DNA from: Clostridia bacterium
Lineage (GTDB): Bacteria > Bacillota > Clostridia > Christensenellales > Borkfalkiaceae
DNA: 61,581 nt
NCBI GenBank assembly: GCA_017626305.1
Contig: JAGAIW010000108.1
Location: forward strand, 1 to 61,581
Reading direction: 5' to 3'
Each line of letters opens with the position of its first letter. Positions within the stretch are counted from its first letter, which is position 1. Shown here one piece after another: positions 1-61,581 of this stretch. Under the pieces are notes generated by a model, which was not told the origin of the DNA, made no database searches, and saw nothing but the letters and a program-made list of their open reading frames with translations. Both the position numbers and the translations under genes were made by a program.

Positions 1-390
1 AGAATATCGCCCACGCAAGAAACCGAACACGGGCTCGTTATTCACTTCGTACGTGTCTTCCGTATAAATCATCAAAGCATTGTAACCAAGCATTGCCACG
101 TTCCGCATGAGCTTTTTCATGGTTTCCACAGTCAAAACGCCGTTACGCGAACAGTCGATAAAAAAACACATATCGTCAAAATGTCTACGCTCTTCCACAC
201 AATACTCTTGCAAATCGGCGTTCGCTTTTGCAATTAACGCCGCTTGCATGAGTTCTCTCTTTTCCGAATAATATATCGTAAAGCTATTTTTGTCTTTTAC
301 AAGCTTTAATACGTCAGAATGTTCAAAGATTGTATTTTCAGGGAAAGAAAAACCGATTTCCTTTTTTATTTCTTCAAAAATTCTTGTCAT
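1..390 (-). CDS. GH20-type beta-N-acetylhexosaminidase-like glycosidase, N-terminal part
   Basis: The gene starts at 390 and runs off the left edge, so only the first 130 residues are visible. A GAGGG ribosome binding site lies a few bases upstream of the ATG. After about 85 residues of lead domain the protein reads FIDCSRNGVLTVETMKKL, then MLGYNALMIYTEDTYEV and FGFLRGRYS. This is the first strand and helix of the TIM barrel typical of one branch of family 20 glycosidases, which remove terminal N-acetylhexosamine. No signal peptide is visible, so the enzyme is probably cytoplasmic and acts on imported sugars. It is the last visible gene of the glycan-use operon, 12 bases after the DUF4838 lipoprotein. 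The catalytic Asp-Glu pair lies outside the window. Confidence 0.72.
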   Translation of the reverse strand, partial: MTRIFEEIKKEIGFSFPENTIFEHSDVLKLVKDKNSFTIYYSEKRELMQAALIAKANADLQEYCVEERRHFDDMCFFIDCSRNGVLTVETMKKLMRNVAMLGYNALMIYTEDTYEVNNEPVFGFLRGRYS

Positions 391-402
391 AACTACCCTC
401 GT

Positions 403-2331
403 TTATTTTTTTAAACTTGCAAGCCAGTCAGCCATAGAAGTAGCTTCCGCAACGCGGCGAACATCAAGCGCAATTACGTCTCTTTCAAATTCCGCCAAAA
501 GTGCGTCAAATTCACTCATATCATAACCATAATCTTCATAAGCGGCTAATTTTACCCAACGTATACAAATACTTTCCGCTAAAATACGATTACGCAGTTT
601 TTGTGCGGTTTCTTCATCTTCCACCTTATCGCAAACCGCCATAGCCTGATCGAGTATATCCAACGCCTGTTCAATCAGATTTCTCGAAAAACGGTCGCTT
701 AAAACGTAGGTAGCCTTCCAATGGAGTTTATTGTCACTATCCACGTTCATTGCAGCAAAATACGTTCTATAAAGATTAAACAGCTCGCGCATGTACGGTT
801 CAGCTTCTTTATAATAATTGATAAAGAAATTATCAATCAGCTCGGACACGTTCAGCTCAGTATCCCAAGAAAGCTTTCCGTACAAATAACAACGCAAATA
901 ACCAAACGACGTTAAGTTATTACCGCTGTTTTCTTCTATGAATAGATTCGTCGTCCCCATATCTTTAAAATCACGCAGATTACTCTGAATCGTATCGAAG
1001 TTATTAAAGAAAGGCAAATATAAACCATAACATGCGGTATACGTCCAAACCATAACATTATTCGTCAATGCAAGCCACGTTTTCATTGAACGGGAAGTCG
1101 ATACGTTTATCGTACAGTTCACGTCGTAAAGATCGTGTCCGTAGCACATACCCGAAGGGGCAAGACGAATATACAGCTTTTCGTGCATCTTACAGCTTTC
1201 ATCAATAACCGAGAAACTACCGTCTTCATTTTCAATAACGGGAGCATTTGTAGTCAATGAATATGCGAACATGGAATAAATCCATTCTCTTTCCGGACAG
1301 TTTTCTTCACGCCAAGCTTCAATGATTTGAATAATCTTATTACAAAAACGTACGTAATAACCCGATTTATATGTGCCTGCTTCCTGCTGGCAAGGTGCAC
1401 ATTTACACCAAGCCAAATGGCTATCTTCATGCCCAAGACCGACGATATAGGCGTCAGGCTTCGCTTTCAGCTGCGTAATCAACCAATCGGCAAACGCTTG
1501 TTGCAAATCGGTATTCGTCAAGCAGGGCTGCTCGTTGGTGCTGAACCACCCAACAGGTTCTTTGGGTAAAGATTGTCGGAAGTGCGTCAAAGAGTGACCG
1601 CTGTTCCCTACCCAAGTTTTCGTCCCAAGATTCGTATAATAGTCGTACGTACCGTATTCATCAACGAAACGGTGTCTCCATGCGGTATCCGATTCGCCTA
1701 CGCGCATCATACCGTCCATATACCGTTCGGCAAAGTCAGGTGTATCCACGTATGTACCAAAATCTTTTAATTTAAGCGTTTCATAGGTATCATAATCAAT
1801 TTCGTCATAGGTATAGCATTGATACCCTATTTGATGTTCTAAAAACTCATATACGCCGAAAGCCGAACCCGTTTCCTTACCGCCACAAATATAAACGGTA
1901 TTATCCCTACGGACAATTTTATAACCGTCGCGGCCAAGTTCGGAAAATTCAAAAGTAACGTCGCAGTTTTGTAAAAGATCCGTTCGGTCAATGGAAATAT
2001 AGTAGTCCGCCGAAGTAGCCGATTGAATGGTGCTATCCTTGACAATTTCCATTTTTGCGCCCGTGGAATATTCGATATATCTTTGCATTTCGTTTGCGGC
2101 ATAAACCATTGCCGTGGACGCCTCGCCTGAAATGACTATCTTATACGCAGTCGTTCTGTTTTCCGCCAAAGATACGTTTGTATCGGCAAACGTCGATTCT
2201 TCTTGTTCGACGCTTTCCGAAGATGAATTATCTTGCGAAGACGACGCTTCCCCACCGCAAGCGACAAAAGAAAAAGCGGTTAAAGCGGAAAGCGCAAGGG
2301 CAAATAATTTTTTTATAGCATTATTTTTCAT
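403..2331 (-). CDS. DUF4838-domain lipoprotein, probable glycan-active surface protein
   Basis: The 642-residue protein begins with a lipoprotein signal: a basic start, a hydrophobic stretch and the lipobox FVACGG, so it should be anchored to the outer face of the membrane. The N-terminal third (GKETGSAFGVYEFLEHQIG) and the central Cys-rich segment (HLAWCKCAPCQQEAG) match DUF4838, a family with a GH67-like N-terminal domain usually found in polysaccharide-use loci. The enzymatic activity of DUF4838 proteins is not firmly known to me. I chose the ATG at 2331 because AGGTG sits directly upstream; an ATG four codons earlier lacks a site and overlaps the preceding stop. It lies between the Ig-like secreted protein and the GH20 gene. 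Confidence 0.78.
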   Translation of the reverse strand: MKNNAIKKLFALALSALTAFSFVACGGEASSSQDNSSSESVEQEESTFADTNVSLAENRTTAYKIVISGEASTAMVYAANEMQRYIEYSTGAKMEIVKDSTIQSATSADYYISIDRTDLLQNCDVTFEFSELGRDGYKIVRRDNTVYICGGKETGSAFGVYEFLEHQIGYQCYTYDEIDYDTYETLKLKDFGTYVDTPDFAERYMDGMMRVGESDTAWRHRFVDEYGTYDYYTNLGTKTWVGNSGHSLTHFRQSLPKEPVGWFSTNEQPCLTNTDLQQAFADWLITQLKAKPDAYIVGLGHEDSHLAWCKCAPCQQEAGTYKSGYYVRFCNKIIQIIEAWREENCPEREWIYSMFAYSLTTNAPVIENEDGSFSVIDESCKMHEKLYIRLAPSGMCYGHDLYDVNCTINVSTSRSMKTWLALTNNVMVWTYTACYGLYLPFFNNFDTIQSNLRDFKDMGTTNLFIEENSGNNLTSFGYLRCYLYGKLSWDTELNVSELIDNFFINYYKEAEPYMRELFNLYRTYFAAMNVDSDNKLHWKATYVLSDRFSRNLIEQALDILDQAMAVCDKVEDEETAQKLRNRILAESICIRWVKLAAYEDYGYDMSEFDALLAEFERDVIALDVRRVAEATSMADWLASLKK

Positions 2332-2339
2332 TTTGCACC

Positions 2340-5249
2340 TCATTTCACATATACCGTAATCTCAACGATATCAAAGTTATCGTTGGCATCTTCGGCATAA
2401 TATCTCACCTTATACGTTCCTTTTGCCGTAAAGGTATATTGCAGGGTATCCGTGATGGCTATCATTTTTGCATTTAATTCCAAAACGAATACGTACAATG
2501 CAGGCTCTTCGTCCGTGGAATCGTATACTTTCGCGCTATCAAACGTGACGGTTTCCCCTACTTTACAGGTATATTCCGTCTTACCCGTATAATCAATCAA
2601 CGGAGCAAATTCGTCGAATACGTAAATTTGATAGTTCGCCGTTCTACGCTGCTTGGAAGCGTCCTTGGCTTCATACATCAATTCATAGCAACCGAATTCG
2701 TCAGCAATAAAAAACTCATTATCACCAGCCGTTCCCGTATATTCTACGCCTGACGGCGTCAACAGCGTATACGTAACTTCGATATACGGCGTATACAAAT
2801 CGAATGCGGTGGCATTAGGGATTTTCACCTGCGAACCGAATTTTGCCGAGCCGACGACGCTCCCGTTTACTTCGATAGACGGAAGTAATTGATCGCGGAA
2901 CGTACGAATCTCCCCTTTGCTGCTGTAATTTGCAAGCAAGCCTTGTTGACCGATTTTTTTCAACTTAATCGTCGAAACGTCCGTTACACCGTTTAAAGTG
3001 ATATCCACCCAAACTTTACTTGTAGAAAAATTTGTAACGTCACGCATATCAAATAAACGGTTATCCTTATAATCGACCAAATAGCCCGATTTTAAAGCAA
3101 GGAGCAAAGGCGAACTGCTGTAATAACCGCCTGACATAAATGCCGTTTGACCGTTGTACGTTACAAGGCTGTTGTTTTCGTCGTATTTGGAAATAGAGAA
3201 AGATACGCTTTGCGTGGTATCATACATATCCGTAAGCGTCACGGTAAACGATTCAAGATTGTCCTTTCCTTCGTCAAAAGCAAACTGAAATTCAAAACCG
3301 TCCGCCCAAAAAGCATTTGCAAACGAAATCGTGCCACCTACATTTTCTTTCGTCGTAAAGCTAACGAATTGATCGGTATCGTCTTTGGCATTATATCCAA
3401 GAATCAAAGCAGTTTCGTCATACAAGAAATAATCCCAAGTGTACTGCGGCTTAAAAATCTCTACTTCAAACGAAGATATAAGCTTATTATCGGGATATTG
3501 CTTACACCACATTTTATATTCAATAACGATATCCGTACCCAGTTCTTCTACGGAAGGTGTAAATATAAGTCCGTCAAGCTTTTTGCTAACCTTCGCTTTA
3601 TCTCCCGTACCTTTTACGGTAACTTCAAGTATAGGCGCAAGCTTTTGCCCAGGCAACGTATAGAAATCGTATACGTTGGGTTTTGGCAATTCCACGGGAA
3701 TATCCGCCGCCAACTTTTCATACATTCTAAGCGGCGTTTGAAATACGGGCTTATATTCCGATATAATCTTATAAAAGACTGTTTGCGTTTGCTGTCTACC
3801 TAAATAATCAACAGTAGAATATACAAGGGCATAATCCCCCGCAAAATACGGAATAAACGCAGGTTCGTTTTCGCTGATTACTTCTCCGTCTGACAAGCGA
3901 ACCACCTTCCAAGTCGTCTGTAAAATACCGCTACCGCCCGTAACAATAGTTTTCGGCAAGGTAATAGGTTCACCAACGTTATACGTACGTTTACCGTCTT
4001 CCACGGCAATATTTATAGGCGAAAGCGCATATGCGGAATGTATGGTATAATCGACGATACGTTCATTCCCCGAACTATCCTTAGAAACGTAACGTAATGT
4101 ATAATCCCCTTCCTTTAACGGTGTAAACGTTCCGTCTTGGCTTATAGGAAGAAAACTATTTCCATCAGGCGCTTTATAGAAAATTTCAGAAGATACCGCC
4201 CCGTCGTAAAAATCATAAAATTCGATATCATACGCTTTATAAGGAATCCCAACGTTTGCCTGCGGCACTAAACGCGCGACGTCGCTTTCTAAATAATACG
4301 GCTTTTCTTCGTCTTTAAGCTCTGCGCCATTAAAAGAGTGATCGGCAAGATTAAGTACGTAATATTTCGCAGGCGGATTGGCAATCTTTGCAGCCTGTAT
4401 AGAAACCTTAACCCGATTGTTGGTGAACCCCGGCCATTCGTTTCCGCGACCTGTGATATTCGTATCGTCCAAGTCCAACACGCAACGGTATTCCTGTTTT
4501 TCGTCCAAAACCCAAACGGATTTATCCGCTTCGTCATAACGCACGGAATACGGCATAATCAACATATCCGCAACCTGTATGCCGTTTTCGTCCACCGCAC
4601 GAGGGTGCACGGAGTTTTGTAACCCGTCGACGCCAAATTCCATGAACATATCCATGTGCAAGTTAGAAACGTCGCCACGTTTGCCATAACGATATGCCAT
4701 TCTCCCGCCCGTACTTGTCGTAACGGACGCAAAACCGCGAACGGAGTAATACATATTCGGGCGCAATTCCGTATGCGTTTTCGATTCAAACGTTACGGTA
4801 AACCAAATATCTTCGTTATCTGCATCGGTGAACGTGATATTCAATTCACTAAAATCGTAAGATTTAATCGGGTTGGAAGAAACAGGCAAAATATCAATAA
4901 GATGATTGTCTATCGTATAACCGTCTACATTGATGACGTTATTAAATTCAAGCCTGTCAAATTCGCTATTTACCGTAGCCAAGATTCCGTTCTTTTCCCA
5001 GTCGGAAAGCTCAGATTGTGCTTTATAACGATAAATACCACTTTCGCTGATATACCCTTCTTTTGCGCCGTCCATAACGTCGACGTTCGTTTGCAAGGTC
5101 GTATTTGCTCCCGTCGTCCACAAAGACGCAGGCGTGCGTTTTTCTGCATTATCCGCAACCGCCGTAGTGGGTAAGTAAGCAAATGCAGAAATCAACGCTA
5201 AACAGCCGATAGTGCCCAAGGCTGTAAGTCCTTTCTTTTTATTTTTCAT
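2340..5249 (-). CDS. large secreted protein with repeated Ig-like domains
   Basis: The 969-residue protein has a clear Sec signal peptide ending near TTAVA and a GGAG site six bases before the ATG. The body contains several bacterial Ig-like modules recognisable by similar endings: DYTLRYVSKDSSGNERIVDY, GDYALVYSTVDYLGRQ, CYELMYEAKDASKQRR and TYKVRYYAEDANDNF. The first 270 residues resemble a beta-sandwich carbohydrate-binding fold and may be distantly related to the domain repeated in the two larger secreted proteins upstream. There is no C-terminal anchor or catalytic motif I recognise. It sits between the importer permeases and the DUF4838 lipoprotein, so a role in binding or presenting a glycan is likely but inferred. 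Confidence 0.7.
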   Translation of the reverse strand: MKNKKKGLTALGTIGCLALISAFAYLPTTAVADNAEKRTPASLWTTGANTTLQTNVDVMDGAKEGYISESGIYRYKAQSELSDWEKNGILATVNSEFDRLEFNNVINVDGYTIDNHLIDILPVSSNPIKSYDFSELNITFTDADNEDIWFTVTFESKTHTELRPNMYYSVRGFASVTTSTGGRMAYRYGKRGDVSNLHMDMFMEFGVDGLQNSVHPRAVDENGIQVADMLIMPYSVRYDEADKSVWVLDEKQEYRCVLDLDDTNITGRGNEWPGFTNNRVKVSIQAAKIANPPAKYYVLNLADHSFNGAELKDEEKPYYLESDVARLVPQANVGIPYKAYDIEFYDFYDGAVSSEIFYKAPDGNSFLPISQDGTFTPLKEGDYTLRYVSKDSSGNERIVDYTIHSAYALSPINIAVEDGKRTYNVGEPITLPKTIVTGGSGILQTTWKVVRLSDGEVISENEPAFIPYFAGDYALVYSTVDYLGRQQTQTVFYKIISEYKPVFQTPLRMYEKLAADIPVELPKPNVYDFYTLPGQKLAPILEVTVKGTGDKAKVSKKLDGLIFTPSVEELGTDIVIEYKMWCKQYPDNKLISSFEVEIFKPQYTWDYFLYDETALILGYNAKDDTDQFVSFTTKENVGGTISFANAFWADGFEFQFAFDEGKDNLESFTVTLTDMYDTTQSVSFSISKYDENNSLVTYNGQTAFMSGGYYSSSPLLLALKSGYLVDYKDNRLFDMRDVTNFSTSKVWVDITLNGVTDVSTIKLKKIGQQGLLANYSSKGEIRTFRDQLLPSIEVNGSVVGSAKFGSQVKIPNATAFDLYTPYIEVTYTLLTPSGVEYTGTAGDNEFFIADEFGCYELMYEAKDASKQRRTANYQIYVFDEFAPLIDYTGKTEYTCKVGETVTFDSAKVYDSTDEEPALYVFVLELNAKMIAITDTLQYTFTAKGTYKVRYYAEDANDNFDIVEITVYVK

Positions 5250-5270
5250 AATAGCTCCTTTTTAATACTG

Positions 5271-6173
5271 TTAGCCTTTTAAGCCGCCAAGCGTCAACGT
5301 GCCCATCATCTTTTCACGGAACACCATAAACAAGGCAAACATGGGGACTGCCACGGTAATTAACGCCGCTACCTTTACGGGAACGGACGAAGCCGCCCCT
5401 GCTTCGTAGCTTTGTTGGAAATTAAACACGCCGACAGCCAAAGTCGGATAACTTCTCAAATAAATCATGGGCGTTGTATAGTTTGCCCAAAGCCCAACGA
5501 TCTCCGTAACGTACAAGACAATGAAAACCGTTTTCGTCATCGGGAACATAACGCGTAAAAATACCGTCCAAGGTCCTGCGCCGTCCATAATTGCCGCTTC
5601 GGCATAGTCCCAACTAAGCCCTTTCCAAATCGCATAATAGATAAGGAAACTACCGCCAAAGCCGCTTAAATGCACGAATGTGAATAAATACAAATTATCA
5701 TAATAGCCCATTTGCATAGCTAAACGTATAGACGCGCCAAGCGACGCGGAAAGCGGTACGTACGTATTGATCATAAAGATAATCCAAACGATTCTTACCC
5801 AAGGTTCTTTTTTGGCATATTTGGAATATACATAGCTTGTAATCATGGGTCCGATTAAGATAATCAACCCGTAAACAAGACAGTAAAACAATGTGTTGTA
5901 GAGCATTTCAGGTAAATATACCCATCTACCTGCTGGTATGTTTTGGCGTACGTACTGGAACACAAGAAGATAGTTATCAAATCTCCATCCGCCAAATTCT
6001 TCCATAGGCAAGCCCACAGGGTCCATCCAAAAGCTGGTTTGCGTTTTTAGACTTGTCAATATTCCCCAAAAGAACATCACAAAAAAGATTGCACACCAAA
6101 CAAACATTAAAACCCATATAGCGATGGGGAAAAACGCACGATTTCTATTGTTAAATAAACCTTTTCCTTTCAT
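5271..6173 (-). CDS. carbohydrate ABC transporter permease, MalG type
   Basis: The 300-residue membrane protein has about six hydrophobic helices and the conserved EAA loop YAEAAIMDGAGPWTVFLRVM, which contacts the transporter ATPase. This is the layout of the second inner-membrane subunit of CUT1-type sugar importers. It follows the MalF-like permease by 11 bases and has a GGAG site seven bases before its ATG. Together with the binding protein at 7174-8994 it should form one importer. No ATPase gene is present in the visible operon, as in many Gram-positive CUT1 systems that share one ATPase encoded elsewhere. The substrate cannot be told from sequence; the neighbours suggest an N-acetylhexosamine-containing oligosaccharide. 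Confidence 0.9.
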   Translation of the reverse strand: MKGKGLFNNRNRAFFPIAIWVLMFVWCAIFFVMFFWGILTSLKTQTSFWMDPVGLPMEEFGGWRFDNYLLVFQYVRQNIPAGRWVYLPEMLYNTLFYCLVYGLIILIGPMITSYVYSKYAKKEPWVRIVWIIFMINTYVPLSASLGASIRLAMQMGYYDNLYLFTFVHLSGFGGSFLIYYAIWKGLSWDYAEAAIMDGAGPWTVFLRVMFPMTKTVFIVLYVTEIVGLWANYTTPMIYLRSYPTLAVGVFNFQQSYEAGAASSVPVKVAALITVAVPMFALFMVFREKMMGTLTLGGLKG

Positions 6174-6184
6174 AGCGTTTCTCC

Positions 6185-7150
6185 TTAAAACTCCGCACCT
6201 GGATCAATTTTATCAAACAACCATTTCGTACCGTGTATAATGGGTACGCTGATAATACCGATACAAAGATTTGCCGCAGAAACAAAACCGTAGTTGACTG
6301 CGTTATTTGCGTTCGCCTTTGACTCGGAATTGTAAACCTTTATAAACATGTAATAACCAAACGTTTGCAATTCGTCGGGTGCACTTTCACGATACAACGC
6401 AAATAACGGACCTTGATTCAGGAAAAATCCCGTGAAAAGTCCCAAGCATTGTACCTGCAAAACGGGAAATACCATAGGCACGGTAATCATAATAAATTCC
6501 TTAAACAGGGAAAGTCCTTCCAACTCGCCATATTCAATAAGATCGTTAGGCACACGACTCATAGACCCAAGATTGATCAAAAGACTTCCAGGCAAGCCAT
6601 AAAAGATAGCGTAAATACTTACTGTTAAACGATTATAACGTACATCAGTAAATACATACGGAAACGAATCTTCCATATACATATCCCATAAGCCGCTGAT
6701 ACCCGATTCAACCACGTGCATATACAAAAGCGAAGTGACCATACTACCAAGGATTACAGGCAAATACAACATTGTCTTGTAAATACCATGTCCGGGCAAT
6801 TTTTTATAAATGATAAACGCAATCATATAACTGAACGGCAAGCACAGTAACGAACTAATAATATGGAAGTACGCACCGTTCAAAAGATAAGTAACGTTTG
6901 AACCCGTAATCTTATTGAAAAATTCCACAAAGTTATCGAATATTTTATCTTGCGGCAATACAACGTGTTCGCCAAGCAATAAGTCGTAATGGGTAAACGC
7001 CATCTGGATAGACGACATATTCGCATACACCCAAAAGATTAGCCAATGCACCAAAAATATAGCTAGCGCGCTAATACAAAATATCCGATCTTGCCGTTTT
7101 CTTGTCATCATATTCACGGCATTTTTTTTGTTCATTCTTTTATTGACCAT
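6185..7150 (-). CDS. sugar ABC transporter permease, MalF/LplB type
   Basis: This is the first permease subunit of the importer, 321 residues from the chosen start. About six membrane helices are visible and the EAA-like loop reads LIEYGELEGLSLFKEFIMI. The open frame extends upstream to 7192, but that start would overlap the binding-protein gene and lacks a ribosome binding site. The ATG at 7150 has GGTG about eight bases upstream, and a further ATG at MNKKNAV is also possible. The basic N-terminus before the first helix fits an inside orientation. It lies directly after the binding-protein gene and before the second permease. Confidence 0.88.
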   Translation of the reverse strand: MVNKRMNKKNAVNMMTRKRQDRIFCISALAIFLVHWLIFWVYANMSSIQMAFTHYDLLLGEHVVLPQDKIFDNFVEFFNKITGSNVTYLLNGAYFHIISSLLCLPFSYMIAFIIYKKLPGHGIYKTMLYLPVILGSMVTSLLYMHVVESGISGLWDMYMEDSFPYVFTDVRYNRLTVSIYAIFYGLPGSLLINLGSMSRVPNDLIEYGELEGLSLFKEFIMITVPMVFPVLQVQCLGLFTGFFLNQGPLFALYRESAPDELQTFGYYMFIKVYNSESKANANNAVNYGFVSAANLCIGIISVPIIHGTKWLFDKIDPGAEF

Positions 7151-7173
7151 TTTATAGCACCAACACGCTCTTT

Positions 7174-8994
7174 TTATTGCAAGCTTTCCCAAGCATTATA
7201 CGCTTGTTCCCAGTTTGCTTTGGTATAGTAATCGGTGATACCGTTTACAATCGTATCGATCCCGATATATTCGCCCTGTCCTTCTACGCCTGCATGTTCT
7301 ACCATCCATTGAATCGGGCTATACGGACTACTACCGCCCCATTCATAATACGCCGTAGTGCCGATATAAGCGCTGAAACCGCCCATAGGTGTATCGCGAT
7401 AGAAATCGTTAGGGTCAATCCATGCACGGGACGCAAACACAGTAACGCCCGTTTCGTTGGTCATTTTGATTTTATACGTATTTCTACCAAAAGGCGTCAA
7501 AGTCTTTAATTGCTCTTCATCCAAATCGTAATCGTAAAATCTTGTAACGCCCGTTTCCATCGTAAACGTTTCCAAGGCGCTTTCACTATGCGCATATTGC
7601 AACCAAAGTTTGCAAAGATCAAGCTTTTTGGTTTTTGCGTTGACGAAAAGGTCTACGCCGCGGCTGTAATCGCATACGGAACGTACGTCTTCGTCCTTTT
7701 GTCCTTCAATATACGGGAGCGGGAAAAAACGGAATTCTCTCTTTCCATAGCCTCCCGTGTAGTTAAAGTTGGCGCGCGTTTCATTTTCCCACCATTCGCC
7801 TTCATACATCATAGCGATACGTTTTTGTTTATTCTTTCCAAGCTTACTTAAAACGAATTGATCTTGCGCAGCCGTATAATTATGCGTTTCTTTATAAATA
7901 TCGGGGTCGAAATATTTCGGATCGGCAAGCTTACGCAAAAACTTCATAAGCTCGCTCTTAGAAGGTTGATAAGCAAGCAGCCAAGCATTTTGGCTGTCAA
8001 TTTCTACCGTATACGTGCCGTCTGCATTTACCGTAAGATATTCTTCGTTTTCAACGTCGGGATAATCGGCTTTCATTTGCGCCGACGTTGTTGCGTCAAA
8101 AGTATATTCCCCGTCATACGTAAAGTTGAGTTCGGCGGCATCCAAGCCTTCGTATTGCGCAATAAACGCGTCGTAGAGCCCCGGCCAGTAGTTGGAAACG
8201 CCTTTTGAGAAAGTATACGGTATCATATCCGCTGCTACAATACGATCAAGCAAGTCGAAAAAGTCGTCCATGGTATCAGGCAAACCGTCGATACCGTCGT
8301 AATCCAGCCAGCCCATTTCACTAAATAAATCATAATCGTAAATAAAACCGGAAAGAGAATTTTCAAATGGCAAGGAATAGTACCCGGGATTATAATCCGC
8401 CGTACCGTCTTTATTAAAGTCAAGTTCGTTTTCGGAATAGTAATAGCCCACACGGTTGGTATCCACCATTTTGTCGGCAATACTCTTTGTGGGCGCAGTC
8501 GCGCCTGCTTTTGCCACCAGCTTACCTTGCTCTGCGTCCCATTCCATATCGGCAAGCTCGCCGTTGTCCAAATATACCTTATCTACGACTGCGGAAGTTA
8601 TATCTGCGGCGTAACCTTTGTAAATATATTCGGGACCTGTATAAATCGCCAAATAATAAATATCGTCGGCGTTGACGTTTTGTTCGATTGCTGATTGCAC
8701 CAAGTCGGCACGGAAACTGACTTTATCGGGATGGGGAACGATACGCACACCCATTTTGCCGTTTTCAAAGCTAACGTTGGCAAAGTCTTTTTCAAATTCT
8801 CTACCCACTTTTTCCAACCAAGAATACCCCAAGCCGCCATTAAAAATACCAATTTTTAAAGTTGTTTCGTTACCCGTATACTTAAATCCCTCGTCGTTAC
8901 TGCTGGTATCACCTCCCCCGCAACCAACAAAGCTTGACGCTGCAAGCACAGGAATTAACGCCGTACAAATGATATTTTTCAAATTCTTTTTCAT
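7174..8994 (-). CDS. extracellular solute-binding lipoprotein of the sugar importer
   Basis: The 606-residue protein starts with a lipoprotein signal whose lipobox is SFVGCGG, so it is tethered outside the membrane. Its overall pattern (LKIGIFNGGLGYSW near the start, long aromatic-rich segments, and RIAMMYEGEWWENE in the middle) is that of the large substrate-binding proteins of CUT1-type importers in Clostridia. At about 600 residues it is longer than the usual 420-450, which is common in this group. A GGAAGG site precedes the ATG. The order binding protein, permease, permease with short gaps makes a single transport unit; the glycan bound is unknown. Confidence 0.88.
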   Translation of the reverse strand: MKKNLKNIICTALIPVLAASSFVGCGGGDTSSNDEGFKYTGNETTLKIGIFNGGLGYSWLEKVGREFEKDFANVSFENGKMGVRIVPHPDKVSFRADLVQSAIEQNVNADDIYYLAIYTGPEYIYKGYAADITSAVVDKVYLDNGELADMEWDAEQGKLVAKAGATAPTKSIADKMVDTNRVGYYYSENELDFNKDGTADYNPGYYSLPFENSLSGFIYDYDLFSEMGWLDYDGIDGLPDTMDDFFDLLDRIVAADMIPYTFSKGVSNYWPGLYDAFIAQYEGLDAAELNFTYDGEYTFDATTSAQMKADYPDVENEEYLTVNADGTYTVEIDSQNAWLLAYQPSKSELMKFLRKLADPKYFDPDIYKETHNYTAAQDQFVLSKLGKNKQKRIAMMYEGEWWENETRANFNYTGGYGKREFRFFPLPYIEGQKDEDVRSVCDYSRGVDLFVNAKTKKLDLCKLWLQYAHSESALETFTMETGVTRFYDYDLDEEQLKTLTPFGRNTYKIKMTNETGVTVFASRAWIDPNDFYRDTPMGGFSAYIGTTAYYEWGGSSPYSPIQWMVEHAGVEGQGEYIGIDTIVNGITDYYTKANWEQAYNAWESLQ

Positions 8995-9008
8995 AACTTT
9001 CCTTCCTT

Positions 9009-12000
9009 TTATTGATTATTTCTTTTTCTCTTGCTTACGCAGGTAATCGTCACAATAACAATCGCCGCCAAAAGAACGGGAATCGTCATATTGTTGACTA
9101 CGCCGCCACAACCGCCACAACCGTTGTTTGCCGCCGCCTTACCTACGAGAATTTCAAACGTTTCGTTTGTTAAATTACCCGTAGAATCTTGCGCAACGTA
9201 TTCAACGGTATATACACCAACGGTATCCACCGTAGTAGGCACAGAAGTCAAGAGCTCCCCGTTTTTTCGGACGGTTATGCTAACTGTAAGTTCGCCGTCT
9301 ACTTCGTCCGTAGCCGTCGCCGTAGGCAGACGCAACGCATCTCCAACCGAAAGCTTTGTAATATTGAAATCAACCGTGATTACGGGAGCGACTTCGTCTT
9401 TGATAACGACAATTTCAAAACTCTTAGATACGGTGCGTTCGTATTCGTCCACAGCAAGATATACAATGCTGTACGTTCCTGCCTTTTTGGGCGTAAAGGT
9501 ATTATCGGTAAGCTCAACAAGTTCTCCGTCTACAACCACCGAAACCAAAACGTCAAGCGCAGTTGTTCCGCAAGTTGCCGTTGCCTTAGGTAGCGTAATC
9601 ATTTTACCGATATAGCCTTTCTCCTGCATTTCCGTTTCCACTTCCATAACGGCAAGCGTGGGAATATATTGAATATTTCTTATCAGCTCCGTTTGGTTAT
9701 TTGAACCGTCTTTTGCCACGTATTTTACTTGATAAATACCATAGAGTTCCGCGTTATGCGTAAATGCGTCAAACGTCACGAATTCGGTTGCGTTAGGAGC
9801 TTTTACGTATATAGCGATAGCCGTTTCGGCAAGCTCACCCCATGCTGCGTCTTCTGCTTTTACGTTTGCTTTGGATACGTTGAGCGACGAACCTTTTTCT
9901 ACCGTTACAAACGATTCCAACCCGTCTTGCAGAGTAATCACAGGGGCAACGTCGTCAAGCCATTTTGCTTTCAAGATAGCATTACCCATACTAAGCGTGA
10001 TGCTTTCCACTTTGTTGTCTGCGCTATCAAACCAACCGACGAATTTCCAACCAAGCCCCGTCGTTCTGACAGGCTCGGGAAGATATACGTACGGCGCATT
10101 ATCCGAATAATACAAATCGTCCATCGGCACACCGCCGTTTTCATCAAGCGTAATCTTATAACCGTCTTCTACGCGAATGGTTACTGTCTTTTTATACACG
10201 TTTCCGTCCAAAGGATCAGATATAAACGTAATGGATTGATCGCCCGTTTTCGTTACGTCAAGCGTTCCTTGTATGCTCCCTTGGGTTTCAGCAACGATAC
10301 TTCTCGTCCAACCCGTTGCATATTTAAGCTCGTAAGCCAACGAATATTCAAATTTACCGTTTTTCGCCATATAATAAACGTTGTCCATTTCGTTATAGCC
10401 GTTTTTGGAGCTTATCACAAGCGAGCAATCTTGAATACTCATTCTTTCTTTCGCAAAGGACGCGCCGTTGATGGAAAGCAGCATGACAAGCGGAACAGTT
10501 TGCGTTCTATTCGTGCTATCTTTACATATAGAAACGGTATATCCTTGCGTCGTGAACGCCGCTTTAACGTCTGCGTTTTGCCCGTTACTGCAATCGATTT
10601 CACCGATAGGTAGCATTACGGTTTTATATCCTATTACATTTCCTTCGGAATCGATTATTTTATTGGGTTCTTGCATATATGTCACTTTAACGTAAAGCTT
10701 TTGCACGGTTTCGTCGTAGTCGAATACAAGATGTCCCGAAGTTTGTATGAAATTAGAACCGCTCCTAACAAGCCCATGCGGCAAAACGCCTGCATACTTG
10801 CTGGGGAAGTTAGTAACCACGTTGGATTTGTTGGGAAGATTAGTATCGGGTATGTCGGGCGTGGAGTCGTCTATCCACGTGAAATATCCGTCGTCCACTC
10901 TTTCGTCGGCAAGGTCTACGCCGTCGATTTTACCGCTCCAACCGTCACCCGTTGCTTTATAAGACTGCCTTGTCGTATATACGCCGTCGTGATAAAAGTA
11001 TGCGATACCGCCCGTCAAATCGTTGGCTTGGTACGCCCCGCGACCAACGTGGAACAGTTCGTTTCCGGCTAAATCACGAACGGAAAATTGAATAAAACCT
11101 TGCACAGCATACGTGCCAAGAAGGTATTCAACGTCAAAATCGCCTTGGAATACGCCGCCAAGCGTAACGTCGTACGTTTTTTCATTACCAGGGTAAATCA
11201 TAATGCCTTGATTTTCGGTGGCGTAATCGGGATTTTCAAAATATTTTGTTTTGTACGTTTTGATTTTGGTAAATTCGTAGGAAGTATCCGCTTTATCAAT
11301 AACAGATAACGTTTCCACCGTAGGCGAAATGCGGATTACATACTCTTTTGTCAAACCGCCCACGCTTACCGTATATTCGTATTCGCCTGCTGCTTTATCG
11401 GCAAACGTCTCAGCCGCAGTAAAGCTTTCGCCTTGGATATTTACCAAAGTAACGCTATTATTTACTTTTTGTTCAGTTAAATAATGAAATGCACCCAAGC
11501 TATCGCCTTGACAAACGTCAATAACGTTCTTCCCGTTTTCTGTCTTTTCACCTGTATAATAAATACCCGTGCTTTTTGTAGAAATGGTAGGAATATTACC
11601 TTCCGAAAGCGAAACGCCGTTGACGTCTAAAAGAACAACCGCAGGCACTTCGTCATTTGCCCCCTTTCTTAGCGTTTGGTCTTTACGGATACTTACCGTA
11701 TAACCGCCCGTCGTAAACGCCGTTTTAACGTCTGCGTTTTCTGCAAGGGAACAATCGATAACGCCGATAACCTTGTCTTCTTTCGTATAGCCCGTGACTA
11801 TGCCTTTATCCGAATAGCTACTTGGTGTGCCTGCATAAGTAACCTTGGCGTACATTTTATCCGACGTTTCGTCGTAATCAAAAACGAGATTCCCCGATTC
11901 TTGCACGTAATACAATCCCGCGTTACCGATACGGACTAAGCCACGCGGCAATACGTGCTGATATTTATAACCGTCGCTATATACCGTTGCACCTTCCCCT

Positions 12001-12632
12001 TCGTAGGTGTTGGGGTTGGGATAGGTGACGTTGTCCCAAGTATACAAATCGTCGCCTTTAACTGCGTCGCCTTTGTCGCCGTCTCCTGTCGCATTAAAGG
12101 ACTTTCTCGTGGAATATACGCCGTTGCGCGAAAAATATGCAATACCGTTGGACATATCCATGGCTTGATAAGCCGTTCTTCCTACGTGAAATAATTCCTT
12201 TCCATGCAAATCCTTTACGGAAAAGATGGCGCTACCTTGCGCAAAGAAGGTATTGAGTATGTATTCCAGCTTAAAATCCCCCTTAAAAGTTGCGTTTAAG
12301 GGAACTTCCGCTATATCATTTTCCGTTTGCATAAGGTCGATTTGTAACCCCGTGTAAACGCGCTTATTTTCTTCAATATAAAAATCATCTGGATTCTTCC
12401 ACTCTGACGTATCCACGCCGCTTTTTACTGCGTTTGAAATATACGCAGTTCTCGTTGTCATGGAAGGCGTAACGCCGTCTACGGGATTCGCTAGCTGTTG
12501 TACGTTTACGTTTCCAACAACCGTTTCTCCTTCGGCGCTCGCGAAGAGTATGCTTGTCGCACCAAGCGAAAGCGTAAAAGCCAAAGCTGTTGCCGCAAAC
12601 ATGCGACATTTATAGATGGTTCTTCTTTTCAT
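9009..12632 (-). CDS. giant cell-surface protein: duplicated domain, InlB-like repeat, Ig-like domains, Cys-Gly C-terminal anchor
   Basis: The 1207-residue protein begins with a Sec signal ending near FASAEG. Two copies of a long domain follow, at roughly residues 90-345 and 470-730. Both contain a GNELFHVGR- or GKELFHVGR-type motif, an AYF segment, a TGDG segment and a final LL(D/S)(V/I)NG strand. Next come a Listeria-Bacteroides (InlB_B) type repeat with WKFVGWFD and several Ig-like modules. The end is unusual: GCGGCGG at residues 1171-1177, a 17-residue hydrophobic helix, and a basic tail SKRKRNNQ. It looks like a sorting signal but is not LPXTG. The gene follows the 43-residue ORF and precedes the binding protein. 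A role in surface binding of glycans is inferred. Confidence 0.75.
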   Translation of the reverse strand: MKRRTIYKCRMFAATALAFTLSLGATSILFASAEGETVVGNVNVQQLANPVDGVTPSMTTRTAYISNAVKSGVDTSEWKNPDDFYIEENKRVYTGLQIDLMQTENDIAEVPLNATFKGDFKLEYILNTFFAQGSAIFSVKDLHGKELFHVGRTAYQAMDMSNGIAYFSRNGVYSTRKSFNATGDGDKGDAVKGDDLYTWDNVTYPNPNTYEGEGATVYSDGYKYQHVLPRGLVRIGNAGLYYVQESGNLVFDYDETSDKMYAKVTYAGTPSSYSDKGIVTGYTKEDKVIGVIDCSLAENADVKTAFTTGGYTVSIRKDQTLRKGANDEVPAVVLLDVNGVSLSEGNIPTISTKSTGIYYTGEKTENGKNVIDVCQGDSLGAFHYLTEQKVNNSVTLVNIQGESFTAAETFADKAAGEYEYTVSVGGLTKEYVIRISPTVETLSVIDKADTSYEFTKIKTYKTKYFENPDYATENQGIMIYPGNEKTYDVTLGGVFQGDFDVEYLLGTYAVQGFIQFSVRDLAGNELFHVGRGAYQANDLTGGIAYFYHDGVYTTRQSYKATGDGWSGKIDGVDLADERVDDGYFTWIDDSTPDIPDTNLPNKSNVVTNFPSKYAGVLPHGLVRSGSNFIQTSGHLVFDYDETVQKLYVKVTYMQEPNKIIDSEGNVIGYKTVMLPIGEIDCSNGQNADVKAAFTTQGYTVSICKDSTNRTQTVPLVMLLSINGASFAKERMSIQDCSLVISSKNGYNEMDNVYYMAKNGKFEYSLAYELKYATGWTRSIVAETQGSIQGTLDVTKTGDQSITFISDPLDGNVYKKTVTIRVEDGYKITLDENGGVPMDDLYYSDNAPYVYLPEPVRTTGLGWKFVGWFDSADNKVESITLSMGNAILKAKWLDDVAPVITLQDGLESFVTVEKGSSLNVSKANVKAEDAAWGELAETAIAIYVKAPNATEFVTFDAFTHNAELYGIYQVKYVAKDGSNNQTELIRNIQYIPTLAVMEVETEMQEKGYIGKMITLPKATATCGTTALDVLVSVVVDGELVELTDNTFTPKKAGTYSIVYLAVDEYERTVSKSFEIVVIKDEVAPVITVDFNITKLSVGDALRLPTATATDEVDGELTVSITVRKNGELLTSVPTTVDTVGVYTVEYVAQDSTGNLTNETFEILVGKAAANNGCGGCGGVVNNMTIPVLLAAIVIVTITCVSKRKRNNQ

Positions 12633-12660
12633 TTTCTAATTCCTTATAAAAGTTTGTTCC

Positions 12661-12692
12661 CACGGAAAAGGAGATTACTCCCCCTTTCCGTG
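12661..12692 (-). other. intercistronic hairpin
   Basis: An inverted repeat has CACGGAAA at 12661-12668 and TTTCCGTG at 12685-12692, extended inward by AGGAG facing CTCC. It lies between the small ORF ending at 12709 and the giant-protein gene starting at 12632. No U-tract follows on the minus strand, so it is less likely to be a full terminator. It may instead be a processing or stability element, or a partial attenuator that separates expression of the two genes. Confidence 0.5.
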
Positions 12693-12708
12693 AAAACACA
12701 GATTTACC

Positions 12709-12840
12709 TTAGCTTACGAAAACGTTCCAAGGATTCTCTTGGGAGAAAACGTACATATCTTCTCCCGTAACGGAAGCCGTAATCACGTCTTGCAAAGTCA
12801 TTACGAGCGTCATAATAGGTTGTTCATAATACTTTTTCAT
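12709..12840 (-). CDS. 43-residue peptide with a DVITAS motif, unknown function
   Basis: This short frame starts with ATG at 12840 and ends with TAA at 12709. It is preceded by a strong GGAAGGGGG site eight bases before the ATG, which is why I consider it real. The product begins MKKYYEQPIMTLVMTLQ, continues with DVITAS and VTGEDMYVF, and ends PWNVFVS. It has no signal peptide and no membrane helix. It lies in the 226-base gap between the two giant secreted-protein genes, on the same strand and in the same operon. I recall short gut-Firmicutes proteins with a YE(K/Q)P start followed by DVIT(A/T)S, but could not check this. It could be a regulatory small protein or a peptide precursor. Confidence 0.6.
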   Translation of the reverse strand: MKKYYEQPIMTLVMTLQDVITASVTGEDMYVFSQENPWNVFVS

Positions 12841-12858
12841 TTCTGTTTCCCCCTTCCG

Positions 12859-15800
12859 TTAGGCGTTTGCTACAAAGTAGTATTCAAGCACCGTGCCGCT
12901 TTGTGCAAGCGTTGCGCTGAGTACGCTACCTGCATAGGTTGCGTTAAAAGTATAGCCGTCAATCGTTTTAAGCGGTGCATATACCGTGCAACCGATCGTG
13001 CCATATACCGTTACCGTTTCGGTGGTAACCGTTAAGTCGGCTGCAACCTTGTGATATTTTACGGTGTATGCGGCTACTTTATCAATATAGTTAGTTTGGA
13101 ACCATGCTTTTGCGTCCGCACCAACCTTTTCGTCTGCAACAGCTTTGGTTGCCACTTCGTATACCGAACGGGTGTTGTTGTCCTTATCCCCGTTTGCATA
13201 GTTCAAAAGCTTATACGTTTCTACACCATTGACAACGTAACGGATATAACCGCGAGCTACGAAATCCCGCGCAATGTTTTCTTCCTTAATGTTTACGATA
13301 GAGCCTTGGAAGAAATACGTACCGTCTTCAAATTGACCCAATTCATTTGCGGTAAGGTTGAGAACTTGGGTCTTGCCCGTTTCATTATTCCAACCGTATA
13401 CGGCGTTAGCGCCGAACAGGTTACCCTGCGTAAGCTCGCCGTAAAGCATTTCATAATCCGCAGGAACGATAAACATACCGTAGGAAACTTCCGAATAGTA
13501 CTTGTTTTCGCCCACGTTTGCCATCATAGTTTCATACGTTTCTTTCTTCGCCGTCATTTCAAAACGCAAACCGTTGCTAGCCGCGTCGCCGCCGTAACGA
13601 ATATATGCACCGCTGGTCATATTCAAACCGAATCTATCTTCTAAAACAAGACTTTCCGCAGCGGAAAGCTTACCGTCGCTAAGATCCGCGCCGTTGATAT
13701 TCAACAAAATAACGCTGGATACCCATTTATCGCGTTTTGTAGTATCTCTTGCAAGAGTAACGGTATAGCCACCCTTTTCAAAAGCCGCCTTTACGTCCGC
13801 GTTTTGTCCGTTACTACAATCTACTTCACCGATAGGCATATCGGTAAGCGTACCGAAATCTTTATCGGCGGAATTCGTTGTCTGCGTAGCAAAAGTAACT
13901 TTTATGTACAGCTTTTGCGCTGCTTCGTCCCAGTCAAAGATAAGGTTGCCCGATTGATTTACGTTTTGTGCATTCGAACGGGGCAATACACCTTGATATT
14001 TGTTGGGGAAATTACCCGTAGCGGCACTTTCGTTAGGGAAATCAACCGCCGTCGTATACGTATGGTTTTTATCCCACGTAAAGTAGCCGTCGCCGATTAC
14101 AGCGTCTTCAATCGCTACACCATCAATATTCTTCGCTACGCCGTCGCCCGTCGTCCAATAGTTATATCTCGTCGTAGCCACGTCACCGCGTTGGAAATAA
14201 GCCATACCGTTGGACATATTATTATATTGATAGGTTACGCGGCCAACGCGGAACAGCTCGTTCCCGTTGGTGTCGTTTACAACGAAGAAGAACACACCCA
14301 AGCAGGTATCTCCAGAAAAGATATATTCCATTTTATAATCGCCGACAAAGGTGGATTTGATTGCAACGCTGTCCACCGAATCGCCTTGCATGTTGACAAG
14401 TACGCCGGAATAGGTCTTTTGCTCGGTTTTCGAATAAGAAGTATATTGCGTAGTCGAAGAGAAGGACGCCGTCATACGCGCAGAAGGATCGATAATGGCG
14501 GTTGCGTCAACGTAAGGGCTGACGATAACCTTATACGTCTTGGAAAGACCGTTCTTTTCCACCGTCAATGAATACGTGCCTTTTGCTTTGTCTGCGAAGG
14601 TTTGCGAAGGCGTAACCGTTTCTTCCACAACGGTAGGCATTCCAAGCTGCGAATTATCTGCAAGCTTTTTCGTCGTAATCGTACGGTAAGCAAAGTTATT
14701 CAATTCGCTGCCTAAGGGAAGCTTGATCACGTTTTCTCCGTTGATTTTTTCTTCCCCGACGTATTGAATATCGTTGGTAACGCTTTCTGTATATGATACG
14801 TTCGTGCTCAGGCTTACGTCGTTTAAGGAAAGCAACAACAAATTTTCTACATTTGAAGAACGGTAGGTTTGGTCTTTACCGATACTTACGGTGTAGCCGT
14901 TTTCAAATGCTGCTTTAACGTCTGCGTTTTTACCGTTACTGCAATCGATTTCCCCGATAGGCAGGTCAACCTTTGCGTAATCGACAATTACGCCGCCGTC
15001 ATTTACAACCGTATCTTCGTGACTATTCGCGCAACGGAAGGTGACCTTTGCGTACAGTTTATCCACGCTTTCGTCGTATTCAAAAATCAAATTACCTGCT
15101 TCCTGGAAATAGTATTTCGTCCCCGAAATCGTTTTATCGTAATAACCAAGCGGAAGAACACCCGAATATTTGCTAGAAAAGTTACCGGTAGAACTGCCCA
15201 TATTCGGGAACTGACTAACCGTACCCGTATAATCTGCCCCTATCTTCCACGTGAAATAACCGTCGCCTATTATGGCATCTTTAAGAGTCTGACCGTCGTC
15301 ATTTTTCGTATCGCCGTCACCTGTCGAGCTCACATTTTCACGGGCGGTAGCGATATCGCCACGTTGGAAATACGCAATACCGTTACGGGGATTGATTCCT
15401 TGGTAATGACCGCGGCCGACGCGGAACAGTTCGTTCCCGTCCAAATCGCGGACAATGAAAAACGTAAAGCCATTGTTATACGAGTTAAGGGTTACGTAGG
15501 ACAGCTTGAAATCGCCCGTAAACGTTGCGTTCATTGGCGTTTCCACCGTTGCCATGCTATAAGCGTTTAAATCGACCTTTAAGCCCGTATAGGTAACCTT
15601 TGACGCCTCGTCAGGAACAGCGTTGGAGTTGTTGTTATCCTTATCCGTGGCGTATTGGTGAGACTTATACACGGTGAGCGACTGGTTCTCCGTTACGGTA
15701 AAGGGAGAATTGACAAATAACCCAGACGGAGTTATCGTGCCTGCAACGTCTGCCGTGGCGACAGACGACGTGTTCGGCAATATGTAACCGACGCCCAGCG

Positions 15801-15864
15801 CCGCGCTGAGCACACACGCCGCTACGCAACCGATTATACTGCCTTTTTTTGTTACAGTTTTCAT
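12859..15864 (-). CDS. giant secreted protein with two copies of the locus-specific domain
   Basis: From the chosen ATG at 15864 the protein has 1001 residues and a Sec signal (MKTVTKKG, hydrophobic core, VATA). GGAGG lies 13 bases upstream, a little far. An earlier ATG at 15909 would add 15 residues ahead of the signal peptide and is less likely. Copies of the shared domain lie at about residues 92-340 and 480-720, each with GNELFRVGR, a GIAYFQRGD or GMAYFQRGD element, and a final LLSLND or LLNING strand. The C-terminal 280 residues contain a YGMFIVPADYEMLYG segment and a terminal beta-rich module. Unlike the 1207-residue paralogue it has no C-terminal anchor, so it is probably released or bound non-covalently. 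Confidence 0.72.
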   Translation of the reverse strand: MKTVTKKGSIIGCVAACVLSAALGVGYILPNTSSVATADVAGTITPSGLFVNSPFTVTENQSLTVYKSHQYATDKDNNNSNAVPDEASKVTYTGLKVDLNAYSMATVETPMNATFTGDFKLSYVTLNSYNNGFTFFIVRDLDGNELFRVGRGHYQGINPRNGIAYFQRGDIATARENVSSTGDGDTKNDDGQTLKDAIIGDGYFTWKIGADYTGTVSQFPNMGSSTGNFSSKYSGVLPLGYYDKTISGTKYYFQEAGNLIFEYDESVDKLYAKVTFRCANSHEDTVVNDGGVIVDYAKVDLPIGEIDCSNGKNADVKAAFENGYTVSIGKDQTYRSSNVENLLLLSLNDVSLSTNVSYTESVTNDIQYVGEEKINGENVIKLPLGSELNNFAYRTITTKKLADNSQLGMPTVVEETVTPSQTFADKAKGTYSLTVEKNGLSKTYKVIVSPYVDATAIIDPSARMTASFSSTTQYTSYSKTEQKTYSGVLVNMQGDSVDSVAIKSTFVGDYKMEYIFSGDTCLGVFFFVVNDTNGNELFRVGRVTYQYNNMSNGMAYFQRGDVATTRYNYWTTGDGVAKNIDGVAIEDAVIGDGYFTWDKNHTYTTAVDFPNESAATGNFPNKYQGVLPRSNAQNVNQSGNLIFDWDEAAQKLYIKVTFATQTTNSADKDFGTLTDMPIGEVDCSNGQNADVKAAFEKGGYTVTLARDTTKRDKWVSSVILLNINGADLSDGKLSAAESLVLEDRFGLNMTSGAYIRYGGDAASNGLRFEMTAKKETYETMMANVGENKYYSEVSYGMFIVPADYEMLYGELTQGNLFGANAVYGWNNETGKTQVLNLTANELGQFEDGTYFFQGSIVNIKEENIARDFVARGYIRYVVNGVETYKLLNYANGDKDNNTRSVYEVATKAVADEKVGADAKAWFQTNYIDKVAAYTVKYHKVAADLTVTTETVTVYGTIGCTVYAPLKTIDGYTFNATYAGSVLSATLAQSGTVLEYYFVANA

Positions 15865-15935
15865 AGTTGTTATAAAACCTCCTATAAATATTTTTTTATC
15901 ATTTTCCACGCCTACGTTTCATAGACGTAAATGCC

Positions 15936-16877
15936 TTATTCTTCCACCCCGAGTTTTAAACCCGAAAGTGATACACCGTTGATAGAAAGCAGCAATACCG
16001 AATGTGCGCTACCCCTATATACGCCCTTACCCGTCGCGTCGTCCCGTTCAGGATATACGTGACGAATACGGATTTTATAGCCGTCTTTGATGCTACGTCC
16101 GTCTATTTCTCCGATACGCACCATACTGACGTTATTTAAAAGAACGCTTACCCAAACTTCTAATTTCGTGCCTGTTTCATTCCATTTGAAGACAAGTTTA
16201 CCTGGGGTTTCAGCCCTAACGTTGGGCAAAATACGCAAATTGGAAATGGTTTGCTGCGACTTGAAAAACGGATGTCTACCGTTTTCCATCGTCAACGTTT
16301 TGGTAACGTCAATCAATCGGTTATACATATCGTTGCTTGTTTTATATTTATTGGTTTTTACGTCGTACGTATAGCCCGTGCCCTTGATATCCCCTGCAAA
16401 CTGACCTTGCCCGTCGTAGTGCATTCTGCCAACGTACCCGACTTCTTCGCCGTCCGTCGTACAAACGGCAAACGCCGTTATTCCCCAAGAAGTTTCTTCC
16501 GCCGTAAGCGCGGGCAATAAGTATTCAAGCTCCGTCACTCCTTGGAAAGTAGGCGCAAGGTCCATTGACCACCAACAGTTCCCCAAAGCTGTATTTTGGT
16601 TGGAATTCGCAAGGAGTAGCCCCTTACGTTCTTTTTCGCCGCCTTGGTCATAAACGTAGCGTTCCTGTACAGACAAGGTATTTTCGTAACCCACGGTAGG
16701 AACGACAAGCTCCTCCGTCCATTCGTAATCGTCTTTAAACGCCGTATCATAGGACGACGAGCTATCGCCGCTTTCGGGTTGAGAAGTCGGCATACTGCAA
16801 CCAGCTCCGCTAAATAGAAACTGCGAAGTAAGCAACGCCGACACTATCCACGCTATTTTTTTAGAATACTTTATCAT
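15936..16877 (-). CDS. lipoprotein with one copy of the locus-specific domain
   Basis: The 313-residue protein has a lipoprotein signal with lipobox FSGAGC, followed by a Ser/Asp/Glu-rich spacer. The rest is a single copy of the domain found twice in each giant protein: a GLLLANSNQN start, GEEVGYVGRMHYDGQG in the middle, a VRIGEID element and a terminal LLLSINGVSLS strand. It therefore looks like the single-domain, membrane-anchored member of the family. AGGGAG lies eight bases before the ATG. The start overlaps the stop of the AraC regulator by four bases (ATGA), so the two are translationally coupled. Confidence 0.75.
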   Translation of the reverse strand: MIKYSKKIAWIVSALLTSQFLFSGAGCSMPTSQPESGDSSSSYDTAFKDDYEWTEELVVPTVGYENTLSVQERYVYDQGGEKERKGLLLANSNQNTALGNCWWSMDLAPTFQGVTELEYLLPALTAEETSWGITAFAVCTTDGEEVGYVGRMHYDGQGQFAGDIKGTGYTYDVKTNKYKTSNDMYNRLIDVTKTLTMENGRHPFFKSQQTISNLRILPNVRAETPGKLVFKWNETGTKLEVWVSVLLNNVSMVRIGEIDGRSIKDGYKIRIRHVYPERDDATGKGVYRGSAHSVLLLSINGVSLSGLKLGVEE

Positions 16878-17722
16878 GAAAGCGTCTCCCTCTTGCCCGA
16901 ACGGATTTTTCCTGCGTTTACGCCGTAATATTTTTTATACTGTTTTAAGAAATACTCATATCTAGCATAACCGCAAAGCCCTGCAATTTCCTTCAAAGAA
17001 CGGCTAGTTTTCAAAATAAACTCGTTTGCCTTTTCCATGCGGTATTTGATAATATAATCAATCAAAGAATACCCCGTTTTTTCCTTGAAAATACGGCTTG
17101 TATACGAACGGCTAAGATACAGCATTTTGCAAAGCGTTTCTACGTTGAACGATTCGTCTTGATAGCAATCTTCTATAATGCGTTTCATTCTACTCACTAG
17201 CAATTCTTTATTATCTTCTTCCGCAGGATTTTCTTTTGATACGATATAATCAAGCGCTTTATACACCTTAGACAAAATACTAAAATAACCCAAAGAACTT
17301 GATTGCAGTTCATTATCCAGTTCGGATAATTTATTTTGGAATTTTACATATTCGGGACAATCAATAACGGGATTATCAACGCTAATCCCCGAGCTTGCAA
17401 GTAGATCCATAGCACGATTGCCTTCAAAGTCAAACCAAAAATAGGCAAACGGGTCTTCGGGATCGGGATAATATTTACATAAAACGCCTGACGGGATATA
17501 GAAGAGCTGGTGCGGGCCTAAGGCGTATTGCTTTTCACCGATATACAGCGTACCCTTTCCCGAATAAATGTAATGCAACGCTTTGAAAGGCAAAATGCGC
17601 CATTTTAAAAAAGGCTCTATAAAATTATAATCGTTGAACCCTATACGTATTATCGAAAAATCACCACTCGACTCGCTAGAAAGCAAGTAATCACGTCTAC
17701 TTTTAAAATCGTTTTCTCTCAT
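16874..17722 (-). CDS. AraC-family transcriptional regulator of the glycan locus
   Basis: The 282-residue protein has an N-terminal cupin-like sensor domain (LYIGEKQYALGPHQLFYIPSG) and a C-terminal double helix-turn-helix. The second half reads MLYLSRSYTSRIFKEKTG, YRMEKANEFILKTS and LKEIAGLCGYARYEYFLKQY, the classic AraC/XylS recognition helices. Such regulators usually bind a sugar and activate the adjacent uptake genes. It is the first gene of the minus-strand glycan operon, with its own promoter at 17783-17811, and its stop overlaps the start of the downstream lipoprotein. The inducer is not evident. Confidence 0.92.
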   Translation of the reverse strand: MRENDFKSRRDYLLSSESSGDFSIIRIGFNDYNFIEPFLKWRILPFKALHYIYSGKGTLYIGEKQYALGPHQLFYIPSGVLCKYYPDPEDPFAYFWFDFEGNRAMDLLASSGISVDNPVIDCPEYVKFQNKLSELDNELQSSSLGYFSILSKVYKALDYIVSKENPAEEDNKELLVSRMKRIIEDCYQDESFNVETLCKMLYLSRSYTSRIFKEKTGYSLIDYIIKYRMEKANEFILKTSRSLKEIAGLCGYARYEYFLKQYKKYYGVNAGKIRSGKRETLS

Positions 17723-17782
17723 AATTTTTCACCATTTCTTTATAATTATGAAAATAATGCCCCTACCCTGAACGTTATTTTC

Positions 17783-17811
17783 ATTTTATCACAGCCATTT
17801 TTTATTTGCAA
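17783..17811 (-). promoter_or_regulatory. sigma-A promoter of the AraC/glycan operon
   Basis: On the minus strand TTGCAA (17806-17811) and TAAAAT (17783-17788) are separated by exactly 17 bases, about 60 bases upstream of the AraC start codon. Confidence 0.65.
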
Positions 17812-17833
17812 TACCCTTTTTTAGTTAGGGTTA

Positions 17834-17904
17834 AAAAGTACCATTTTACGCTTAGTTATTGCCATTATAATTTTGTCATTTTTCCTAAAAAATACCATTT
17901 AAAA
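17834..17904. promoter_or_regulatory. possible AraC operator: direct repeat
   Basis: Two similar A/T-rich elements, AAAAGTACCATTTTA at 17834-17848 and AAAAATACCATTTAAAA at 17888-17904, lie in direct orientation upstream of the promoter. AraC-family proteins often bind direct repeats upstream of -35. The region is very A/T-rich, so chance similarity is possible. The rest of the 245-base intergenic stretch holds the promoter and the terminator of the next operon. Confidence 0.25.
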
Positions 17905-17918
17905 TGAAAAAATACAAC

Positions 17919-17954
17919 AAAAAAAAGCGACTTGCCTAAACAAGCCGCTTTTTT
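17919..17954 (-). terminator. Rho-independent terminator of the thioesterase/ArgJ-like operon
   Basis: A ten-base stem, AAGCGACTTG against CAAGCCGCTT (one mismatch), is flanked by A and T runs on both sides. It starts 14 bases after the ArgJ-like stop codon and gives an eight-base U-tract on the minus strand. Confidence 0.85.
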
Positions 17955-17967
17955 ACAACGAAAAATT

Positions 17968-19212
17968 TTATATATCTACGTCTAAAACGCCGAAAGCCGA
18001 AGCGGAATAATTCCCTTCCCGAAAGGCTACAAGTATCTCGATCTCGTTTGCATTTTTTAACTTTTCTTGGAAACTATTTTGATACGGCAGCGCGCCCGTA
18101 TCTTCCGAAATAACAATACGCGTATCTTCACATTTGACGCTAATTTTAATATCTTCCACGTGCGTAAATTCGCTTAACGTCGTCGCTAAACATATGATAT
18201 CCGCCGGGTCGATAAGCCCTTTCGCCAAAGAATGACGTATCGCTATGCTGGAAACAATTTGTTTGGAAAGCGTCCTTGCAAGCTGTTTAGAGCGTATCCC
18301 CGAAACGGTGCAAGAAAAGGTCTTTTTGCCGCTATCGGCAACCAAAATTTTGCATATCCTTTTTACCGTTTCGCTTAGCGCATAACTGAATTTTCTATAT
18401 TCTGAATCCACGCAATCCACAATATAATTTCCCGCTTTACCGCTTGCCATAATGCAAGCGGTATCGTTCGGCGAAGAAACGCCGTCAATACATATTTGAT
18501 TAAAGCCGTCAGCTACGGCAAAATTGAAGGCGCGTTGCAACATCTTTGGCGAAACGTTGACGTCCGTTGTTATAAAACAAAGCGTCGTAGCCATATTCGG
18601 GCAAACGTGCGCACCTCCTTTGAAAATTGCGCCTATTTTACAAGTATACGCGCCTAACGCAAAGGAATACGATACCTGTTTAACGTGGCGGTCCGTCGTC
18701 ATCATGGCTCTTGCCGCCGCAAGGCTATGTTCGTGCGATCTACCAAGATTTTTCACTAAGCCTGCAATACCGTTCATTACCATTTCATACGGGTAATTTT
18801 GCGCAAAAGAACCCGTCGACGTAATCACGACTTCGTCGCGAGATATCTTCCCTTTTTCTTCCAAAGCAAAGCATATGGCTTTCGCCATATCTTCCCCTTG
18901 TTCTTGCAAAACGTTGGCGATACCGCTGTTACAAAACATAGCGCTTGCATAGCCGTGACGGATATTGTATTTGGACACGATTACGGGCGCGCCGCAAACG
19001 CCTGCCGTCGTAAACGCACAAGCCGTGGGATATTTTCTATCCGCTTTAATAAGTGCCAAATCTTCTCGGATATCGCGCGAATTCCCCCCGTTTAGCGTTA
19101 CGCTACCGTAGGCGGAAATCCCACAATGATATCCGCCCGCAAGAAAGCCTTCGGGCGCGCATACACCACCTTCTATCAGCGTTAGCGTTTTATCCACTCC
19201 ATTCTTTCTCAT
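17968..19212 (-). CDS. divergent ArgJ-family (ornithine acetyltransferase-type) acyltransferase
   Basis: The 414-residue protein shares the ArgJ layout. An oxyanion-hole segment ITSTGSFA is followed by FKGGAHVCPNMATTLCFITT, where the family cleaves itself between Ala and Thr and uses the new N-terminal Thr as nucleophile. Then come DGVSSPNDT and the AGN element. The autocleavage Ala-Thr pair is present, although ATML has become ATTL. The DGEGATK and DPNWGR-type motifs of the second half are degenerate. The protein ends at SAFGVLDVDI, where ArgJ normally continues for about 11 residues with the Asn and Thr that hold glutamate. No other arginine genes are nearby. The start overlaps the thioesterase stop (ATGA). 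It may acylate something other than ornithine. Confidence 0.7.
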   Translation of the reverse strand: MRKNGVDKTLTLIEGGVCAPEGFLAGGYHCGISAYGSVTLNGGNSRDIREDLALIKADRKYPTACAFTTAGVCGAPVIVSKYNIRHGYASAMFCNSGIANVLQEQGEDMAKAICFALEEKGKISRDEVVITSTGSFAQNYPYEMVMNGIAGLVKNLGRSHEHSLAAARAMMTTDRHVKQVSYSFALGAYTCKIGAIFKGGAHVCPNMATTLCFITTDVNVSPKMLQRAFNFAVADGFNQICIDGVSSPNDTACIMASGKAGNYIVDCVDSEYRKFSYALSETVKRICKILVADSGKKTFSCTVSGIRSKQLARTLSKQIVSSIAIRHSLAKGLIDPADIICLATTLSEFTHVEDIKISVKCEDTRIVISEDTGALPYQNSFQEKLKNANEIEILVAFREGNYSASAFGVLDVDI

Positions 19213-19958
19213 ACGTTTTCAAATTCGATACGCGATTGTACCACTACTTCTCCCTGTTCGTTAAATCCGTGTGCAAGATACGCCCCGTCTTTTTCTACTT
19301 TACGGTAAAAGCGTAGCGTTTGCCCTTCCTTGCATTGTTTTACATACGAAATCGCAAACCGTTTTACTTTGCGATTAGACAATTCGGCAATCGAAAAACA
19401 ATTCAAACAGTAATCGGCGTAACGCGTATTATTGACGTGCATATTATGGTCGTACTCTGAGTTGGCAATCTTAATCGTAAATTTTAATTCCCCTTCTTCT
19501 ATGGGAAACTGCGCAATTTTCCAACTGTCCACCTGTAATGCTTTATCGGTGTTATACATAGAATAATCTTGATTATCAATATACTTTGATTTCAAAATTT
19601 TTCCCGACGTCATATCGATTAAACACCAACGAGAGCTGGCATTCATCAGCACTTTCTCGTTTTTATCCAGCATTTGATATTCTCTGCCGAAGATCACAAA
19701 CGTAGGCGGGGTCGGCCACGTTTTTACCGTTACGATATCCCCTAATAAAATGGGCTGAACAAATTCGCAACAAATACCCGATACCATAAACGCGTAACCT
19801 TTCGATTTTACAAAGGCGTAACCAAACCCCAGCTCATCCGCGCTAGAACAAGCTACTTCTTCCATATATGAAAGAGCAACGGAAAGTTTTAATTCGTCCT
19901 TAAAATCCGCTTCACAGTACTTTACCTGAAATTGTTTTGTGTGTTGATACTTTTCCAT
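19209..19958 (-). CDS. acyl-ACP thioesterase
   Basis: The 249-residue protein has the double hot-dog layout of bacterial acyl-ACP thioesterases. An N-terminal domain begins FQVKYCEADFKDELKLSVAL, and the second domain carries the catalytic-type segment NMHVNNTRYADY. It would release fatty acids from acyl carrier protein in the cytoplasm. I chose the ATG at 19958 because homologues begin just before this Q-V-K-Y strand, and the longer reading would include the promoter. The -10 box ends six bases before this ATG, so the message probably has no leader; no ribosome binding site is visible. It is translationally coupled to the ArgJ-like gene. Confidence 0.85.
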   Translation of the reverse strand: MEKYQHTKQFQVKYCEADFKDELKLSVALSYMEEVACSSADELGFGYAFVKSKGYAFMVSGICCEFVQPILLGDIVTVKTWPTPPTFVIFGREYQMLDKNEKVLMNASSRWCLIDMTSGKILKSKYIDNQDYSMYNTDKALQVDSWKIAQFPIEEGELKFTIKIANSEYDHNMHVNNTRYADYCLNCFSIAELSNRKVKRFAISYVKQCKEGQTLRFYRKVEKDGAYLAHGFNEQGEVVVQSRIEFENV

Positions 19959-19964
19959 ACGAAC

Positions 19965-19993
19965 ATTATACAATTTTCTCGTATAAAAGTCAA
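19965..19993 (-). promoter_or_regulatory. promoter giving a probable leaderless thioesterase mRNA
   Basis: On the minus strand TTGACT (19988-19993) and TATAAT (19965-19970) are 17 bases apart. Only six bases (GTTCGT) separate the -10 box from the ATG, which places the expected start of transcription at the start codon. Confidence 0.75.
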
Positions 19994-20051
19994 TGCAACA
20001 AAAAGAAAAAATGTAAAAATCCGCCAAATTTTCTTAGAAAATCCGCTTTTT

Positions 20052-20149
20052 TCGGCATAGTATATTGACAAGCGTATATATTTGTGTTATAATGTATATA
20101 ATTCAATTATTTTTGTCTGGCATAGTAATACTTCGTCTGACAAAGTACT
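20052..20149 (+). promoter_or_regulatory. repeated element around the PadR-gene promoter, possible operator
   Basis: GTCTGGCATAGTAAT at 20115-20129 and GTCTGACAAAGTACT at 20135-20149 are direct repeats with a 20-base period, about two helical turns. A third, partial copy CGGCATAGTATA sits at 20053-20064, just ahead of and touching the -35 box. The last two also form an imperfect inverted repeat (ATAGTAATACTT facing AAGTACTAT). Because the next gene encodes a PadR-type protein, autoregulation is plausible. Confidence 0.4.
20065..20093 (+). promoter_or_regulatory. consensus sigma-A promoter of the PadR/coiled-coil gene
   Basis: TTGACA at 20065-20070 and TATAAT at 20088-20093 are separated by exactly 17 bases, about 75 bases before the ATG. 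Confidence 0.85.
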
Positions 20150-20170
20150 ATAAAATTGTAGGAGAATACT

Positions 20171-22969
20171 ATGGATGAGTTGGAATTGAACGCACGCGAA
20201 GAGAACGTACTCACGGGCGGACAAGAACAAAGCTTTGAAATCAGCGCCGACCTTATTCGCGGTCATATCAATACCATTATTTTACGCAGTTTGTTTGACG
20301 GCGATAAATACGGTTTGGAAATCATCAATGAAATCACGCACAAAAGCGGCGGTTTGTATACCTTGCGTGAACCTACCCTTTACAGCGCCTTAAAGCGTTT
20401 GGAGAGCTTAGAATACGTAAAAGGTACGTACGGCGACTACTCTAACGGCGGAAGAAGAAAGTACTTCTCCCTTACCGACGCCGGCAGACAGTTCACGCAA
20501 AAAAATCTTTCTGAATGGGAATTTTCCCGTACGATTATCGACAGTTTAATCTCCGACGGTGAAGCGCATTACGATTTTTCCTTTATCACCGAAAAGCAAA
20601 AGGAATTGACGGAATTAAAAACTTCCCTTGCCGCAAGAGAACGCGCTTTGGAAGACGAGAAAAAAGCCTTAAATTCCTTGCGCAACGAGCTCCAACGGGA
20701 ACGCGCCTTGCTTTCCACGCAAAGCTCTACCCTTTCTTCTCAAAAATCGGACGTAACGCAGCTTCGCGAAAAGAACGACAGACAAGCCAAAGAGTTGGAA
20801 GAAACGGAGCGCGCGTTATCCGAAAAGCAAGCTTTGCTTGAAGCAAAGGAATACGAGCTTGCGCAAAAAGAAACGGAAATAAACGACGCAAAAGCAAAAC
20901 TAGAAGACCAAAGCGCGGAAATTGTGCGTTTAAAAAATTTATTGGAAGAACAAAAAGCCGCCTTTGACGCTCGCGTCCGTGAAACGGAAGAATTGCGCGC
21001 AGCAAACCTTGCTTTGCAACAAGAAAACGCGGCTTTATCGGCGCGCGAAGATAACAGCCAAGAATTACAAGACGTTAAGGACGAGCTTTCTTCCGTGAAA
21101 GCGGAATTAGACGACAAAAAATCCGTAATTACCGCTTTGAATGCCGCCGTTGCCGCAAATGAGAACACCATTCAACTTCTCAAAAATGATTTTGACGCAA
21201 AATCGGCTGAATTCTATAAAAAGGATATCGAACTTCGCGCGCAACAAGCGCAAGTAGAGCGTCAGCGCGAAGAACTTGAAACTAGTAAAACCGAGCTTGA
21301 AGAAAGCAAGAAAAAGATAGAACAGCTAGCGCAAAATGCGCAAGATATGCAAGCTTTTGTTGCCGCAAAAGAAGAAGAGCTTGCCCGCAGAGAACAAGCT
21401 TTATCTTCCCTTTCCGATTTACAAGCGGATAAATCCATCTTAGACGAACAGCGTTCTGCTTTGGAATCGGAAAAATACGCGTTAGACGCTGAACGCATGG
21501 CGCTTTCGGACGAGCGTGATGAATTAAAGAATAAATTAGAAACGTTAGAAGTCGAACGCGATTCCCTTCGTAACGAATATTTAGCTTTTGAAGAAAGTAA
21601 AGCACAGCTTGACAAAGAGAAAAACGATTTGAATGCTCTGCGCGAAAGCTTGCAAGCCGAACGTGAATCCATTGACAAGAAAACGTATGAAATTACGCAA
21701 CGTGAGTATTCTTTGGAAGAACAGCAAAAATACGTTGACGACAAACATTCCGAAACGACGGCGTCCACCGAAGACGTCGAACGTAAGCTTGCCGACTTAC
21801 AACAGCGTGAAACGGAATGGATGCGTAACAACCAAAAATTACAAGAAGATATTTTGGTTTTGCAGACACAACAAAAAGAATTGTCCGCCCGTCAAGCGGT
21901 ATATAATCAACAACAACTTGATTTAATTAAGCGGAAAAATGCGCTTGCTGCGGAAAAATTTGATTATGCCGATAAGCTGAGCTCGTATAACGTGCAAGTA
22001 AAACTCTTTAACGAGAACTTACAAAAGCTTGAAAATGAACGCAGCACGCTGCAAGCCGACAAATTGTATTACGACGAGCAGTTGCGCACTTTTGAGCGCG
22101 AAAAAGCCGATTTAAACGACAGGCAAGCACAGCTTAGCAAAGACAAGGCGGAAGTGGAAAAACTGCGCAACGACACGGAACAAGCCGCTAAAAACAATCA
22201 AGAAGAATTGCAAAGAAAGTATGCGGAATTGCAAGAAAAGGAAATGGAGCTGAATCAACGTGAAAATTCGTTGAATAATGCGTATAGAGATTTTCAATCA
22301 CAGCAATACGCCGCAGCTACCTACGGCGGAAACGGTAGATACGATTATCGCTATTCAAATCCTACGCCGTATAGCTCCCCTGCTCCGCAGCCGTCACAAC
22401 AGCCCACGCAACCGTTTGCCATGAATTATTCGGATTTAGAACAACGCGCGCAGGCAGAAGGCATTAAATTACAAGCAGCAGGAAATATGCGTTTTGCTGC
22501 TACGCCTACACAAGAACGCACGGAAGGCAACACAGCCACGTTACGCGGAACGTATAATATGGGGCAAGTCCTTTTCCGTTCGGCGTTTATCGTATTTTGC
22601 ATTATCGCTTTTGAAAGCTTGTTGGCTTTCTTCTTAAAGGATTATCTTGGCGTTTCATATGCCTATCCTATTATCGGTTTTGCCGGTGGTTTCGGCGTAT
22701 TTATCGTTTGCGCTATATTATACGCTATGGGTTATAAACCGCGTGTGCGCCTTAAAAAACACGCTACGTATATTTTAACCACGGCGGTACTTTTTGCCAT
22801 CGGCGTAATCCTTGTAACTATGATTGCCGTATTCTTGAAAGCAGAGCTCAACGACCCCGCACAGTTGCTTTCTTACGTTTTATTCCCCGTACTTTATTTA
22901 TTGAATATGTTGATTTTCGTAGGTTTCTATTATATGCTTTCTAAAAAAGACGCATCAAACAATCGATAA
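20171..22969 (+). CDS. PadR-type DNA-binding domain fused to a long coiled coil and four membrane helices
   Basis: The 932-residue protein has three parts. Residues about 23-120 are a PadR winged helix-turn-helix (ISADLIRGHINTIILRSL, YGLEIINEI, EPTLYSALKRLE, GGRRKYFSLTDAGR). Residues about 140-705 are an almost unbroken coiled coil rich in Glu, Lys, Gln and Leu. A Tyr/Pro/Gln/Ser-rich linker follows, and the last 135 residues hold four hydrophobic helices starting at VLFRSAFIVFC. AGGAG lies six bases before the ATG. PadR proteins normally have 110-180 residues and no membrane part. The gene stands alone between a consensus promoter and a terminator. It may hold DNA near the membrane or act as a membrane-tied regulator; function unknown. 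Confidence 0.8.
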   Translation: MDELELNAREENVLTGGQEQSFEISADLIRGHINTIILRSLFDGDKYGLEIINEITHKSGGLYTLREPTLYSALKRLESLEYVKGTYGDYSNGGRRKYFSLTDAGRQFTQKNLSEWEFSRTIIDSLISDGEAHYDFSFITEKQKELTELKTSLAARERALEDEKKALNSLRNELQRERALLSTQSSTLSSQKSDVTQLREKNDRQAKELEETERALSEKQALLEAKEYELAQKETEINDAKAKLEDQSAEIVRLKNLLEEQKAAFDARVRETEELRAANLALQQENAALSAREDNSQELQDVKDELSSVKAELDDKKSVITALNAAVAANENTIQLLKNDFDAKSAEFYKKDIELRAQQAQVERQREELETSKTELEESKKKIEQLAQNAQDMQAFVAAKEEELARREQALSSLSDLQADKSILDEQRSALESEKYALDAERMALSDERDELKNKLETLEVERDSLRNEYLAFEESKAQLDKEKNDLNALRESLQAERESIDKKTYEITQREYSLEEQQKYVDDKHSETTASTEDVERKLADLQQRETEWMRNNQKLQEDILVLQTQQKELSARQAVYNQQQLDLIKRKNALAAEKFDYADKLSSYNVQVKLFNENLQKLENERSTLQADKLYYDEQLRTFEREKADLNDRQAQLSKDKAEVEKLRNDTEQAAKNNQEELQRKYAELQEKEMELNQRENSLNNAYRDFQSQQYAAATYGGNGRYDYRYSNPTPYSSPAPQPSQQPTQPFAMNYSDLEQRAQAEGIKLQAAGNMRFAATPTQERTEGNTATLRGTYNMGQVLFRSAFIVFCIIAFESLLAFFLKDYLGVSYAYPIIGFAGGFGVFIVCAILYAMGYKPRVRLKKHATYILTTAVLFAIGVILVTMIAVFLKAELNDPAQLLSYVLFPVLYLLNMLIFVGFYYMLSKKDASNNR

Positions 22970-22980
22970 AGACAACGAAA

Positions 22981-23009
22981 AAAGACCGCTCAATCGAGTG
23001 GTCTTTTTT
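22981..23009. terminator. bidirectional terminator between the PadR-type gene and tRNA-Val
   Basis: The stem AAAGACCGCTC against GAGTGGTCTTT has one G-U pair and an AATC loop. A runs and T runs flank it, so it can stop transcription of the plus-strand gene and of the minus-strand tRNA. Confidence 0.85.
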
Positions 23010-23013
23010 ATTT

Positions 23014-23090
<77 letters not shown>

Positions 23091-23103
23091 AAAGCACTAT
23101 AAT

Positions 23104-23132
23104 ATTATAACAAACAAAAGCACGTTCGTCAA
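23104..23132 (-). promoter_or_regulatory. promoter of tRNA-Val
   Basis: On the minus strand TTGACG (23127-23132) and TATAAT (23104-23109) are 17 bases apart. The -10 box ends 13 bases before the mature 5' end of the tRNA. Confidence 0.8.
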
Positions 23133-23162
23133 CCGTTTTTTCCTTGAATACTGCAATATTTT

Positions 23163-23195
23163 CAAAAAAAATGAACTCGGGATTATTCCCGAGTT
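23163..23195 (-). terminator. terminator overlapping the stop codon of the ABC exporter gene
   Basis: The nine-base stem AACTCGGGA / TCCCGAGTT with loop TTAT is followed on the minus strand by CA and eight T. The loop is part of the ABC gene's TAA stop region, so the last codons form one arm of the hairpin. Confidence 0.8.
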
Positions 23196-24886
23196 TTTTC
23201 TACGTATTCCATTGTGCCCTTCTCCACGTTGATAACGCCGTCGGCTATATCCAACGCCGCAGGACGATGCGTGACAATTAGACAGGTTTTATTGCGCAAC
23301 GCTTTAATATTTTCCAGCAGTCTTCGCTCCGTATCCCCGTCCAACGCCGACGTGGCTTCGTCCAAGAGCAAAATCGGACGATCGGATAAAACGGCGCGCG
23401 CTACGGCAAGACGTTGCAACTGTCCTTCGGAAAGTCCTTCGCCGCCTTCATACAATGGCGTTTGCAGTCCTTGCGGCAAATCCCAAACAAATTCCGCACA
23501 GGCAACCTGCAAGGCGTTTTTGACTTTTTCCATTAAGCTTGCTTTATCCGTGCAATCACTAAAAAAGGTCAAATTCTCATAAATCGTACCTGAAAACAGA
23601 AAATTTCCTTGCGGGACGTAAGCAAACAATCCACGATATTGCGAAGTAAGCGGCGTCTTACGCTCCTTACCAACGATTGCCATTTGCCCATTTGACGGCT
23701 TATAAACGTTAAGCAGCAGCTTAAATACCGTACTCTTTCCTGCTCCCGACGCGCCCGTCAAGCAAAGGATACTCCCCTTTTCAAACACAGCTGATGCTTT
23801 GTCAAAAACAAGCTCTTCGCCGTACCCAAAAGTAATATCGTTCATGGACACGTTTTGCATATCCGAATAAATAGCAGGAATATCTATTTGCTCGTTATCG
23901 GCGGACAATTCATGCGGTAACGCGTCAATTTCCTGCAAACGTTCCCCACTTGCTAAGCGCGCGTAATACGCAGGAATAACGGACGAAAATGCCGAAAACG
24001 GGTGTTGCAGCTGCATTAAGAGCAAAATAACCGATACGATAGAGCCGTAATCAGTATTTCCACCGTATAAAACGCTAATGCTACACCATACGACGGCAAA
24101 AATCAAACCAAAGTTACTCAAAAGGGAAAATACGGCGCTCATAGAAGAACGAAGTACGTTGCGTTTCATACGTTTTTCATAATAAACGTCGCCGTTTTTA
24201 TCCGCTTTTTCTACCGTTTTTTGTTCCGCGCTATACGATTTTACCGTCATTGTCGAAGTAATGCTTTCTTGCATAAACGAACGGACAACGCCCTCCGCCT
24301 GCATGACTTCTTTATGGCTTTTCTTGATATATTTTCTAAATAAAGCGGTAATCCCGCCGAACATTGTACCGCAAACGACGTAAATAGCCGTAAATAACGG
24401 ATTTATCGTCAATAGCGCCGCAATCGCGCCAAGGCATTGTACTGCCATTCCCACCAGAGCAGGCGCTAAGCCCACCGTATCCGCTGCCACTTCTTGCACG
24501 TCGGCTGTCAATCGATTTAATAAATCGCCGCTATGATAGGATTGCAGACGCGCATAGTCGGAACGAAGTATCTTAGAAAAAATTCTGGAACGGAGCTCTA
24601 CGACGATTCTTGCGCGTAATTTTTCCGCCTGATAATTCGCCACCGTTTGCAAGGCGATACGCAATAAAAGCAACCCAAGAATAACCGCGGAAAACAACCA
24701 TAAAAGCTGTTCCGCCCCCTGTGTTGCGCTATTCAAAAGATATCTTACAATATATGCAAAAGCGAGCGAAAGTAACGTTGTTACCACGCTGAAAACGGTC
24801 AAAAAGACAATGTAACCGCGATAAGGACGCATTTCCCTTTTGAGCCATGCTTTTCCGTCTTTTGTGAGTATCTTTTCCGTTTGCAT
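23183..24886 (-). CDS. ABC exporter, fused membrane and ATPase domains
   Basis: The 567-residue half-transporter has six membrane helices in the first 320 residues and a complete ATPase domain: Walker A LTGASGAGKSTVFKLL, Q-loop region AYVPQGNF, signature LSEGQLQR and Walker B ILLLDEATSALD. This is the ABCB-type exporter layout, used as a homodimer. There is no N-terminal C39 peptidase, so any peptide cargo would need a separate protease. The S26-type peptidase gene ends two bases upstream. It is the last gene of the operon that carries the HPr-kinase-like, PqqD and peptidase genes, which suggests export of a modified peptide. Confidence 0.9.
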   Translation of the reverse strand: MQTEKILTKDGKAWLKREMRPYRGYIVFLTVFSVVTTLLSLAFAYIVRYLLNSATQGAEQLLWLFSAVILGLLLLRIALQTVANYQAEKLRARIVVELRSRIFSKILRSDYARLQSYHSGDLLNRLTADVQEVAADTVGLAPALVGMAVQCLGAIAALLTINPLFTAIYVVCGTMFGGITALFRKYIKKSHKEVMQAEGVVRSFMQESITSTMTVKSYSAEQKTVEKADKNGDVYYEKRMKRNVLRSSMSAVFSLLSNFGLIFAVVWCSISVLYGGNTDYGSIVSVILLLMQLQHPFSAFSSVIPAYYARLASGERLQEIDALPHELSADNEQIDIPAIYSDMQNVSMNDITFGYGEELVFDKASAVFEKGSILCLTGASGAGKSTVFKLLLNVYKPSNGQMAIVGKERKTPLTSQYRGLFAYVPQGNFLFSGTIYENLTFFSDCTDKASLMEKVKNALQVACAEFVWDLPQGLQTPLYEGGEGLSEGQLQRLAVARAVLSDRPILLLDEATSALDGDTERRLLENIKALRNKTCLIVTHRPAALDIADGVINVEKGTMEYVEKTRE

Positions 24887-24888
24887 AC

Positions 24889-25353
24889 TTACTTTTTCCT
24901 AAAAGGCTTTACTACTTTTTTAATTGCAGCCACGCACTTTGCTTTAAAAAGGACGAAAAAACGTCTTCTTTTATACGTTTTTAAGCGTTTTTCTGCGTAG
25001 CGGATATATTTTTCGTCGGTGCAATAATAGTGCTTATCCTTGCGAAAAAACTCCGTTAACACCCCGAAAACAGCGTTTTCAGGAACTTTTTCGTCGCTAT
25101 AACAATTATCGCCGCGAATAATATATCCCCCGTCAATGGGTTGCAAAACACGGTGTAATACGTAGGCGTCGCCACGCTTATATAAGGCCACGTCCAAACG
25201 TTTTAAGCGTTCGGTTTTCGGTTTTACGACGATAGTATCCCGTCTATTTTTTAACATGGGCAGCATACTAATCCCTACCGTCGGCCCAACGTATACGCCT
25301 TTTTGCGCAAGAACGTCTTCAATTTTCAATTTTTGTTCCGAACGCGTTTCCAT
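24889..25353 (-). CDS. S24/S26-family signal-peptidase-like protein
   Basis: The 154-residue protein carries the catalytic serine motif GISMLPML and a later YVLHRVL segment followed by IIRGDNCYSDE. Ser plus His is the arrangement of archaeal/ER-type (SipW-like) signal peptidases rather than the Ser-Lys pair of bacterial SipS. No membrane helix is visible; the C-terminus is strongly basic. It starts six bases after the PqqD stop and ends two bases before the ABC exporter. In this context it could remove the leader of an exported peptide. The start at 25353 has only a weak GGAAT-type site, in keeping with translational coupling. Confidence 0.72.
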   Translation of the reverse strand: METRSEQKLKIEDVLAQKGVYVGPTVGISMLPMLKNRRDTIVVKPKTERLKRLDVALYKRGDAYVLHRVLQPIDGGYIIRGDNCYSDEKVPENAVFGVLTEFFRKDKHYYCTDEKYIRYAEKRLKTYKRRRFFVLFKAKCVAAIKKVVKPFRKK

Positions 25354-25359
25354 GCGATA

Positions 25360-25620
25360 TTATTCCGCAAACCCTTGCGAGATTGCTTCGACGAATTTCG
25401 CCACGTCTTTTTGCGCGATTTCTTCGCTTACGTCGTATTCCGCGAGCAAAGCCGCAACCGCTTCTTCTTGCGTATGATCTTCCGCAAAGAATTTCCAAAG
25501 GAACGCGCCCGTTTCATTTAACGTAATCATGCCATGGAATTTTTTGCTCATTTCACCTACGGGCACAACGACGTTTTCGCCGCCTACACTACGTAAAATC
25601 AATCCACTTTTTATCTTCAT
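25360..25620 (-). CDS. PqqD-family peptide-binding protein
   Basis: The 86-residue protein matches PqqD in length and pattern: VVVPVGEMSKKFHGMITLN, then ETGAFLWKFFAE, a helix with EEAVAALLAEYDV, and the ending DVAKFVEAISQGF. PqqD-type domains (RiPP recognition elements) bind the leader of a precursor peptide and pass it to modifying enzymes. A GGGAG site lies upstream. It stands between the HPr-kinase-like protein and the peptidase. No radical SAM enzyme, cyclase or obvious precursor is adjacent, so the enzyme it serves is either the kinase-like protein or encoded elsewhere. Confidence 0.85.
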   Translation of the reverse strand: MKIKSGLILRSVGGENVVVPVGEMSKKFHGMITLNETGAFLWKFFAEDHTQEEAVAALLAEYDVSEEIAQKDVAKFVEAISQGFAE

Positions 25621-25637
25621 AATTTCTCCCTCTCCGA

Positions 25638-26354
25638 TTATAACGGATATTTTTTTCCTGTTAAGGCTTCAAACGATAATTTTACCGCTTCTTCCGATAT
25701 CGTGCATTTCAAAAGATAAGACGGCACAATCGTTACCAGCTTATCCAAAAGCTCCAAAGTTTTTTCGGCATTTTCCATATCTTGCGGCATCAATACCTGC
25801 GTAAAAATGCGATTTGCCGCTTGTGCGGGAGTTAAACGAACAATTTCATTTATCGGGGATTGTTCTAAAAAGCATAAGCCTTTTAAAGGCGCTACCGTAT
25901 TACTCCCCAAGCCTTCCTTTCCCATCCACGGCGTACCGTATGCCAAAAATTCATTGTCTTTCCATTGTAAAATGGGTTTATCGCCATTGACGATACGCAC
26001 TCCGTCAAGATGTTTGCACCAAAGCCCCGTATGGGTGGATTTTCCCGTACCGCTTTTACCCAAGAAGGCAAACGCTTCATTTTCATACTGCAAAATAGCC
26101 GAATGTAGTAAAAAACGGTCTAAATTAGGAAGTTGCTTGCAAATATTGCGATATAAGCAAATATTTTCAATATACCCGTCCGAAAAGTTTCCAGGATTAC
26201 TCTTTTCCGCATAAAATTCTTCGTTGGTTACAAAAACGGATAAATCCGCCGCGGAAATTTGATTGTCGGACAAATAGCCTTCGCAAAATTTTTCGGTGAA
26301 TTTGCATCTATTTTGAATGTCAATTCTAAGACCTGCAATATCGTAAATCATCAT
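25638..26354 (-). CDS. HPr-kinase-like / PEP-carboxykinase-like ATP-binding protein
   Basis: The 238-residue protein has an N-terminal domain of about 90 residues and then FLLHSAILQYENEAFAFLGK, leading into the P-loop GKSGTGKST with HTGLWC after it. Further on come VNGDKPILQW and YGTPWMGKEG. This is the HprK-related family often found with PqqD; relatives in some lasso-peptide clusters phosphorylate the peptide C-terminus. Two ATGs stand in a row at 26354 and 26351; GTGGGG upstream favours the second. The gene begins 21 bases after purB, so it is transcribed with the housekeeping genes. Peptide phosphorylation is an inference. Confidence 0.8.
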   Translation of the reverse strand: MMIYDIAGLRIDIQNRCKFTEKFCEGYLSDNQISAADLSVFVTNEEFYAEKSNPGNFSDGYIENICLYRNICKQLPNLDRFLLHSAILQYENEAFAFLGKSGTGKSTHTGLWCKHLDGVRIVNGDKPILQWKDNEFLAYGTPWMGKEGLGSNTVAPLKGLCFLEQSPINEIVRLTPAQAANRIFTQVLMPQDMENAEKTLELLDKLVTIVPSYLLKCTISEEAVKLSFEALTGKKYPL

Positions 26355-26375
26355 TTACCCCACTTAATTATGCGC

Positions 26376-27812
26376 TTACACGCGAACGTCACCCTTTTCC
26401 CCAAGCAAATCGGCGTGCTTTTCCAAAATCGGGTCAATTTCGTTTTGAATAAATTCCACCGTTTGAGAAGGCGCTCTGCCGATAAATTTCTTCGCGTCTA
26501 AAATTTCGTCTAATTTATCCCAAACAGGTGTGAACATTTCATCTTTTTTGATCAGTTCGATAAGATTATTTTCTAAACCTTCCACTTTAACGTTTTTACC
26601 TGCTTCCATGGAAAGAACGCGGATACGTTCGTGCAATTCTTGACGGTTTCCGCCCTTCTTAACACATTCCATCATGATATTTTCCGTCGCCATAAACGGC
26701 AGTTCCGCGCGAATGTGCTTAGCGATAACCTTTTCGTATACGACTAAATTTTCCGCAACGTTCATATAAATATTCAAAATGGCGTCGACAGACAAAAATG
26801 CCTGCGCGTTGACGATACGACGATTCGCCGAGTCGTCCAACGTACGCTCGAACCATTGCGTAGACGCGGTGATTGCGCTGTTCGTCGGCAACGAAAGAAC
26901 GTATCTCGCCAACGAACCGATACGCTCGGAGCGCATGGGATTACGTTTATACGCCATGGCCGACGAACCGATTTGATTTTTCTCAAACGGTTCTTCAATT
27001 TCCTTCATATTTTGCAAAATACGGATATCGTTAGAGAATTTATAAGCGCTTTGCGCGATTTGCGAAAGAACGGATATGATATTATAATCGAGCTTACGGG
27101 GATACGTTTGCCCCGTAACGCCGTAAACTTTATCGTAACCAAGCTTGGCAACAACGCGTTTTTCCAGCTCTTTGACTTTATCTTCGTCGCCGTTAAAAAG
27201 CTCCATAAAGCTTGCTTGCGTACCCGTCGTGCCTTTTACCCCGCGAAGTTTAATACAAGCTTTTGCGTGCATTAAATTTTCGTAATCCATTTCCAAATCC
27301 TGCAACCAAAGGGTGGCGCGTTTACCAACCGTCGTCAGCTGCGCGGGTTGTAAATGGGTAAAACCAAGAGTCGGCACGTCTTTATATTGCAAAGCGAATT
27401 TTTTCAGCTTATCCATGACGTTGACAAGCTTTTTCAAAACGATATCCAAAGCTTCGTCAAGCATAATCGCTTCGGCGTTACAGTTGACAAAACAACTCGT
27501 CGCGCCAAGGTGTATAATAGGCATGGCTTTCTTTGCATAAGCCCCGTACGCCTTTACGTGCGCCATAACGTCGTGGCGGACTTCTCTTTCAAATTTTGCC
27601 GCAAGCTCGTAATCGATATCGTCGGCAAACGCTTTGAGTTCGTCTACCTGCTCGGAAGTGACGTTGAGTCCAAGCTCCATTTCCGATTCCGCCAAAGCAA
27701 TCCAAAGCTTTCTCCAAAGCTTGAAACGCTTTTCATCAGAAAACGCGTGCTGCATCTCCTTGCTTGCATATCTTGTAATTAACGGGTTGGTATAAATGCT
27801 ATTATCCGTCAT
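26376..27812 (-). CDS. purB: adenylosuccinate lyase
   Basis: The 478-residue enzyme splits adenylosuccinate and SAICAR to release fumarate in purine synthesis. The family signature GSSAMAYKRNPMRSERIG is intact, as are TSCFVNCN (His/Ser loop region) and THLQPAQLTTVGKR in the substrate site. The length is normal for the clostridial form. AAGGAG precedes the ATG. It lies in one operon with the upstream cyclophilin and dCMP deaminase and the downstream peptide cassette; no other pur genes are in the window. Confidence 0.96.
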   Translation of the reverse strand: MTDNSIYTNPLITRYASKEMQHAFSDEKRFKLWRKLWIALAESEMELGLNVTSEQVDELKAFADDIDYELAAKFEREVRHDVMAHVKAYGAYAKKAMPIIHLGATSCFVNCNAEAIMLDEALDIVLKKLVNVMDKLKKFALQYKDVPTLGFTHLQPAQLTTVGKRATLWLQDLEMDYENLMHAKACIKLRGVKGTTGTQASFMELFNGDEDKVKELEKRVVAKLGYDKVYGVTGQTYPRKLDYNIISVLSQIAQSAYKFSNDIRILQNMKEIEEPFEKNQIGSSAMAYKRNPMRSERIGSLARYVLSLPTNSAITASTQWFERTLDDSANRRIVNAQAFLSVDAILNIYMNVAENLVVYEKVIAKHIRAELPFMATENIMMECVKKGGNRQELHERIRVLSMEAGKNVKVEGLENNLIELIKKDEMFTPVWDKLDEILDAKKFIGRAPSQTVEFIQNEIDPILEKHADLLGEKGDVRV

Positions 27813-27822
27813 GATAAACTCC

Positions 27823-28341
27823 TTACGCTTTCACAGGTTCGGCGTATTGTACACCGAACGTTTCCGCCGTTACCTTTTTCATTCTTTGGTCTTCATACGG
27901 TCTGTCGCCCCAGTCGGTTTTCGTTTCTGCGATAGCGTCTACCGTTTCCATACCTTCAATGACTTTACCGAAAGCCGCATACTGTCCGTCAAGATAGTCA
28001 GCGTCTTCGTGCATAACGAAAAATTGCGAGCCTGCGGAGTTTGGATGTTGCGCGCGTGCCATGGAAAGTACGCCGCGAACGTGCGCGATATCGTTTTGTA
28101 TAAAGCCGTTTCCGCTAAATTCGCCGTGAATATGATAGCCGGGACCACCCGTGCCCGTACCCGTAGGATCGCCGCCTTGAATCATAAAGCCTGCAATAAC
28201 GCGGTGAAAAATAATGCCGTCGTAATACCCTTTTTGTACCAAGGACAAAAAGTTATTTACGGTGTTGGGTGCTTTTTCGGGAAAAAGCTCCGCCTTGAAG
28301 GTTTTTCCGTTTTCCATTTCAAAAGTTACGATAGGATTCAT
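27823..28341 (-). CDS. cyclophilin-type peptidyl-prolyl isomerase
   Basis: The 172-residue protein is a single cyclophilin domain without a signal peptide, so it is cytoplasmic. Visible signatures are FHRVIAGFMIQGGDPTGTG, GYHIHGEFS, HPNSAGSQFFVM and AAFGKVIEGM. It catalyses cis-trans isomerisation of proline peptide bonds during folding. It lies 10 bases upstream of purB and 18 bases downstream of the dCMP deaminase gene. Confidence 0.95.
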   Translation of the reverse strand: MNPIVTFEMENGKTFKAELFPEKAPNTVNNFLSLVQKGYYDGIIFHRVIAGFMIQGGDPTGTGTGGPGYHIHGEFSGNGFIQNDIAHVRGVLSMARAQHPNSAGSQFFVMHEDADYLDGQYAAFGKVIEGMETVDAIAETKTDWGDRPYEDQRMKKVTAETFGVQYAEPVKA

Positions 28342-28359
28342 ACTTGCTCTCCCTATAAA

Positions 28360-28818
28360 TTAAATTTCATATTTTTCCACGGCGACCTGCGCTTCATTGA
28401 AAAGCTGCAAGGAAAATTCGTCGGGATAGCCGTTTTTATATACTACGCGTTTGATACCTGCGTTGATAATCATCTTCGCGCAAATCACGCACGGTTGATG
28501 CGTACAATATAACGTTGCACCGTCGATATTGATGCCGTATTTCGCCGCTTGAATGATTGCGTTTTGTTCCGCGTGAACGGCAAAACAAAGCTCGTGCTGT
28601 GTTCCGCTGGGAATATTGAGTTTTCTACGCAAACATTCCCCTTTTTCTTCACAGCTTTGAATTCCTGCGGGCGCGCCGTTATAACCCGTCGTCATAACGC
28701 GTTTATCCTTTACGATAACCGCGCCGACGTGTCTGTTTTCTTGAAAACAGCTTGACCACGTTGCTACCGTTTCAGTAAGTTGCATAAAACGACGATCCCA
28801 TTTATTAAAAACAGCCAT
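28360..28818 (-). CDS. dCMP deaminase / ComEB-type deoxycytidylate deaminase
   Basis: The 152-residue zinc enzyme carries the HAEQNAI motif (zinc ligand and proton shuttle) and PCVICAKMII (two Cys ligands). It would convert dCMP to dUMP for thymidylate synthesis. The N-terminus, starting with FNKWDRRFMQL, has the shape of the ComEB group. AAGGAG precedes the ATG. It is the first gene of the operon that leads through cyclophilin and purB into the peptide cassette, with a good promoter at 28852-28880. Confidence 0.92.
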   Translation of the reverse strand: MAVFNKWDRRFMQLTETVATWSSCFQENRHVGAVIVKDKRVMTTGYNGAPAGIQSCEEKGECLRRKLNIPSGTQHELCFAVHAEQNAIIQAAKYGINIDGATLYCTHQPCVICAKMIINAGIKRVVYKNGYPDEFSLQLFNEAQVAVEKYEI

Positions 28819-28851
28819 AAATTACTCCTTATTTACGTTCAGTTACAGTTT

Positions 28852-28880
28852 ATTATAACATAATTTTCAAGGAAAATCAA
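28852..28880 (-). promoter_or_regulatory. promoter of the dCMP deaminase-purB-peptide cassette operon
   Basis: On the minus strand TTGATT (28875-28880) and TATAAT (28852-28857) are spaced 17 bases apart, 33 bases before the start codon. Confidence 0.75.
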
Positions 28881-28941
28881 TACTTTCAAATATTATTTTC
28901 ACGGAAAACATTTTTTTTGCTTGTTTTTTCCAAATTTTTGT

Positions 28942-28969
28942 TTGACTATGCTTAAAATGCGTTTATAAT
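28942..28969 (+). promoter_or_regulatory. promoter of groES-groEL
   Basis: TTGACT (28942-28947) and TATAAT (28964-28969) are 16 bases apart. The leader from there to the ATG at 29027 contains a GGAGG site but no CIRCE element (TTAGCACTC-N9-GAGTGCTAA), the usual HrcA operator of Gram-positive groESL. Confidence 0.75.
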
Positions 28970-29026
28970 ATAACCGTATAAAAAATAAACGCACCTTTTG
29001 GCGCAAAATTATCGGAGGATTATTTT

Positions 29027-29314
29027 ATGAACATCAAACCCTTATTCGACAAAGTCGTTGTAGAAAACTTAACCGTCGAAGAAAAGACGAAAAGCGGATT
29101 TTTCCTGCCTTCTTCCGCGCAAGAAAAGCCCCAAACTTGTCAAGTCGTTGCAGTCGGCCCCGGCGGCGTTATCGACGGCAAAGAAATTGTCATGCAGGTT
29201 AAAGTAGGCGATAAAGTGCTTTGCGCTAAATATGCAGGCTCTGATTTTAAAGTAGACGGTAAGGAATTTACCATTATCAAGCAAAGCGATATTCTCGCTA
29301 TCGTAGAAGACTAA
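29027..29314 (+). CDS. groES: GroES co-chaperonin
   Basis: The 95-residue protein is a normal-length co-chaperonin: KPLFDKVVVE at the start, a mobile loop around TKSGFFLPSSAQEKP, then VVAVGPGG and VLCAKYAGSDFKVDGKEF. The mobile loop, which binds GroEL, reads GFFLPS rather than the common GGIVLP. A GGAGG site lies nine bases before the ATG. It is followed after 28 bases by groEL. Confidence 0.96.
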   Translation: MNIKPLFDKVVVENLTVEEKTKSGFFLPSSAQEKPQTCQVVAVGPGGVIDGKEIVMQVKVGDKVLCAKYAGSDFKVDGKEFTIIKQSDILAIVED

Positions 29315-29339
29315 TTTTGGATTTTTCAAGGAGATATAG

Positions 29340-30971
<1,632 letters not shown>

Positions 30972-30992
30972 TTCCCCATAAAAAATAAAACT

Positions 30993-31021
30993 AGCGCGGA
31001 AAAGTTTCCGCGCTATTCTTT
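30993..31021. terminator. terminator after groEL, shared with the small lipoprotein gene
   Basis: The GC-rich stem AGCGCGGAA / TTCCGCGCT with loop AAGT is followed by ATTCTTTTT on the plus strand. On the minus strand the hairpin follows the lipoprotein stop and is trailed by a T-rich stretch. Confidence 0.85.
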
Positions 31022-31378
31022 TTACCAAAGTATCGTTATGCTGCTTGTAGCTTTATCGTAGAGAACTTCGTATTTGAACGTCCTGCCTATTTCTTTCCAT
31101 AATAAAATATCAAACCATTGGTAACTTTGAAAATAGATTTTTCCGTTTTCTTCGACGATATTGAACTTTGCGGCAAGCGCCCTACTTTCGTAATATTTAC
31201 CCTTATTCCCTTCTATCTCCCAGTAAAATTCTACCGAGTTGCTTTCCGTTAAAACGAACGTTCCTTCCTCTGCCGTCATAGCGTATTTTCCATTAGGGAT
31301 AGCCCCTGCATTTGCACAGCCAAATAGGAAATACAGGCAAAAAACAGTCATAATTAACAAGCTTTTTAGTCGTTTCAT
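31022..31378 (-). CDS. small lipoprotein of unknown function
   Basis: The 118-residue product has a typical lipoprotein signal: MKRLKS, a hydrophobic core and lipobox YFLFGC. The mature part begins NGKYAMTAEEGTFVLTES and is a short beta-rich domain of a kind seen in many small clostridial lipoproteins; I cannot name the family. Only a weak GGTAAAG site precedes the ATG. It lies just downstream of the rny terminator, so it may depend on read-through or a weak promoter within that region. Confidence 0.65.
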   Translation of the reverse strand: MKRLKSLLIMTVFCLYFLFGCANAGAIPNGKYAMTAEEGTFVLTESNSVEFYWEIEGNKGKYYESRALAAKFNIVEENGKIYFQSYQWFDILLWKEIGRTFKYEVLYDKATSSITILW

Positions 31379-31388
31379 ATCTTTACCA

Positions 31389-31421
31389 TACGAAAAGAAA
31401 CCGCCTAAAATCGGCGGTTTC
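31389..31421 (-). terminator. terminator of rny
   Basis: The stem GAAACCGCC (31397-31405) faces GGCGGTTTC (31413-31421). On the minus strand it is followed by TTTTCG. The hairpin begins eight bases after the rny stop codon. Confidence 0.75.
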
Positions 31422-31428
31422 TCGTTTT

Positions 31429-33051
31429 TTATTTTGCGTATTCTACGCCGCGGAATTCGCGGATAACGTTGACTTTGATTTGCCCAGGATATTCCAACTC
31501 GGTTTCGATTTTCTTTGCAATATCCTTAGCAAGGAACAATGCCTGTGCGTCGTCGACCTGTTCGGGTTTTACGATAACGCGCACTTCACGGCCCGCTTGA
31601 ATCGCATAGCTCTTTTCTACACCGCGGAAACTAGACGCAATTTCTTCCAGCTTTTCAAGGCGTTTCACGTAATTCGTACCCATTTCTCTTCTCGCGCCGG
31701 GACGAGCACCCGAGATCGCGTCAGCAGCTTGAATGAGTACGGCTTCAATCGTCTTAGGCTCGACGTCACCGTGGTGCGCCATAATCGCATTGACGATATT
31801 TGCGTTTTCTTTGTACTTCTTGGCAAGGTCTGCACCGATTTGGATATGCGTGCCTTCCTGTTCTTGGTCAACCGCTTTACCGATATCGTGGAGCAAACCT
31901 GCGCGTTTTGCAAAGTTGATGTCCAAACCCAACTCTGCCGCCATTTGCCCTGCCAACATAGATACTTCCATGGAATGTTTGTACACGTTTTGACCGTAAC
32001 TCGTTCTAAACTTCAAACGACCGATAAGCTTGATAAGTTCGGGGTGTAAACCAAAGATACCTGCTTCAAAGACCGCCGCTTCGCCTGCTTCTTTGATTTG
32101 AAGATCCATTTCACGGCTGACTTTTTCTACCGTTTCTTCGATACGCGCGGGATGAATTCTGCCGTCGTTAATGAGTTTTTCCAAAGAAAGACGGGCAATT
32201 TCTCTACGTACGGGGTCAAAGCCCGATAAAATAACCACTTCGGGAGTATCGTCAATAATCAATTCAATACCCGTTGCATTTTCCAAAGCGCGGATATTAC
32301 GCCCTTCACGACCGATAATACGCGCTTTCATGTCGTCGCTAGGGAGCGGAACGACCGAAACGGTGATTTCAGACGCTTGATCAGCAGCGCATTTTTGAAT
32401 GGCGAGCGAAATTATTTTCTTCGCATTCATATCCGCTTCTTCTTTGGCTTGCTGTTCGAGATTTCTCACCTGCAACGCTACGTCGTGACGAGCGGTATCG
32501 AGAATTTCTTCGGTGAGTAAGCGTTTGGCTTCGTCACGCGTTAATTGCGCGACCTTTTCCAGTTCTTGAACCATCAATTCGTGTTGAGAATTGAGTTTTT
32601 CTTGCAAAAGCTTGACTTCTTCTTCTTGCTTATACAAGTTATCCTTTTGCTGTTCTAACGCCTCAGACTTTTTATCAAGCGCATCTTCTTTTTGAGCAAC
32701 GCGTTGCTCCATACGCTGGATTTCCGCCTTCTTTTCTTTGCTTTCGCGTTCAAATTCGTTTCTTAATTTTAAATCCTGTTCCTTTGCTTCCAAAAGAGCT
32801 TCTTTTAACGCCCTTTTGCTTTCCTCTTTACCTTGGGCCCTGATTTGCTCCGCTTCCGCTTCCGCGTCAATGATGATTTTGCGAACTCTTTCTTCAGTTG
32901 AACCAACTTTCTTTTCGCTGATTTGTTTAAATACAAACCAACCAAGCGCAATTCCACCGGCAAGTGCAAGCACGGCAGCGACTACGGCGATAACAATCGC
33001 CACAGGCAACGTAATGTTAAGAAACAGGACGCCAAAATTAAAATTGTGCAT
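31429..33051 (-). CDS. rny: ribonuclease Y
   Basis: The 540-residue endoribonuclease starts mRNA decay in Bacillota. An N-terminal membrane helix ([19 protein letters not shown]) is followed by a long charged coiled coil, a KH domain containing [13 protein letters not shown], and an HD domain with [10 protein letters not shown] and MAHHGD. The length is close to the usual 520. AGGAGG lies seven bases before the ATG. Two tandem promoters separated by a palindrome precede it. In related genomes rny usually follows recA directly; here three genes intervene. Confidence 0.97.
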
Positions 33052-33070
33052 TTTGTGCCTCCTGTATTAA

Positions 33071-33099
33071 AATATATTTGATAAAATCTATTATGTCAA
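33071..33099 (-). promoter_or_regulatory. proximal rny promoter
   Basis: On the minus strand TTGACA (33094-33099) and TATATT (33071-33076) are 17 bases apart, about 20 bases before the start codon. Confidence 0.75.
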
Positions 33100-33118
33100 C
33101 GGATTAACGGTTAATCCG
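33100..33118. promoter_or_regulatory. 19-base perfect palindrome, candidate operator
   Basis: CGGATTAACGGTTAATCCG has two nine-base arms around a single central base. It directly abuts the -35 box of the proximal rny promoter and lies downstream of the distal one, so a bound protein could block or shift use of the two promoters. Confidence 0.5.
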
Positions 33119-33143
33119 ACTTATAATTTTTTCTATCGATACT

Positions 33144-33172
33144 ATTTTACAATATATTTTAAGAAATGTCAA
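33144..33172 (-). promoter_or_regulatory. distal rny promoter
   Basis: On the minus strand TTGACA (33167-33172) and TAAAAT (33144-33149) are 17 bases apart. A transcript from here would carry the palindrome in its leader. Confidence 0.65.
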
Positions 33173-33226
33173 TGATTTGACGGAAAATACTTTTTCAAAT
33201 ACGAAATATTTTTCTCAATCGCTCTT

Positions 33227-33982
33227 TTATTCCATGGAAATTTTTTTAGCAAGCCGCAACGGCGAAATACCGTAATTTTTTTTGATAATACGCGAAAAAT
33301 ATTTCCCGTCGCTAAATCCACATTCTTGCGCCGCTTGCTCCACGGTAAAAGTCTTGTCGGACAGTAATCGTAAACCATACCCGATACGTAGCCTTGTTAA
33401 ATACTCAATGGGCGACACGCCGTACACTCTTCCAAATTTCAACCGAAAATTTGCCGTACTGATACCACATTCCCGACAAATTTTCGCAATACTCAAATCT
33501 TGCTCGTTAAAACGCGTTTCTAAATATTCTACCGCTTGGAAAAAAGGCTCTTGCAGACAATTTTCCTTTCCCGCTTTTCGAAGTTCGTGTAGTATTTGAT
33601 AAAACAATGCATTGATAGCGTAAATACACTCTTGTTTTTGCCATTGTTTGAATATTTCTTCAAATAAATATATTAAACGGGCGGACGGTTGAAAGTCATA
33701 ATTTTCAGCCGTCGTTTTATAGTCTTGGGATAAAAAATGCACGACTAGCGTTTCTCCGTCCGTATACTCTACTTCATACGGCATATCCGCCGACATAAAA
33801 AATATATTTTTCTCCCCTGAATACAATCGCTGACCGTTTGGAAGTAAAAAACGACCGTTCCCGCTACAACGAAACGCCAAAGCATGAAAGGGTCGCCCAC
33901 CCACGCAAATGCGCCCTTTTTTGTTTTTAATACGGTTGACGGATATAATTTTAAAGGTTAAATGATCACAATGATACAGCAT
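33227..33982 (-). CDS. AraC-family transcriptional regulator
   Basis: The 251-residue protein has an N-terminal cupin-like sensor (GRFLLPNGQRLYSGEKNIFF) and a C-terminal AraC DNA-binding domain with ICRECGISTANFRLKFGRVY and AAQECGFSDGKYFSRIIKKN. AGGAG precedes the ATG. It is divergent from the GH20/EamA pair across 130 bases and probably controls it. The AraC-GH20-EamA group looks like a small inserted sugar-use module between recA and rny. No terminator is obvious after it. Confidence 0.9.
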   Translation of the reverse strand: MLYHCDHLTFKIISVNRIKNKKGRICVGGRPFHALAFRCSGNGRFLLPNGQRLYSGEKNIFFMSADMPYEVEYTDGETLVVHFLSQDYKTTAENYDFQPSARLIYLFEEIFKQWQKQECIYAINALFYQILHELRKAGKENCLQEPFFQAVEYLETRFNEQDLSIAKICRECGISTANFRLKFGRVYGVSPIEYLTRLRIGYGLRLLSDKTFTVEQAAQECGFSDGKYFSRIIKKNYGISPLRLAKKISME

Positions 33983-34051
33983 ATTTTTTCTCCTTGGATA
34001 TATTATAGCATTTATAAAGCGAAAAATCCACTTTTTTAATTGATTATGGGG

Positions 34052-34080
34052 TTGAAAAGATATATTTTTTTTGCTAAACT
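34052..34080 (+). promoter_or_regulatory. promoter of the GH20-EamA pair
   Basis: TTGAAA (34052-34057) and TAAACT (34075-34080) are 17 bases apart, 31 bases before the chosen start codon. Confidence 0.6.
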
Positions 34081-34111
34081 ATATTTACTAAAACACATTA
34101 GGAGTTGTATT

Positions 34112-35527
34112 ATGTTTATCCAACCTGTTTCTTTTCAGGCAGTTAAAAACGAACAGTTTATTTTCGGCGCGGACGTGGCGGCTATTGCCGACCGTGCGCT
34201 TTGCAACAATATTTTTGCGGAATTTTGGCATGGATTTTGCGCAAATGCAAGTAAAATTAACTTTCAACCGACAAACGAGCATATTTTAATAATCGGTCAA
34301 GCGGAAGTTTTACCCATACCAAAAAACGGTTATATTTTACAAATTACGAAAACGGGCGTTTCCATTTCCGCCGTCGACAGCCAAAATTTGATATACGGCT
34401 TTTTTGCGCTTTTAGACAATATCACCACTCTGGAAACGGAAAGCGGAAAAGAGAATTTTTCAATTCCTTGTTGTACCATTCAAGACGAAGGCGCGATTAA
34501 AACACGCATGATACACCTTTGTATTTTTCCTGAAACCACCTTATATTTCGCGCAAAAGTTTATTCGCACCGCTGCTTTTCTTCGCTACACGCATATCATT
34601 ATTGAATTTTGGGGTATGTTGCAATTTGATTGTTTAAAGGCTTTATCGTGGAAAAACGCTTTCACAAAAGATGACTTCCGTCCCTTATTGCAAGAAGCAA
34701 AAGCTTTGGGCTTGCAGCCTATTCCCATGTTCAATCATTGGGGGCACGCCACGGCGTCGCGCGTTCGGCATGGAAAACACGTCGTATTAGATCAAGCACC
34801 CGAGCTTGCGCCCCTATTTGATATCACGGGATGGAACTGGAATTTGGAAAACGCAAAGACCAAAGCTTTGCATAAACAAATACGGTGTGAATTGATAGAA
34901 TTATTCGGCGGTGCATATTTCCATATCGGTTGCGACGAAGCTTACGGCAGTTTGAGTGAGCACGATTTTAACGTCGTTGTCGATTATATCAACGACGTCG
35001 CTGCGGAATTATCAAATATGGGCGTTAAAACCATTATGTGGGGCGATATGCTGTTATACGACGCAAAAAGCTATGCAAAAGAAACGGATAACCGCTATTA
35101 CGCACTTGCTCCAAGCGAAGAAATTCAAAAGCTTTTAATGAAAAAGTTATCACGCTCTATTCTCATTGCCGACTGGCAATATGAAGCCAAAAAGTTTCCT
35201 ATTGAAACGGCGTTATTTTTCCAAAATAACGGGTTTGAAGTTTTTTGCTGTCCGTTTGATTTTTCCTTGGACTGCTTATCTGCGTCAGCTAAAACAGTCA
35301 AAGAATATAATCTTAACGGCATTATCCATACCACTTGGCATACCCTTTCCGCTGGCATGCCCATGGTTGGACAAATGGCTGTCATGGCTTGGGAACAGGC
35401 AAATGCACCGCACACCCATAGTTATCTTACCGCTTATTTGGCGAGCATCATACGCAAAGTTTGCCCCGTGCAAGGCGAATACGAGCACGCAGGTTGGTCC
35501 AAAGTACAAATACAGGATATTACGTAG
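34112..35527 (+). CDS. GH20-family beta-N-acetylhexosaminidase-like enzyme
   Basis: From the ATG at 34112, which has AGGAG eight bases upstream, the protein has 471 residues. An open frame continues upstream to 34040 but covers the promoter. An N-terminal domain of about 130 residues is followed by the barrel, with PMFNHWGHATASR, the catalytic Asp-Glu pair in YFHIGCDEAYG, and VKTIMWGDML. In GH20 the Asp orients the N-acetyl group of the substrate and the Glu is the acid. The usual HxGGDE reads HIGCDE here. No signal peptide is present, so it acts inside the cell. EamA follows after five bases. Confidence 0.85.
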   Translation: MFIQPVSFQAVKNEQFIFGADVAAIADRALCNNIFAEFWHGFCANASKINFQPTNEHILIIGQAEVLPIPKNGYILQITKTGVSISAVDSQNLIYGFFALLDNITTLETESGKENFSIPCCTIQDEGAIKTRMIHLCIFPETTLYFAQKFIRTAAFLRYTHIIIEFWGMLQFDCLKALSWKNAFTKDDFRPLLQEAKALGLQPIPMFNHWGHATASRVRHGKHVVLDQAPELAPLFDITGWNWNLENAKTKALHKQIRCELIELFGGAYFHIGCDEAYGSLSEHDFNVVVDYINDVAAELSNMGVKTIMWGDMLLYDAKSYAKETDNRYYALAPSEEIQKLLMKKLSRSILIADWQYEAKKFPIETALFFQNNGFEVFCCPFDFSLDCLSASAKTVKEYNLNGIIHTTWHTLSAGMPMVGQMAVMAWEQANAPHTHSYLTAYLASIIRKVCPVQGEYEHAGWSKVQIQDIT

Positions 35528-35532
35528 TAGAT

Positions 35533-36402
35533 ATGTTTATCATCAGTTTATATCTATCCATTATTCTTCTTTCCGGAGCGCAATCGCTTTCCGTTAAGCT
35601 GTACAATCGCCAACATGAGCATGATTTATTATTTAACGTCGTTCGTGCAGCTGCCGCATTATTTATGTTTATCCTGATAGGCATAAACGGATTTTCCTTT
35701 CATTTGCCTACCCTAGCTTACGGTGTAGCCTTTGGCGCATTACTTTGCATAGCTACTTATTGCGGTCATAAAGCTCTCTCCTGCGGTCCACTCTCCATGA
35801 CAAGTCCGCTCGTCGCATATTCCTTGATCATTCCCACGATTTACGGTATCGCTTTCAAAAACGAGCCATTCACGACAAATATAATTATCGGACTAATTTG
35901 TTTACTTGTCAGTATCGTTCTTTTTGCAATCCCTGTTACCAAAAATGCAGATAAAAACGAAAAAAACACTACTTCTTTCCGTTGGATCGTATACGTCGCA
36001 ATTACTTTTTTATGCAACGGATTTAATTCCGTTTTGCAAAAAGAATATCAATCATATTATTCAAATGCATATAACGACGAATTTATGATTTACGCCATGG
36101 CGCTTTCCCTTTTTGTTTTTGGCGGAATGTTTTTCTCAAAAAAAGATAGCTTGACTGTTTGGAAACAAGAAAAAGGAAAAGGCTATGCAGTTTTTGCAGG
36201 CGTAGCGAACGGCGGTGCAAACTTTCTCACTCTATATCTTGCCAAGATCGAAAATGCTTCCGTTATGTACCCGATTATCTCCGCGGGGTCGCTATTGATG
36301 GCAATGCTATGCGGCGTTATTATATTTCGTGAAAAGCAAACTATTTCCCGTATTTTTGCCTTTGTATTAGGTGTAACCGCAGCTGTGTTTCTAAAAATAT
36401 AA
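35533..36402 (+). CDS. EamA/DMT-family transporter
   Basis: The 289-residue membrane protein has about ten hydrophobic helices in two halves, the layout of drug/metabolite transporters (EamA). Motifs such as GFNSVLQKEYQ at mid-protein and YPIISAGSLLMAMLCGVII in the last helices fit. I chose the ATG at 35533; longer readings overlap the GH20 gene. The ribosome site is weak, so translation is probably coupled to the GH20 stop five bases upstream. The cargo is unknown; a sugar or amino sugar would fit the neighbour. Confidence 0.82.
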   Translation: MFIISLYLSIILLSGAQSLSVKLYNRQHEHDLLFNVVRAAAALFMFILIGINGFSFHLPTLAYGVAFGALLCIATYCGHKALSCGPLSMTSPLVAYSLIIPTIYGIAFKNEPFTTNIIIGLICLLVSIVLFAIPVTKNADKNEKNTTSFRWIVYVAITFLCNGFNSVLQKEYQSYYSNAYNDEFMIYAMALSLFVFGGMFFSKKDSLTVWKQEKGKGYAVFAGVANGGANFLTLYLAKIENASVMYPIISAGSLLMAMLCGVIIFREKQTISRIFAFVLGVTAAVFLKI

Positions 36403-36434
36403 AAAATCGGACGAAAATTTCGTCCGATTTTTTA
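36401..36434. terminator. bidirectional terminator between EamA and recA
   Basis: AAATCGGACGAAA (36404-36416) faces TTTCGTCCGATTT (36418-36430), flanked by A and T runs. It serves the convergent EamA (plus) and recA (minus) genes. Confidence 0.88.
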
Positions 36435-36436
36435 CG

Positions 36437-37465
36437 TTATTCTTCGCTTTCTTCTTCGGGTTCTGTTTTACCCTTTGCCGCGTCGCGGATTTTTTGTTCA
36501 ATTTCCGCGCAAATTTCGGGGTTTTCTTTCAAATACAAACGTAATTTTTCTCTACCCTGCGCAATTTTGTTGCCGTTATAGCTGAAAAACGAACCGCTCT
36601 TGCCCAAAATATCAAACTGTACGCCCATATCCATGATACAGCCTTCTTGCGATATACCTTCGCCGAAGAGAATGTCAAATTCCGCTTGACGGAAAGGGGG
36701 CGCTAATTTGTTTTTAACGACTTTTGCCTTGGTTCTATTTCCCATCACGCCGTCCGTATCTTTTAAGGTATCCCCTTTTCTTACGTCCAAACGAACGCTT
36801 GCATAGAATTTAAGCGCTTTACCGCCCGGCGTCGTTTCGGGGTTACCGAACATAATACCGACCTTTTCACGGAGTTGGTTAATAAAAATGACGCACGTTT
36901 TGGATTTATTGACGATAGCCGTCAATTTACGAAGTGCTTGCGACATTAAACGTGCCTGCAACCCGACGTGAGAATCGCCCATATCCCCTTCGATTTCCGC
37001 CTTCGGCGTAAGTGCCGCAACGGAGTCTACAACAATAATATCTACCGCCGAGCTTCTTACCAAAGCGTCCGCAATATCCAACGCCTGTTCGCCCGTATCT
37101 GGTTGGGAAACGTACAATTCGTCAAGATTTACACCTAATTTTTTCGCATAAACGGGGTCTAATGCGTGCTCCGCGTCGATAAATGCGGCTACGCCGCCCA
37201 TTTTTTGGGCTTCGGCAATCGCATGCAAGGCAACCGTCGTTTTACCAGAGGATTCAGGACCGTAGATTTCGATAATACGCCCGCGGGGAAAACCGCCGAT
37301 CCCCAAAGCAAGATCCAACGTTAAACAACCCGTAGGGATAACGTCAATCTCCGTATTACCTGCTTCTTCGCCAAGACGCATAATCGAGCCTTTGCCGTAC
37401 TGCTTTTCAATTTGCAAAAGCACGGCGTCCAAAGCTTTCATTTTTTCTGTGTTTTTTTCTCCCAT
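36437..37465 (-). CDS. recA: RecA recombinase
   Basis: The 342-residue protein is a standard RecA: Walker [42 protein letters not shown], the loop-2 region [20 protein letters not shown], and an acidic C-terminus EPEEESEE. It catalyses strand exchange and triggers the SOS response. AGGAG precedes the ATG. It is the last gene of the ftsK-rimO-pgsA-cinA-recA group. No LexA-type box is obvious in the 36 bases upstream. Confidence 0.98.
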
Positions 37466-37501
37466 GTTCTTTCTCCTATAATTTTTCTTTCTATAAATAT
37501 T

Positions 37502-38581
37502 TTACATATTTTTCAATTGTTTATACGCCAAAAACAACGCGTAATGAATGGCTTTTTGTGTAATTTCTTCCCTTTCGCCGTCAAATTTATACCGATAAAC
37601 AAATACGCGTTCTTTCGTCCCAACGGCAATATAGCAAAGCCCGACGGGCAGTTGCGACCTATCCGATTTCGGGCCAGCAAGCCCTGTCGTTGCAATAGAA
37701 ATATCGCAAGTCCCTTCCCCGATTAAACCTGCCGCCATCTCATACGCCGTTTGATCGGAAACAGCGCCGTACGTGTGCAAAGTATACTCTGAAACGCCAA
37801 GGCGACGGATTTTCGAAAGCTCGTTATACGTATTCAAGCCTTCAAAATAAACCGCGCTTGCGCCTGAAATCTCCACGATTTTTTTAGCAATTCCACCGCC
37901 CGTAAACGATTCCGCAACGCTTAATTTTTTGCCGCGGATTTTCAAAAGCTCGACAAGCTGTTTGGCTAGCGGCGTATCGTCCAAGGCATACACGGTATCC
38001 GCTAAGCCTTCGGCAAATAACCGCAAAACGTCGTCAATCAACATTTTCGGCGCGTCTTCCCCATAGAAGATTTCAATAACGTCTTCGTCGTATTCCCGTC
38101 TATGCCGATAACGCATACGTCCACCGTCGCGGCGTTTGGATTCAGCAATTAAGCTTTCCACGCGCGCAAGGCTTGCGCCTAGGCTACGAACAACAAGCTT
38201 TCCCGTACGCGTGGACGTTTTTTGTTGCAAATATGCCGCAACGTCCGTTTGAATCACGTCTACGTTTGTTGCCGAGCATAAACAAAGCGTTTTAGACTGC
38301 TCCGTAAATACGATAAACTCTTCCGTTTTATAGCTTTCAGTTTTATAAATGGATTGAATAAGCGGTTTAACTGCGTCAAAGCAGCGTTTACCCGTCAGTA
38401 AAAAGACAACGTCGCTTTTGCCCTTTTCTTCTTTAAGCACGTTTCCCAAAACGTCCGAATAGACAATGCGCAGTTCGTTTGTTTCATAGCCGCACGATTC
38501 GATTGTCTGCGCCGCCTTAAATGCTTTTTGCATAGAAAACGTACAAGATTCTGTTTTATATACGACGCAAGAAACTTTCAT
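37502..38581 (-). CDS. cinA: CinA-family protein with a clear C-terminal PncC domain and a degenerate N-terminus
   Basis: The last 150 of 359 residues are a good CinA C-terminal domain (nicotinamide-nucleotide amidohydrolase): KKLSVAESFTGGGIAKKIVE, YGAVSDQTAYEMAAGL, SIATTGLAGPKSD and LPVGLCYIAVG. The usual N-terminal molybdopterin-binding-like domain is hard to recognise: the start MKVSCVVYKTESCTFSMQ lacks the VGTELL motif. A KH-like middle (RVESLI, then DEDVIEIFYGEDAP) remains. Its place between pgsA and recA is the typical one for cinA. Full-length CinA has about 410 residues, so the front part is both shorter and divergent. Confidence 0.85.
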   Translation of the reverse strand: MKVSCVVYKTESCTFSMQKAFKAAQTIESCGYETNELRIVYSDVLGNVLKEEKGKSDVVFLLTGKRCFDAVKPLIQSIYKTESYKTEEFIVFTEQSKTLCLCSATNVDVIQTDVAAYLQQKTSTRTGKLVVRSLGASLARVESLIAESKRRDGGRMRYRHRREYDEDVIEIFYGEDAPKMLIDDVLRLFAEGLADTVYALDDTPLAKQLVELLKIRGKKLSVAESFTGGGIAKKIVEISGASAVYFEGLNTYNELSKIRRLGVSEYTLHTYGAVSDQTAYEMAAGLIGEGTCDISIATTGLAGPKSDRSQLPVGLCYIAVGTKERVFVYRYKFDGEREEITQKAIHYALFLAYKQLKNM

Positions 38582-38583
38582 AC

Positions 38584-39174
38584 TTATTTCAAAACCTGCT
38601 TATTTTTTACCACGTAAGAAATACCCGATACGACGGTAAGCACGGTAGCCAAAGCAAACAAGCCAAGCCCTACCCAAGCCACGATAAGCCCTGCCGTCGC
38701 AGGAATATCCGCTGCTAAAATAAGCACAAAAATAGCCACGTCTTGACAAGCCGTCTTATACTTTCCAAGCTTTTCAGCAGCCATAATAACGCCGTTTGCC
38801 GCCGCAATTTGACGGAATGCGCTGATGATAAGCTCACGCGCCATAATAATACAAATACAAATGCTCATAGCAACGTAAATGGGGAAAGCGAGCGCGCCAA
38901 GCATAGCAAACAGCGAGCCGCCCATCGTCAAAATCAAAATCATAGCCGTAGACACTAAAACCTTATCGGCAATAGGGTCAAGAAATTTCCCAAGGTTGGT
39001 AACCAACCCGCGAGAGCGGGCGATATGTCCGTCCAAGAAATCGGTGCACGCCGCTACGGCGAAGATAATTGCCGCAATCATAAAATGCAAAGGAATGATA
39101 TCCAAAAAGAATACCGCAATGAAAATGGGAATCATACAAATTCTTGATAAGGTGATTTTGTTAGGTAAGTTCAT
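38584..39174 (-). CDS. pgsA: CDP-diacylglycerol-glycerol-3-phosphate 3-phosphatidyltransferase
   Basis: The 196-residue membrane enzyme makes phosphatidylglycerol phosphate. It has the complete CDP-alcohol phosphotransferase motif in DFLDGHIARSRGLVTN followed by GKFLDPIADK (D-x2-DG-x2-AR-x8-G-x3-D-x3-D). I chose the ATG at 39174, which has GGAGG seven bases upstream; this start overlaps the rimO stop by 14 bases. Four to five membrane helices are visible. Confidence 0.95.
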   Translation of the reverse strand: MNLPNKITLSRICMIPIFIAVFFLDIIPLHFMIAAIIFAVAACTDFLDGHIARSRGLVTNLGKFLDPIADKVLVSTAMILILTMGGSLFAMLGALAFPIYVAMSICICIIMARELIISAFRQIAAANGVIMAAEKLGKYKTACQDVAIFVLILAADIPATAGLIVAWVGLGLFALATVLTVVSGISYVVKNKQVLK

Positions 39175-40498
39175 GATAGTCCTCCGTTTCTCCGTATAAA
39201 TCATAACTGTCCGCATTCGTTATCAAAACGTTGTACCGCTCGCCTTGCATGGCATACGCGGCGTGAAAATATATCTTTCCGTCGATATCGGGCGCATTAA
39301 AATACGCTCTTCCGATAAAGCAGTTGCGTTCGTAGTCAATCCCGTCGCAAACGACTTCAAGATTTTTGCCAACGTATTTGGAAAGCAACGTTGCGGATAT
39401 TTGTTCCTGTGTTTGATAAAGCGCCTTTACTCTACGCTGTTTGGTGGAGTGATGGATTTGCCCTTTCATTCTATAAGCCGCCGTATCCGGTTCGCGCGAG
39501 TAGGCAAAAAATCCGCAATTTAAAAGCTTTGCCTGTCGTAAAAAGGCTTGCATACTTTCAAATTCTTCTTCCGTTTCCGACGGAAAACCGCTGATAAACG
39601 TAGAACGAATAACGATATCGGGAATACGCTTACGCAATTTTTCAAACAGTTGCAAATACCCTTCTCTCGTCCCCTTTCGGTTCATGAGTTTCAACACTCT
39701 ATCTTCCGAATGTTGCAACGGAATATCGAGATATTTCAAAATTTTTGGATTTATCGCGATTTCTTCAATAAGTTCGTCGGTTATGACGTCGGGATAACAA
39801 TACAGCAAACGAATAGTGTGGATATTTTCCAAATTGGAAAGCTTTTGCAATAACTCCACAAACGTATTTTTCCCGTATAAATCTTCACCGTAGCGCGTTG
39901 TGTCTTGCGCAACAAGAATAAGTTCTGCCGTATCGCCAAGTTCCTGAGCTTCTTTTAAAAGGTCTTCTATCGGATAGGAACGATATTTCCCACGGATTTT
40001 AGGAATCAGACAATACGTACAATGGTTATAGCAGCCGTCCGCAATTTTCAAATATGCATAATGGTCGGGAGTCGTAACGCTGCGCGCATACGAATAAATA
40101 TCACCGCCCGTCGCAACGTAATTTTGACGTTTGTCTTCGTCATACGAACGCTGTAAAGTTTCAAATATCTTTTGGTATTCGTTAATCCCCAAAAAGACGT
40201 CGACTTCTATCAAGGGTTGATACAATTCGTCTATATATTTTTGTGGCAAACAGCCCGTTACAACGATTTTTTCCAAACGTTCCTTTTTATATTCAGCACA
40301 TTCAAGAATGGTATCAATGGCTTCTTCTCGCGCAACACGCAAAAACGCGCACGTATTGATAATGAGAATTTGCGCTTTGGATAAATCGTCCGTAAGCTTG
40401 CAGCCTTTTTGTTTTAATAAACCGATAAGTTTTTCGCTGTCTACGCGATTTTTATCGCAACCAAGCGAAATCACTCCAAACAGCTTGTCCGTAATCAT
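39161..40498 (-). CDS. rimO: ribosomal protein S12 methylthiotransferase
   Basis: The 445-residue radical SAM enzyme adds a methylthio group to an aspartate of ribosomal protein S12. The family hallmark SLGCDKNRVDSE and the Cys residues INTCAF and VTGCLPQ bind the auxiliary cluster. CYNHCTYCLIPKIRGKYRS binds the catalytic one, and a TRAM-like domain ends the protein. Homologous MiaB lacks the DKNRVDSE form. It lies 14 bases after ftsK and overlaps pgsA. Confidence 0.96.
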   Translation of the reverse strand: MITDKLFGVISLGCDKNRVDSEKLIGLLKQKGCKLTDDLSKAQILIINTCAFLRVAREEAIDTILECAEYKKERLEKIVVTGCLPQKYIDELYQPLIEVDVFLGINEYQKIFETLQRSYDEDKRQNYVATGGDIYSYARSVTTPDHYAYLKIADGCYNHCTYCLIPKIRGKYRSYPIEDLLKEAQELGDTAELILVAQDTTRYGEDLYGKNTFVELLQKLSNLENIHTIRLLYCYPDVITDELIEEIAINPKILKYLDIPLQHSEDRVLKLMNRKGTREGYLQLFEKLRKRIPDIVIRSTFISGFPSETEEEFESMQAFLRQAKLLNCGFFAYSREPDTAAYRMKGQIHHSTKQRRVKALYQTQEQISATLLSKYVGKNLEVVCDGIDYERNCFIGRAYFNAPDIDGKIYFHAAYAMQGERYNVLITNADSYDLYGETEDYHELT

Positions 40499-40512
40499 AG
40501 CTTGTACATTCC

Positions 40513-43500
40513 TTAAATTGCCCCGTACTTACTTTCAAATTCTTCTTTACTAATAAGCACCTTTCTTGCCTTAGCGCCTTCAAAGCTGGAAATATAACCC
40601 ATATCTTCCATCCATTCAACGATTTTACCCGCTTTATTATAACCTATCGAGCATTTACGCTGAATCAGGGAAATAGACGCGCTATTGCTTAAAATAACGT
40701 AACGCAACGCTTCGATATAAACAGGTTCGATTTCGTCGCCGCTACCCATTCCGCCCGAGCCACCGTCACTACCGCCGCGGGCGTTATTGATAAACGCCGT
40801 TGCGTTTTCGTCGTAGTAGGCTTCGTTATTCGCTTTAATATAATTGACGACGCGCTGAGAATCTTCCGAAGAGATAAACGCGCTTTGTACGCGCACGGGA
40901 GTATTGATACCTTGCATGGTGTACAAAAAGTCCCCTTTACCAAGCAGCTTTTGCGCGCCCGTTTGATCGAGAATAACACGAGAGTCAACGTCGGTTGCCA
41001 CGGCAAACGCGATACGCGTAGGAAGATTACTCTTGATAACGCCTGTAATAACGTCCGTCGACGGACGTTGCGTAGCAACGACAAGGTGAATACCTGCCGC
41101 ACGCGCTTTTTGCGTAAGGTTTTGGATACGGTCTTCAATGTCCTTCTTTGCCGCAAGCATCAAATCGGCAAGCTCGTCAATAATAATGACGATTTTCGGC
41201 AACCGCTCGTTCTTTTCTATATGTTGATTATACTGGTCAAGATTGACGACGTACGTACCTGCGCGGCTCATTTGTTCAAATAAGCCGTAACGGCGGTTCA
41301 TTTCGCCGATTGCCCAGTTCAAGCTTTGTATCGCTTTATTTGCGTCGGTAATGATTTCGTTAATCATTAAGTGGGGTAAATTATTATACAAAACAAATTC
41401 CGTCTTCTTCGGGTCAATCAAAATCAGACGCAATTCTTCGGGCGAATACTTATGAATTAAACTGATAATCAGCGAGCCCAAGAATACGCTTTTACCCGAA
41501 CCGGAAGACCCTGCCACAAGCAGGTGAATCATTTTGGATATATCCCCGTAAACCTTGCGATTCCCCGCGTCTTTACCCATAGTAAACATAATCGACGAAG
41601 GTTTTGCATTGACGTAAGAATCGCCTGAAAGCATACAGCCCAGCTGTACAAACTGACGTTCTTTATTCGGCACTTCGATACTGACAACGCCGTCTTCATA
41701 GTTGGGATAAATGTTGACCCCTGCCGTAAATAAGCTGATAGCCATAGGCTGATCAAGCGCAACTACCTTTTTCGGCGGAATATTACGGGGGATGGTTACG
41801 TTATAACGAGTAACCGTCGGGCCGAACGTTACCGACGCAATCGACGCGCCCGTTACCTTATAATCTTCCAACGTCGCCAAAATCGTCGCTTTGGTTTCTT
41901 CCACTTCTTCGGGATTTTGTTGCGGCTCTACGTCACGACAATCGAAATCGTCCAAGGGCATACGCACGTAGGGACGAATGATACGCGGTTTCGGCGGTTC
42001 GGGCTTAGGCTCGGGTTTAGGTTCGCTCTTAGGCTCAACCACTTGTCTAACGGGCGGCAGCTCTGGCTCTGCCACACGTTCTTCTTCGATAAAGCGATCG
42101 CCGCGGTCTTCGTCCATAAAACGGCTTTCATCTTCTTCAACGAAGCGAGTTCCACGCTCTTCTCCCATGAAACGCGAAGTTTCTCTTTCATCATTTTCAA
42201 AGCGATTATCCACGGGTTCGTCTTCTAGACGCAAGATATACGGCGAATCTTCGGGTTCTTCGTCAAAGATATCCAAGCCGTTTCTTTCACCGCGCGCATC
42301 ACCGTCCAAGGACGATTCTACGGATAACACGGAATCTTCTCTATCCCTTCCAAATACGTCGTCCGCAAGCGCGCGATTATTGTCGTCCCTGCCAAACACG
42401 TTGGGGTTGTTTGCTGAGAAAAGCTCCATATAATCATGGCGTTGATAGCCCCTATCGTTTTCTCTATCCGCGCGTTCTTCTTCGATTTCACGGGTAAAGG
42501 TCGGTTCGTCTTCTATCGGTTTTTCAACGATAGATTGTATAATCGTTGCAGGAGATTCATCAATGGGTTTCAACGGCTCGATATTCTCTTGGACGGGCTC
42601 GGCGTACGTAGGCGTTTCTTGCACACGGTCGGCAAATATCTTTTGCGGTTGAACGGGTGTTTCGTTTAAAGAACTTGCATACGCTTCGGTATACGAAGGC
42701 ACTTTCGGCGTAGCCGTTTCAACGCTTGAACGTTTATTCACGTTAGCGTTCGGGTCGAAAATTAAATTTTTCTTATAGTTTTCCGCAGGCGTCCCGCCAA
42801 ACAAAAAGGCGCGCGGGTCTTCAAAGGCGGGTGCTTTGCTAGCCTGTCCTGCATTCGGGACAGCAAACGGCGAAAACGCGCTGCTTTGCGGCGTTTTGGG
42901 TTGTCCGTCCGCAGCCGCCGTTTCTTCCGAAATAGTAAACGCAGGACGCTGCGAAAGCATATCGCTATCGGTAAAAAGCTTATTTTCGACAGGCTGCACG
43001 TTTGCAATCGGCGTTGCCGTTTGAACGGTAGGTTGAGTCGCTTGCGATTGTTGCGCCGTAGAAAGCGGTATCTCTACGGGTTGTACGGTTGCAACGGGAG
43101 AATTTTGTTGTTTTTCCGTCGTTTTTTCCGTCAAGCCTTTCTTCACGCAAACGTAGAAAAGATATCCCGAAAAGAGCGTCAACGCAGCGAAGATAATAAT
43201 AGCGCCAACCCCCGTCGTCATGGACGAAACGGCAAATACAATCAATCCCCCAAGCCAACCAAATACGGTTACGGCGGGGAAATTTTCGCCAAGGGTAAAG
43301 CATTGAGAGAGATACTCGTCCGCGTTCCACGTAAGCGTGGTTGCCGTATGCACTAAAAGCGCGACAAAAATCAACGTTGCCGCCAAACAAGCAAACGCTT
43401 TCCTATTTTTCACAAATCGCTTGCCGATCAGCGACATAACGCTAAGATATCCTACTCCCACAAGAATGGGATACGCCATATACCCAAATATACCCGTCAA

Positions 43501-43674
43501 CAGGGCGCAAACGGCAAAACCGATTTCTCCAAATATAAAATCGCCCGTGCATAATATCAACAGCGCAAGCACGGAAAACAGCGCGCAAACAGCCCCGAAC
43601 GTTTCTTTGGTGATCAATTCGGATTGCCGTTTATCGTTTTTAGTTGTTTCTTGACGTTCTTCTTTATTACTCAA
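40513..43674 (-). CDS. ftsK: FtsK/SpoIIIE DNA translocase
   Basis: From the chosen start the protein has 1053 residues. The first 180 hold four to five membrane helices. A linker of about 400 residues rich in Pro, Gln, Asp, Glu and Arg follows (acidic repeats such as SRFMDEDRGDRFIEEE). The C-terminal motor has Walker A VAGSSGSGKSVFLGS, ADLMLAAKKDIEDRI and GAQKLLGKGDFLYTM. A winged gamma domain ends it. The start is a TTG at 43674 with AAGGGGG eight bases upstream; longer readings would begin inside the promoter. It pumps chromosomes away from the closing septum. Confidence 0.95.
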   Translation of the reverse strand: MSNKEERQETTKNDKRQSELITKETFGAVCALFSVLALLILCTGDFIFGEIGFAVCALLTGIFGYMAYPILVGVGYLSVMSLIGKRFVKNRKAFACLAATLIFVALLVHTATTLTWNADEYLSQCFTLGENFPAVTVFGWLGGLIVFAVSSMTTGVGAIIIFAALTLFSGYLFYVCVKKGLTEKTTEKQQNSPVATVQPVEIPLSTAQQSQATQPTVQTATPIANVQPVENKLFTDSDMLSQRPAFTISEETAAADGQPKTPQSSAFSPFAVPNAGQASKAPAFEDPRAFLFGGTPAENYKKNLIFDPNANVNKRSSVETATPKVPSYTEAYASSLNETPVQPQKIFADRVQETPTYAEPVQENIEPLKPIDESPATIIQSIVEKPIEDEPTFTREIEEERADRENDRGYQRHDYMELFSANNPNVFGRDDNNRALADDVFGRDREDSVLSVESSLDGDARGERNGLDIFDEEPEDSPYILRLEDEPVDNRFENDERETSRFMGEERGTRFVEEDESRFMDEDRGDRFIEEERVAEPELPPVRQVVEPKSEPKPEPKPEPPKPRIIRPYVRMPLDDFDCRDVEPQQNPEEVEETKATILATLEDYKVTGASIASVTFGPTVTRYNVTIPRNIPPKKVVALDQPMAISLFTAGVNIYPNYEDGVVSIEVPNKERQFVQLGCMLSGDSYVNAKPSSIMFTMGKDAGNRKVYGDISKMIHLLVAGSSGSGKSVFLGSLIISLIHKYSPEELRLILIDPKKTEFVLYNNLPHLMINEIITDANKAIQSLNWAIGEMNRRYGLFEQMSRAGTYVVNLDQYNQHIEKNERLPKIVIIIDELADLMLAAKKDIEDRIQNLTQKARAAGIHLVVATQRPSTDVITGVIKSNLPTRIAFAVATDVDSRVILDQTGAQKLLGKGDFLYTMQGINTPVRVQSAFISSEDSQRVVNYIKANNEAYYDENATAFINNARGGSDGGSGGMGSGDEIEPVYIEALRYVILSNSASISLIQRKCSIGYNKAGKIVEWMEDMGYISSFEGAKARKVLISKEEFESKYGAI

Positions 43675-43702
43675 AAGGAATACCCCCTTATAATACCATT
43701 TT

Positions 43703-43731
43703 ATTATACCATTTTTTTTTACATTTATCAA
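43703..43731 (-). promoter_or_regulatory. ftsK operon promoter
   Basis: On the minus strand TTGATA (43726-43731) and TATAAT (43703-43708) are 17 bases apart. This places the transcript start about 20 bases before the TTG start codon and excludes the longer reading of ftsK. Confidence 0.8.
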
Positions 43732-43746
43732 TAGTTTGCGACGAAA

Positions 43747-43800
43747 AAAACGGGGGAAAAACGAAGTTTTTTTATTTCCTTCGGTTTTTTCACCCGTTTT
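43747..43800 (-). terminator. terminator of murC
   Basis: A long imperfect stem, AAAACGGG...CGAAG facing CTTCG...CCCGTTTT, starts 14 bases after the murC stop and is followed by seven T on the minus strand, just before the ftsK promoter. Confidence 0.8.
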
Positions 43801-43813
43801 GATAGATAAATTG

Positions 43814-45163
43814 TCAGCTTAGTTCTTTTAAAAGATATTGCGCGGCGTAATAGATATCCCCCGCGCCAAGAAATAATACGGTATCCCCGTCTTTTAGCGT
43901 CGTTTTTAACCACGTCCTTAACACGAAAACGCTTTCTGCATACAGACAGTTTCCAAGCAGTTGCGACAAGCGCAATGCGCTGCCTTCTTCGTCGTATTTT
44001 TCTCGCGCAGGAAAAGTCTTATAAATCATAAGATTTTTTATAGGACGCAACGTTTGAATAAATTCTTTCATAAGAAGTTTCGTCCTAGAATAGGTATGCG
44101 GTTGAAAAACCACGTAAAGCTTTCCACGACTAATCCCTTGCGCCGTCGCTAAGGTTGAAGCAATCTCCCTTGGGTGATGCGCGTAATCGCAAATAAACGT
44201 CGCGCCATGGTACGCGCCTATCCTTTCAAAACGCCGTTTGACCGCTTGGAAAGATTGAATTCCCAAGGCAATATCCTTTTCATCAAATCCGAAAGACCGC
44301 ATAGCGGCAAAAGCTGCTAAGGCGTTATACACGTTACACCTGCCTATGGCTTGTAAGCGGATACGGCAAATCGCCTTCCCGTACTCTTCTACCGTAAAAG
44401 CGTACCGTTCGCCTATCGCTCGCAACTGCGTAGCGCGATAATCCGCCAAAGCGTTACGTATGCCAAACGTAGCGTATTCGCCAAGCGTTTCTATCGCGGG
44501 ATCGTCAGCGCAAACAAACGCCGTTTTCGCACGGTCGCAATATTGCTTAAAACTCAAACGCAAATCGTTTTCGTCGGCGTAACATTCCATATGGTCTTTA
44601 TCGATATTCAAAAGAATGGCAACGTCGGGGGCTAAACGCAAAAAATTTTTTTTATATTCACAGGCTTCGGTAACGAAAAACTCCTTGCCTGTCGTATGAA
44701 AATTTCCCAAAAGAGTATCTTCACCGCCGATATGCGCCGTAAACGGAACGCTTAACCCTTTCAAAACGTGCGCACAAATAGACGTGCACGTCGTTTTTCC
44801 ATGACTGCCCGCCACGGCAATCACGTTGGAAAAACTGCGGCTAATTATTTCCAACAATTCCGCACGGCTGAATATCCGTTTGCCTAATAATTCCGCGCGC
44901 TTACGCTCAACATTATCACTTGAAATGGCGTCGGTGTATACTACGGCGTCGGCGTCAAAAAGTTCTTTACGGTTTTCGTCTACCCCTATAAAAATCTTTA
45001 CGCCGTAAAACGCCAAGTTTTCCGTTTCCTCCCCCCTAACGGCGTCGCTACCGCTTACCAAGTACCCGTATACGGAAAGGAGCTTTGCAAGGGCGCTCAT
45101 ACTAATGCCGCCGATACCGATAAAGTAAAAACTACGTATATTTTCTAAACCATTTAAACGCAT
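43814..45163 (-). CDS. murC: UDP-N-acetylmuramate--L-alanine ligase
   Basis: The 449-residue ligase adds L-alanine to UDP-MurNAc in wall precursor synthesis. The N-terminal nucleotide fold reads FIGIGGISMSALAKLL, the ATP loop is AGSHGKTTCTS, and the typical MurC segment LNIDKDHMECY follows. The last domain includes ICDYAHHPREI. No strong ribosome site precedes the ATG. It stands apart from the main mur cluster, between ftsZ and ftsK, separated from ftsZ by a 272-base gap with hairpins. Confidence 0.96.
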   Translation of the reverse strand: MRLNGLENIRSFYFIGIGGISMSALAKLLSVYGYLVSGSDAVRGEETENLAFYGVKIFIGVDENRKELFDADAVVYTDAISSDNVERKRAELLGKRIFSRAELLEIISRSFSNVIAVAGSHGKTTCTSICAHVLKGLSVPFTAHIGGEDTLLGNFHTTGKEFFVTEACEYKKNFLRLAPDVAILLNIDKDHMECYADENDLRLSFKQYCDRAKTAFVCADDPAIETLGEYATFGIRNALADYRATQLRAIGERYAFTVEEYGKAICRIRLQAIGRCNVYNALAAFAAMRSFGFDEKDIALGIQSFQAVKRRFERIGAYHGATFICDYAHHPREIASTLATAQGISRGKLYVVFQPHTYSRTKLLMKEFIQTLRPIKNLMIYKTFPAREKYDEEGSALRLSQLLGNCLYAESVFVLRTWLKTTLKDGDTVLFLGAGDIYYAAQYLLKELS

Positions 45164-45238
45164 ACGATATTCTACGTTCTATAATGTAAATTTATGTATA
45201 CTATAACTATTTTTTATACCTAAATATGCGTGATTTGT

Positions 45239-45267
45239 TTGCATATTTTGATTGAACATGGTATAAT
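45239..45267 (+). promoter_or_regulatory. plus-strand promoter in the murC-ftsZ gap
   Basis: TTGCAT (45239-45244) and TATAAT (45262-45267) are 17 bases apart on the plus strand, opposite to both flanking genes. Confidence 0.5.
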
Positions 45268-45273
45268 TATTAA

Positions 45274-45435
45274 AAATATCGATTTAACGATAAACTTTAA
45301 TTCTTTTTATTGATAGACCACCCTCATATCTGATTTATTCTTCCTCGAAAGGACGTTCGTTTATACGGACGTTCTTTCCCTGTATAGACATAACGGCGGC
45401 GTTATAAAACGCCGCCGTTATGTCTATTATTCGTT
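45274..45435 (+). ncRNA. candidate small RNA between murC and ftsZ
   Basis: The 272 bases between murC and ftsZ hold no gene on the minus strand. On the plus strand a promoter is followed by about 70 A/U-rich bases and a first hairpin (GAAAGGACGTTCG at 45347-45359 facing CGGACGTTCTTTC at 45366-45378). A perfect 19-base-pair hairpin at 45385-45426 comes next, then a U-rich stretch. That is the outline of a small transcript with its own terminator, which would end close to or antisense to the ftsZ 3' end. The hairpins might instead only end ftsZ mRNA. I do not recognise a known RNA family. Confidence 0.35.
45385..45426. terminator. perfect 19-base-pair hairpin at the ftsZ 3' end
   Basis: TAGACATAACGGCGGCGTT and its exact reverse complement enclose the loop ATAA. 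It begins nine bases after the ftsZ stop codon. On the minus strand no T-run follows; on the plus strand a loose T-rich run does (TATTATTCGTTTTATTT). Confidence 0.65.
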
Positions 45436-46821
45436 TTATTTATCGTTGGAATTTTTTCTCATAAAGAAATCAACGAATCTCGGACGGTGCTTTCTATCCG
45501 TTTTTTCCGTTTCCGTCTGTATTTCGGGCATAGGCGCAGGAATGGGGTCATCCGGTTCAAAAGCAGGCGCTTGTTCCGTGGGCTGCGCTTGTAAAGGCTG
45601 CGCGTACTGCGGATAACCTTGCGTAGGCATGGGTTGCGCATACGAAGGCGCGTACGGTTGCATGGGCATAGGCTGCGCCGTCATGGGCTGCGCATAAGGC
45701 TGTTGCGTAAAATATCCCGCATTTTCGGGCTTTGCATTATTGTTATAAGCGAAATCAATTTTTTGCGAAAGCAAGGACGCTTGACGAAGTGCGTTTTCCT
45801 GCGCTTCGGGCGTGATGCCGTTTTGCTGTTGATTAAAGCCTGTCGCAATAATAACGACTTCTACTTCATCCGACATATTCTCGTCGATACATGCGCCAAA
45901 AATAACGTTTGCGGAATAATCGATTACGCCGCGCACAAGGTCTGCCGCCATAACGACTTCGTCCAAAGAAAGGTCTTTGCCGCCGATAATATTCAAAATA
46001 ACGGAGCTTGCGCCTTCAATAGTCGTATTCAAAAGCGGACTGCAAACCGCGCAACGTACCGCGTCGGAAATTCTCTTTTCCCCTTTCGCTACACCGATAC
46101 CCATATGCGCCAAACCGCGACCCTTCAAGGTCGTCTTCACGTCGGCGAAATCAAGGTTGATTAAAGACGGTTTTACGATAAGCTCCGCAATACCGCGGAT
46201 ACCTTGGCGGAGCACTTCGTCCGCTACGCGAAGGGATTCGGAGAAAGAAGTGCCTTGGGGGACGACTTCACGGATTTTATCGTTGGGAATGGTAATGATG
46301 GAATCTACCGATTTACGCAATTCTTCAATACCCGCAAGAGCGTTATCCATACGGCGTTTGGCTTCAAAACTGAACGGCAACGTTACCACCGCAACGGTAA
46401 GAATTTTCTTCTCTTTGGCGATTTTTGCGATAACGGGAGCTGCCCCCGTACCCGTTCCGCCGCCCATACCCGCCGTAATAAACAGCAAATCGGTGTCTTC
46501 TAAATATTTTTCAATCGTTTCTTTATTTTCTTCCGCCGCAGCTTGTCCCACTTTGGGGTCAGCCCCTGCGCCAAGACCTTTGGTAAGTTTTACGCCGATT
46601 TGAATACGGTTGCTCGCCTTAGAACGCGCAAGCGCTTGATTATCGGTGTTTACGACGATATATTCGGCGCTTTGCAAGCCCGATTCAATCAATCTATCGA
46701 CCGCATTATTCCCTGCGCCGCCGACACCGATTACCTTTATTTTCGCAACGCCCGAAAGATTATTTCTTTCTGCGTCTGTATTTTCATAGCCGTAATTATT
46801 ATTTTGATAAGTATCCATCAT
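45436..46821 (-). CDS. ftsZ: cell division protein FtsZ
   Basis: The 461-residue tubulin homologue forms the division ring. The GTP-binding elements KVIGVGGAGNNAVDRLI and the tubulin signature GGGTGTGAAPVIA are intact, as is the T7 loop region INLDFADVKTTL. Residues about 325-435 are a disordered linker very rich in Gln, Pro, Met, Ala and Tyr. The end PRFVDFFMRKNSNDK resembles the C-terminal peptide that binds FtsA. GGAGG lies nine bases upstream and the ATG overlaps the ftsA stop (ATGA), so the two are coupled. Confidence 0.98.
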   Translation of the reverse strand: MMDTYQNNNYGYENTDAERNNLSGVAKIKVIGVGGAGNNAVDRLIESGLQSAEYIVVNTDNQALARSKASNRIQIGVKLTKGLGAGADPKVGQAAAEENKETIEKYLEDTDLLFITAGMGGGTGTGAAPVIAKIAKEKKILTVAVVTLPFSFEAKRRMDNALAGIEELRKSVDSIITIPNDKIREVVPQGTSFSESLRVADEVLRQGIRGIAELIVKPSLINLDFADVKTTLKGRGLAHMGIGVAKGEKRISDAVRCAVCSPLLNTTIEGASSVILNIIGGKDLSLDEVVMAADLVRGVIDYSANVIFGACIDENMSDEVEVVIIATGFNQQQNGITPEAQENALRQASLLSQKIDFAYNNNAKPENAGYFTQQPYAQPMTAQPMPMQPYAPSYAQPMPTQGYPQYAQPLQAQPTEQAPAFEPDDPIPAPMPEIQTETEKTDRKHRPRFVDFFMRKNSNDK

Positions 46822-48005
46822 TTCTTTTTTCCTCCGAAGTTATTAAAAAATCTATACAGCCAACCGCGCTTTTCTCTATCGTTTATCGCCATATTCAACA
46901 GCGCGATTCGCGACGAAAACGTCGGTTTGTCGTAATATGGTAAATCTGGTACGACGATTTCCGTTAAGCGGTTTAGACGCTTAGAAATATGCTCCGACGC
47001 GCCTGCAACGCCAAGCAGACCTTCCCCCGTCAAACTGATAGGATTGACCGCCAAAGCCACCGTCGTTTTATCCCGATAATATTTTTGAAAGAACGTTTCC
47101 ACCTTTTCGCAAAGCATATCCAAAGCGCATTTAACCACGTCGTTAATCCGCTGAACGGGGAAAGAAAGTTCACCGTTTTCACTTATCCAAACAAGCTCTT
47201 TGGGTACGCTGCCCCCGGAAACGTCCGTTGCGCGGAGAATCTCTTGCGCCGTCGCATAGTCCACGCCAAGCTCACGCATAAGTTCCACGATAGCGGTAGC
47301 CAAACCGTAATCAAACGTTTCTTCGTGAACGATACCGTTTCCGTAGACGACTGAAACGGAGCTTGTCAAAAAACCCACGTCCAACAAAAAGGCATAGCCT
47401 TCTCTACGTTTTTCAGGCAAAAGATACAGCGATTGCGCCAAAGAAGTAGGTAAAAACCGTACGCATGCAAAGCCCAAATCGTTTAATACGGCGTTTGCCG
47501 CATGGAAAAAGGCGTCGGATATAAAATAATAACAAAGCGCACCCTTTAAAAGCGTCGTGGGGACGCCAAACAAGTCGCTTGCCGAAAAGTATTTACGGTT
47601 ATCCGCTAACGCAAAGTACATATTCGAACGGCGAACGCAACGTTTTTCGGACAACAATTCGTTTAAACCGCTTTCATACAGCAAATCGATATCCTGCGCG
47701 GAAATCTTCCGTTTACGGGGAAAGGAAAGCGTATGTCCTTTGGTTTGCAAGGATATAAACGCGGAAGGAACGCCTACGTATATCTCACCGATTACGCCTT
47801 CGTAATTTTGACGGACGGACGTAACGGCGGCAACGACGGCACGGCGGAACGAGTCTTCATCATAAAATCCTTCCGTGGAAAATCCGTCGAATTGTTCGGT
47901 ATGGCTGCCGTAAAAAACGAACGTATCGTTGACCCCTTTCGACCCGAGAAAGAAGGTAACTTCATACGACCGTACGTCTAAAACCGCAACGCTTTCGTTT
48001 CTCAT
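46818..48005 (-). CDS. ftsA: divergent FtsA-like actin-fold cell division protein
   Basis: The protein has 395 residues from the ATG at 48005 (GGAG seven bases upstream). Its position directly before ftsZ, its length and its C-terminal amphipathic, basic segment REKRGWLYRFFNNFGG match FtsA, which ties the FtsZ ring to the membrane. The ATP-binding motifs are weak: the first phosphate loop, normally DIGTSK, reads DVRSYEV, and the second, normally DIGGGTT, reads DVGFLTSSVSV. It may therefore bind nucleotide poorly or differently. Identification rests mainly on context and overall fold pattern. Confidence 0.82.
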   Translation of the reverse strand: MRNESVAVLDVRSYEVTFFLGSKGVNDTFVFYGSHTEQFDGFSTEGFYDEDSFRRAVVAAVTSVRQNYEGVIGEIYVGVPSAFISLQTKGHTLSFPRKRKISAQDIDLLYESGLNELLSEKRCVRRSNMYFALADNRKYFSASDLFGVPTTLLKGALCYYFISDAFFHAANAVLNDLGFACVRFLPTSLAQSLYLLPEKRREGYAFLLDVGFLTSSVSVVYGNGIVHEETFDYGLATAIVELMRELGVDYATAQEILRATDVSGGSVPKELVWISENGELSFPVQRINDVVKCALDMLCEKVETFFQKYYRDKTTVALAVNPISLTGEGLLGVAGASEHISKRLNRLTEIVVPDLPYYDKPTFSSRIALLNMAINDREKRGWLYRFFNNFGGKKK

Positions 48006-48056
48006 AAATTTCTCCGCTCCGTTCAAAACGTTTTTTCTGACAGTAATCTATTTATT

Positions 48057-48085
48057 ATTATACATCATAAAAGCACAAATGTCAA
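48057..48085 (-). promoter_or_regulatory. consensus promoter of ftsA-ftsZ
   Basis: On the minus strand TTGACA (48080-48085) and TATAAT (48057-48062) match the sigma-A consensus exactly with 17-base spacing, about 50 bases before the ftsA ATG. Confidence 0.88.
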
Positions 48086-48095
48086 TAGTTCAACG

Positions 48096-48126
48096 AAAAA
48101 AACACGCCGTTATCTGCGTGTTTTTC
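48096..48126. terminator. terminator of the murE-ftsQ operon
   Basis: AACACGC faces GCGTGTT with runs of A and T on both sides, just after the ftsQ stop and before the ftsA promoter. Confidence 0.8.
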
Positions 48127-48134
48127 CTTTATTT

Positions 48135-48947
48135 TCATTCATCTTCGGATGGCTGAAAGCTATCTACCCCCGAATAATCCACCGTAAGCCCCGACGCGTT
48201 TTCCATAACGGCAATCCTGCCCGTCATTTTCTCGCCGTCGGACAGCGAAAAATATTTCTCAATGGCTTTTTGCAATTTCTCGTCGATATTCGACGTGGGT
48301 TCAAACAAATATATCCTTACCCCTTCGTGCATTTGCAAACAAAAATACGCGTCCTTGTCTTGGGTTGTCGGCGCGATGGTTTCTACCGAAAGGACGTTGG
48401 CGCGGATTTTATCCCCCAAAAGCGAAGAAAGCTTTTGACAAAACGGGAAAAGCTTTTCCATGCACGCTTGCCCTGAAAGCACTTCGCCTTTATCTTTGCC
48501 CGAAAGCAAAATGTTTTTTCCGCCGACGTCCGTTTCCGCACGGTTGATATAGTTTTCTCTTTGCCCAAGCACCGTGCCTTCGGCATTGAGAATGTAATAT
48601 CCTTCTTCGGTTTCCGATATCGCCGTGGCAAATACTTCGGCGTCTTCCGCTACGCGCACTACGAGCAAATCGGGATACGCTCTTTCAAAGCTTATCAAGC
48701 GAAGATACGGAAACTCCTTTAATATTTCTTTGGTAATTTGGTCGTCCGTAAAGAATATGCTTTGTTTATAATACGCCGTTTTCAGCTTTTTCCGAAGCGC
48801 CGTCGTTTCCATTTCCGCGTCCTGCGATATGGTTTGCGCGCGAACGTTGACGTCTTTTACGCGATAGACGGTGGATATTCCCAACACCGCCGCGGATAAA
48901 AAGACGATTACCGTTAAAAGGATTGTGATTACTTTCTTTTTTAACAT
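48135..48947 (-). CDS. ftsQ: cell division protein FtsQ/DivIB
   Basis: The 270-residue protein has a short cytoplasmic start, one membrane helix (VITILLTVIVFLSAAVLG), and an outer POTRA-like region (YRVKDVNVRAQ, then FPYLRLISFERAYPDLLVVR). The final beta domain ends with an acidic tail. This is the layout of FtsQ/DivIB, which links early and late divisome proteins. GAGG lies six bases before the ATG at 48947. It is the last gene of the murE-to-ftsQ operon, followed by a terminator. Confidence 0.85.
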   Translation of the reverse strand: MLKKKVITILLTVIVFLSAAVLGISTVYRVKDVNVRAQTISQDAEMETTALRKKLKTAYYKQSIFFTDDQITKEILKEFPYLRLISFERAYPDLLVVRVAEDAEVFATAISETEEGYYILNAEGTVLGQRENYINRAETDVGGKNILLSGKDKGEVLSGQACMEKLFPFCQKLSSLLGDKIRANVLSVETIAPTTQDKDAYFCLQMHEGVRIYLFEPTSNIDEKLQKAIEKYFSLSDGEKMTGRIAVMENASGLTVDYSGVDSFQPSEDE

Positions 48948-48992
48948 GCTATTCCTCATTTGTAGTTTCTGAGTTTTTCCGCGCTTATATAC

Positions 48993-50249
48993 TCAAACGC
49001 GAACACGACGGATTTTTGCGCCAAGCTTTTTCAGCTTATATTCAAAATCCGCATAGCCCCTGTCGACGTGCGAAAGATCAAGCACTTGACTTTGCCCTTC
49101 CGCAGCAAGTGCGGCTAGCACAAGCGCCGCGCCGCCGCGAAGATCTCCCGCGACTATTTTTGCGCCGTGCAGACGTTTGACGCCACGAATGACTGCCGTC
49201 CTATCCCGTACGGTGATATCCGCGCCCATGCGTTTTAACTCCGCCGCAAACTTATATCTCGTTTCAAAAAGGTTCTCCACGATAAGCGACGTACCGCTTG
49301 CCGTACAGCAAAGCGCGGAGTATTGCGCTTGCAAATCAGTAGGAAACCCCGGGAAGGGCATAGTTTCCACTAAATCGACTGCGCGAAGGCTTGCACAGCT
49401 TTGCAATACTATTTTATCATTTTTCGTATGTATTTTGCAACCGTTTTCACGCAATTTATGCAAAAGTGCCGCAATATTTTCAGGCGGAACGCCGTTTGTT
49501 TCGATTTCCCCGCCGCACATAGCCGTTGCGATAAGATACGTACCGATTTCTATCCTATCCCCGATAGGCGTATATTCTACGCCGTGCAGACGTTTGACGC
49601 CTTCCACTACGACCGTACCGCCGCCCGCGCCCTGCACCTTTGCGCCCATGGCGTTGAGAAAATTTTGCAAATCGACGATTTCGGGTTCTTTTGCCGCGTT
49701 ACGGATTACCGTCAAGCCTTCCGCTTTCACCGCGGCAAGAATGATATTTTCCGTCGCTCCGACGCTGGGAAAATCCAACAAAATATCCGCGCCGACTAAT
49801 TTATCCGCGCTACATTCGATAAAGCCGCCGACTTCGTTAATGCGTACGCCTAAACGCTTTAAGCCCGAAAGGTGTAAATCGATAGGTCTAAGCCCGATAT
49901 CACAGCCGCCGGGATAGGATATCCTTGCTTTACGGAAACGGGTTAAAACGCTACCTAGCATAAAAACGGAAGAACGCAGCTCTTTGGTAAGCCGCGCCGG
50001 TATTTCATGAGAGATTGCGTTTGCGCTGTCGATAAGCGTGTTTTCACCGCGGCGTTTAATCGTACAACCAAGCTCACGGAGAATACGTAGCATGTTTTCC
50101 ACGTCTGTAATTTGCGGAACGCCGCGGATTTTCACTTGCTCGTCAGTTAAAATGGACGCGGCAAGCAAAGGCAGCACGGCGTTTTTTGCGCCTTGCGCCT
50201 GTACTTTGCCATATAATTTTTCACCGCCGTTTACGATATATGTATCCAT
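48993..50249 (-). CDS. murA: UDP-N-acetylglucosamine 1-carboxyvinyltransferase
   Basis: The 418-residue enzyme transfers enolpyruvate to UDP-GlcNAc, the first committed step of wall synthesis. The N-terminal QGAKNAVLPLLAASIL and the catalytic loop YPGGCDIGLRPIDLHL, with the Cys that fosfomycin attacks, are present. So are FPGFPTDLQAQ and DLRGGAALVLAAL. The retained Cys predicts fosfomycin sensitivity. AAGGAG precedes the ATG. Confidence 0.97.
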   Translation of the reverse strand: MDTYIVNGGEKLYGKVQAQGAKNAVLPLLAASILTDEQVKIRGVPQITDVENMLRILRELGCTIKRRGENTLIDSANAISHEIPARLTKELRSSVFMLGSVLTRFRKARISYPGGCDIGLRPIDLHLSGLKRLGVRINEVGGFIECSADKLVGADILLDFPSVGATENIILAAVKAEGLTVIRNAAKEPEIVDLQNFLNAMGAKVQGAGGGTVVVEGVKRLHGVEYTPIGDRIEIGTYLIATAMCGGEIETNGVPPENIAALLHKLRENGCKIHTKNDKIVLQSCASLRAVDLVETMPFPGFPTDLQAQYSALCCTASGTSLIVENLFETRYKFAAELKRMGADITVRDRTAVIRGVKRLHGAKIVAGDLRGGAALVLAALAAEGQSQVLDLSHVDRGYADFEYKLKKLGAKIRRVRV

Positions 50250-50306
50250 ACGATAAAGCTCCTTATGCTTTATTGTATGACGAAAAAAACGGATTTTGTG
50301 CTCAAA

Positions 50307-51443
50307 CTACGCACGCCTTGCGTTTCGCGCGGATATGGCGTAAAGTACGCCCATAGACGCCATAGTGATTATGAGCGACGTATTTCCCGAGCTAATCAAC
50401 GGTAGCGGCAAACCCGTAGGCGGAATACTCCCGCTGACGACGAGCGCATTGATGACCGTTTGTATGCCGTATACCAGCGTAATCCCCGACGAAAGTAAAA
50501 AAGAGAAAAAGTCGTCCGCATTCGCCGCCACCTTGATACCGCGTAAAATGAGTACAGCGCAAACGGTAAAAAGAATCAGCGTACCGATAAAACCGAATTC
50601 TTCCCCGATAACCGATAGTATAAAGTCGCTTTCAGCAAACGGTAGAAAACGGTATTTTTGCCGAGAACGAAACAATCCCGTACCAAACCAACCGCCGTTT
50701 CCGAGCGCGTATAACGATTGAATAAGCTGATACCCTTCTCCTTTTGGATTTTCCCAAGGATCTAAAAAAGCGCTTAACCGCGAGAGCCGATAAGGCTCTA
50801 TCATAATCAAAACGGGGATAACGAGCAACGCAGGAATAAAAATGAGCATAAAATGCTTTACTTGCATACCGCCGAGAAAGAGCATAACGAGCATTAAAAG
50901 CCCCACGCACATAGTGACGGACATATTCGGTTCTATAATAATCAATAGACAAATTGCTCCGCCTGCAAGCAATACGGGCAGTACACCCTTGAAGGTGCGC
51001 ATTTTTCCCATACGTTCCGACATATACGCTGACGCGAAAATGACAAACCCGTACTTTGCCAGCTCGGACGGCTGAATGGTAATACTGCCTATTCCTATCC
51101 ACCTTGTCGCCCCATAATTGCTTTTACCTATCCCCGGTACGAAGACCAACGCAAGCAAAACCATAGGAAGTATCAACGCAACATAGCGTATCTTTTTGCC
51201 CGAAAGCTTTTTATAATCAAATTTCGCGCAAAGAAAAAGCGCAACGACGCCAAGCAAAAAGCCGATAAGCTGTTTGGTTGTAAAATACCATTCGTCGCCG
51301 TATTGTACTTTTGCCGTGTACGAGCTTGCGGAATGTACTGCCAAGACGCCGAACGCCGAAAGAAACAACGTGCAAACGAGTATGACGGGATCGCCGTGAA
51401 GTCGACGTTTATTCGAGCTCGTCGCACCTTGTATCGTCGTCAT
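50307..51443 (-). CDS. ftsW: peptidoglycan glycosyltransferase FtsW (SEDS family)
   Basis: From the ATG at 51443 the protein has 378 residues and about ten membrane helices. Typical SEDS segments are visible: GATRWIGIGSITIQPSELAK, IEPNMSVTM, GEGYQLIQSLYALGNGGWFG and IPPTGLPLPLISSGNTSLI. The last normally ends ISYGGSS, so SSGNTS is a small deviation. It polymerises septal glycan strands. The start lies 35 bases inside murD, without a clear ribosome site; an extended reading to 51590 would lie wholly within murD. murG, often next to ftsW, is missing here. Confidence 0.93.
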   Translation of the reverse strand: MTTIQGATSSNKRRLHGDPVILVCTLFLSAFGVLAVHSASSYTAKVQYGDEWYFTTKQLIGFLLGVVALFLCAKFDYKKLSGKKIRYVALILPMVLLALVFVPGIGKSNYGATRWIGIGSITIQPSELAKYGFVIFASAYMSERMGKMRTFKGVLPVLLAGGAICLLIIIEPNMSVTMCVGLLMLVMLFLGGMQVKHFMLIFIPALLVIPVLIMIEPYRLSRLSAFLDPWENPKGEGYQLIQSLYALGNGGWFGTGLFRSRQKYRFLPFAESDFILSVIGEEFGFIGTLILFTVCAVLILRGIKVAANADDFFSFLLSSGITLVYGIQTVINALVVSGSIPPTGLPLPLISSGNTSLIITMASMGVLYAISARNARRA

Positions 51444-52833
51444 TGGAAAAGGCGTCTGTGGGCTCGGCAACGTCCCCTGCTTGCCCTTCTTCTTTTTTGA
51501 GCGATTCAACGATTTCAATAAAAGCGTCCCCCCGTTCTTCATAGCCTGCAAACTCGTCAAAGCTTGCGCTTGCAGGACTGAGCAATACAATTTGACCTTG
51601 CATAGCCTTCATGGCGGCTATTCTTACCGCAAAAGCGAAGGTATCGCAAAGCGTGAGATTTTCAAACGAAAGCTCTCTTGCGCAAGTAAGCAACTGATAA
51701 CGGTTTTCCCCGTATAATACGGCGTGAACGACCTTCGTCTTTTTCAAACCCGCAAACAGTTTTTTATAATCGTACCCCTTATGCTTACCGCCCAAAAGTA
51801 AAATTGTTTCCGATTGCATACAAGCCGCCGCCTTTAACGTAGCGTCTATATTCGTGCCCTTGGAATCGTCGATAAACGTTACGCCGTTTACCGTATCTAT
51901 CGTTTGAATGCGGTGTTTTACTCCCTTAAAGGCAGATAAAGCCGTGGCTATCGTTTGCGTTTCCACGCCCATAAGCTTTGCAACGGCGATTGCCGCCAAC
52001 GCGTTTTGTACGTTGTGCGCACCGCCAAGCGGCAACTCGTCTTTTCCGATAATTTTTTCCCCGTTGAAATACAGCGTTCCGTTTTCATAATAGCCGCCGT
52101 TTACCTGTTCGCGTAAGGATATCCAAACGATATTCGCCTTTGTTTTTTCCGCAAACCCACGCACGGTTTCGTCGTCGTAATTGAGCACGGCATACTCCGT
52201 TTCCGCACAATTTTTCAGCAGTTTTGCCTTTAAAAATATGTAATTCTCCATATTATAATGGCGGTTTAGATGGTCTTCCGTAACGTTCAAAACCACCGCA
52301 ATATGTGGGCAAAGAGAATGTAGCGTTTCCAACTGAAAGCTGGATATTTCCGCAACGGCAACGGACGTTTCGTTTAAGGCGGAATATTCTATCATAGGCG
52401 TTCCGATATTGCCGCAAGCGTATGCGTCCACGCCGCCCTGTTTCAAAATCTCCGTCAATAAACTGACCGTCGTCGTCTTCCCGTTTGTACCCGTCACAGC
52501 AATAACGGGACAGCGCATATACCGCGCGGCAAGCTCCGTTTCACCTAGCACCGCTTTCCTTTTTCGCTTAAAGCTAACCGCCAAAGGATGGTCGATAGGT
52601 ATTCCCGGACTAAGCACCAAGCCGTCGCAAACGTCCGACATTTGCTCTATTTGTTCCTTCGTTATGCGCTTTGCGCCGTTTTGGATAAGCTCTTGTGCGG
52701 TTTTATCCACGCGTTCGCTAATCACGTCGTCATATACGTATACAGACGCGCCTTGCGCAAGTAAAAACTGCGCCGCCGCTTTACCCGATTTGGATAATCC
52801 AAGAACAAAAAATTTTTGTTTTGATAAATACAT
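51409..52833 (-). CDS. murD: UDP-N-acetylmuramoylalanine--D-glutamate ligase
   Basis: The 474-residue ligase adds D-glutamate to the wall precursor. FFVLGLSKSGKAAAQFLL starts the nucleotide fold, TGTNGKTTTVSLL is the ATP loop, and FIDDSKGTNIDATLKA and LLLGGKHKGYD are typical of MurD. The last 30 residues (AGDVAEPTDAFSNDDDTR) form an acidic extension that overlaps the start of ftsW and is beyond the usual family end. AAAGGAG precedes the ATG. Confidence 0.96.
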   Translation of the reverse strand: MYLSKQKFFVLGLSKSGKAAAQFLLAQGASVYVYDDVISERVDKTAQELIQNGAKRITKEQIEQMSDVCDGLVLSPGIPIDHPLAVSFKRKRKAVLGETELAARYMRCPVIAVTGTNGKTTTVSLLTEILKQGGVDAYACGNIGTPMIEYSALNETSVAVAEISSFQLETLHSLCPHIAVVLNVTEDHLNRHYNMENYIFLKAKLLKNCAETEYAVLNYDDETVRGFAEKTKANIVWISLREQVNGGYYENGTLYFNGEKIIGKDELPLGGAHNVQNALAAIAVAKLMGVETQTIATALSAFKGVKHRIQTIDTVNGVTFIDDSKGTNIDATLKAAACMQSETILLLGGKHKGYDYKKLFAGLKKTKVVHAVLYGENRYQLLTCARELSFENLTLCDTFAFAVRIAAMKAMQGQIVLLSPASASFDEFAGYEERGDAFIEIVESLKKEEGQAGDVAEPTDAFSNDDDTRCDELE

Positions 52834-52846
52834 GGTCGTCTCCTTT

Positions 52847-53800
52847 TTATATCCAAGGCAGCAAACTAATAACGCCGATTATTGCCGTAACAATACCGTA
52901 CGCATAAGAAATTTTCGTTTCCGAATAGCCTTTTTGTTGCAAGTGATGATGCAAAGGTGCCATTAAAAATATGCGTTTCCCGCCCGTTGCTTTATAATAT
53001 ATTACTTGCAAGAGCACGGATATGACGGAAAGAACGAAACAAATTCCGATAACCGCAATATAAAGCATATTCCCTGAAAAACAACCGATACACGCCGCAA
53101 AGCCGCCCAACGCCAAAGAGCCCGTATCTCCCATAAATACGCTTGCGGGCGCAGTATTAAAAAGTAAATACGCCGCCAAAGCACAGGAAAGCGCTACGCT
53201 TATAATCGACAGTTCTTCCTTTCCGTTCTGCAAAGCGATTAACCATGCAAAAACGGAAAAATACGGAATACTCACCGAAGACGCAAGCCCGTCTAAGCCA
53301 TCCGTTAAGTTGACGGCGTTGACGGTCGCCAAAAAGACGAATACAACGACGGGATAGGTAAAATAGCCGATATTTAAGGCAATATCCGTAAACGGGATAT
53401 ATAACGCGGTTGCATTGTTTTTCACGCAAAAATACGCCACAAAAAGCGCGATACACGTTTGAAAGGTAAGCTTTTGCCATGCTTTTAACCCCAAATTTTC
53501 TTTGCGGTGGCATTTTAATAAATCGTCTAAAAGCCCAACGCAGGTATACGCCAAACCGATAGCCAGCGTTACGATTAGCGTTCTATCCTTTTCGGGCGCA
53601 AAAATAAGCGTAGCGATAATTGCCGACAAAATAAAAGCAAGTCCGCCCATTGTAGGCGTTCCGCCTTTATTTTTATGTTCTTTTACGTAGGATAAAATAT
53701 TTTGTCCCGCGTGTAATTTTTTTAAGATAGGAATGAGTATTTTACAAAGCGCAAAGGATAAAATAAACGCCGTTATACCCGTATAAATATAATTCTGCAT
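52847..53800 (-). CDS. mraY: phospho-N-acetylmuramoyl-pentapeptide transferase
   Basis: The 317-residue membrane enzyme makes lipid I. Conserved cytoplasmic loops are present: KNKGGTPTMGGLAFI, the Asp-rich GLLDDLLK, NLTDGLDGLA, MGDTGSLALGG and APLHHHLQQKGYSE. About ten helices are visible. Its ribosome site is weak and it starts 12 bases after murE, so translation may be coupled. murF, which usually separates murE from mraY, is absent. Confidence 0.97.
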   Translation of the reverse strand: MQNYIYTGITAFILSFALCKILIPILKKLHAGQNILSYVKEHKNKGGTPTMGGLAFILSAIIATLIFAPEKDRTLIVTLAIGLAYTCVGLLDDLLKCHRKENLGLKAWQKLTFQTCIALFVAYFCVKNNATALYIPFTDIALNIGYFTYPVVVFVFLATVNAVNLTDGLDGLASSVSIPYFSVFAWLIALQNGKEELSIISVALSCALAAYLLFNTAPASVFMGDTGSLALGGFAACIGCFSGNMLYIAVIGICFVLSVISVLLQVIYYKATGGKRIFLMAPLHHHLQQKGYSETKISYAYGIVTAIIGVISLLPWI

Positions 53801-53812
53801 AATCTTTAAAGG

Positions 53813-55279
53813 CTAATCGCCTTGCTTTTCCCGTATTATTTTTTCGATTATATCATTGTCGTCAAAAGGATATTTTATACCCATAATTTCCTGTCCCGTT
53901 TCGCCGCCCTTACCCGCTACGAGTAAAATATCCTTTTCCTTTAACATATCCACCGCATAGGCAATAGCCGATTTTCTATCGGGTACGATTACGTAGTTTA
54001 AGGAATAACGCCGATATCCCTTTTCTATGGCAGAAAGAATATCCATCTGGTCTTCATACCTTGGATTATCCGAAGTCAACACGCAAAAATCCGCTTTTTT
54101 TGCGGCAATTTCGCCCATAATCGGGCGTTTGGCGGTATCCCGATTCCCCCCACAACCAAACAAGCAAATCAGCCGTCCTTTACAATGCAAGCGCAAAGCC
54201 GTCAACGATTTTTCCAAGCCGTCGGGCGTATGCGCAAAATCTACGAATATCTCCGCGCCGCGAAAGCTCCCCGTTCGTTGCAGCCTGCCCTTTACGCCTT
54301 GCAAACCGCATAAACCTTTGGCTACCGCTGAGACGGACACGCCCAAAGCCATGGCGCAGCTTGCCGCCGCCAAAGCGTTATAGACGTTATGTCTACCCGT
54401 TAGAGAGAGCGTGATGCGGCAAAGCTTATCGTTGACGTTGAACAGCGCTTCCGTTGCGCATAACGTTTCGTCCGTGATGATGGCAAAAGCGTCGGCAGGC
54501 GAAGTTAAGCCGTAATACGTTACGCCGCCGCCTTTTGCCAAACGACGTTTGCCTATCTGTCTACCCGTTTCGTCGTCGCCGTTGAGAATGACAACGGGCG
54601 CGGATAAATCAATCAACCATTCGGACTTTACCGCAGCGTAACGCTCCATTGTTTTAAAAAAATCAAGATGGTCTTGCGTGCAGTTAGTAAATACTCCCGC
54701 CGCAAACGGAATACCGTATATTTTATTATAATGTATCGCGTGCGCGGAAACTTCCATGAGCACGTATTCCACGCCGCTTGCGTACATACGCGCTAATATT
54801 TCGTGCAATTCCACAGGATCGGGCGTCGTTAAAGACGATTGCATTTTCGTTAAGCCGTACTCTATACCAAGCGTTCCGATAACGCCCACCTTTTTGCCTG
54901 CCTGCTCTAAAATAGACCGCAGCATATAAGTAACGCTTGTTTTCCCGTTTGTACCCGTCACGCCGATAATTTGCATATTTTCGGCGGGACAGCCGTAAAA
55001 AACGGCAGCGTACAAAGCCAAGGCTTTGCGGCAATCTTCCACTAAAATTTGCGGAACGGCAAGCGGCAAACGCTTTTCCGTCACGATAGCGAGCGCGCCC
55101 TTCCTAACGGCGTCGTAGGCATAGTCGTGCCCGTCGTAATCGTTTCCCGTTAAACAAAAGAACAAACAGCCGTCTTTGGACAAGCGGCTGTCGCTGCACA
55201 AAAAGAGTATCTCTCTTTCCTTGTTTTCTTCATGATAGATAAGTTCGCCGTAAATTTGAGCAAGCTTGGTTAAACGCAT
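53813..55279 (-). CDS. murE: UDP-N-acetylmuramoyl-tripeptide synthetase (meso-diaminopimelate type)
   Basis: The 488-residue ligase adds the third amino acid to the stem peptide. The ATP loop GVTGTNGKTSVTYML, the VSAHAIHYNK segment and the TQDHLDFF motif are typical. The motif LTSDNPRYEDQ contains DNPR, which marks enzymes that use meso-diaminopimelate rather than lysine. GGAG lies upstream of the ATG. It is the first gene of the cluster; no clear promoter is visible in the 124 bases upstream, which contain the terminator of the next operon. Confidence 0.96.
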   Translation of the reverse strand: MRLTKLAQIYGELIYHEENKEREILFLCSDSRLSKDGCLFFCLTGNDYDGHDYAYDAVRKGALAIVTEKRLPLAVPQILVEDCRKALALYAAVFYGCPAENMQIIGVTGTNGKTSVTYMLRSILEQAGKKVGVIGTLGIEYGLTKMQSSLTTPDPVELHEILARMYASGVEYVLMEVSAHAIHYNKIYGIPFAAGVFTNCTQDHLDFFKTMERYAAVKSEWLIDLSAPVVILNGDDETGRQIGKRRLAKGGGVTYYGLTSPADAFAIITDETLCATEALFNVNDKLCRITLSLTGRHNVYNALAAASCAMALGVSVSAVAKGLCGLQGVKGRLQRTGSFRGAEIFVDFAHTPDGLEKSLTALRLHCKGRLICLFGCGGNRDTAKRPIMGEIAAKKADFCVLTSDNPRYEDQMDILSAIEKGYRRYSLNYVIVPDRKSAIAYAVDMLKEKDILLVAGKGGETGQEIMGIKYPFDDNDIIEKIIREKQGD

Positions 55280-55356
55280 CTTTCCCGCTCCTTTTCCCTT
55301 AATGGTTTATTGTATTCACCAAGCGTTTTTCCTATGCTCCTTTTTCTGTATTTACA

Positions 55357-55397
55357 CAAAAAAAGCTATCCGCTGACAACCGCGAATAGCTTTTTTT
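55357..55397 (-). terminator. terminator of the SDR-Gfo/Idh operon
   Basis: AGCTATCCGC (55364-55373) faces GCGAATAGCT (55382-55391) with one mismatch, flanked by A and T runs, immediately after the Gfo/Idh stop. Confidence 0.82.
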
Positions 55398-55403
55398 CTA
55401 TTT

Positions 55404-56453
55404 TTATAAATTTATTTTTGCTTTATAATCGCATTGCATTCCGTTGGCGGCAAGCAAGCAACGCTGTATACGCGCTTCCGTTTCTAAATCGACTTCCAGA
55501 GTTCTTTCTCCGCGTATCATAGCCGCAAATGCCGACAACATACCTTCATATCTATCAAATACGCCGCTGTTGGTCGTTCGTCCTACCCCATGCCATCCGT
55601 CCGACGGAAGATAATCCGTCATTCTCGTAGAAATATTAGACGGACCGCCTTCGCCTTTTTCCAACGGGCAAATTTGTATCGTCCCTTTCTCTCCGTGAAT
55701 GATTAAATGTCTACGAACGTACCCGCCTGCGTCTATCATACTGCTTTTCACAGTCGAAATGCCACCCGAATATTTCAAAAGCGCAAAGGCAACGTCTTTT
55801 GTCTGTACCCCGTCCGCACCTGTTGCGTAATTATAAGGAATAATTTCTTCGGGAATTCCTTGCAAGCGCACGATTAAATCAATTAAGTGACAGCCAAGAT
55901 ACTGCATCATACCGCCTTGAAAGCATTCAAGCCATGTTCTTTTATTACGCGAATAGTAACAACTCATATCAGCGTCTACTGCGTACACCCGACCGATTTC
56001 ACCCTTTTGCACCCGTTCAAACGCCTGACGGATTAACGGGTTAAAGCGATACATATACCCCATATTAAACACAAGTTTCTTTTCTTTTACCGTTTTTAAA
56101 AGGTTTTCAAATTCTTCCGCATTTTCTCCTGCTGCTTTATCCATTTGGATATGCAAACCTTTATCTGCTGCTTTTTGCGCATATTTGACCAAATTCAAAT
56201 CGTATGTTTCCACCGTAACGGCATCTAAATCGCGCATAGACAAAATTTCTTCTACTGTATATTTTTTTGCGCCTTCGTATGCCCACAAGCTATTTTTATA
56301 ATGTTCTTTGCTGGAAATATAATCCAAATCATCTTCTGGAACTTCGGCATACCCTACCACTTCAAAAATATCCGTCATACGGCGAAGTGCCGCAAACATT
56401 ACCCCTGCGTGATCGTGACCCATACCGATTTGTGCTATTTTTATCTTTTTCAT
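55404..56453 (-). CDS. Gfo/Idh/MocA-family oxidoreductase
   Basis: The 349-residue protein has an N-terminal NAD(P)-binding fold (KIAQIGMGHDHAGVMFAAL) and the family's GLHIQMDKAAGENAEEFENL segment, where the Lys is catalytic (usually EKP). The substrate domain carries GGMMQYLGCHLIDLIVRL with the catalytic-type His. Members oxidise sugars, inositols or their derivatives. GGAGAG precedes the ATG. It is the last gene of the catabolic operon, after the truncated dehydrogenase fragment. The substrate is unknown. Confidence 0.9.
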   Translation of the reverse strand: MKKIKIAQIGMGHDHAGVMFAALRRMTDIFEVVGYAEVPEDDLDYISSKEHYKNSLWAYEGAKKYTVEEILSMRDLDAVTVETYDLNLVKYAQKAADKGLHIQMDKAAGENAEEFENLLKTVKEKKLVFNMGYMYRFNPLIRQAFERVQKGEIGRVYAVDADMSCYYSRNKRTWLECFQGGMMQYLGCHLIDLIVRLQGIPEEIIPYNYATGADGVQTKDVAFALLKYSGGISTVKSSMIDAGGYVRRHLIIHGEKGTIQICPLEKGEGGPSNISTRMTDYLPSDGWHGVGRTTNSGVFDRYEGMLSAFAAMIRGERTLEVDLETEARIQRCLLAANGMQCDYKAKINL

Positions 56454-56494
56454 TTTTTTCTCTCCAATCGAATTGAACTCCTATCGGGAAATTT

Positions 56495-56659
56495 TTATCC
56501 GTGGCAAAACGGGTATATACCCCTTGACAATCTTTCGGAACGCAACGCCGTTTTGATAATAACTTCTCTTTCCCCGATTTTGCTAAAATCCCTTTCGTTT
56601 ACGGTTAAGTATTCCGCCGTATACGGTTTTGTAAATACAATTTGTTTCAACGCTTTCAT
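56495..56659 (-). pseudogene. N-terminal remnant of a zinc/MDR-type alcohol dehydrogenase
   Basis: The 54-residue frame has AAGGAG upstream and reads MKALKQIVFTKPYTAEYL, VNERDFSKIGEREVIIKTAL and then RSERLSRGIYPFCHG before the stop. The first 39 residues match the start of medium-chain dehydrogenases (compare MKAIVINK in the complete copy at 57699-58679); the rest does not. The remaining 300 residues of such an enzyme are absent, and the Gfo/Idh gene begins 41 bases later. It looks like the leftover of an internal deletion. It may still be translated as a short peptide. Confidence 0.6.
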
Positions 56660-56672
56660 TCGTATACACTCC

Positions 56673-57695
56673 TTATCGGCTATGATTTTTGATGTATTCA
56701 TCCATAAAGCCAACTTGCGCCTTTTCCCAGTCAGTCGGCAAATAATCCTTCGGGTATGCGTCAATACACTTTTTCAAACCTTCTTTATGCGATATAAACT
56801 CTTCGGCTTTCACACCTGCATCTTTCATCACCTTATTTACGTTTACGCAACGGTTGAAAAATCGGTCATAATATAACATAAATTTCATACCATCGTTGAT
56901 CGGCTCAGTATTTCCCATAGACATTTTCGCAAATTCTATCCCAGGGATCCATTCACAAGTAATTCCGCAAAGCTCTTGATAGATTTCCGCCATTTCACCC
57001 CAAGTAATCGGTTCCGGCGAGCCGAACGTATACGTCTGTCCAAAGGCTTTTTCTTTGAATAACAATTCCGCAAAAAAGCGCGCAATATCACCAGCATAAA
57101 TTATAGAGGCATGCTTATCCTTTGCTTCTATCGGCAACAATAATTTGCCACCTTGCTTCGCACGGTAAGGAATTACTCTACCTTTCCAAGTTACAAGCAA
57201 TAAACAGTTTTCCGCATAGACCACGACAGGACGGACGATCGTGTAATTTTTATATCCCGATTGATTAAGAACGTCTTCGCAACGACATTTGGATACGCCA
57301 TACGTGTCGTTGTTTATCAAATCTTCGTCATCCGCATACCTTTCAGTCAAGCGCGGGGAACCTTCTGTTATATATTCCGAACAATCCGCATATACACGAT
57401 ACGAAGAAAGAAAAATATAATGCTTAGTCGTCGCCAAAAACATACGCGAACGGGACTTAAATACATTTGAATCGCTATAATGTAAAAAGTCAATAATGCC
57501 ATCATAGCCATTTTTAAGCAATTCCCGCAAAACGTTTTCGTCGTATGCATTTGTCTTAATATAACGGAGATTAGGATGATTGGATTTAACGTCGTCCAAC
57601 GCAACTCCGTCCACCGCATAACCTTTCTCTAAAAGCAAGGGGACTAAATGTGTCCCCATCATTCCCGTTGCACCAATCACAAGTATTTTTTTCAT
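56673..57695 (-). CDS. NAD-dependent epimerase/dehydratase-family protein
   Basis: The 340-residue protein begins with the dinucleotide motif KILVIGATGMMGTHLVPLLL and has the extended-SDR catalytic pair in NDTYGVSKCRCED (Tyr-x3-Lys), after IFLSSYRVYADC. Such enzymes epimerise or dehydrate sugars or nucleotide sugars. AAGGAG precedes the ATG. It follows the quinone oxidoreductase gene by three bases and precedes the MDR remnant. Confidence 0.85.
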   Translation of the reverse strand: MKKILVIGATGMMGTHLVPLLLEKGYAVDGVALDDVKSNHPNLRYIKTNAYDENVLRELLKNGYDGIIDFLHYSDSNVFKSRSRMFLATTKHYIFLSSYRVYADCSEYITEGSPRLTERYADDEDLINNDTYGVSKCRCEDVLNQSGYKNYTIVRPVVVYAENCLLLVTWKGRVIPYRAKQGGKLLLPIEAKDKHASIIYAGDIARFFAELLFKEKAFGQTYTFGSPEPITWGEMAEIYQELCGITCEWIPGIEFAKMSMGNTEPINDGMKFMLYYDRFFNRCVNVNKVMKDAGVKAEEFISHKEGLKKCIDAYPKDYLPTDWEKAQVGFMDEYIKNHSR

Positions 57696-57698
57696 TTT

Positions 57699-58679
57699 TT
57701 ACTCCTTTACGATCAACACCACTTTCCCAACGTTTTCGCCGCGATAGAGAACCTGTTGCGCGTCGTCCGCCTGCTGTATCGGAAATGTTTTATAAATTTT
57801 CACCTTGACTTCTCCGCTTTCAAATTTGCACCACGTTTTTTCCACAAGCTCGCTTAAAAGCTGTCCTTTTTCTTCGGGTGTTTTACTACGCAGCGTGCTG
57901 CCAATAATACGAATATTCTTCACGAAAATATTCCGAAAATCTACGGGTGAAATATCCCCTGCAAGCGATGCAATCTGAATCCATCTACAACCCCTTGCCA
58001 CATATTTCAAACATTCCCCAAGCTTTTCGCCAGCCAAACAATCGATTGCAAGGTTTACAGGCGTACCGTTTTGTTCTTCTTCCCTTAATACCTGTGCAAT
58101 ATCTTCTTTCGTGGTATCCACCACTCTATCGGCATTCAAATACGCAACTTCTTTTACTTTTTCTTCGCCTAATACCGTCGTAATAACACGAAGTCCGAAC
58201 GCTTTCGCCATAGGAATAACCGCGCTTGCCAGTCCGCTTGCCCCTGCGTTCATAAGGAGTGTTTCCCCTGCTTTTGCTTGCCCTACATAGAACAAGTTCA
58301 AATACGCAGTCATATACACTTCGGGGATTGCCGCAGCTTCCACGTAGGAAAGCCCTTTGGGAATCGGCATAACCATATCCGCAGGCACCGCCACGTATTC
58401 CGCATAACCACCACCGCCAAGGAGCGCGCATACCTTATCGCCCACTTTCCATTTCGTAACGTCTTTGGCAACTTCTTTGATAATGCCTGCCACTTCCAAG
58501 CCAGGCCATTCAGGACAACCTGCGGGCGGGGGATAATTGCCTTCTCTTTGCAATAAATCTGCGCGGTTCAGCGCTGCTGCATACGTTTCAATTATGACTT
58601 CCCCTGCCTTCAACACGGGATTTGCTACGTCCGTATAACTTAAACTTTGGTCCTGCTTATTGATTACAATCGCTTTCAT
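57699..58679 (-). CDS. NAD(P)H quinone oxidoreductase, PIG3-type MDR protein
   Basis: The 326-residue protein is a medium-chain dehydrogenase without zinc ligands. Its AALNRADLLQREGNYPPPAG and CPEWPGLEVAG segments are the signature of the PIG3-type quinone oxidoreductases, and LMNAGASGLASAVIPMAKAF is the NADPH-binding loop. AGGAG precedes the ATG. It reduces quinones or related enones with NADPH. In this operon it may reduce an unsaturated intermediate. Confidence 0.9.
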   Translation of the reverse strand: MKAIVINKQDQSLSYTDVANPVLKAGEVIIETYAAALNRADLLQREGNYPPPAGCPEWPGLEVAGIIKEVAKDVTKWKVGDKVCALLGGGGYAEYVAVPADMVMPIPKGLSYVEAAAIPEVYMTAYLNLFYVGQAKAGETLLMNAGASGLASAVIPMAKAFGLRVITTVLGEEKVKEVAYLNADRVVDTTKEDIAQVLREEEQNGTPVNLAIDCLAGEKLGECLKYVARGCRWIQIASLAGDISPVDFRNIFVKNIRIIGSTLRSKTPEEKGQLLSELVEKTWCKFESGEVKVKIYKTFPIQQADDAQQVLYRGENVGKVVLIVKE

Positions 58680-58691
58680 TTTATATTTCTC

Positions 58692-59264
58692 CTATATTTC
58701 TTTTTTACAATCATCCAAAATTTTTTCTATGGCTTTCCGCCCAAATGCGCCGCTCTTTTTCCAAGGCTCGTAGGCGTGAGAAAATAAAATATTTTCTATC
58801 CGTTTATCTTGCCTTATTTTCTCTATCGTTTTTATATATTCTTCTCGGCTTACCAATGAACAACGGTATTTCCCAACGCCATACCCTTGCAAACCGTCGC
58901 CTGAAATCAGCGTACCGCTTCTCTCGTCCAAAACGCCAATACTATCAAGCGTATGCCCTTTCAACTCGTACACGATTAGTCCGTTTACCCCTTCCAATAT
59001 AAGTTTAACGCCAGGATACGCTTGCAATATTCGGTCTTTACCACCTGCGTGGTCACCGTGGTTATGCGTTAGCAATAAATAATCTGGCGCGATTCCCCTT
59101 TCGCGTAGAGCGGGCAGGATATATACTTCAACATCTTGCGGGGTTGTCGCGCTGTCCACAAGAACATTTGCGCTTTCCGTTTGGATTAAAAACACCGAAG
59201 TGTATAAATCGTCAAACGGTACTTTTAATCGGTAAATTTCCCCTATCTCTTTTTCAAAACTCAT
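58692..59264 (-). CDS. metallo-beta-lactamase-fold hydrolase
   Basis: The 190-residue protein carries the zinc motif LLLTHNHGDHAGG (H-x-H-x-D-H), then KGHTLDSIGVLDE and LISGDGLQG, and an ending FSHAYEPW with a further His. This is the glyoxalase-II/lactonase-like MBL fold. I chose the ATG at 59264, which overlaps the stop of the dehydroquinase-like gene (ATGA); a longer reading would lie inside that gene. It could open a lactone or thioester in the pathway. Confidence 0.88.
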   Translation of the reverse strand: MSFEKEIGEIYRLKVPFDDLYTSVFLIQTESANVLVDSATTPQDVEVYILPALRERGIAPDYLLLTHNHGDHAGGKDRILQAYPGVKLILEGVNGLIVYELKGHTLDSIGVLDERSGTLISGDGLQGYGVGKYRCSLVSREEYIKTIEKIRQDKRIENILFSHAYEPWKKSGAFGRKAIEKILDDCKKEI

Positions 59265-60022
59265 AATTTCAAGCCCTGTTTGATTTTCAATACGTTTGAT
59301 AAAAGCGGCGGTCCTGCATACGTTGTTTCGTCGTATTCTTGAAAACAAAGCCACATACACACCCCAAGCGCAGGGCCTATTGTTCTATGTAAAGAACTAC
59401 ATTTTCCACCCGATAAAAACAAGAAAGGAACTTTTAATTCTTTCTTAAGTAAATTACAAATTCCCAAATTTTCGAGTTCTTCTTCCTGCGTTTGTGCACC
59501 TGTAACGATTTTGATAATATCCGCCCCGCGGTTTTGTTGTTCTAACGCGATTTCCAATACTCTTTCAGGAGCGCGGTATTCGTACACGTGCGAAGACATT
59601 AGCACTTCTCCGCCCTTTTTATGTATTTCGTCGATAAGCTTGATTTGCTTATCAATCGCCGTTTTATCCATCGTCAATTCTTCGGGCGCAGGACAAAACG
59701 TATCCCCCATAACGTCCACGAGCGTTGCGCCACATTCTAACCCAAAGAATAAACCATCCACAAGTTCTTCATCACTCGTTCCTTCGTTGAATCCGCCACG
59801 GTAGTTCGTAAAATATATCGGCTTATCTTCTGCGGCTGAAAAAAGTGCCGTGAGCGTTTCCTTCGTGCGGTATTGCTTTTCAAGCGCGCTCATCTGAAAA
59901 CCGATTGCCGTTGCGCCGTCAGCTATCGCATTACGAATTTTCAGCTCCGCTTGCTTCGCCGTCGGCACTTGCACCATTTCAGTAATAAACGGCGTTGTTG
60001 TATTTAAAAAACTTTTTTTCAT
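59261..60022 (-). CDS. type I 3-dehydroquinate dehydratase-like protein
   Basis: The 253-residue protein has the type I (AroD) pattern. EVLMSSHVYEYRAPERVLE carries the catalytic-type His, and RGADIIKIVTGA carries the Lys that forms a Schiff base with the substrate. The C-terminal APGQ motif, whose Gln orients the substrate carboxylate, is replaced by YAGPPLL. No other shikimate genes are nearby; the neighbours are oxidoreductases. A catabolic dehydratase or aldolase-like role on a quinate- or sugar-like compound is more likely than aromatic amino acid synthesis. AGGTGG precedes the ATG. Confidence 0.75.
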   Translation of the reverse strand: MKKSFLNTTTPFITEMVQVPTAKQAELKIRNAIADGATAIGFQMSALEKQYRTKETLTALFSAAEDKPIYFTNYRGGFNEGTSDEELVDGLFFGLECGATLVDVMGDTFCPAPEELTMDKTAIDKQIKLIDEIHKKGGEVLMSSHVYEYRAPERVLEIALEQQNRGADIIKIVTGAQTQEEELENLGICNLLKKELKVPFLFLSGGKCSSLHRTIGPALGVCMWLCFQEYDETTYAGPPLLSNVLKIKQGLKL

Positions 60023-60023
60023 T

Positions 60024-60800
60024 TCAATTCCACCTGCCCATAGCGTTTCTTCCGCCGTCGATCATAATATTTTCGCCATTGATAAACTGTCCTTTTTCAC
60101 TCGATAAGAATAAACACAAATCTACAATCTCTTGCGGTTCGGCAGCACGTCCTAAAAGCGTTTTCATATTTGCCATCGCGGCGCGCGTCAACACAGGTCC
60201 AGGCGAAACGCAAACACAGCGAATCCCGTATTTCGCACCGTACTGTGCGATTGATTTCGTAAGACCGTACATAAGTCCTGCTTTTGCCGTGGGATAATCC
60301 ATCCCGTAGCCATCCCCTTCCGCACCTGTAATCGAGCCAATATTTATAATTAAGCCATTTTTTTGTTTTCGCATTTGTGAAAGTACTGCGTGCGCGAAGT
60401 AAAATGGACCTTTCAGATTAACGTCAAGCCCCCAATCGTATACCTCTATTGGAACATCAGGAAATTCAGAATATTTCTGCCTATCTACTTTTTGCATACG
60501 AACAGCCGTACCGCCTGCAAAGTTTGCCATAACGTCAATTGAACCAAATGTTTCTACTGCTGTATCTCTCGCATGACAAACCTGCCGATAATCTCGAACG
60601 TCACACAAAACGCCTATTGCCTTCCCCTGATTTTTTGCATTGATTTCCGCTACTTTCTCGTTCAAAACGCTTTCATTCACGTCACAAAGTACGACGTTCC
60701 CGCCAAGCTTCGCAAAATTTTGCGCGAATAACAGCCCCATTCCCGAAGCGGCTCCTGTTGATATTGCCGTTTTGCCTTCAAAGCTAAATTCCCAAGACAT
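60024..60800 (-). CDS. short-chain dehydrogenase/reductase
   Basis: From the ATG at 60800 (GGAG eight bases upstream) the protein has 258 residues. The cofactor motif TGAASGMGLLFA, NFAGGTA, and the active-site Ser-Tyr-Lys in INIGSITGAEGDGYGMDYPTAKAG (split as SITG and YPTAK) are all present. The ending GENIMIDGG is typical of classical SDRs. It is the first gene of the catabolic operon, directly behind a promoter that overlaps that of the divergent AraC gene. Confidence 0.93.
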   Translation of the reverse strand: MSWEFSFEGKTAISTGAASGMGLLFAQNFAKLGGNVVLCDVNESVLNEKVAEINAKNQGKAIGVLCDVRDYRQVCHARDTAVETFGSIDVMANFAGGTAVRMQKVDRQKYSEFPDVPIEVYDWGLDVNLKGPFYFAHAVLSQMRKQKNGLIINIGSITGAEGDGYGMDYPTAKAGLMYGLTKSIAQYGAKYGIRCVCVSPGPVLTRAAMANMKTLLGRAAEPQEIVDLCLFLSSEKGQFINGENIMIDGGRNAMGRWN

Positions 60801-60833
60801 ATGATTTCTCCGTGTATAAATTTGAGTAATTCT

Positions 60834-60862
60834 ATTATAAACGATTGACAATTTTTTTTCAA
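60834..60862 (-). promoter_or_regulatory. promoter of the SDR catabolic operon
   Basis: On the minus strand TTGAAA (60857-60862) and TATAAT (60834-60839) are 17 bases apart, 33 bases before the start codon. It overlaps the divergent plus-strand promoter. Confidence 0.78.
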
Positions 60863-60873
60863 CTTTATATAAT
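60845..60873 (+). promoter_or_regulatory. promoter of the divergent AraC regulator
   Basis: TTGACA (60845-60850) and TATAAT (60868-60873) match the consensus exactly at 17-base spacing. Each promoter's -35 box lies in the other's spacer, so both cannot be occupied at once. A short palindrome TACTAAAAAGTA follows near the start site. Confidence 0.85.
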
Positions 60874-60917
60874 ATATGATACTACTAAAAAGTAAACCTA
60901 TTCTACTGTGAGCCGTT

Positions 60918-61581
60918 ATGATTTACTCTAAAATACAAGAAAGTTTGTCTTTATTATTATCCGTTCAATACACGCATACGCAGCATGCCGTATACGATTA
61001 TTCTCAACAGCCACGCCCCTGCTACAACTTTGTTTTTATGCTAGAAGGAGAAGGTAGAATACAAGCAAACGGTGAAGAATTCCAAATAAAAAAAGGAGAT
61101 ATTCTTTTTATTCCTAAGAATACCACCTATAAATCTACTTGGTTGCCCAACCCCAAAGTCGTTTTTCACTCCTTACATTTCTCTTTTCAAGCGCAAAGCG
61201 ACCCTTTTTTGGATATGGATATTCCCGTACAGCTACTTGGCAACGAACATTTTTATGCGTTATATGCTCTATTAAAAGAAATCAAGCAATATCAATTTTG
61301 CAAAAACACGAATTTATTTCTTGCGCTTTCCGCTTTTTACCGCATTTGCGGAGAGCTTTTGCAAAACATACAATACAGCGCAAGTAAAAGTGTTAGTAAA
61401 ACCCTTACCCCTGCCATTACGTATATAGAACAAAATTACGCAAAACCGTTTACGGTGGAATATCTCGCCGATTTATGTTTTTTAAGCCCGTCGAGATTTT
61501 ACTATCTTTTTAAGCAACAAACGGGGGTATCCCCTATTGTCTATAAAAATAAAATCGCTATTCAAAGCTGTATGCAAGAGC
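60918..61581 (+). CDS. AraC-family transcriptional regulator, C-terminus cut by window end
   Basis: The gene starts at 60918 and runs off the right edge after 221 codons. The N-terminal cupin (FVFMLEGEGRIQANGEEF, KKGDILFIPKNTTY) and the first helix-turn-helix (EYLADLCFLSPSRFYYLFKQ) are visible; the second half of the DNA-binding domain lies beyond the window. No strong ribosome binding site precedes the ATG. Divergent from and sharing promoter DNA with the SDR operon, it is the likely regulator of that operon. Confidence 0.88.
   Translation, partial: MIYSKIQESLSLLLSVQYTHTQHAVYDYSQQPRPCYNFVFMLEGEGRIQANGEEFQIKKGDILFIPKNTTYKSTWLPNPKVVFHSLHFSFQAQSDPFLDMDIPVQLLGNEHFYALYALLKEIKQYQFCKNTNLFLALSAFYRICGELLQNIQYSASKSVSKTLTPAITYIEQNYAKPFTVEYLADLCFLSPSRFYYLFKQQTGVSPIVYKNKIAIQSCMQE

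Follow-up and report, generated by a model that had tools for sequence, protein, structure and literature searches.

What does a leader-binding protein do in a gene block that seems to hold no peptide for it to bind? In the 61,581-nucleotide stretch of Clostridia bacterium DNA analysed here (the window), genes for an HprK-like kinase, a PqqD protein, a signal-peptidase-fold protein and an ABC exporter are closely packed at 23183-26354 with no small gene between them, as the sequence-only reading had described (Table 1).

Table 1. Features of the window referred to in the text
Feature	Position	Strand	Length	Basis or remark
LppD-like exporter, MsbA-like ABC half transporter without C39 domain	23183..24886	-	567 aa	PF00664, PF00005
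LppS-like leader peptidase (predicted), signal peptidase I fold	24889..25353	-	154 aa	Ser29/His67
LppB-like discrete RRE (PqqD)	25360..25620	-	86 aa	PF05402, E 9e-17
LppK-like kinase (predicted), HprK/PEPCK superfamily fold	25638..26354	-	238 aa	ORF, conserved columns, predicted fold
purB-like gene	26376..27812	-		directly upstream of cassette; conserved neighbour
Candidate precursor peptide	12709..12840	-	43 aa	good ribosome-binding site, profile match
Large gene	12859..15909	-	1016 aa	N-terminus signal-like on inspection; followed after 18 bases by the candidate precursor; position typical of the family
Large surface-type protein gene	9009..12632	-	1207 aa	downstream of candidate precursor; PF16403 bacterial surface Ig-like match
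Terminator-like hairpin	23174..23195	-		exporter gene end; 9-pair stem, then T run; consensus match, such sites near chance number here

Results

The four genes keep their order and their place

All four genes occur in the same order in 29 of the 30 same-genus loci fetched, the remaining locus being cut by a contig end. Hence, chance co-occurrence in one genome, one circumstance that the sequence-only reading had named as fatal to a peptide interpretation, is ruled out. In 22 of the 30 loci, the first large gene found ahead of the kinase gene is purB-like, a name which we take from that reading, and the gene spacing fits putative constitutive expression from the purB operon promoter. A good promoter-like match also lies directly upstream of the PqqD gene (25664-25637); the numbers of promoter-like sites (19 versus 11.1 expected by chance, sd 3.5) and terminator-like sites (11 versus 8.0, sd 2.9) in the region are both near chance expectation.

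Among 20 loci, PurB and peptidase distances are correlated (Mantel r 0.46). The PurB-kinase and PurB-PqqD correlations are weak (r 0.27 and 0.31, with 40 and 33 of 2000 permutations equally high), and strict vertical descent is therefore left unclaimed. Carriage by a mobile element was considered and rejected: among plasmids, the kinase-PqqD-peptidase block has no DNA match and the peptidase no protein match, while the unannotated phage records gave two distant, partial kinase matches and nothing more.

The gene products resemble the core of a phosphopeptide system

The cassette was compared with the linear polyphosphorylated peptides (LPPs) of Popov et al. 2026 (PMC13381572). That paper shows, for one experimentally tested Paenibacillus cluster expressed in Bacillus subtilis, that a core serine is phosphorylated several times, describes an LPP kinase that phosphorylates core Ser3, and calls the role of LPPs unknown. 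The two systems share an HprK-like kinase, a discrete RRE, a signal-peptidase-like leader peptidase and an MsbA-like exporter, four genes without a cyclase.

The kinase has the P-loop GKSGTGKS, and both the P-loop and an NGDK(P) motif are invariant among 25 kinase sequences. Its comparison with Pfam gave nothing above the cut-off, and its profile, run against the sequences of solved structures, returned chiefly P-loop matches to ABC proteins. Its predicted fold matches PEPCK and HprK/P, and on this predicted structure the fold searches settle the protein as having an HprK/PEPCK fold; fold match, P-loop and NGDK together are those of an HprK-like LPP kinase. In the peptidase, the motifs SMxP, HRV and RGDN are conserved in 21 sequences, S29 and H67 are invariant, and D82 or E88 are candidates for the acidic member of a triad. 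No useful match came from its profile against the sequences of solved structures; fold searches match SipA and LepB and, along with the motifs, support a leader-peptidase identity for this predicted peptidase. The best NCBIfam models for the exporter are MsbA models, at scores below those models' cut-offs; it is thus MsbA-like and without a C39 peptidase, as in LPP clusters.

Residues N35, Y62, D72 and F76 of the PqqD protein correspond to N33, Y60, D70 and F74 of LppB in an alignment to 9x8z that is weak (E 0.55). N, Y and F are kept in 29 of 29 same-genus genomes and D in 28 of 29; on this alignment, the protein is a discrete RRE with the Tyr-type leader pocket that N33 and D70 mark in LppB. 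The LppB counterparts hold the leader Tyr -16 and the Pro kink (PMC13381572).

Candidate precursors are scattered over the genome

The sequence-only reading had found no precursor, which is correct for the gaps of the cassette; a candidate does exist in trans, at 12709-12840, with ten more sites elsewhere in the genome. These 11 family copies are found at E<=0.001, and 17 at E<=0.1. Some 10.3 kb separate the nearest candidate from the exporter gene and the remaining ones are on other contigs, so that the window genome has no candidate precursor in or near the cluster.

The leader profile consists of 24 rows, three of them from the window genome. With those three removed, the window copy scores 37.4 bits (E 5.6e-11), as against a highest score of 12.0 bits on the same profile among 100 copies of the window generated by a first-order Markov model. 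Its predicted leader comprises residues 1-20, followed by the core TASVTGEDMYVFSQENPWNVFVS with Ser23 as the predicted phosphoacceptor; for a cut after residue 20, the register is exactly that of LppA (Tyr -16, Pro -13, Ser +3). The window ORF therefore has both the YxxP leader and the core Ser at +3, while the genus is mostly one residue longer: among 42 peptides measured, the Pro-to-Ser distance is that of LppA plus one residue in 33 and equal to it in nine, the window copy included.

Across the genus, 68 different leader-type peptides were collected, 62 of which have a ribosome-binding site by our own pattern. Their cores are acidic in 66 of 66 peptides, Cys is rare (2/66), and a Ser stands at D+5 in 63 of 67, although the Asp and Ser conservation is partly due to selection, given that the collecting profile contains Asp and Ser columns. 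Counting against an LPP-like reading, 24 of the 68 lack even [YFW]xxP. The leader end also differs: Px9Fx[T/A] (F-E-T) in LPPs versus D-V-x here, with Asp replacing Phe. Ten members of the small-peptide family had no match among Pfam and NCBIfam models. A similar ORF lies between the kinase and PqqD genes of Ruminococcus flavefaciens ND2009, and is itself one of the 24 profile rows.

The precursor genes often stand directly behind large-protein genes, many of them secreted-looking. A gene of at least 500 aa is found upstream of 25 of 33 genus precursors, compared with 11 of 169 control genes. The 1016-aa gene in this position in the window (12859..15909) had no Pfam match at E<=0.01. Given this tendency to follow large secreted-looking protein genes, the peptide product probably acts at the cell surface.

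Leader peptides and kinase co-occur across the order

To relate the peptides to the kinase, 396 genomes of the order were compared without regard to relatedness. The kinase is present in 46 of them; leader-type ORFs (E<=0.001) occur in 18, of which 16 have the kinase. With four same-genus genomes excluded, leader ORFs are found in 16 of 392 genomes and the kinase in 14 of these 16 versus 28 of the other 376 (Fisher p 3e-13); dropping five weak kinase matches gives 14/16 versus 23/376 (p 4e-14). Two genomes (G066, G369) have the leader and no kinase, and in two others (G296, G311) a profile match lies less than 1 kb from the kinase gene. Against the LPP-like reading, 30 of the 46 kinase-bearing genomes have no leader match at E<=0.001. 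Within the genus the link is non-significant (29/33 versus 17/24, p 0.10), possibly because of the many incomplete genomes. Finally, at least five of 38 distant loci (L184, L187, L210, L215, L220) hold same-strand small-ORF candidates, picked by a loose pattern with no chance control.

Alternative substrates and modifications

The tail W[ST]x[NF]Y was observed at the C-terminus of lipoproteins and also of some leader peptides. The true substrates could be small lipoproteins with this tail, whose genes immediately precede that of the kinase in some relatives and which would be phosphorylated at the tail Ser/Thr, with the YxxP peptides working for a different system. Of 20 loci, chosen with a bias towards wide gaps or an unusual setting, 9 have a tailed ORF immediately ahead of the kinase gene, and in seven of these it stands between that gene and the purB-like one. 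Among 57 same-genus genomes, 30 carry the pattern, at 51 places in all, versus 18 places for a reversed control pattern; a slightly narrower form occurs in 55 of the 396 order genomes, and in G020 and G027 two lipoproteins ending in this way share one stretch with a leader peptide. However, lipoproteins exit via Sec without an RRE-binding leader, and the presence of the tail on some leader peptides argues for one system rather than two. The narrower pattern has no exact match in the window genome (one mismatch allows a single protein, ending WTGYY), so the tail is not a general rule, and W[ST]xNY was rejected as the sole mark of a substrate. In one large tailed protein compared with NCBIfam, the tail was unmatched. 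We retain the lipoprotein explanation as a rival and judge it unlikely.

Somewhat less likely still is a cyclised or cross-linked product, of radical SAM or lasso type, whose modifying enzyme would be encoded at some other site of the genome. Radical SAM matches number 14 in this genome, 12 of them exceeding the cut-off, and at four distant loci (L184, L210, L215, L219) related kinase and PqqD genes stand beside radical SAM/SPASM maturases. Yet the cores are almost free of Cys, and the match closest to the cassette, the one in the window (39542-40045), is about 13 kb away. Phosphorylated lasso peptides of the paeninodin type, as described in PMC13381572, share an HprK-like kinase, a discrete RRE, an NTP transferase and the Y/WxxP leader logic; they differ in that the four genes here come without a B2 cysteine peptidase or macrolactam synthetase and the RRE residues (N35, D72) are Tyr-type rather than Trp-type.

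A housekeeping or sugar-metabolic role apart from peptides, with the kinase regulating an intracellular protein and the exporter moving a lipid or glycan, would suit the stable place behind the purB-like gene and the PurB-peptidase correlation, but is very improbable, as the exporter is accompanied by an RRE and a leader-peptidase fold, and the kinase occurs together with leader-type small ORFs in the genomes of the order.

The sequence-only reading had also supposed that the kinase might be the only modifying enzyme and its product phosphorylated. The latter part stands as the best reading; the former may fail, considering the radical SAM matches and an unlinked PF14907 protein. This sole PF14907 (LppN-type) nucleotidyltransferase match of the window genome is on contig C108, which is not the cassette contig, at a locus that we take to be polysaccharide-type by recognition. 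The window cluster thus has no LppN-type NTP transferase; in G035, G055 and G056, the PF14907 gene adjoins the exporter.

Discussion

Given the match to the LPP core genes, the candidate precursors in trans and the unlinked PF14907 gene, we consider it likely that the cassette supplies the core handling functions of an LPP-like RiPP system, a variant acting in trans on many scattered small precursors. The proposal that these genes bind, phosphorylate, cleave and export a peptide is borne out as a reading, and the product is best read as a linear phosphopeptide, since the same kind of gene set polyphosphorylates a core serine in the Paenibacillus cluster expressed in Bacillus subtilis (PMC13381572).

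The PqqD protein would bind a precursor through the Y-x-x-P in its leader, and the HprK-like kinase would place at least one phosphate on the conserved Ser a few residues after D-V-x (Ser23 in the window copy). With the help of the RRE, the signal-peptidase-like Ser/His protease would then cleave behind approximately residue 20-21, leaving an acidic, linear phosphopeptide of some 20 residues for the MsbA-like exporter to release. For the Paenibacillus LPP, leader binding, phosphorylation and cleavage are shown and export is inferred (PMC13381572); by analogy, we infer phosphorylation, cleavage and export in the organism of the window.

Besides YxxP and Ser in equal register in the window copy and a PF14907 NTP transferase somewhere in the genome, the comparison brings out differences. 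LPP precursors lie in the cluster, and the published search reached 5 kb from it, whereas the precursors here are dispersed and often follow large-protein genes; the NTP transferase is unlinked in the window genome; and the cassette keeps its place in most loci of the genus, unlike the extremely patchy LPPs of Bacilli (PMC13381572). A solitary enzyme serving many precursors recalls the prochlorosins made by ProcM (PMC10783134), which differ in their lanthionine chemistry, Nif11-type leaders and cyanobacterial hosts, and no sequence relation is claimed. A literature search for RiPPs with distant precursors found nothing in the excerpts it covered, and dispersed LPP precursors were not found there in print.

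A wider picture, which we put forward tentatively and regard as doubtful, is that a single purB-linked phosphopeptide machine serves this genus of gut Clostridia, each giant secreted-protein operon having its dedicated small peptide, exported as a tag, partner or signal; the W[ST]x[NF]Y tail would then belong to this surface system as its second component.

Taken together, the large-protein neighbours of the candidate precursors and the fixed place of the machinery in the genus provide a concrete lead on the role of LPPs, and the genus supplies dozens of natural precursors from which the rules of the kinase and the peptidase can be drawn. Cluster-based genome mining can overlook RiPP precursors that are encoded far from their enzymes.

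A cassette related to linear polyphosphorylated peptide systems

The four-gene cassette of the window, encoding an LppK-like kinase, a PqqD protein, a signal-peptidase-fold peptidase and an MsbA-like exporter, is an LPP-like (linear polyphosphorylated peptide) system with dispersed candidate precursors. Gene content, conservation, leader register and statistical association carry this reading, while the folds are by prediction. LPPs were described by Popov et al. 2026 (PMC13381572). In that work, expression of a Paenibacillus alginolyticus cluster showed that LppK adds several phosphates to core Ser3; LppS cleaves after residue -1, assisted by the RRE protein LppB, and LppD is named as the export pump. 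Removal of the nucleotidyltransferase LppN caused no change in the expression host used, and the final LPP product was not found in that expression work. In the crystal structure 9x8z, Tyr -16 and the Pro -13 kink are held by LppB D70 and N33. By a weak alignment (E 0.55), their counterparts in the window PqqD are D72 and N35, which are kept in 28/29 and 29/29 same-genus genomes, respectively.

Published LPP clusters have a linked precursor, the motif Px9Fx[T/A] and LppN, whereas tests of the window system found neither a linked precursor nor the motif, and LppN is unlinked. For these reasons we stop short of classing the window system as an LPP system in the strict sense.

Conservation and neighbourhood of the cassette

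A kinase match (E<=0.001) was found in 35/57 same-genus genomes; those of G008 and G045, judged to be weak matches in unrelated frames, were set aside, leaving 33 kinase genomes. All four cassette genes occur in the same order in 29 of the 30 fetched same-genus loci, the remaining one being cut by a contig end. Names of neighbour genes such as purB, PPI and GroEL are presumptive and stem in part from the sequence-only reading. The purB-like gene is the next large upstream gene in 22/30 loci, with a small ORF intervening in some, and a PPI-like gene lies upstream in 2/30; four of the 30 cassettes are sited elsewhere, and contig ends truncate the last two. The close relatives that bear a name were recovered from the gut metagenomes of hosts such as goats, sheep, deer and chicken, and most are labelled Clostridia or Clostridiales. 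In one genome (G007, locus L045), the kinase gene is broken into two frames.

A dispersed family of candidate precursors

Within the cassette itself, we saw no ORF of the leader type. The candidate precursor in the window was initially chosen with a loose regular expression; a cut after residue 20 would put its Tyr at precisely -16, its Pro at -13 and its Ser at +3. We built a leader profile from 24 such leaders; without its three window-genome rows, it scores this ORF at 37.4 bits (E 5.6e-11), against a best score of 12.0 bits over 100 copies of the window generated with a first-order Markov model.

Features and their locations
Feature	Location	Remarks
Candidate precursor MKKYYEQPIMTLVMTLQDVITASVTGEDMYVFSQENPWNVFVS	window 12709-12840	43 residues; good ribosome-binding site
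Three large secreted-looking or lipoprotein-like genes	window 9009-16877	around the 43-residue ORF; one has a surface Ig-like match and weak Listeria-Bacteroides repeat matches
Radical SAM domain match	window 39542-40045	~13 kb from cassette
PF14907 nucleotidyltransferase (L400)	window genome, contig C108:23756-24502	within apparent polysaccharide locus
Tailed ORFs upstream of kinase	loci L037, L039-L044, L046, L032	
Other loci listed for shared tail	loci L266, L269, L077	

The fetched same-genus loci, covering part of all profile places in the genus, gave 68 different peptides, of which 62 have a ribosome-binding site by our own pattern. YxxP occurs in 40 and [YFW]xxP in 44 of the 68; Ser stands five residues after the Asp of the D-V-x stretch in 63/67, and the Pro-to-Ser distance is 16 in 33 and 15 in 9 of the 42 measurable [YFW]xxP peptides. 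Cores (median 21 residues) are acidic in all 66 peptides with a clear motif, which contain Trp in 42 cases and Cys in 2. A same-strand gene of >=500 aa lies <=250 bases upstream of 25/33 peptides with enough upstream sequence, as compared with 11/169 control genes from cassette neighbourhoods. In 12/25 cases, the fetched sequence reaches well beyond the start of this large gene, and a simple test finds a signal-like hydrophobic segment in 10 of these 12; in the other 13/25 the start is out of view. Transporter-like permease genes instead precede a few peptides. Ten family members matched no Pfam or NCBIfam model.

Counting the window ORF, the window genome has 17 profile places at E<=0.1, of which 11 reach E<=0.001; 46/57 same-genus genomes have at least one (E<=0.1). 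Among 396 genomes of the order, leader ORFs (E<=0.001) occur in 18, the kinase in 46 and both in 16. With the four same-genus genomes excluded, the kinase is found in 14/16 leader genomes versus 28/376 others (Fisher p 3e-13, uncorrected for kinship). Counting against a link, 30 kinase genomes have no leader match and two leader genomes no kinase, and among same-genus genomes the association falls short of significance (29/33 vs 17/24, p 0.10). In G296 and G311, a leader-profile match lies <1 kb from the kinase gene, and among 38 distant loci at least 5 have leader-like small ORFs inside or adjoining the cassette, by a loose pattern without a chance control.

C-terminal tails and PF14907

Of 20 examined loci, chosen favouring wide gaps or unusual surroundings, 9 carry small lipoprotein-like ORFs with a W[ST]x[NF][YH] end immediately upstream of the kinase; in 7 of the 9, the ORF follows the purB-like gene. 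The tail pattern occurs at 51 places in 30/57 same-genus genomes (reversed control pattern: 18 places), with no exact match in the window genome, and its carriers, among the ORFs seen, are mostly lipoprotein-like and repeat proteins. Five leader peptides are also tail-ended (FxxP leaders in G020, G027 and G051; YxxP in G028 and G044), those of G020 and G027 adjoining two lipoprotein-like ORFs with such endings.

A PF14907 nucleotidyltransferase lies directly behind the exporter in G035, G055 and G056. It is present in 32/57 same-genus genomes, namely 26/33 with the kinase versus 6/24 without (p 6e-5, uncorrected for genome completeness), and as a tandem pair in G027, G029 and G044.

Implications

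A scan of ten neighbour proteins from the 38 distant loci detected PF14907 proteins in two (L187, L200) and radical SAM/SPASM maturases in four (L184, L210, L215, L219). The latter, from other families and with related kinase and PqqD, point to a wider RiPP class sharing this core. L205 and L206 come from a different genus within the window genome's own family; in both, a DUF1846 gene adjoins those for the kinase and PqqD, and their surroundings gave no match to the peptidase. For the window system, Ser23 of the precursor is predicted to be phosphorylated and cleavage to occur after residue 20; the peptide would then be a putative export substrate, and may have a role at the surface.
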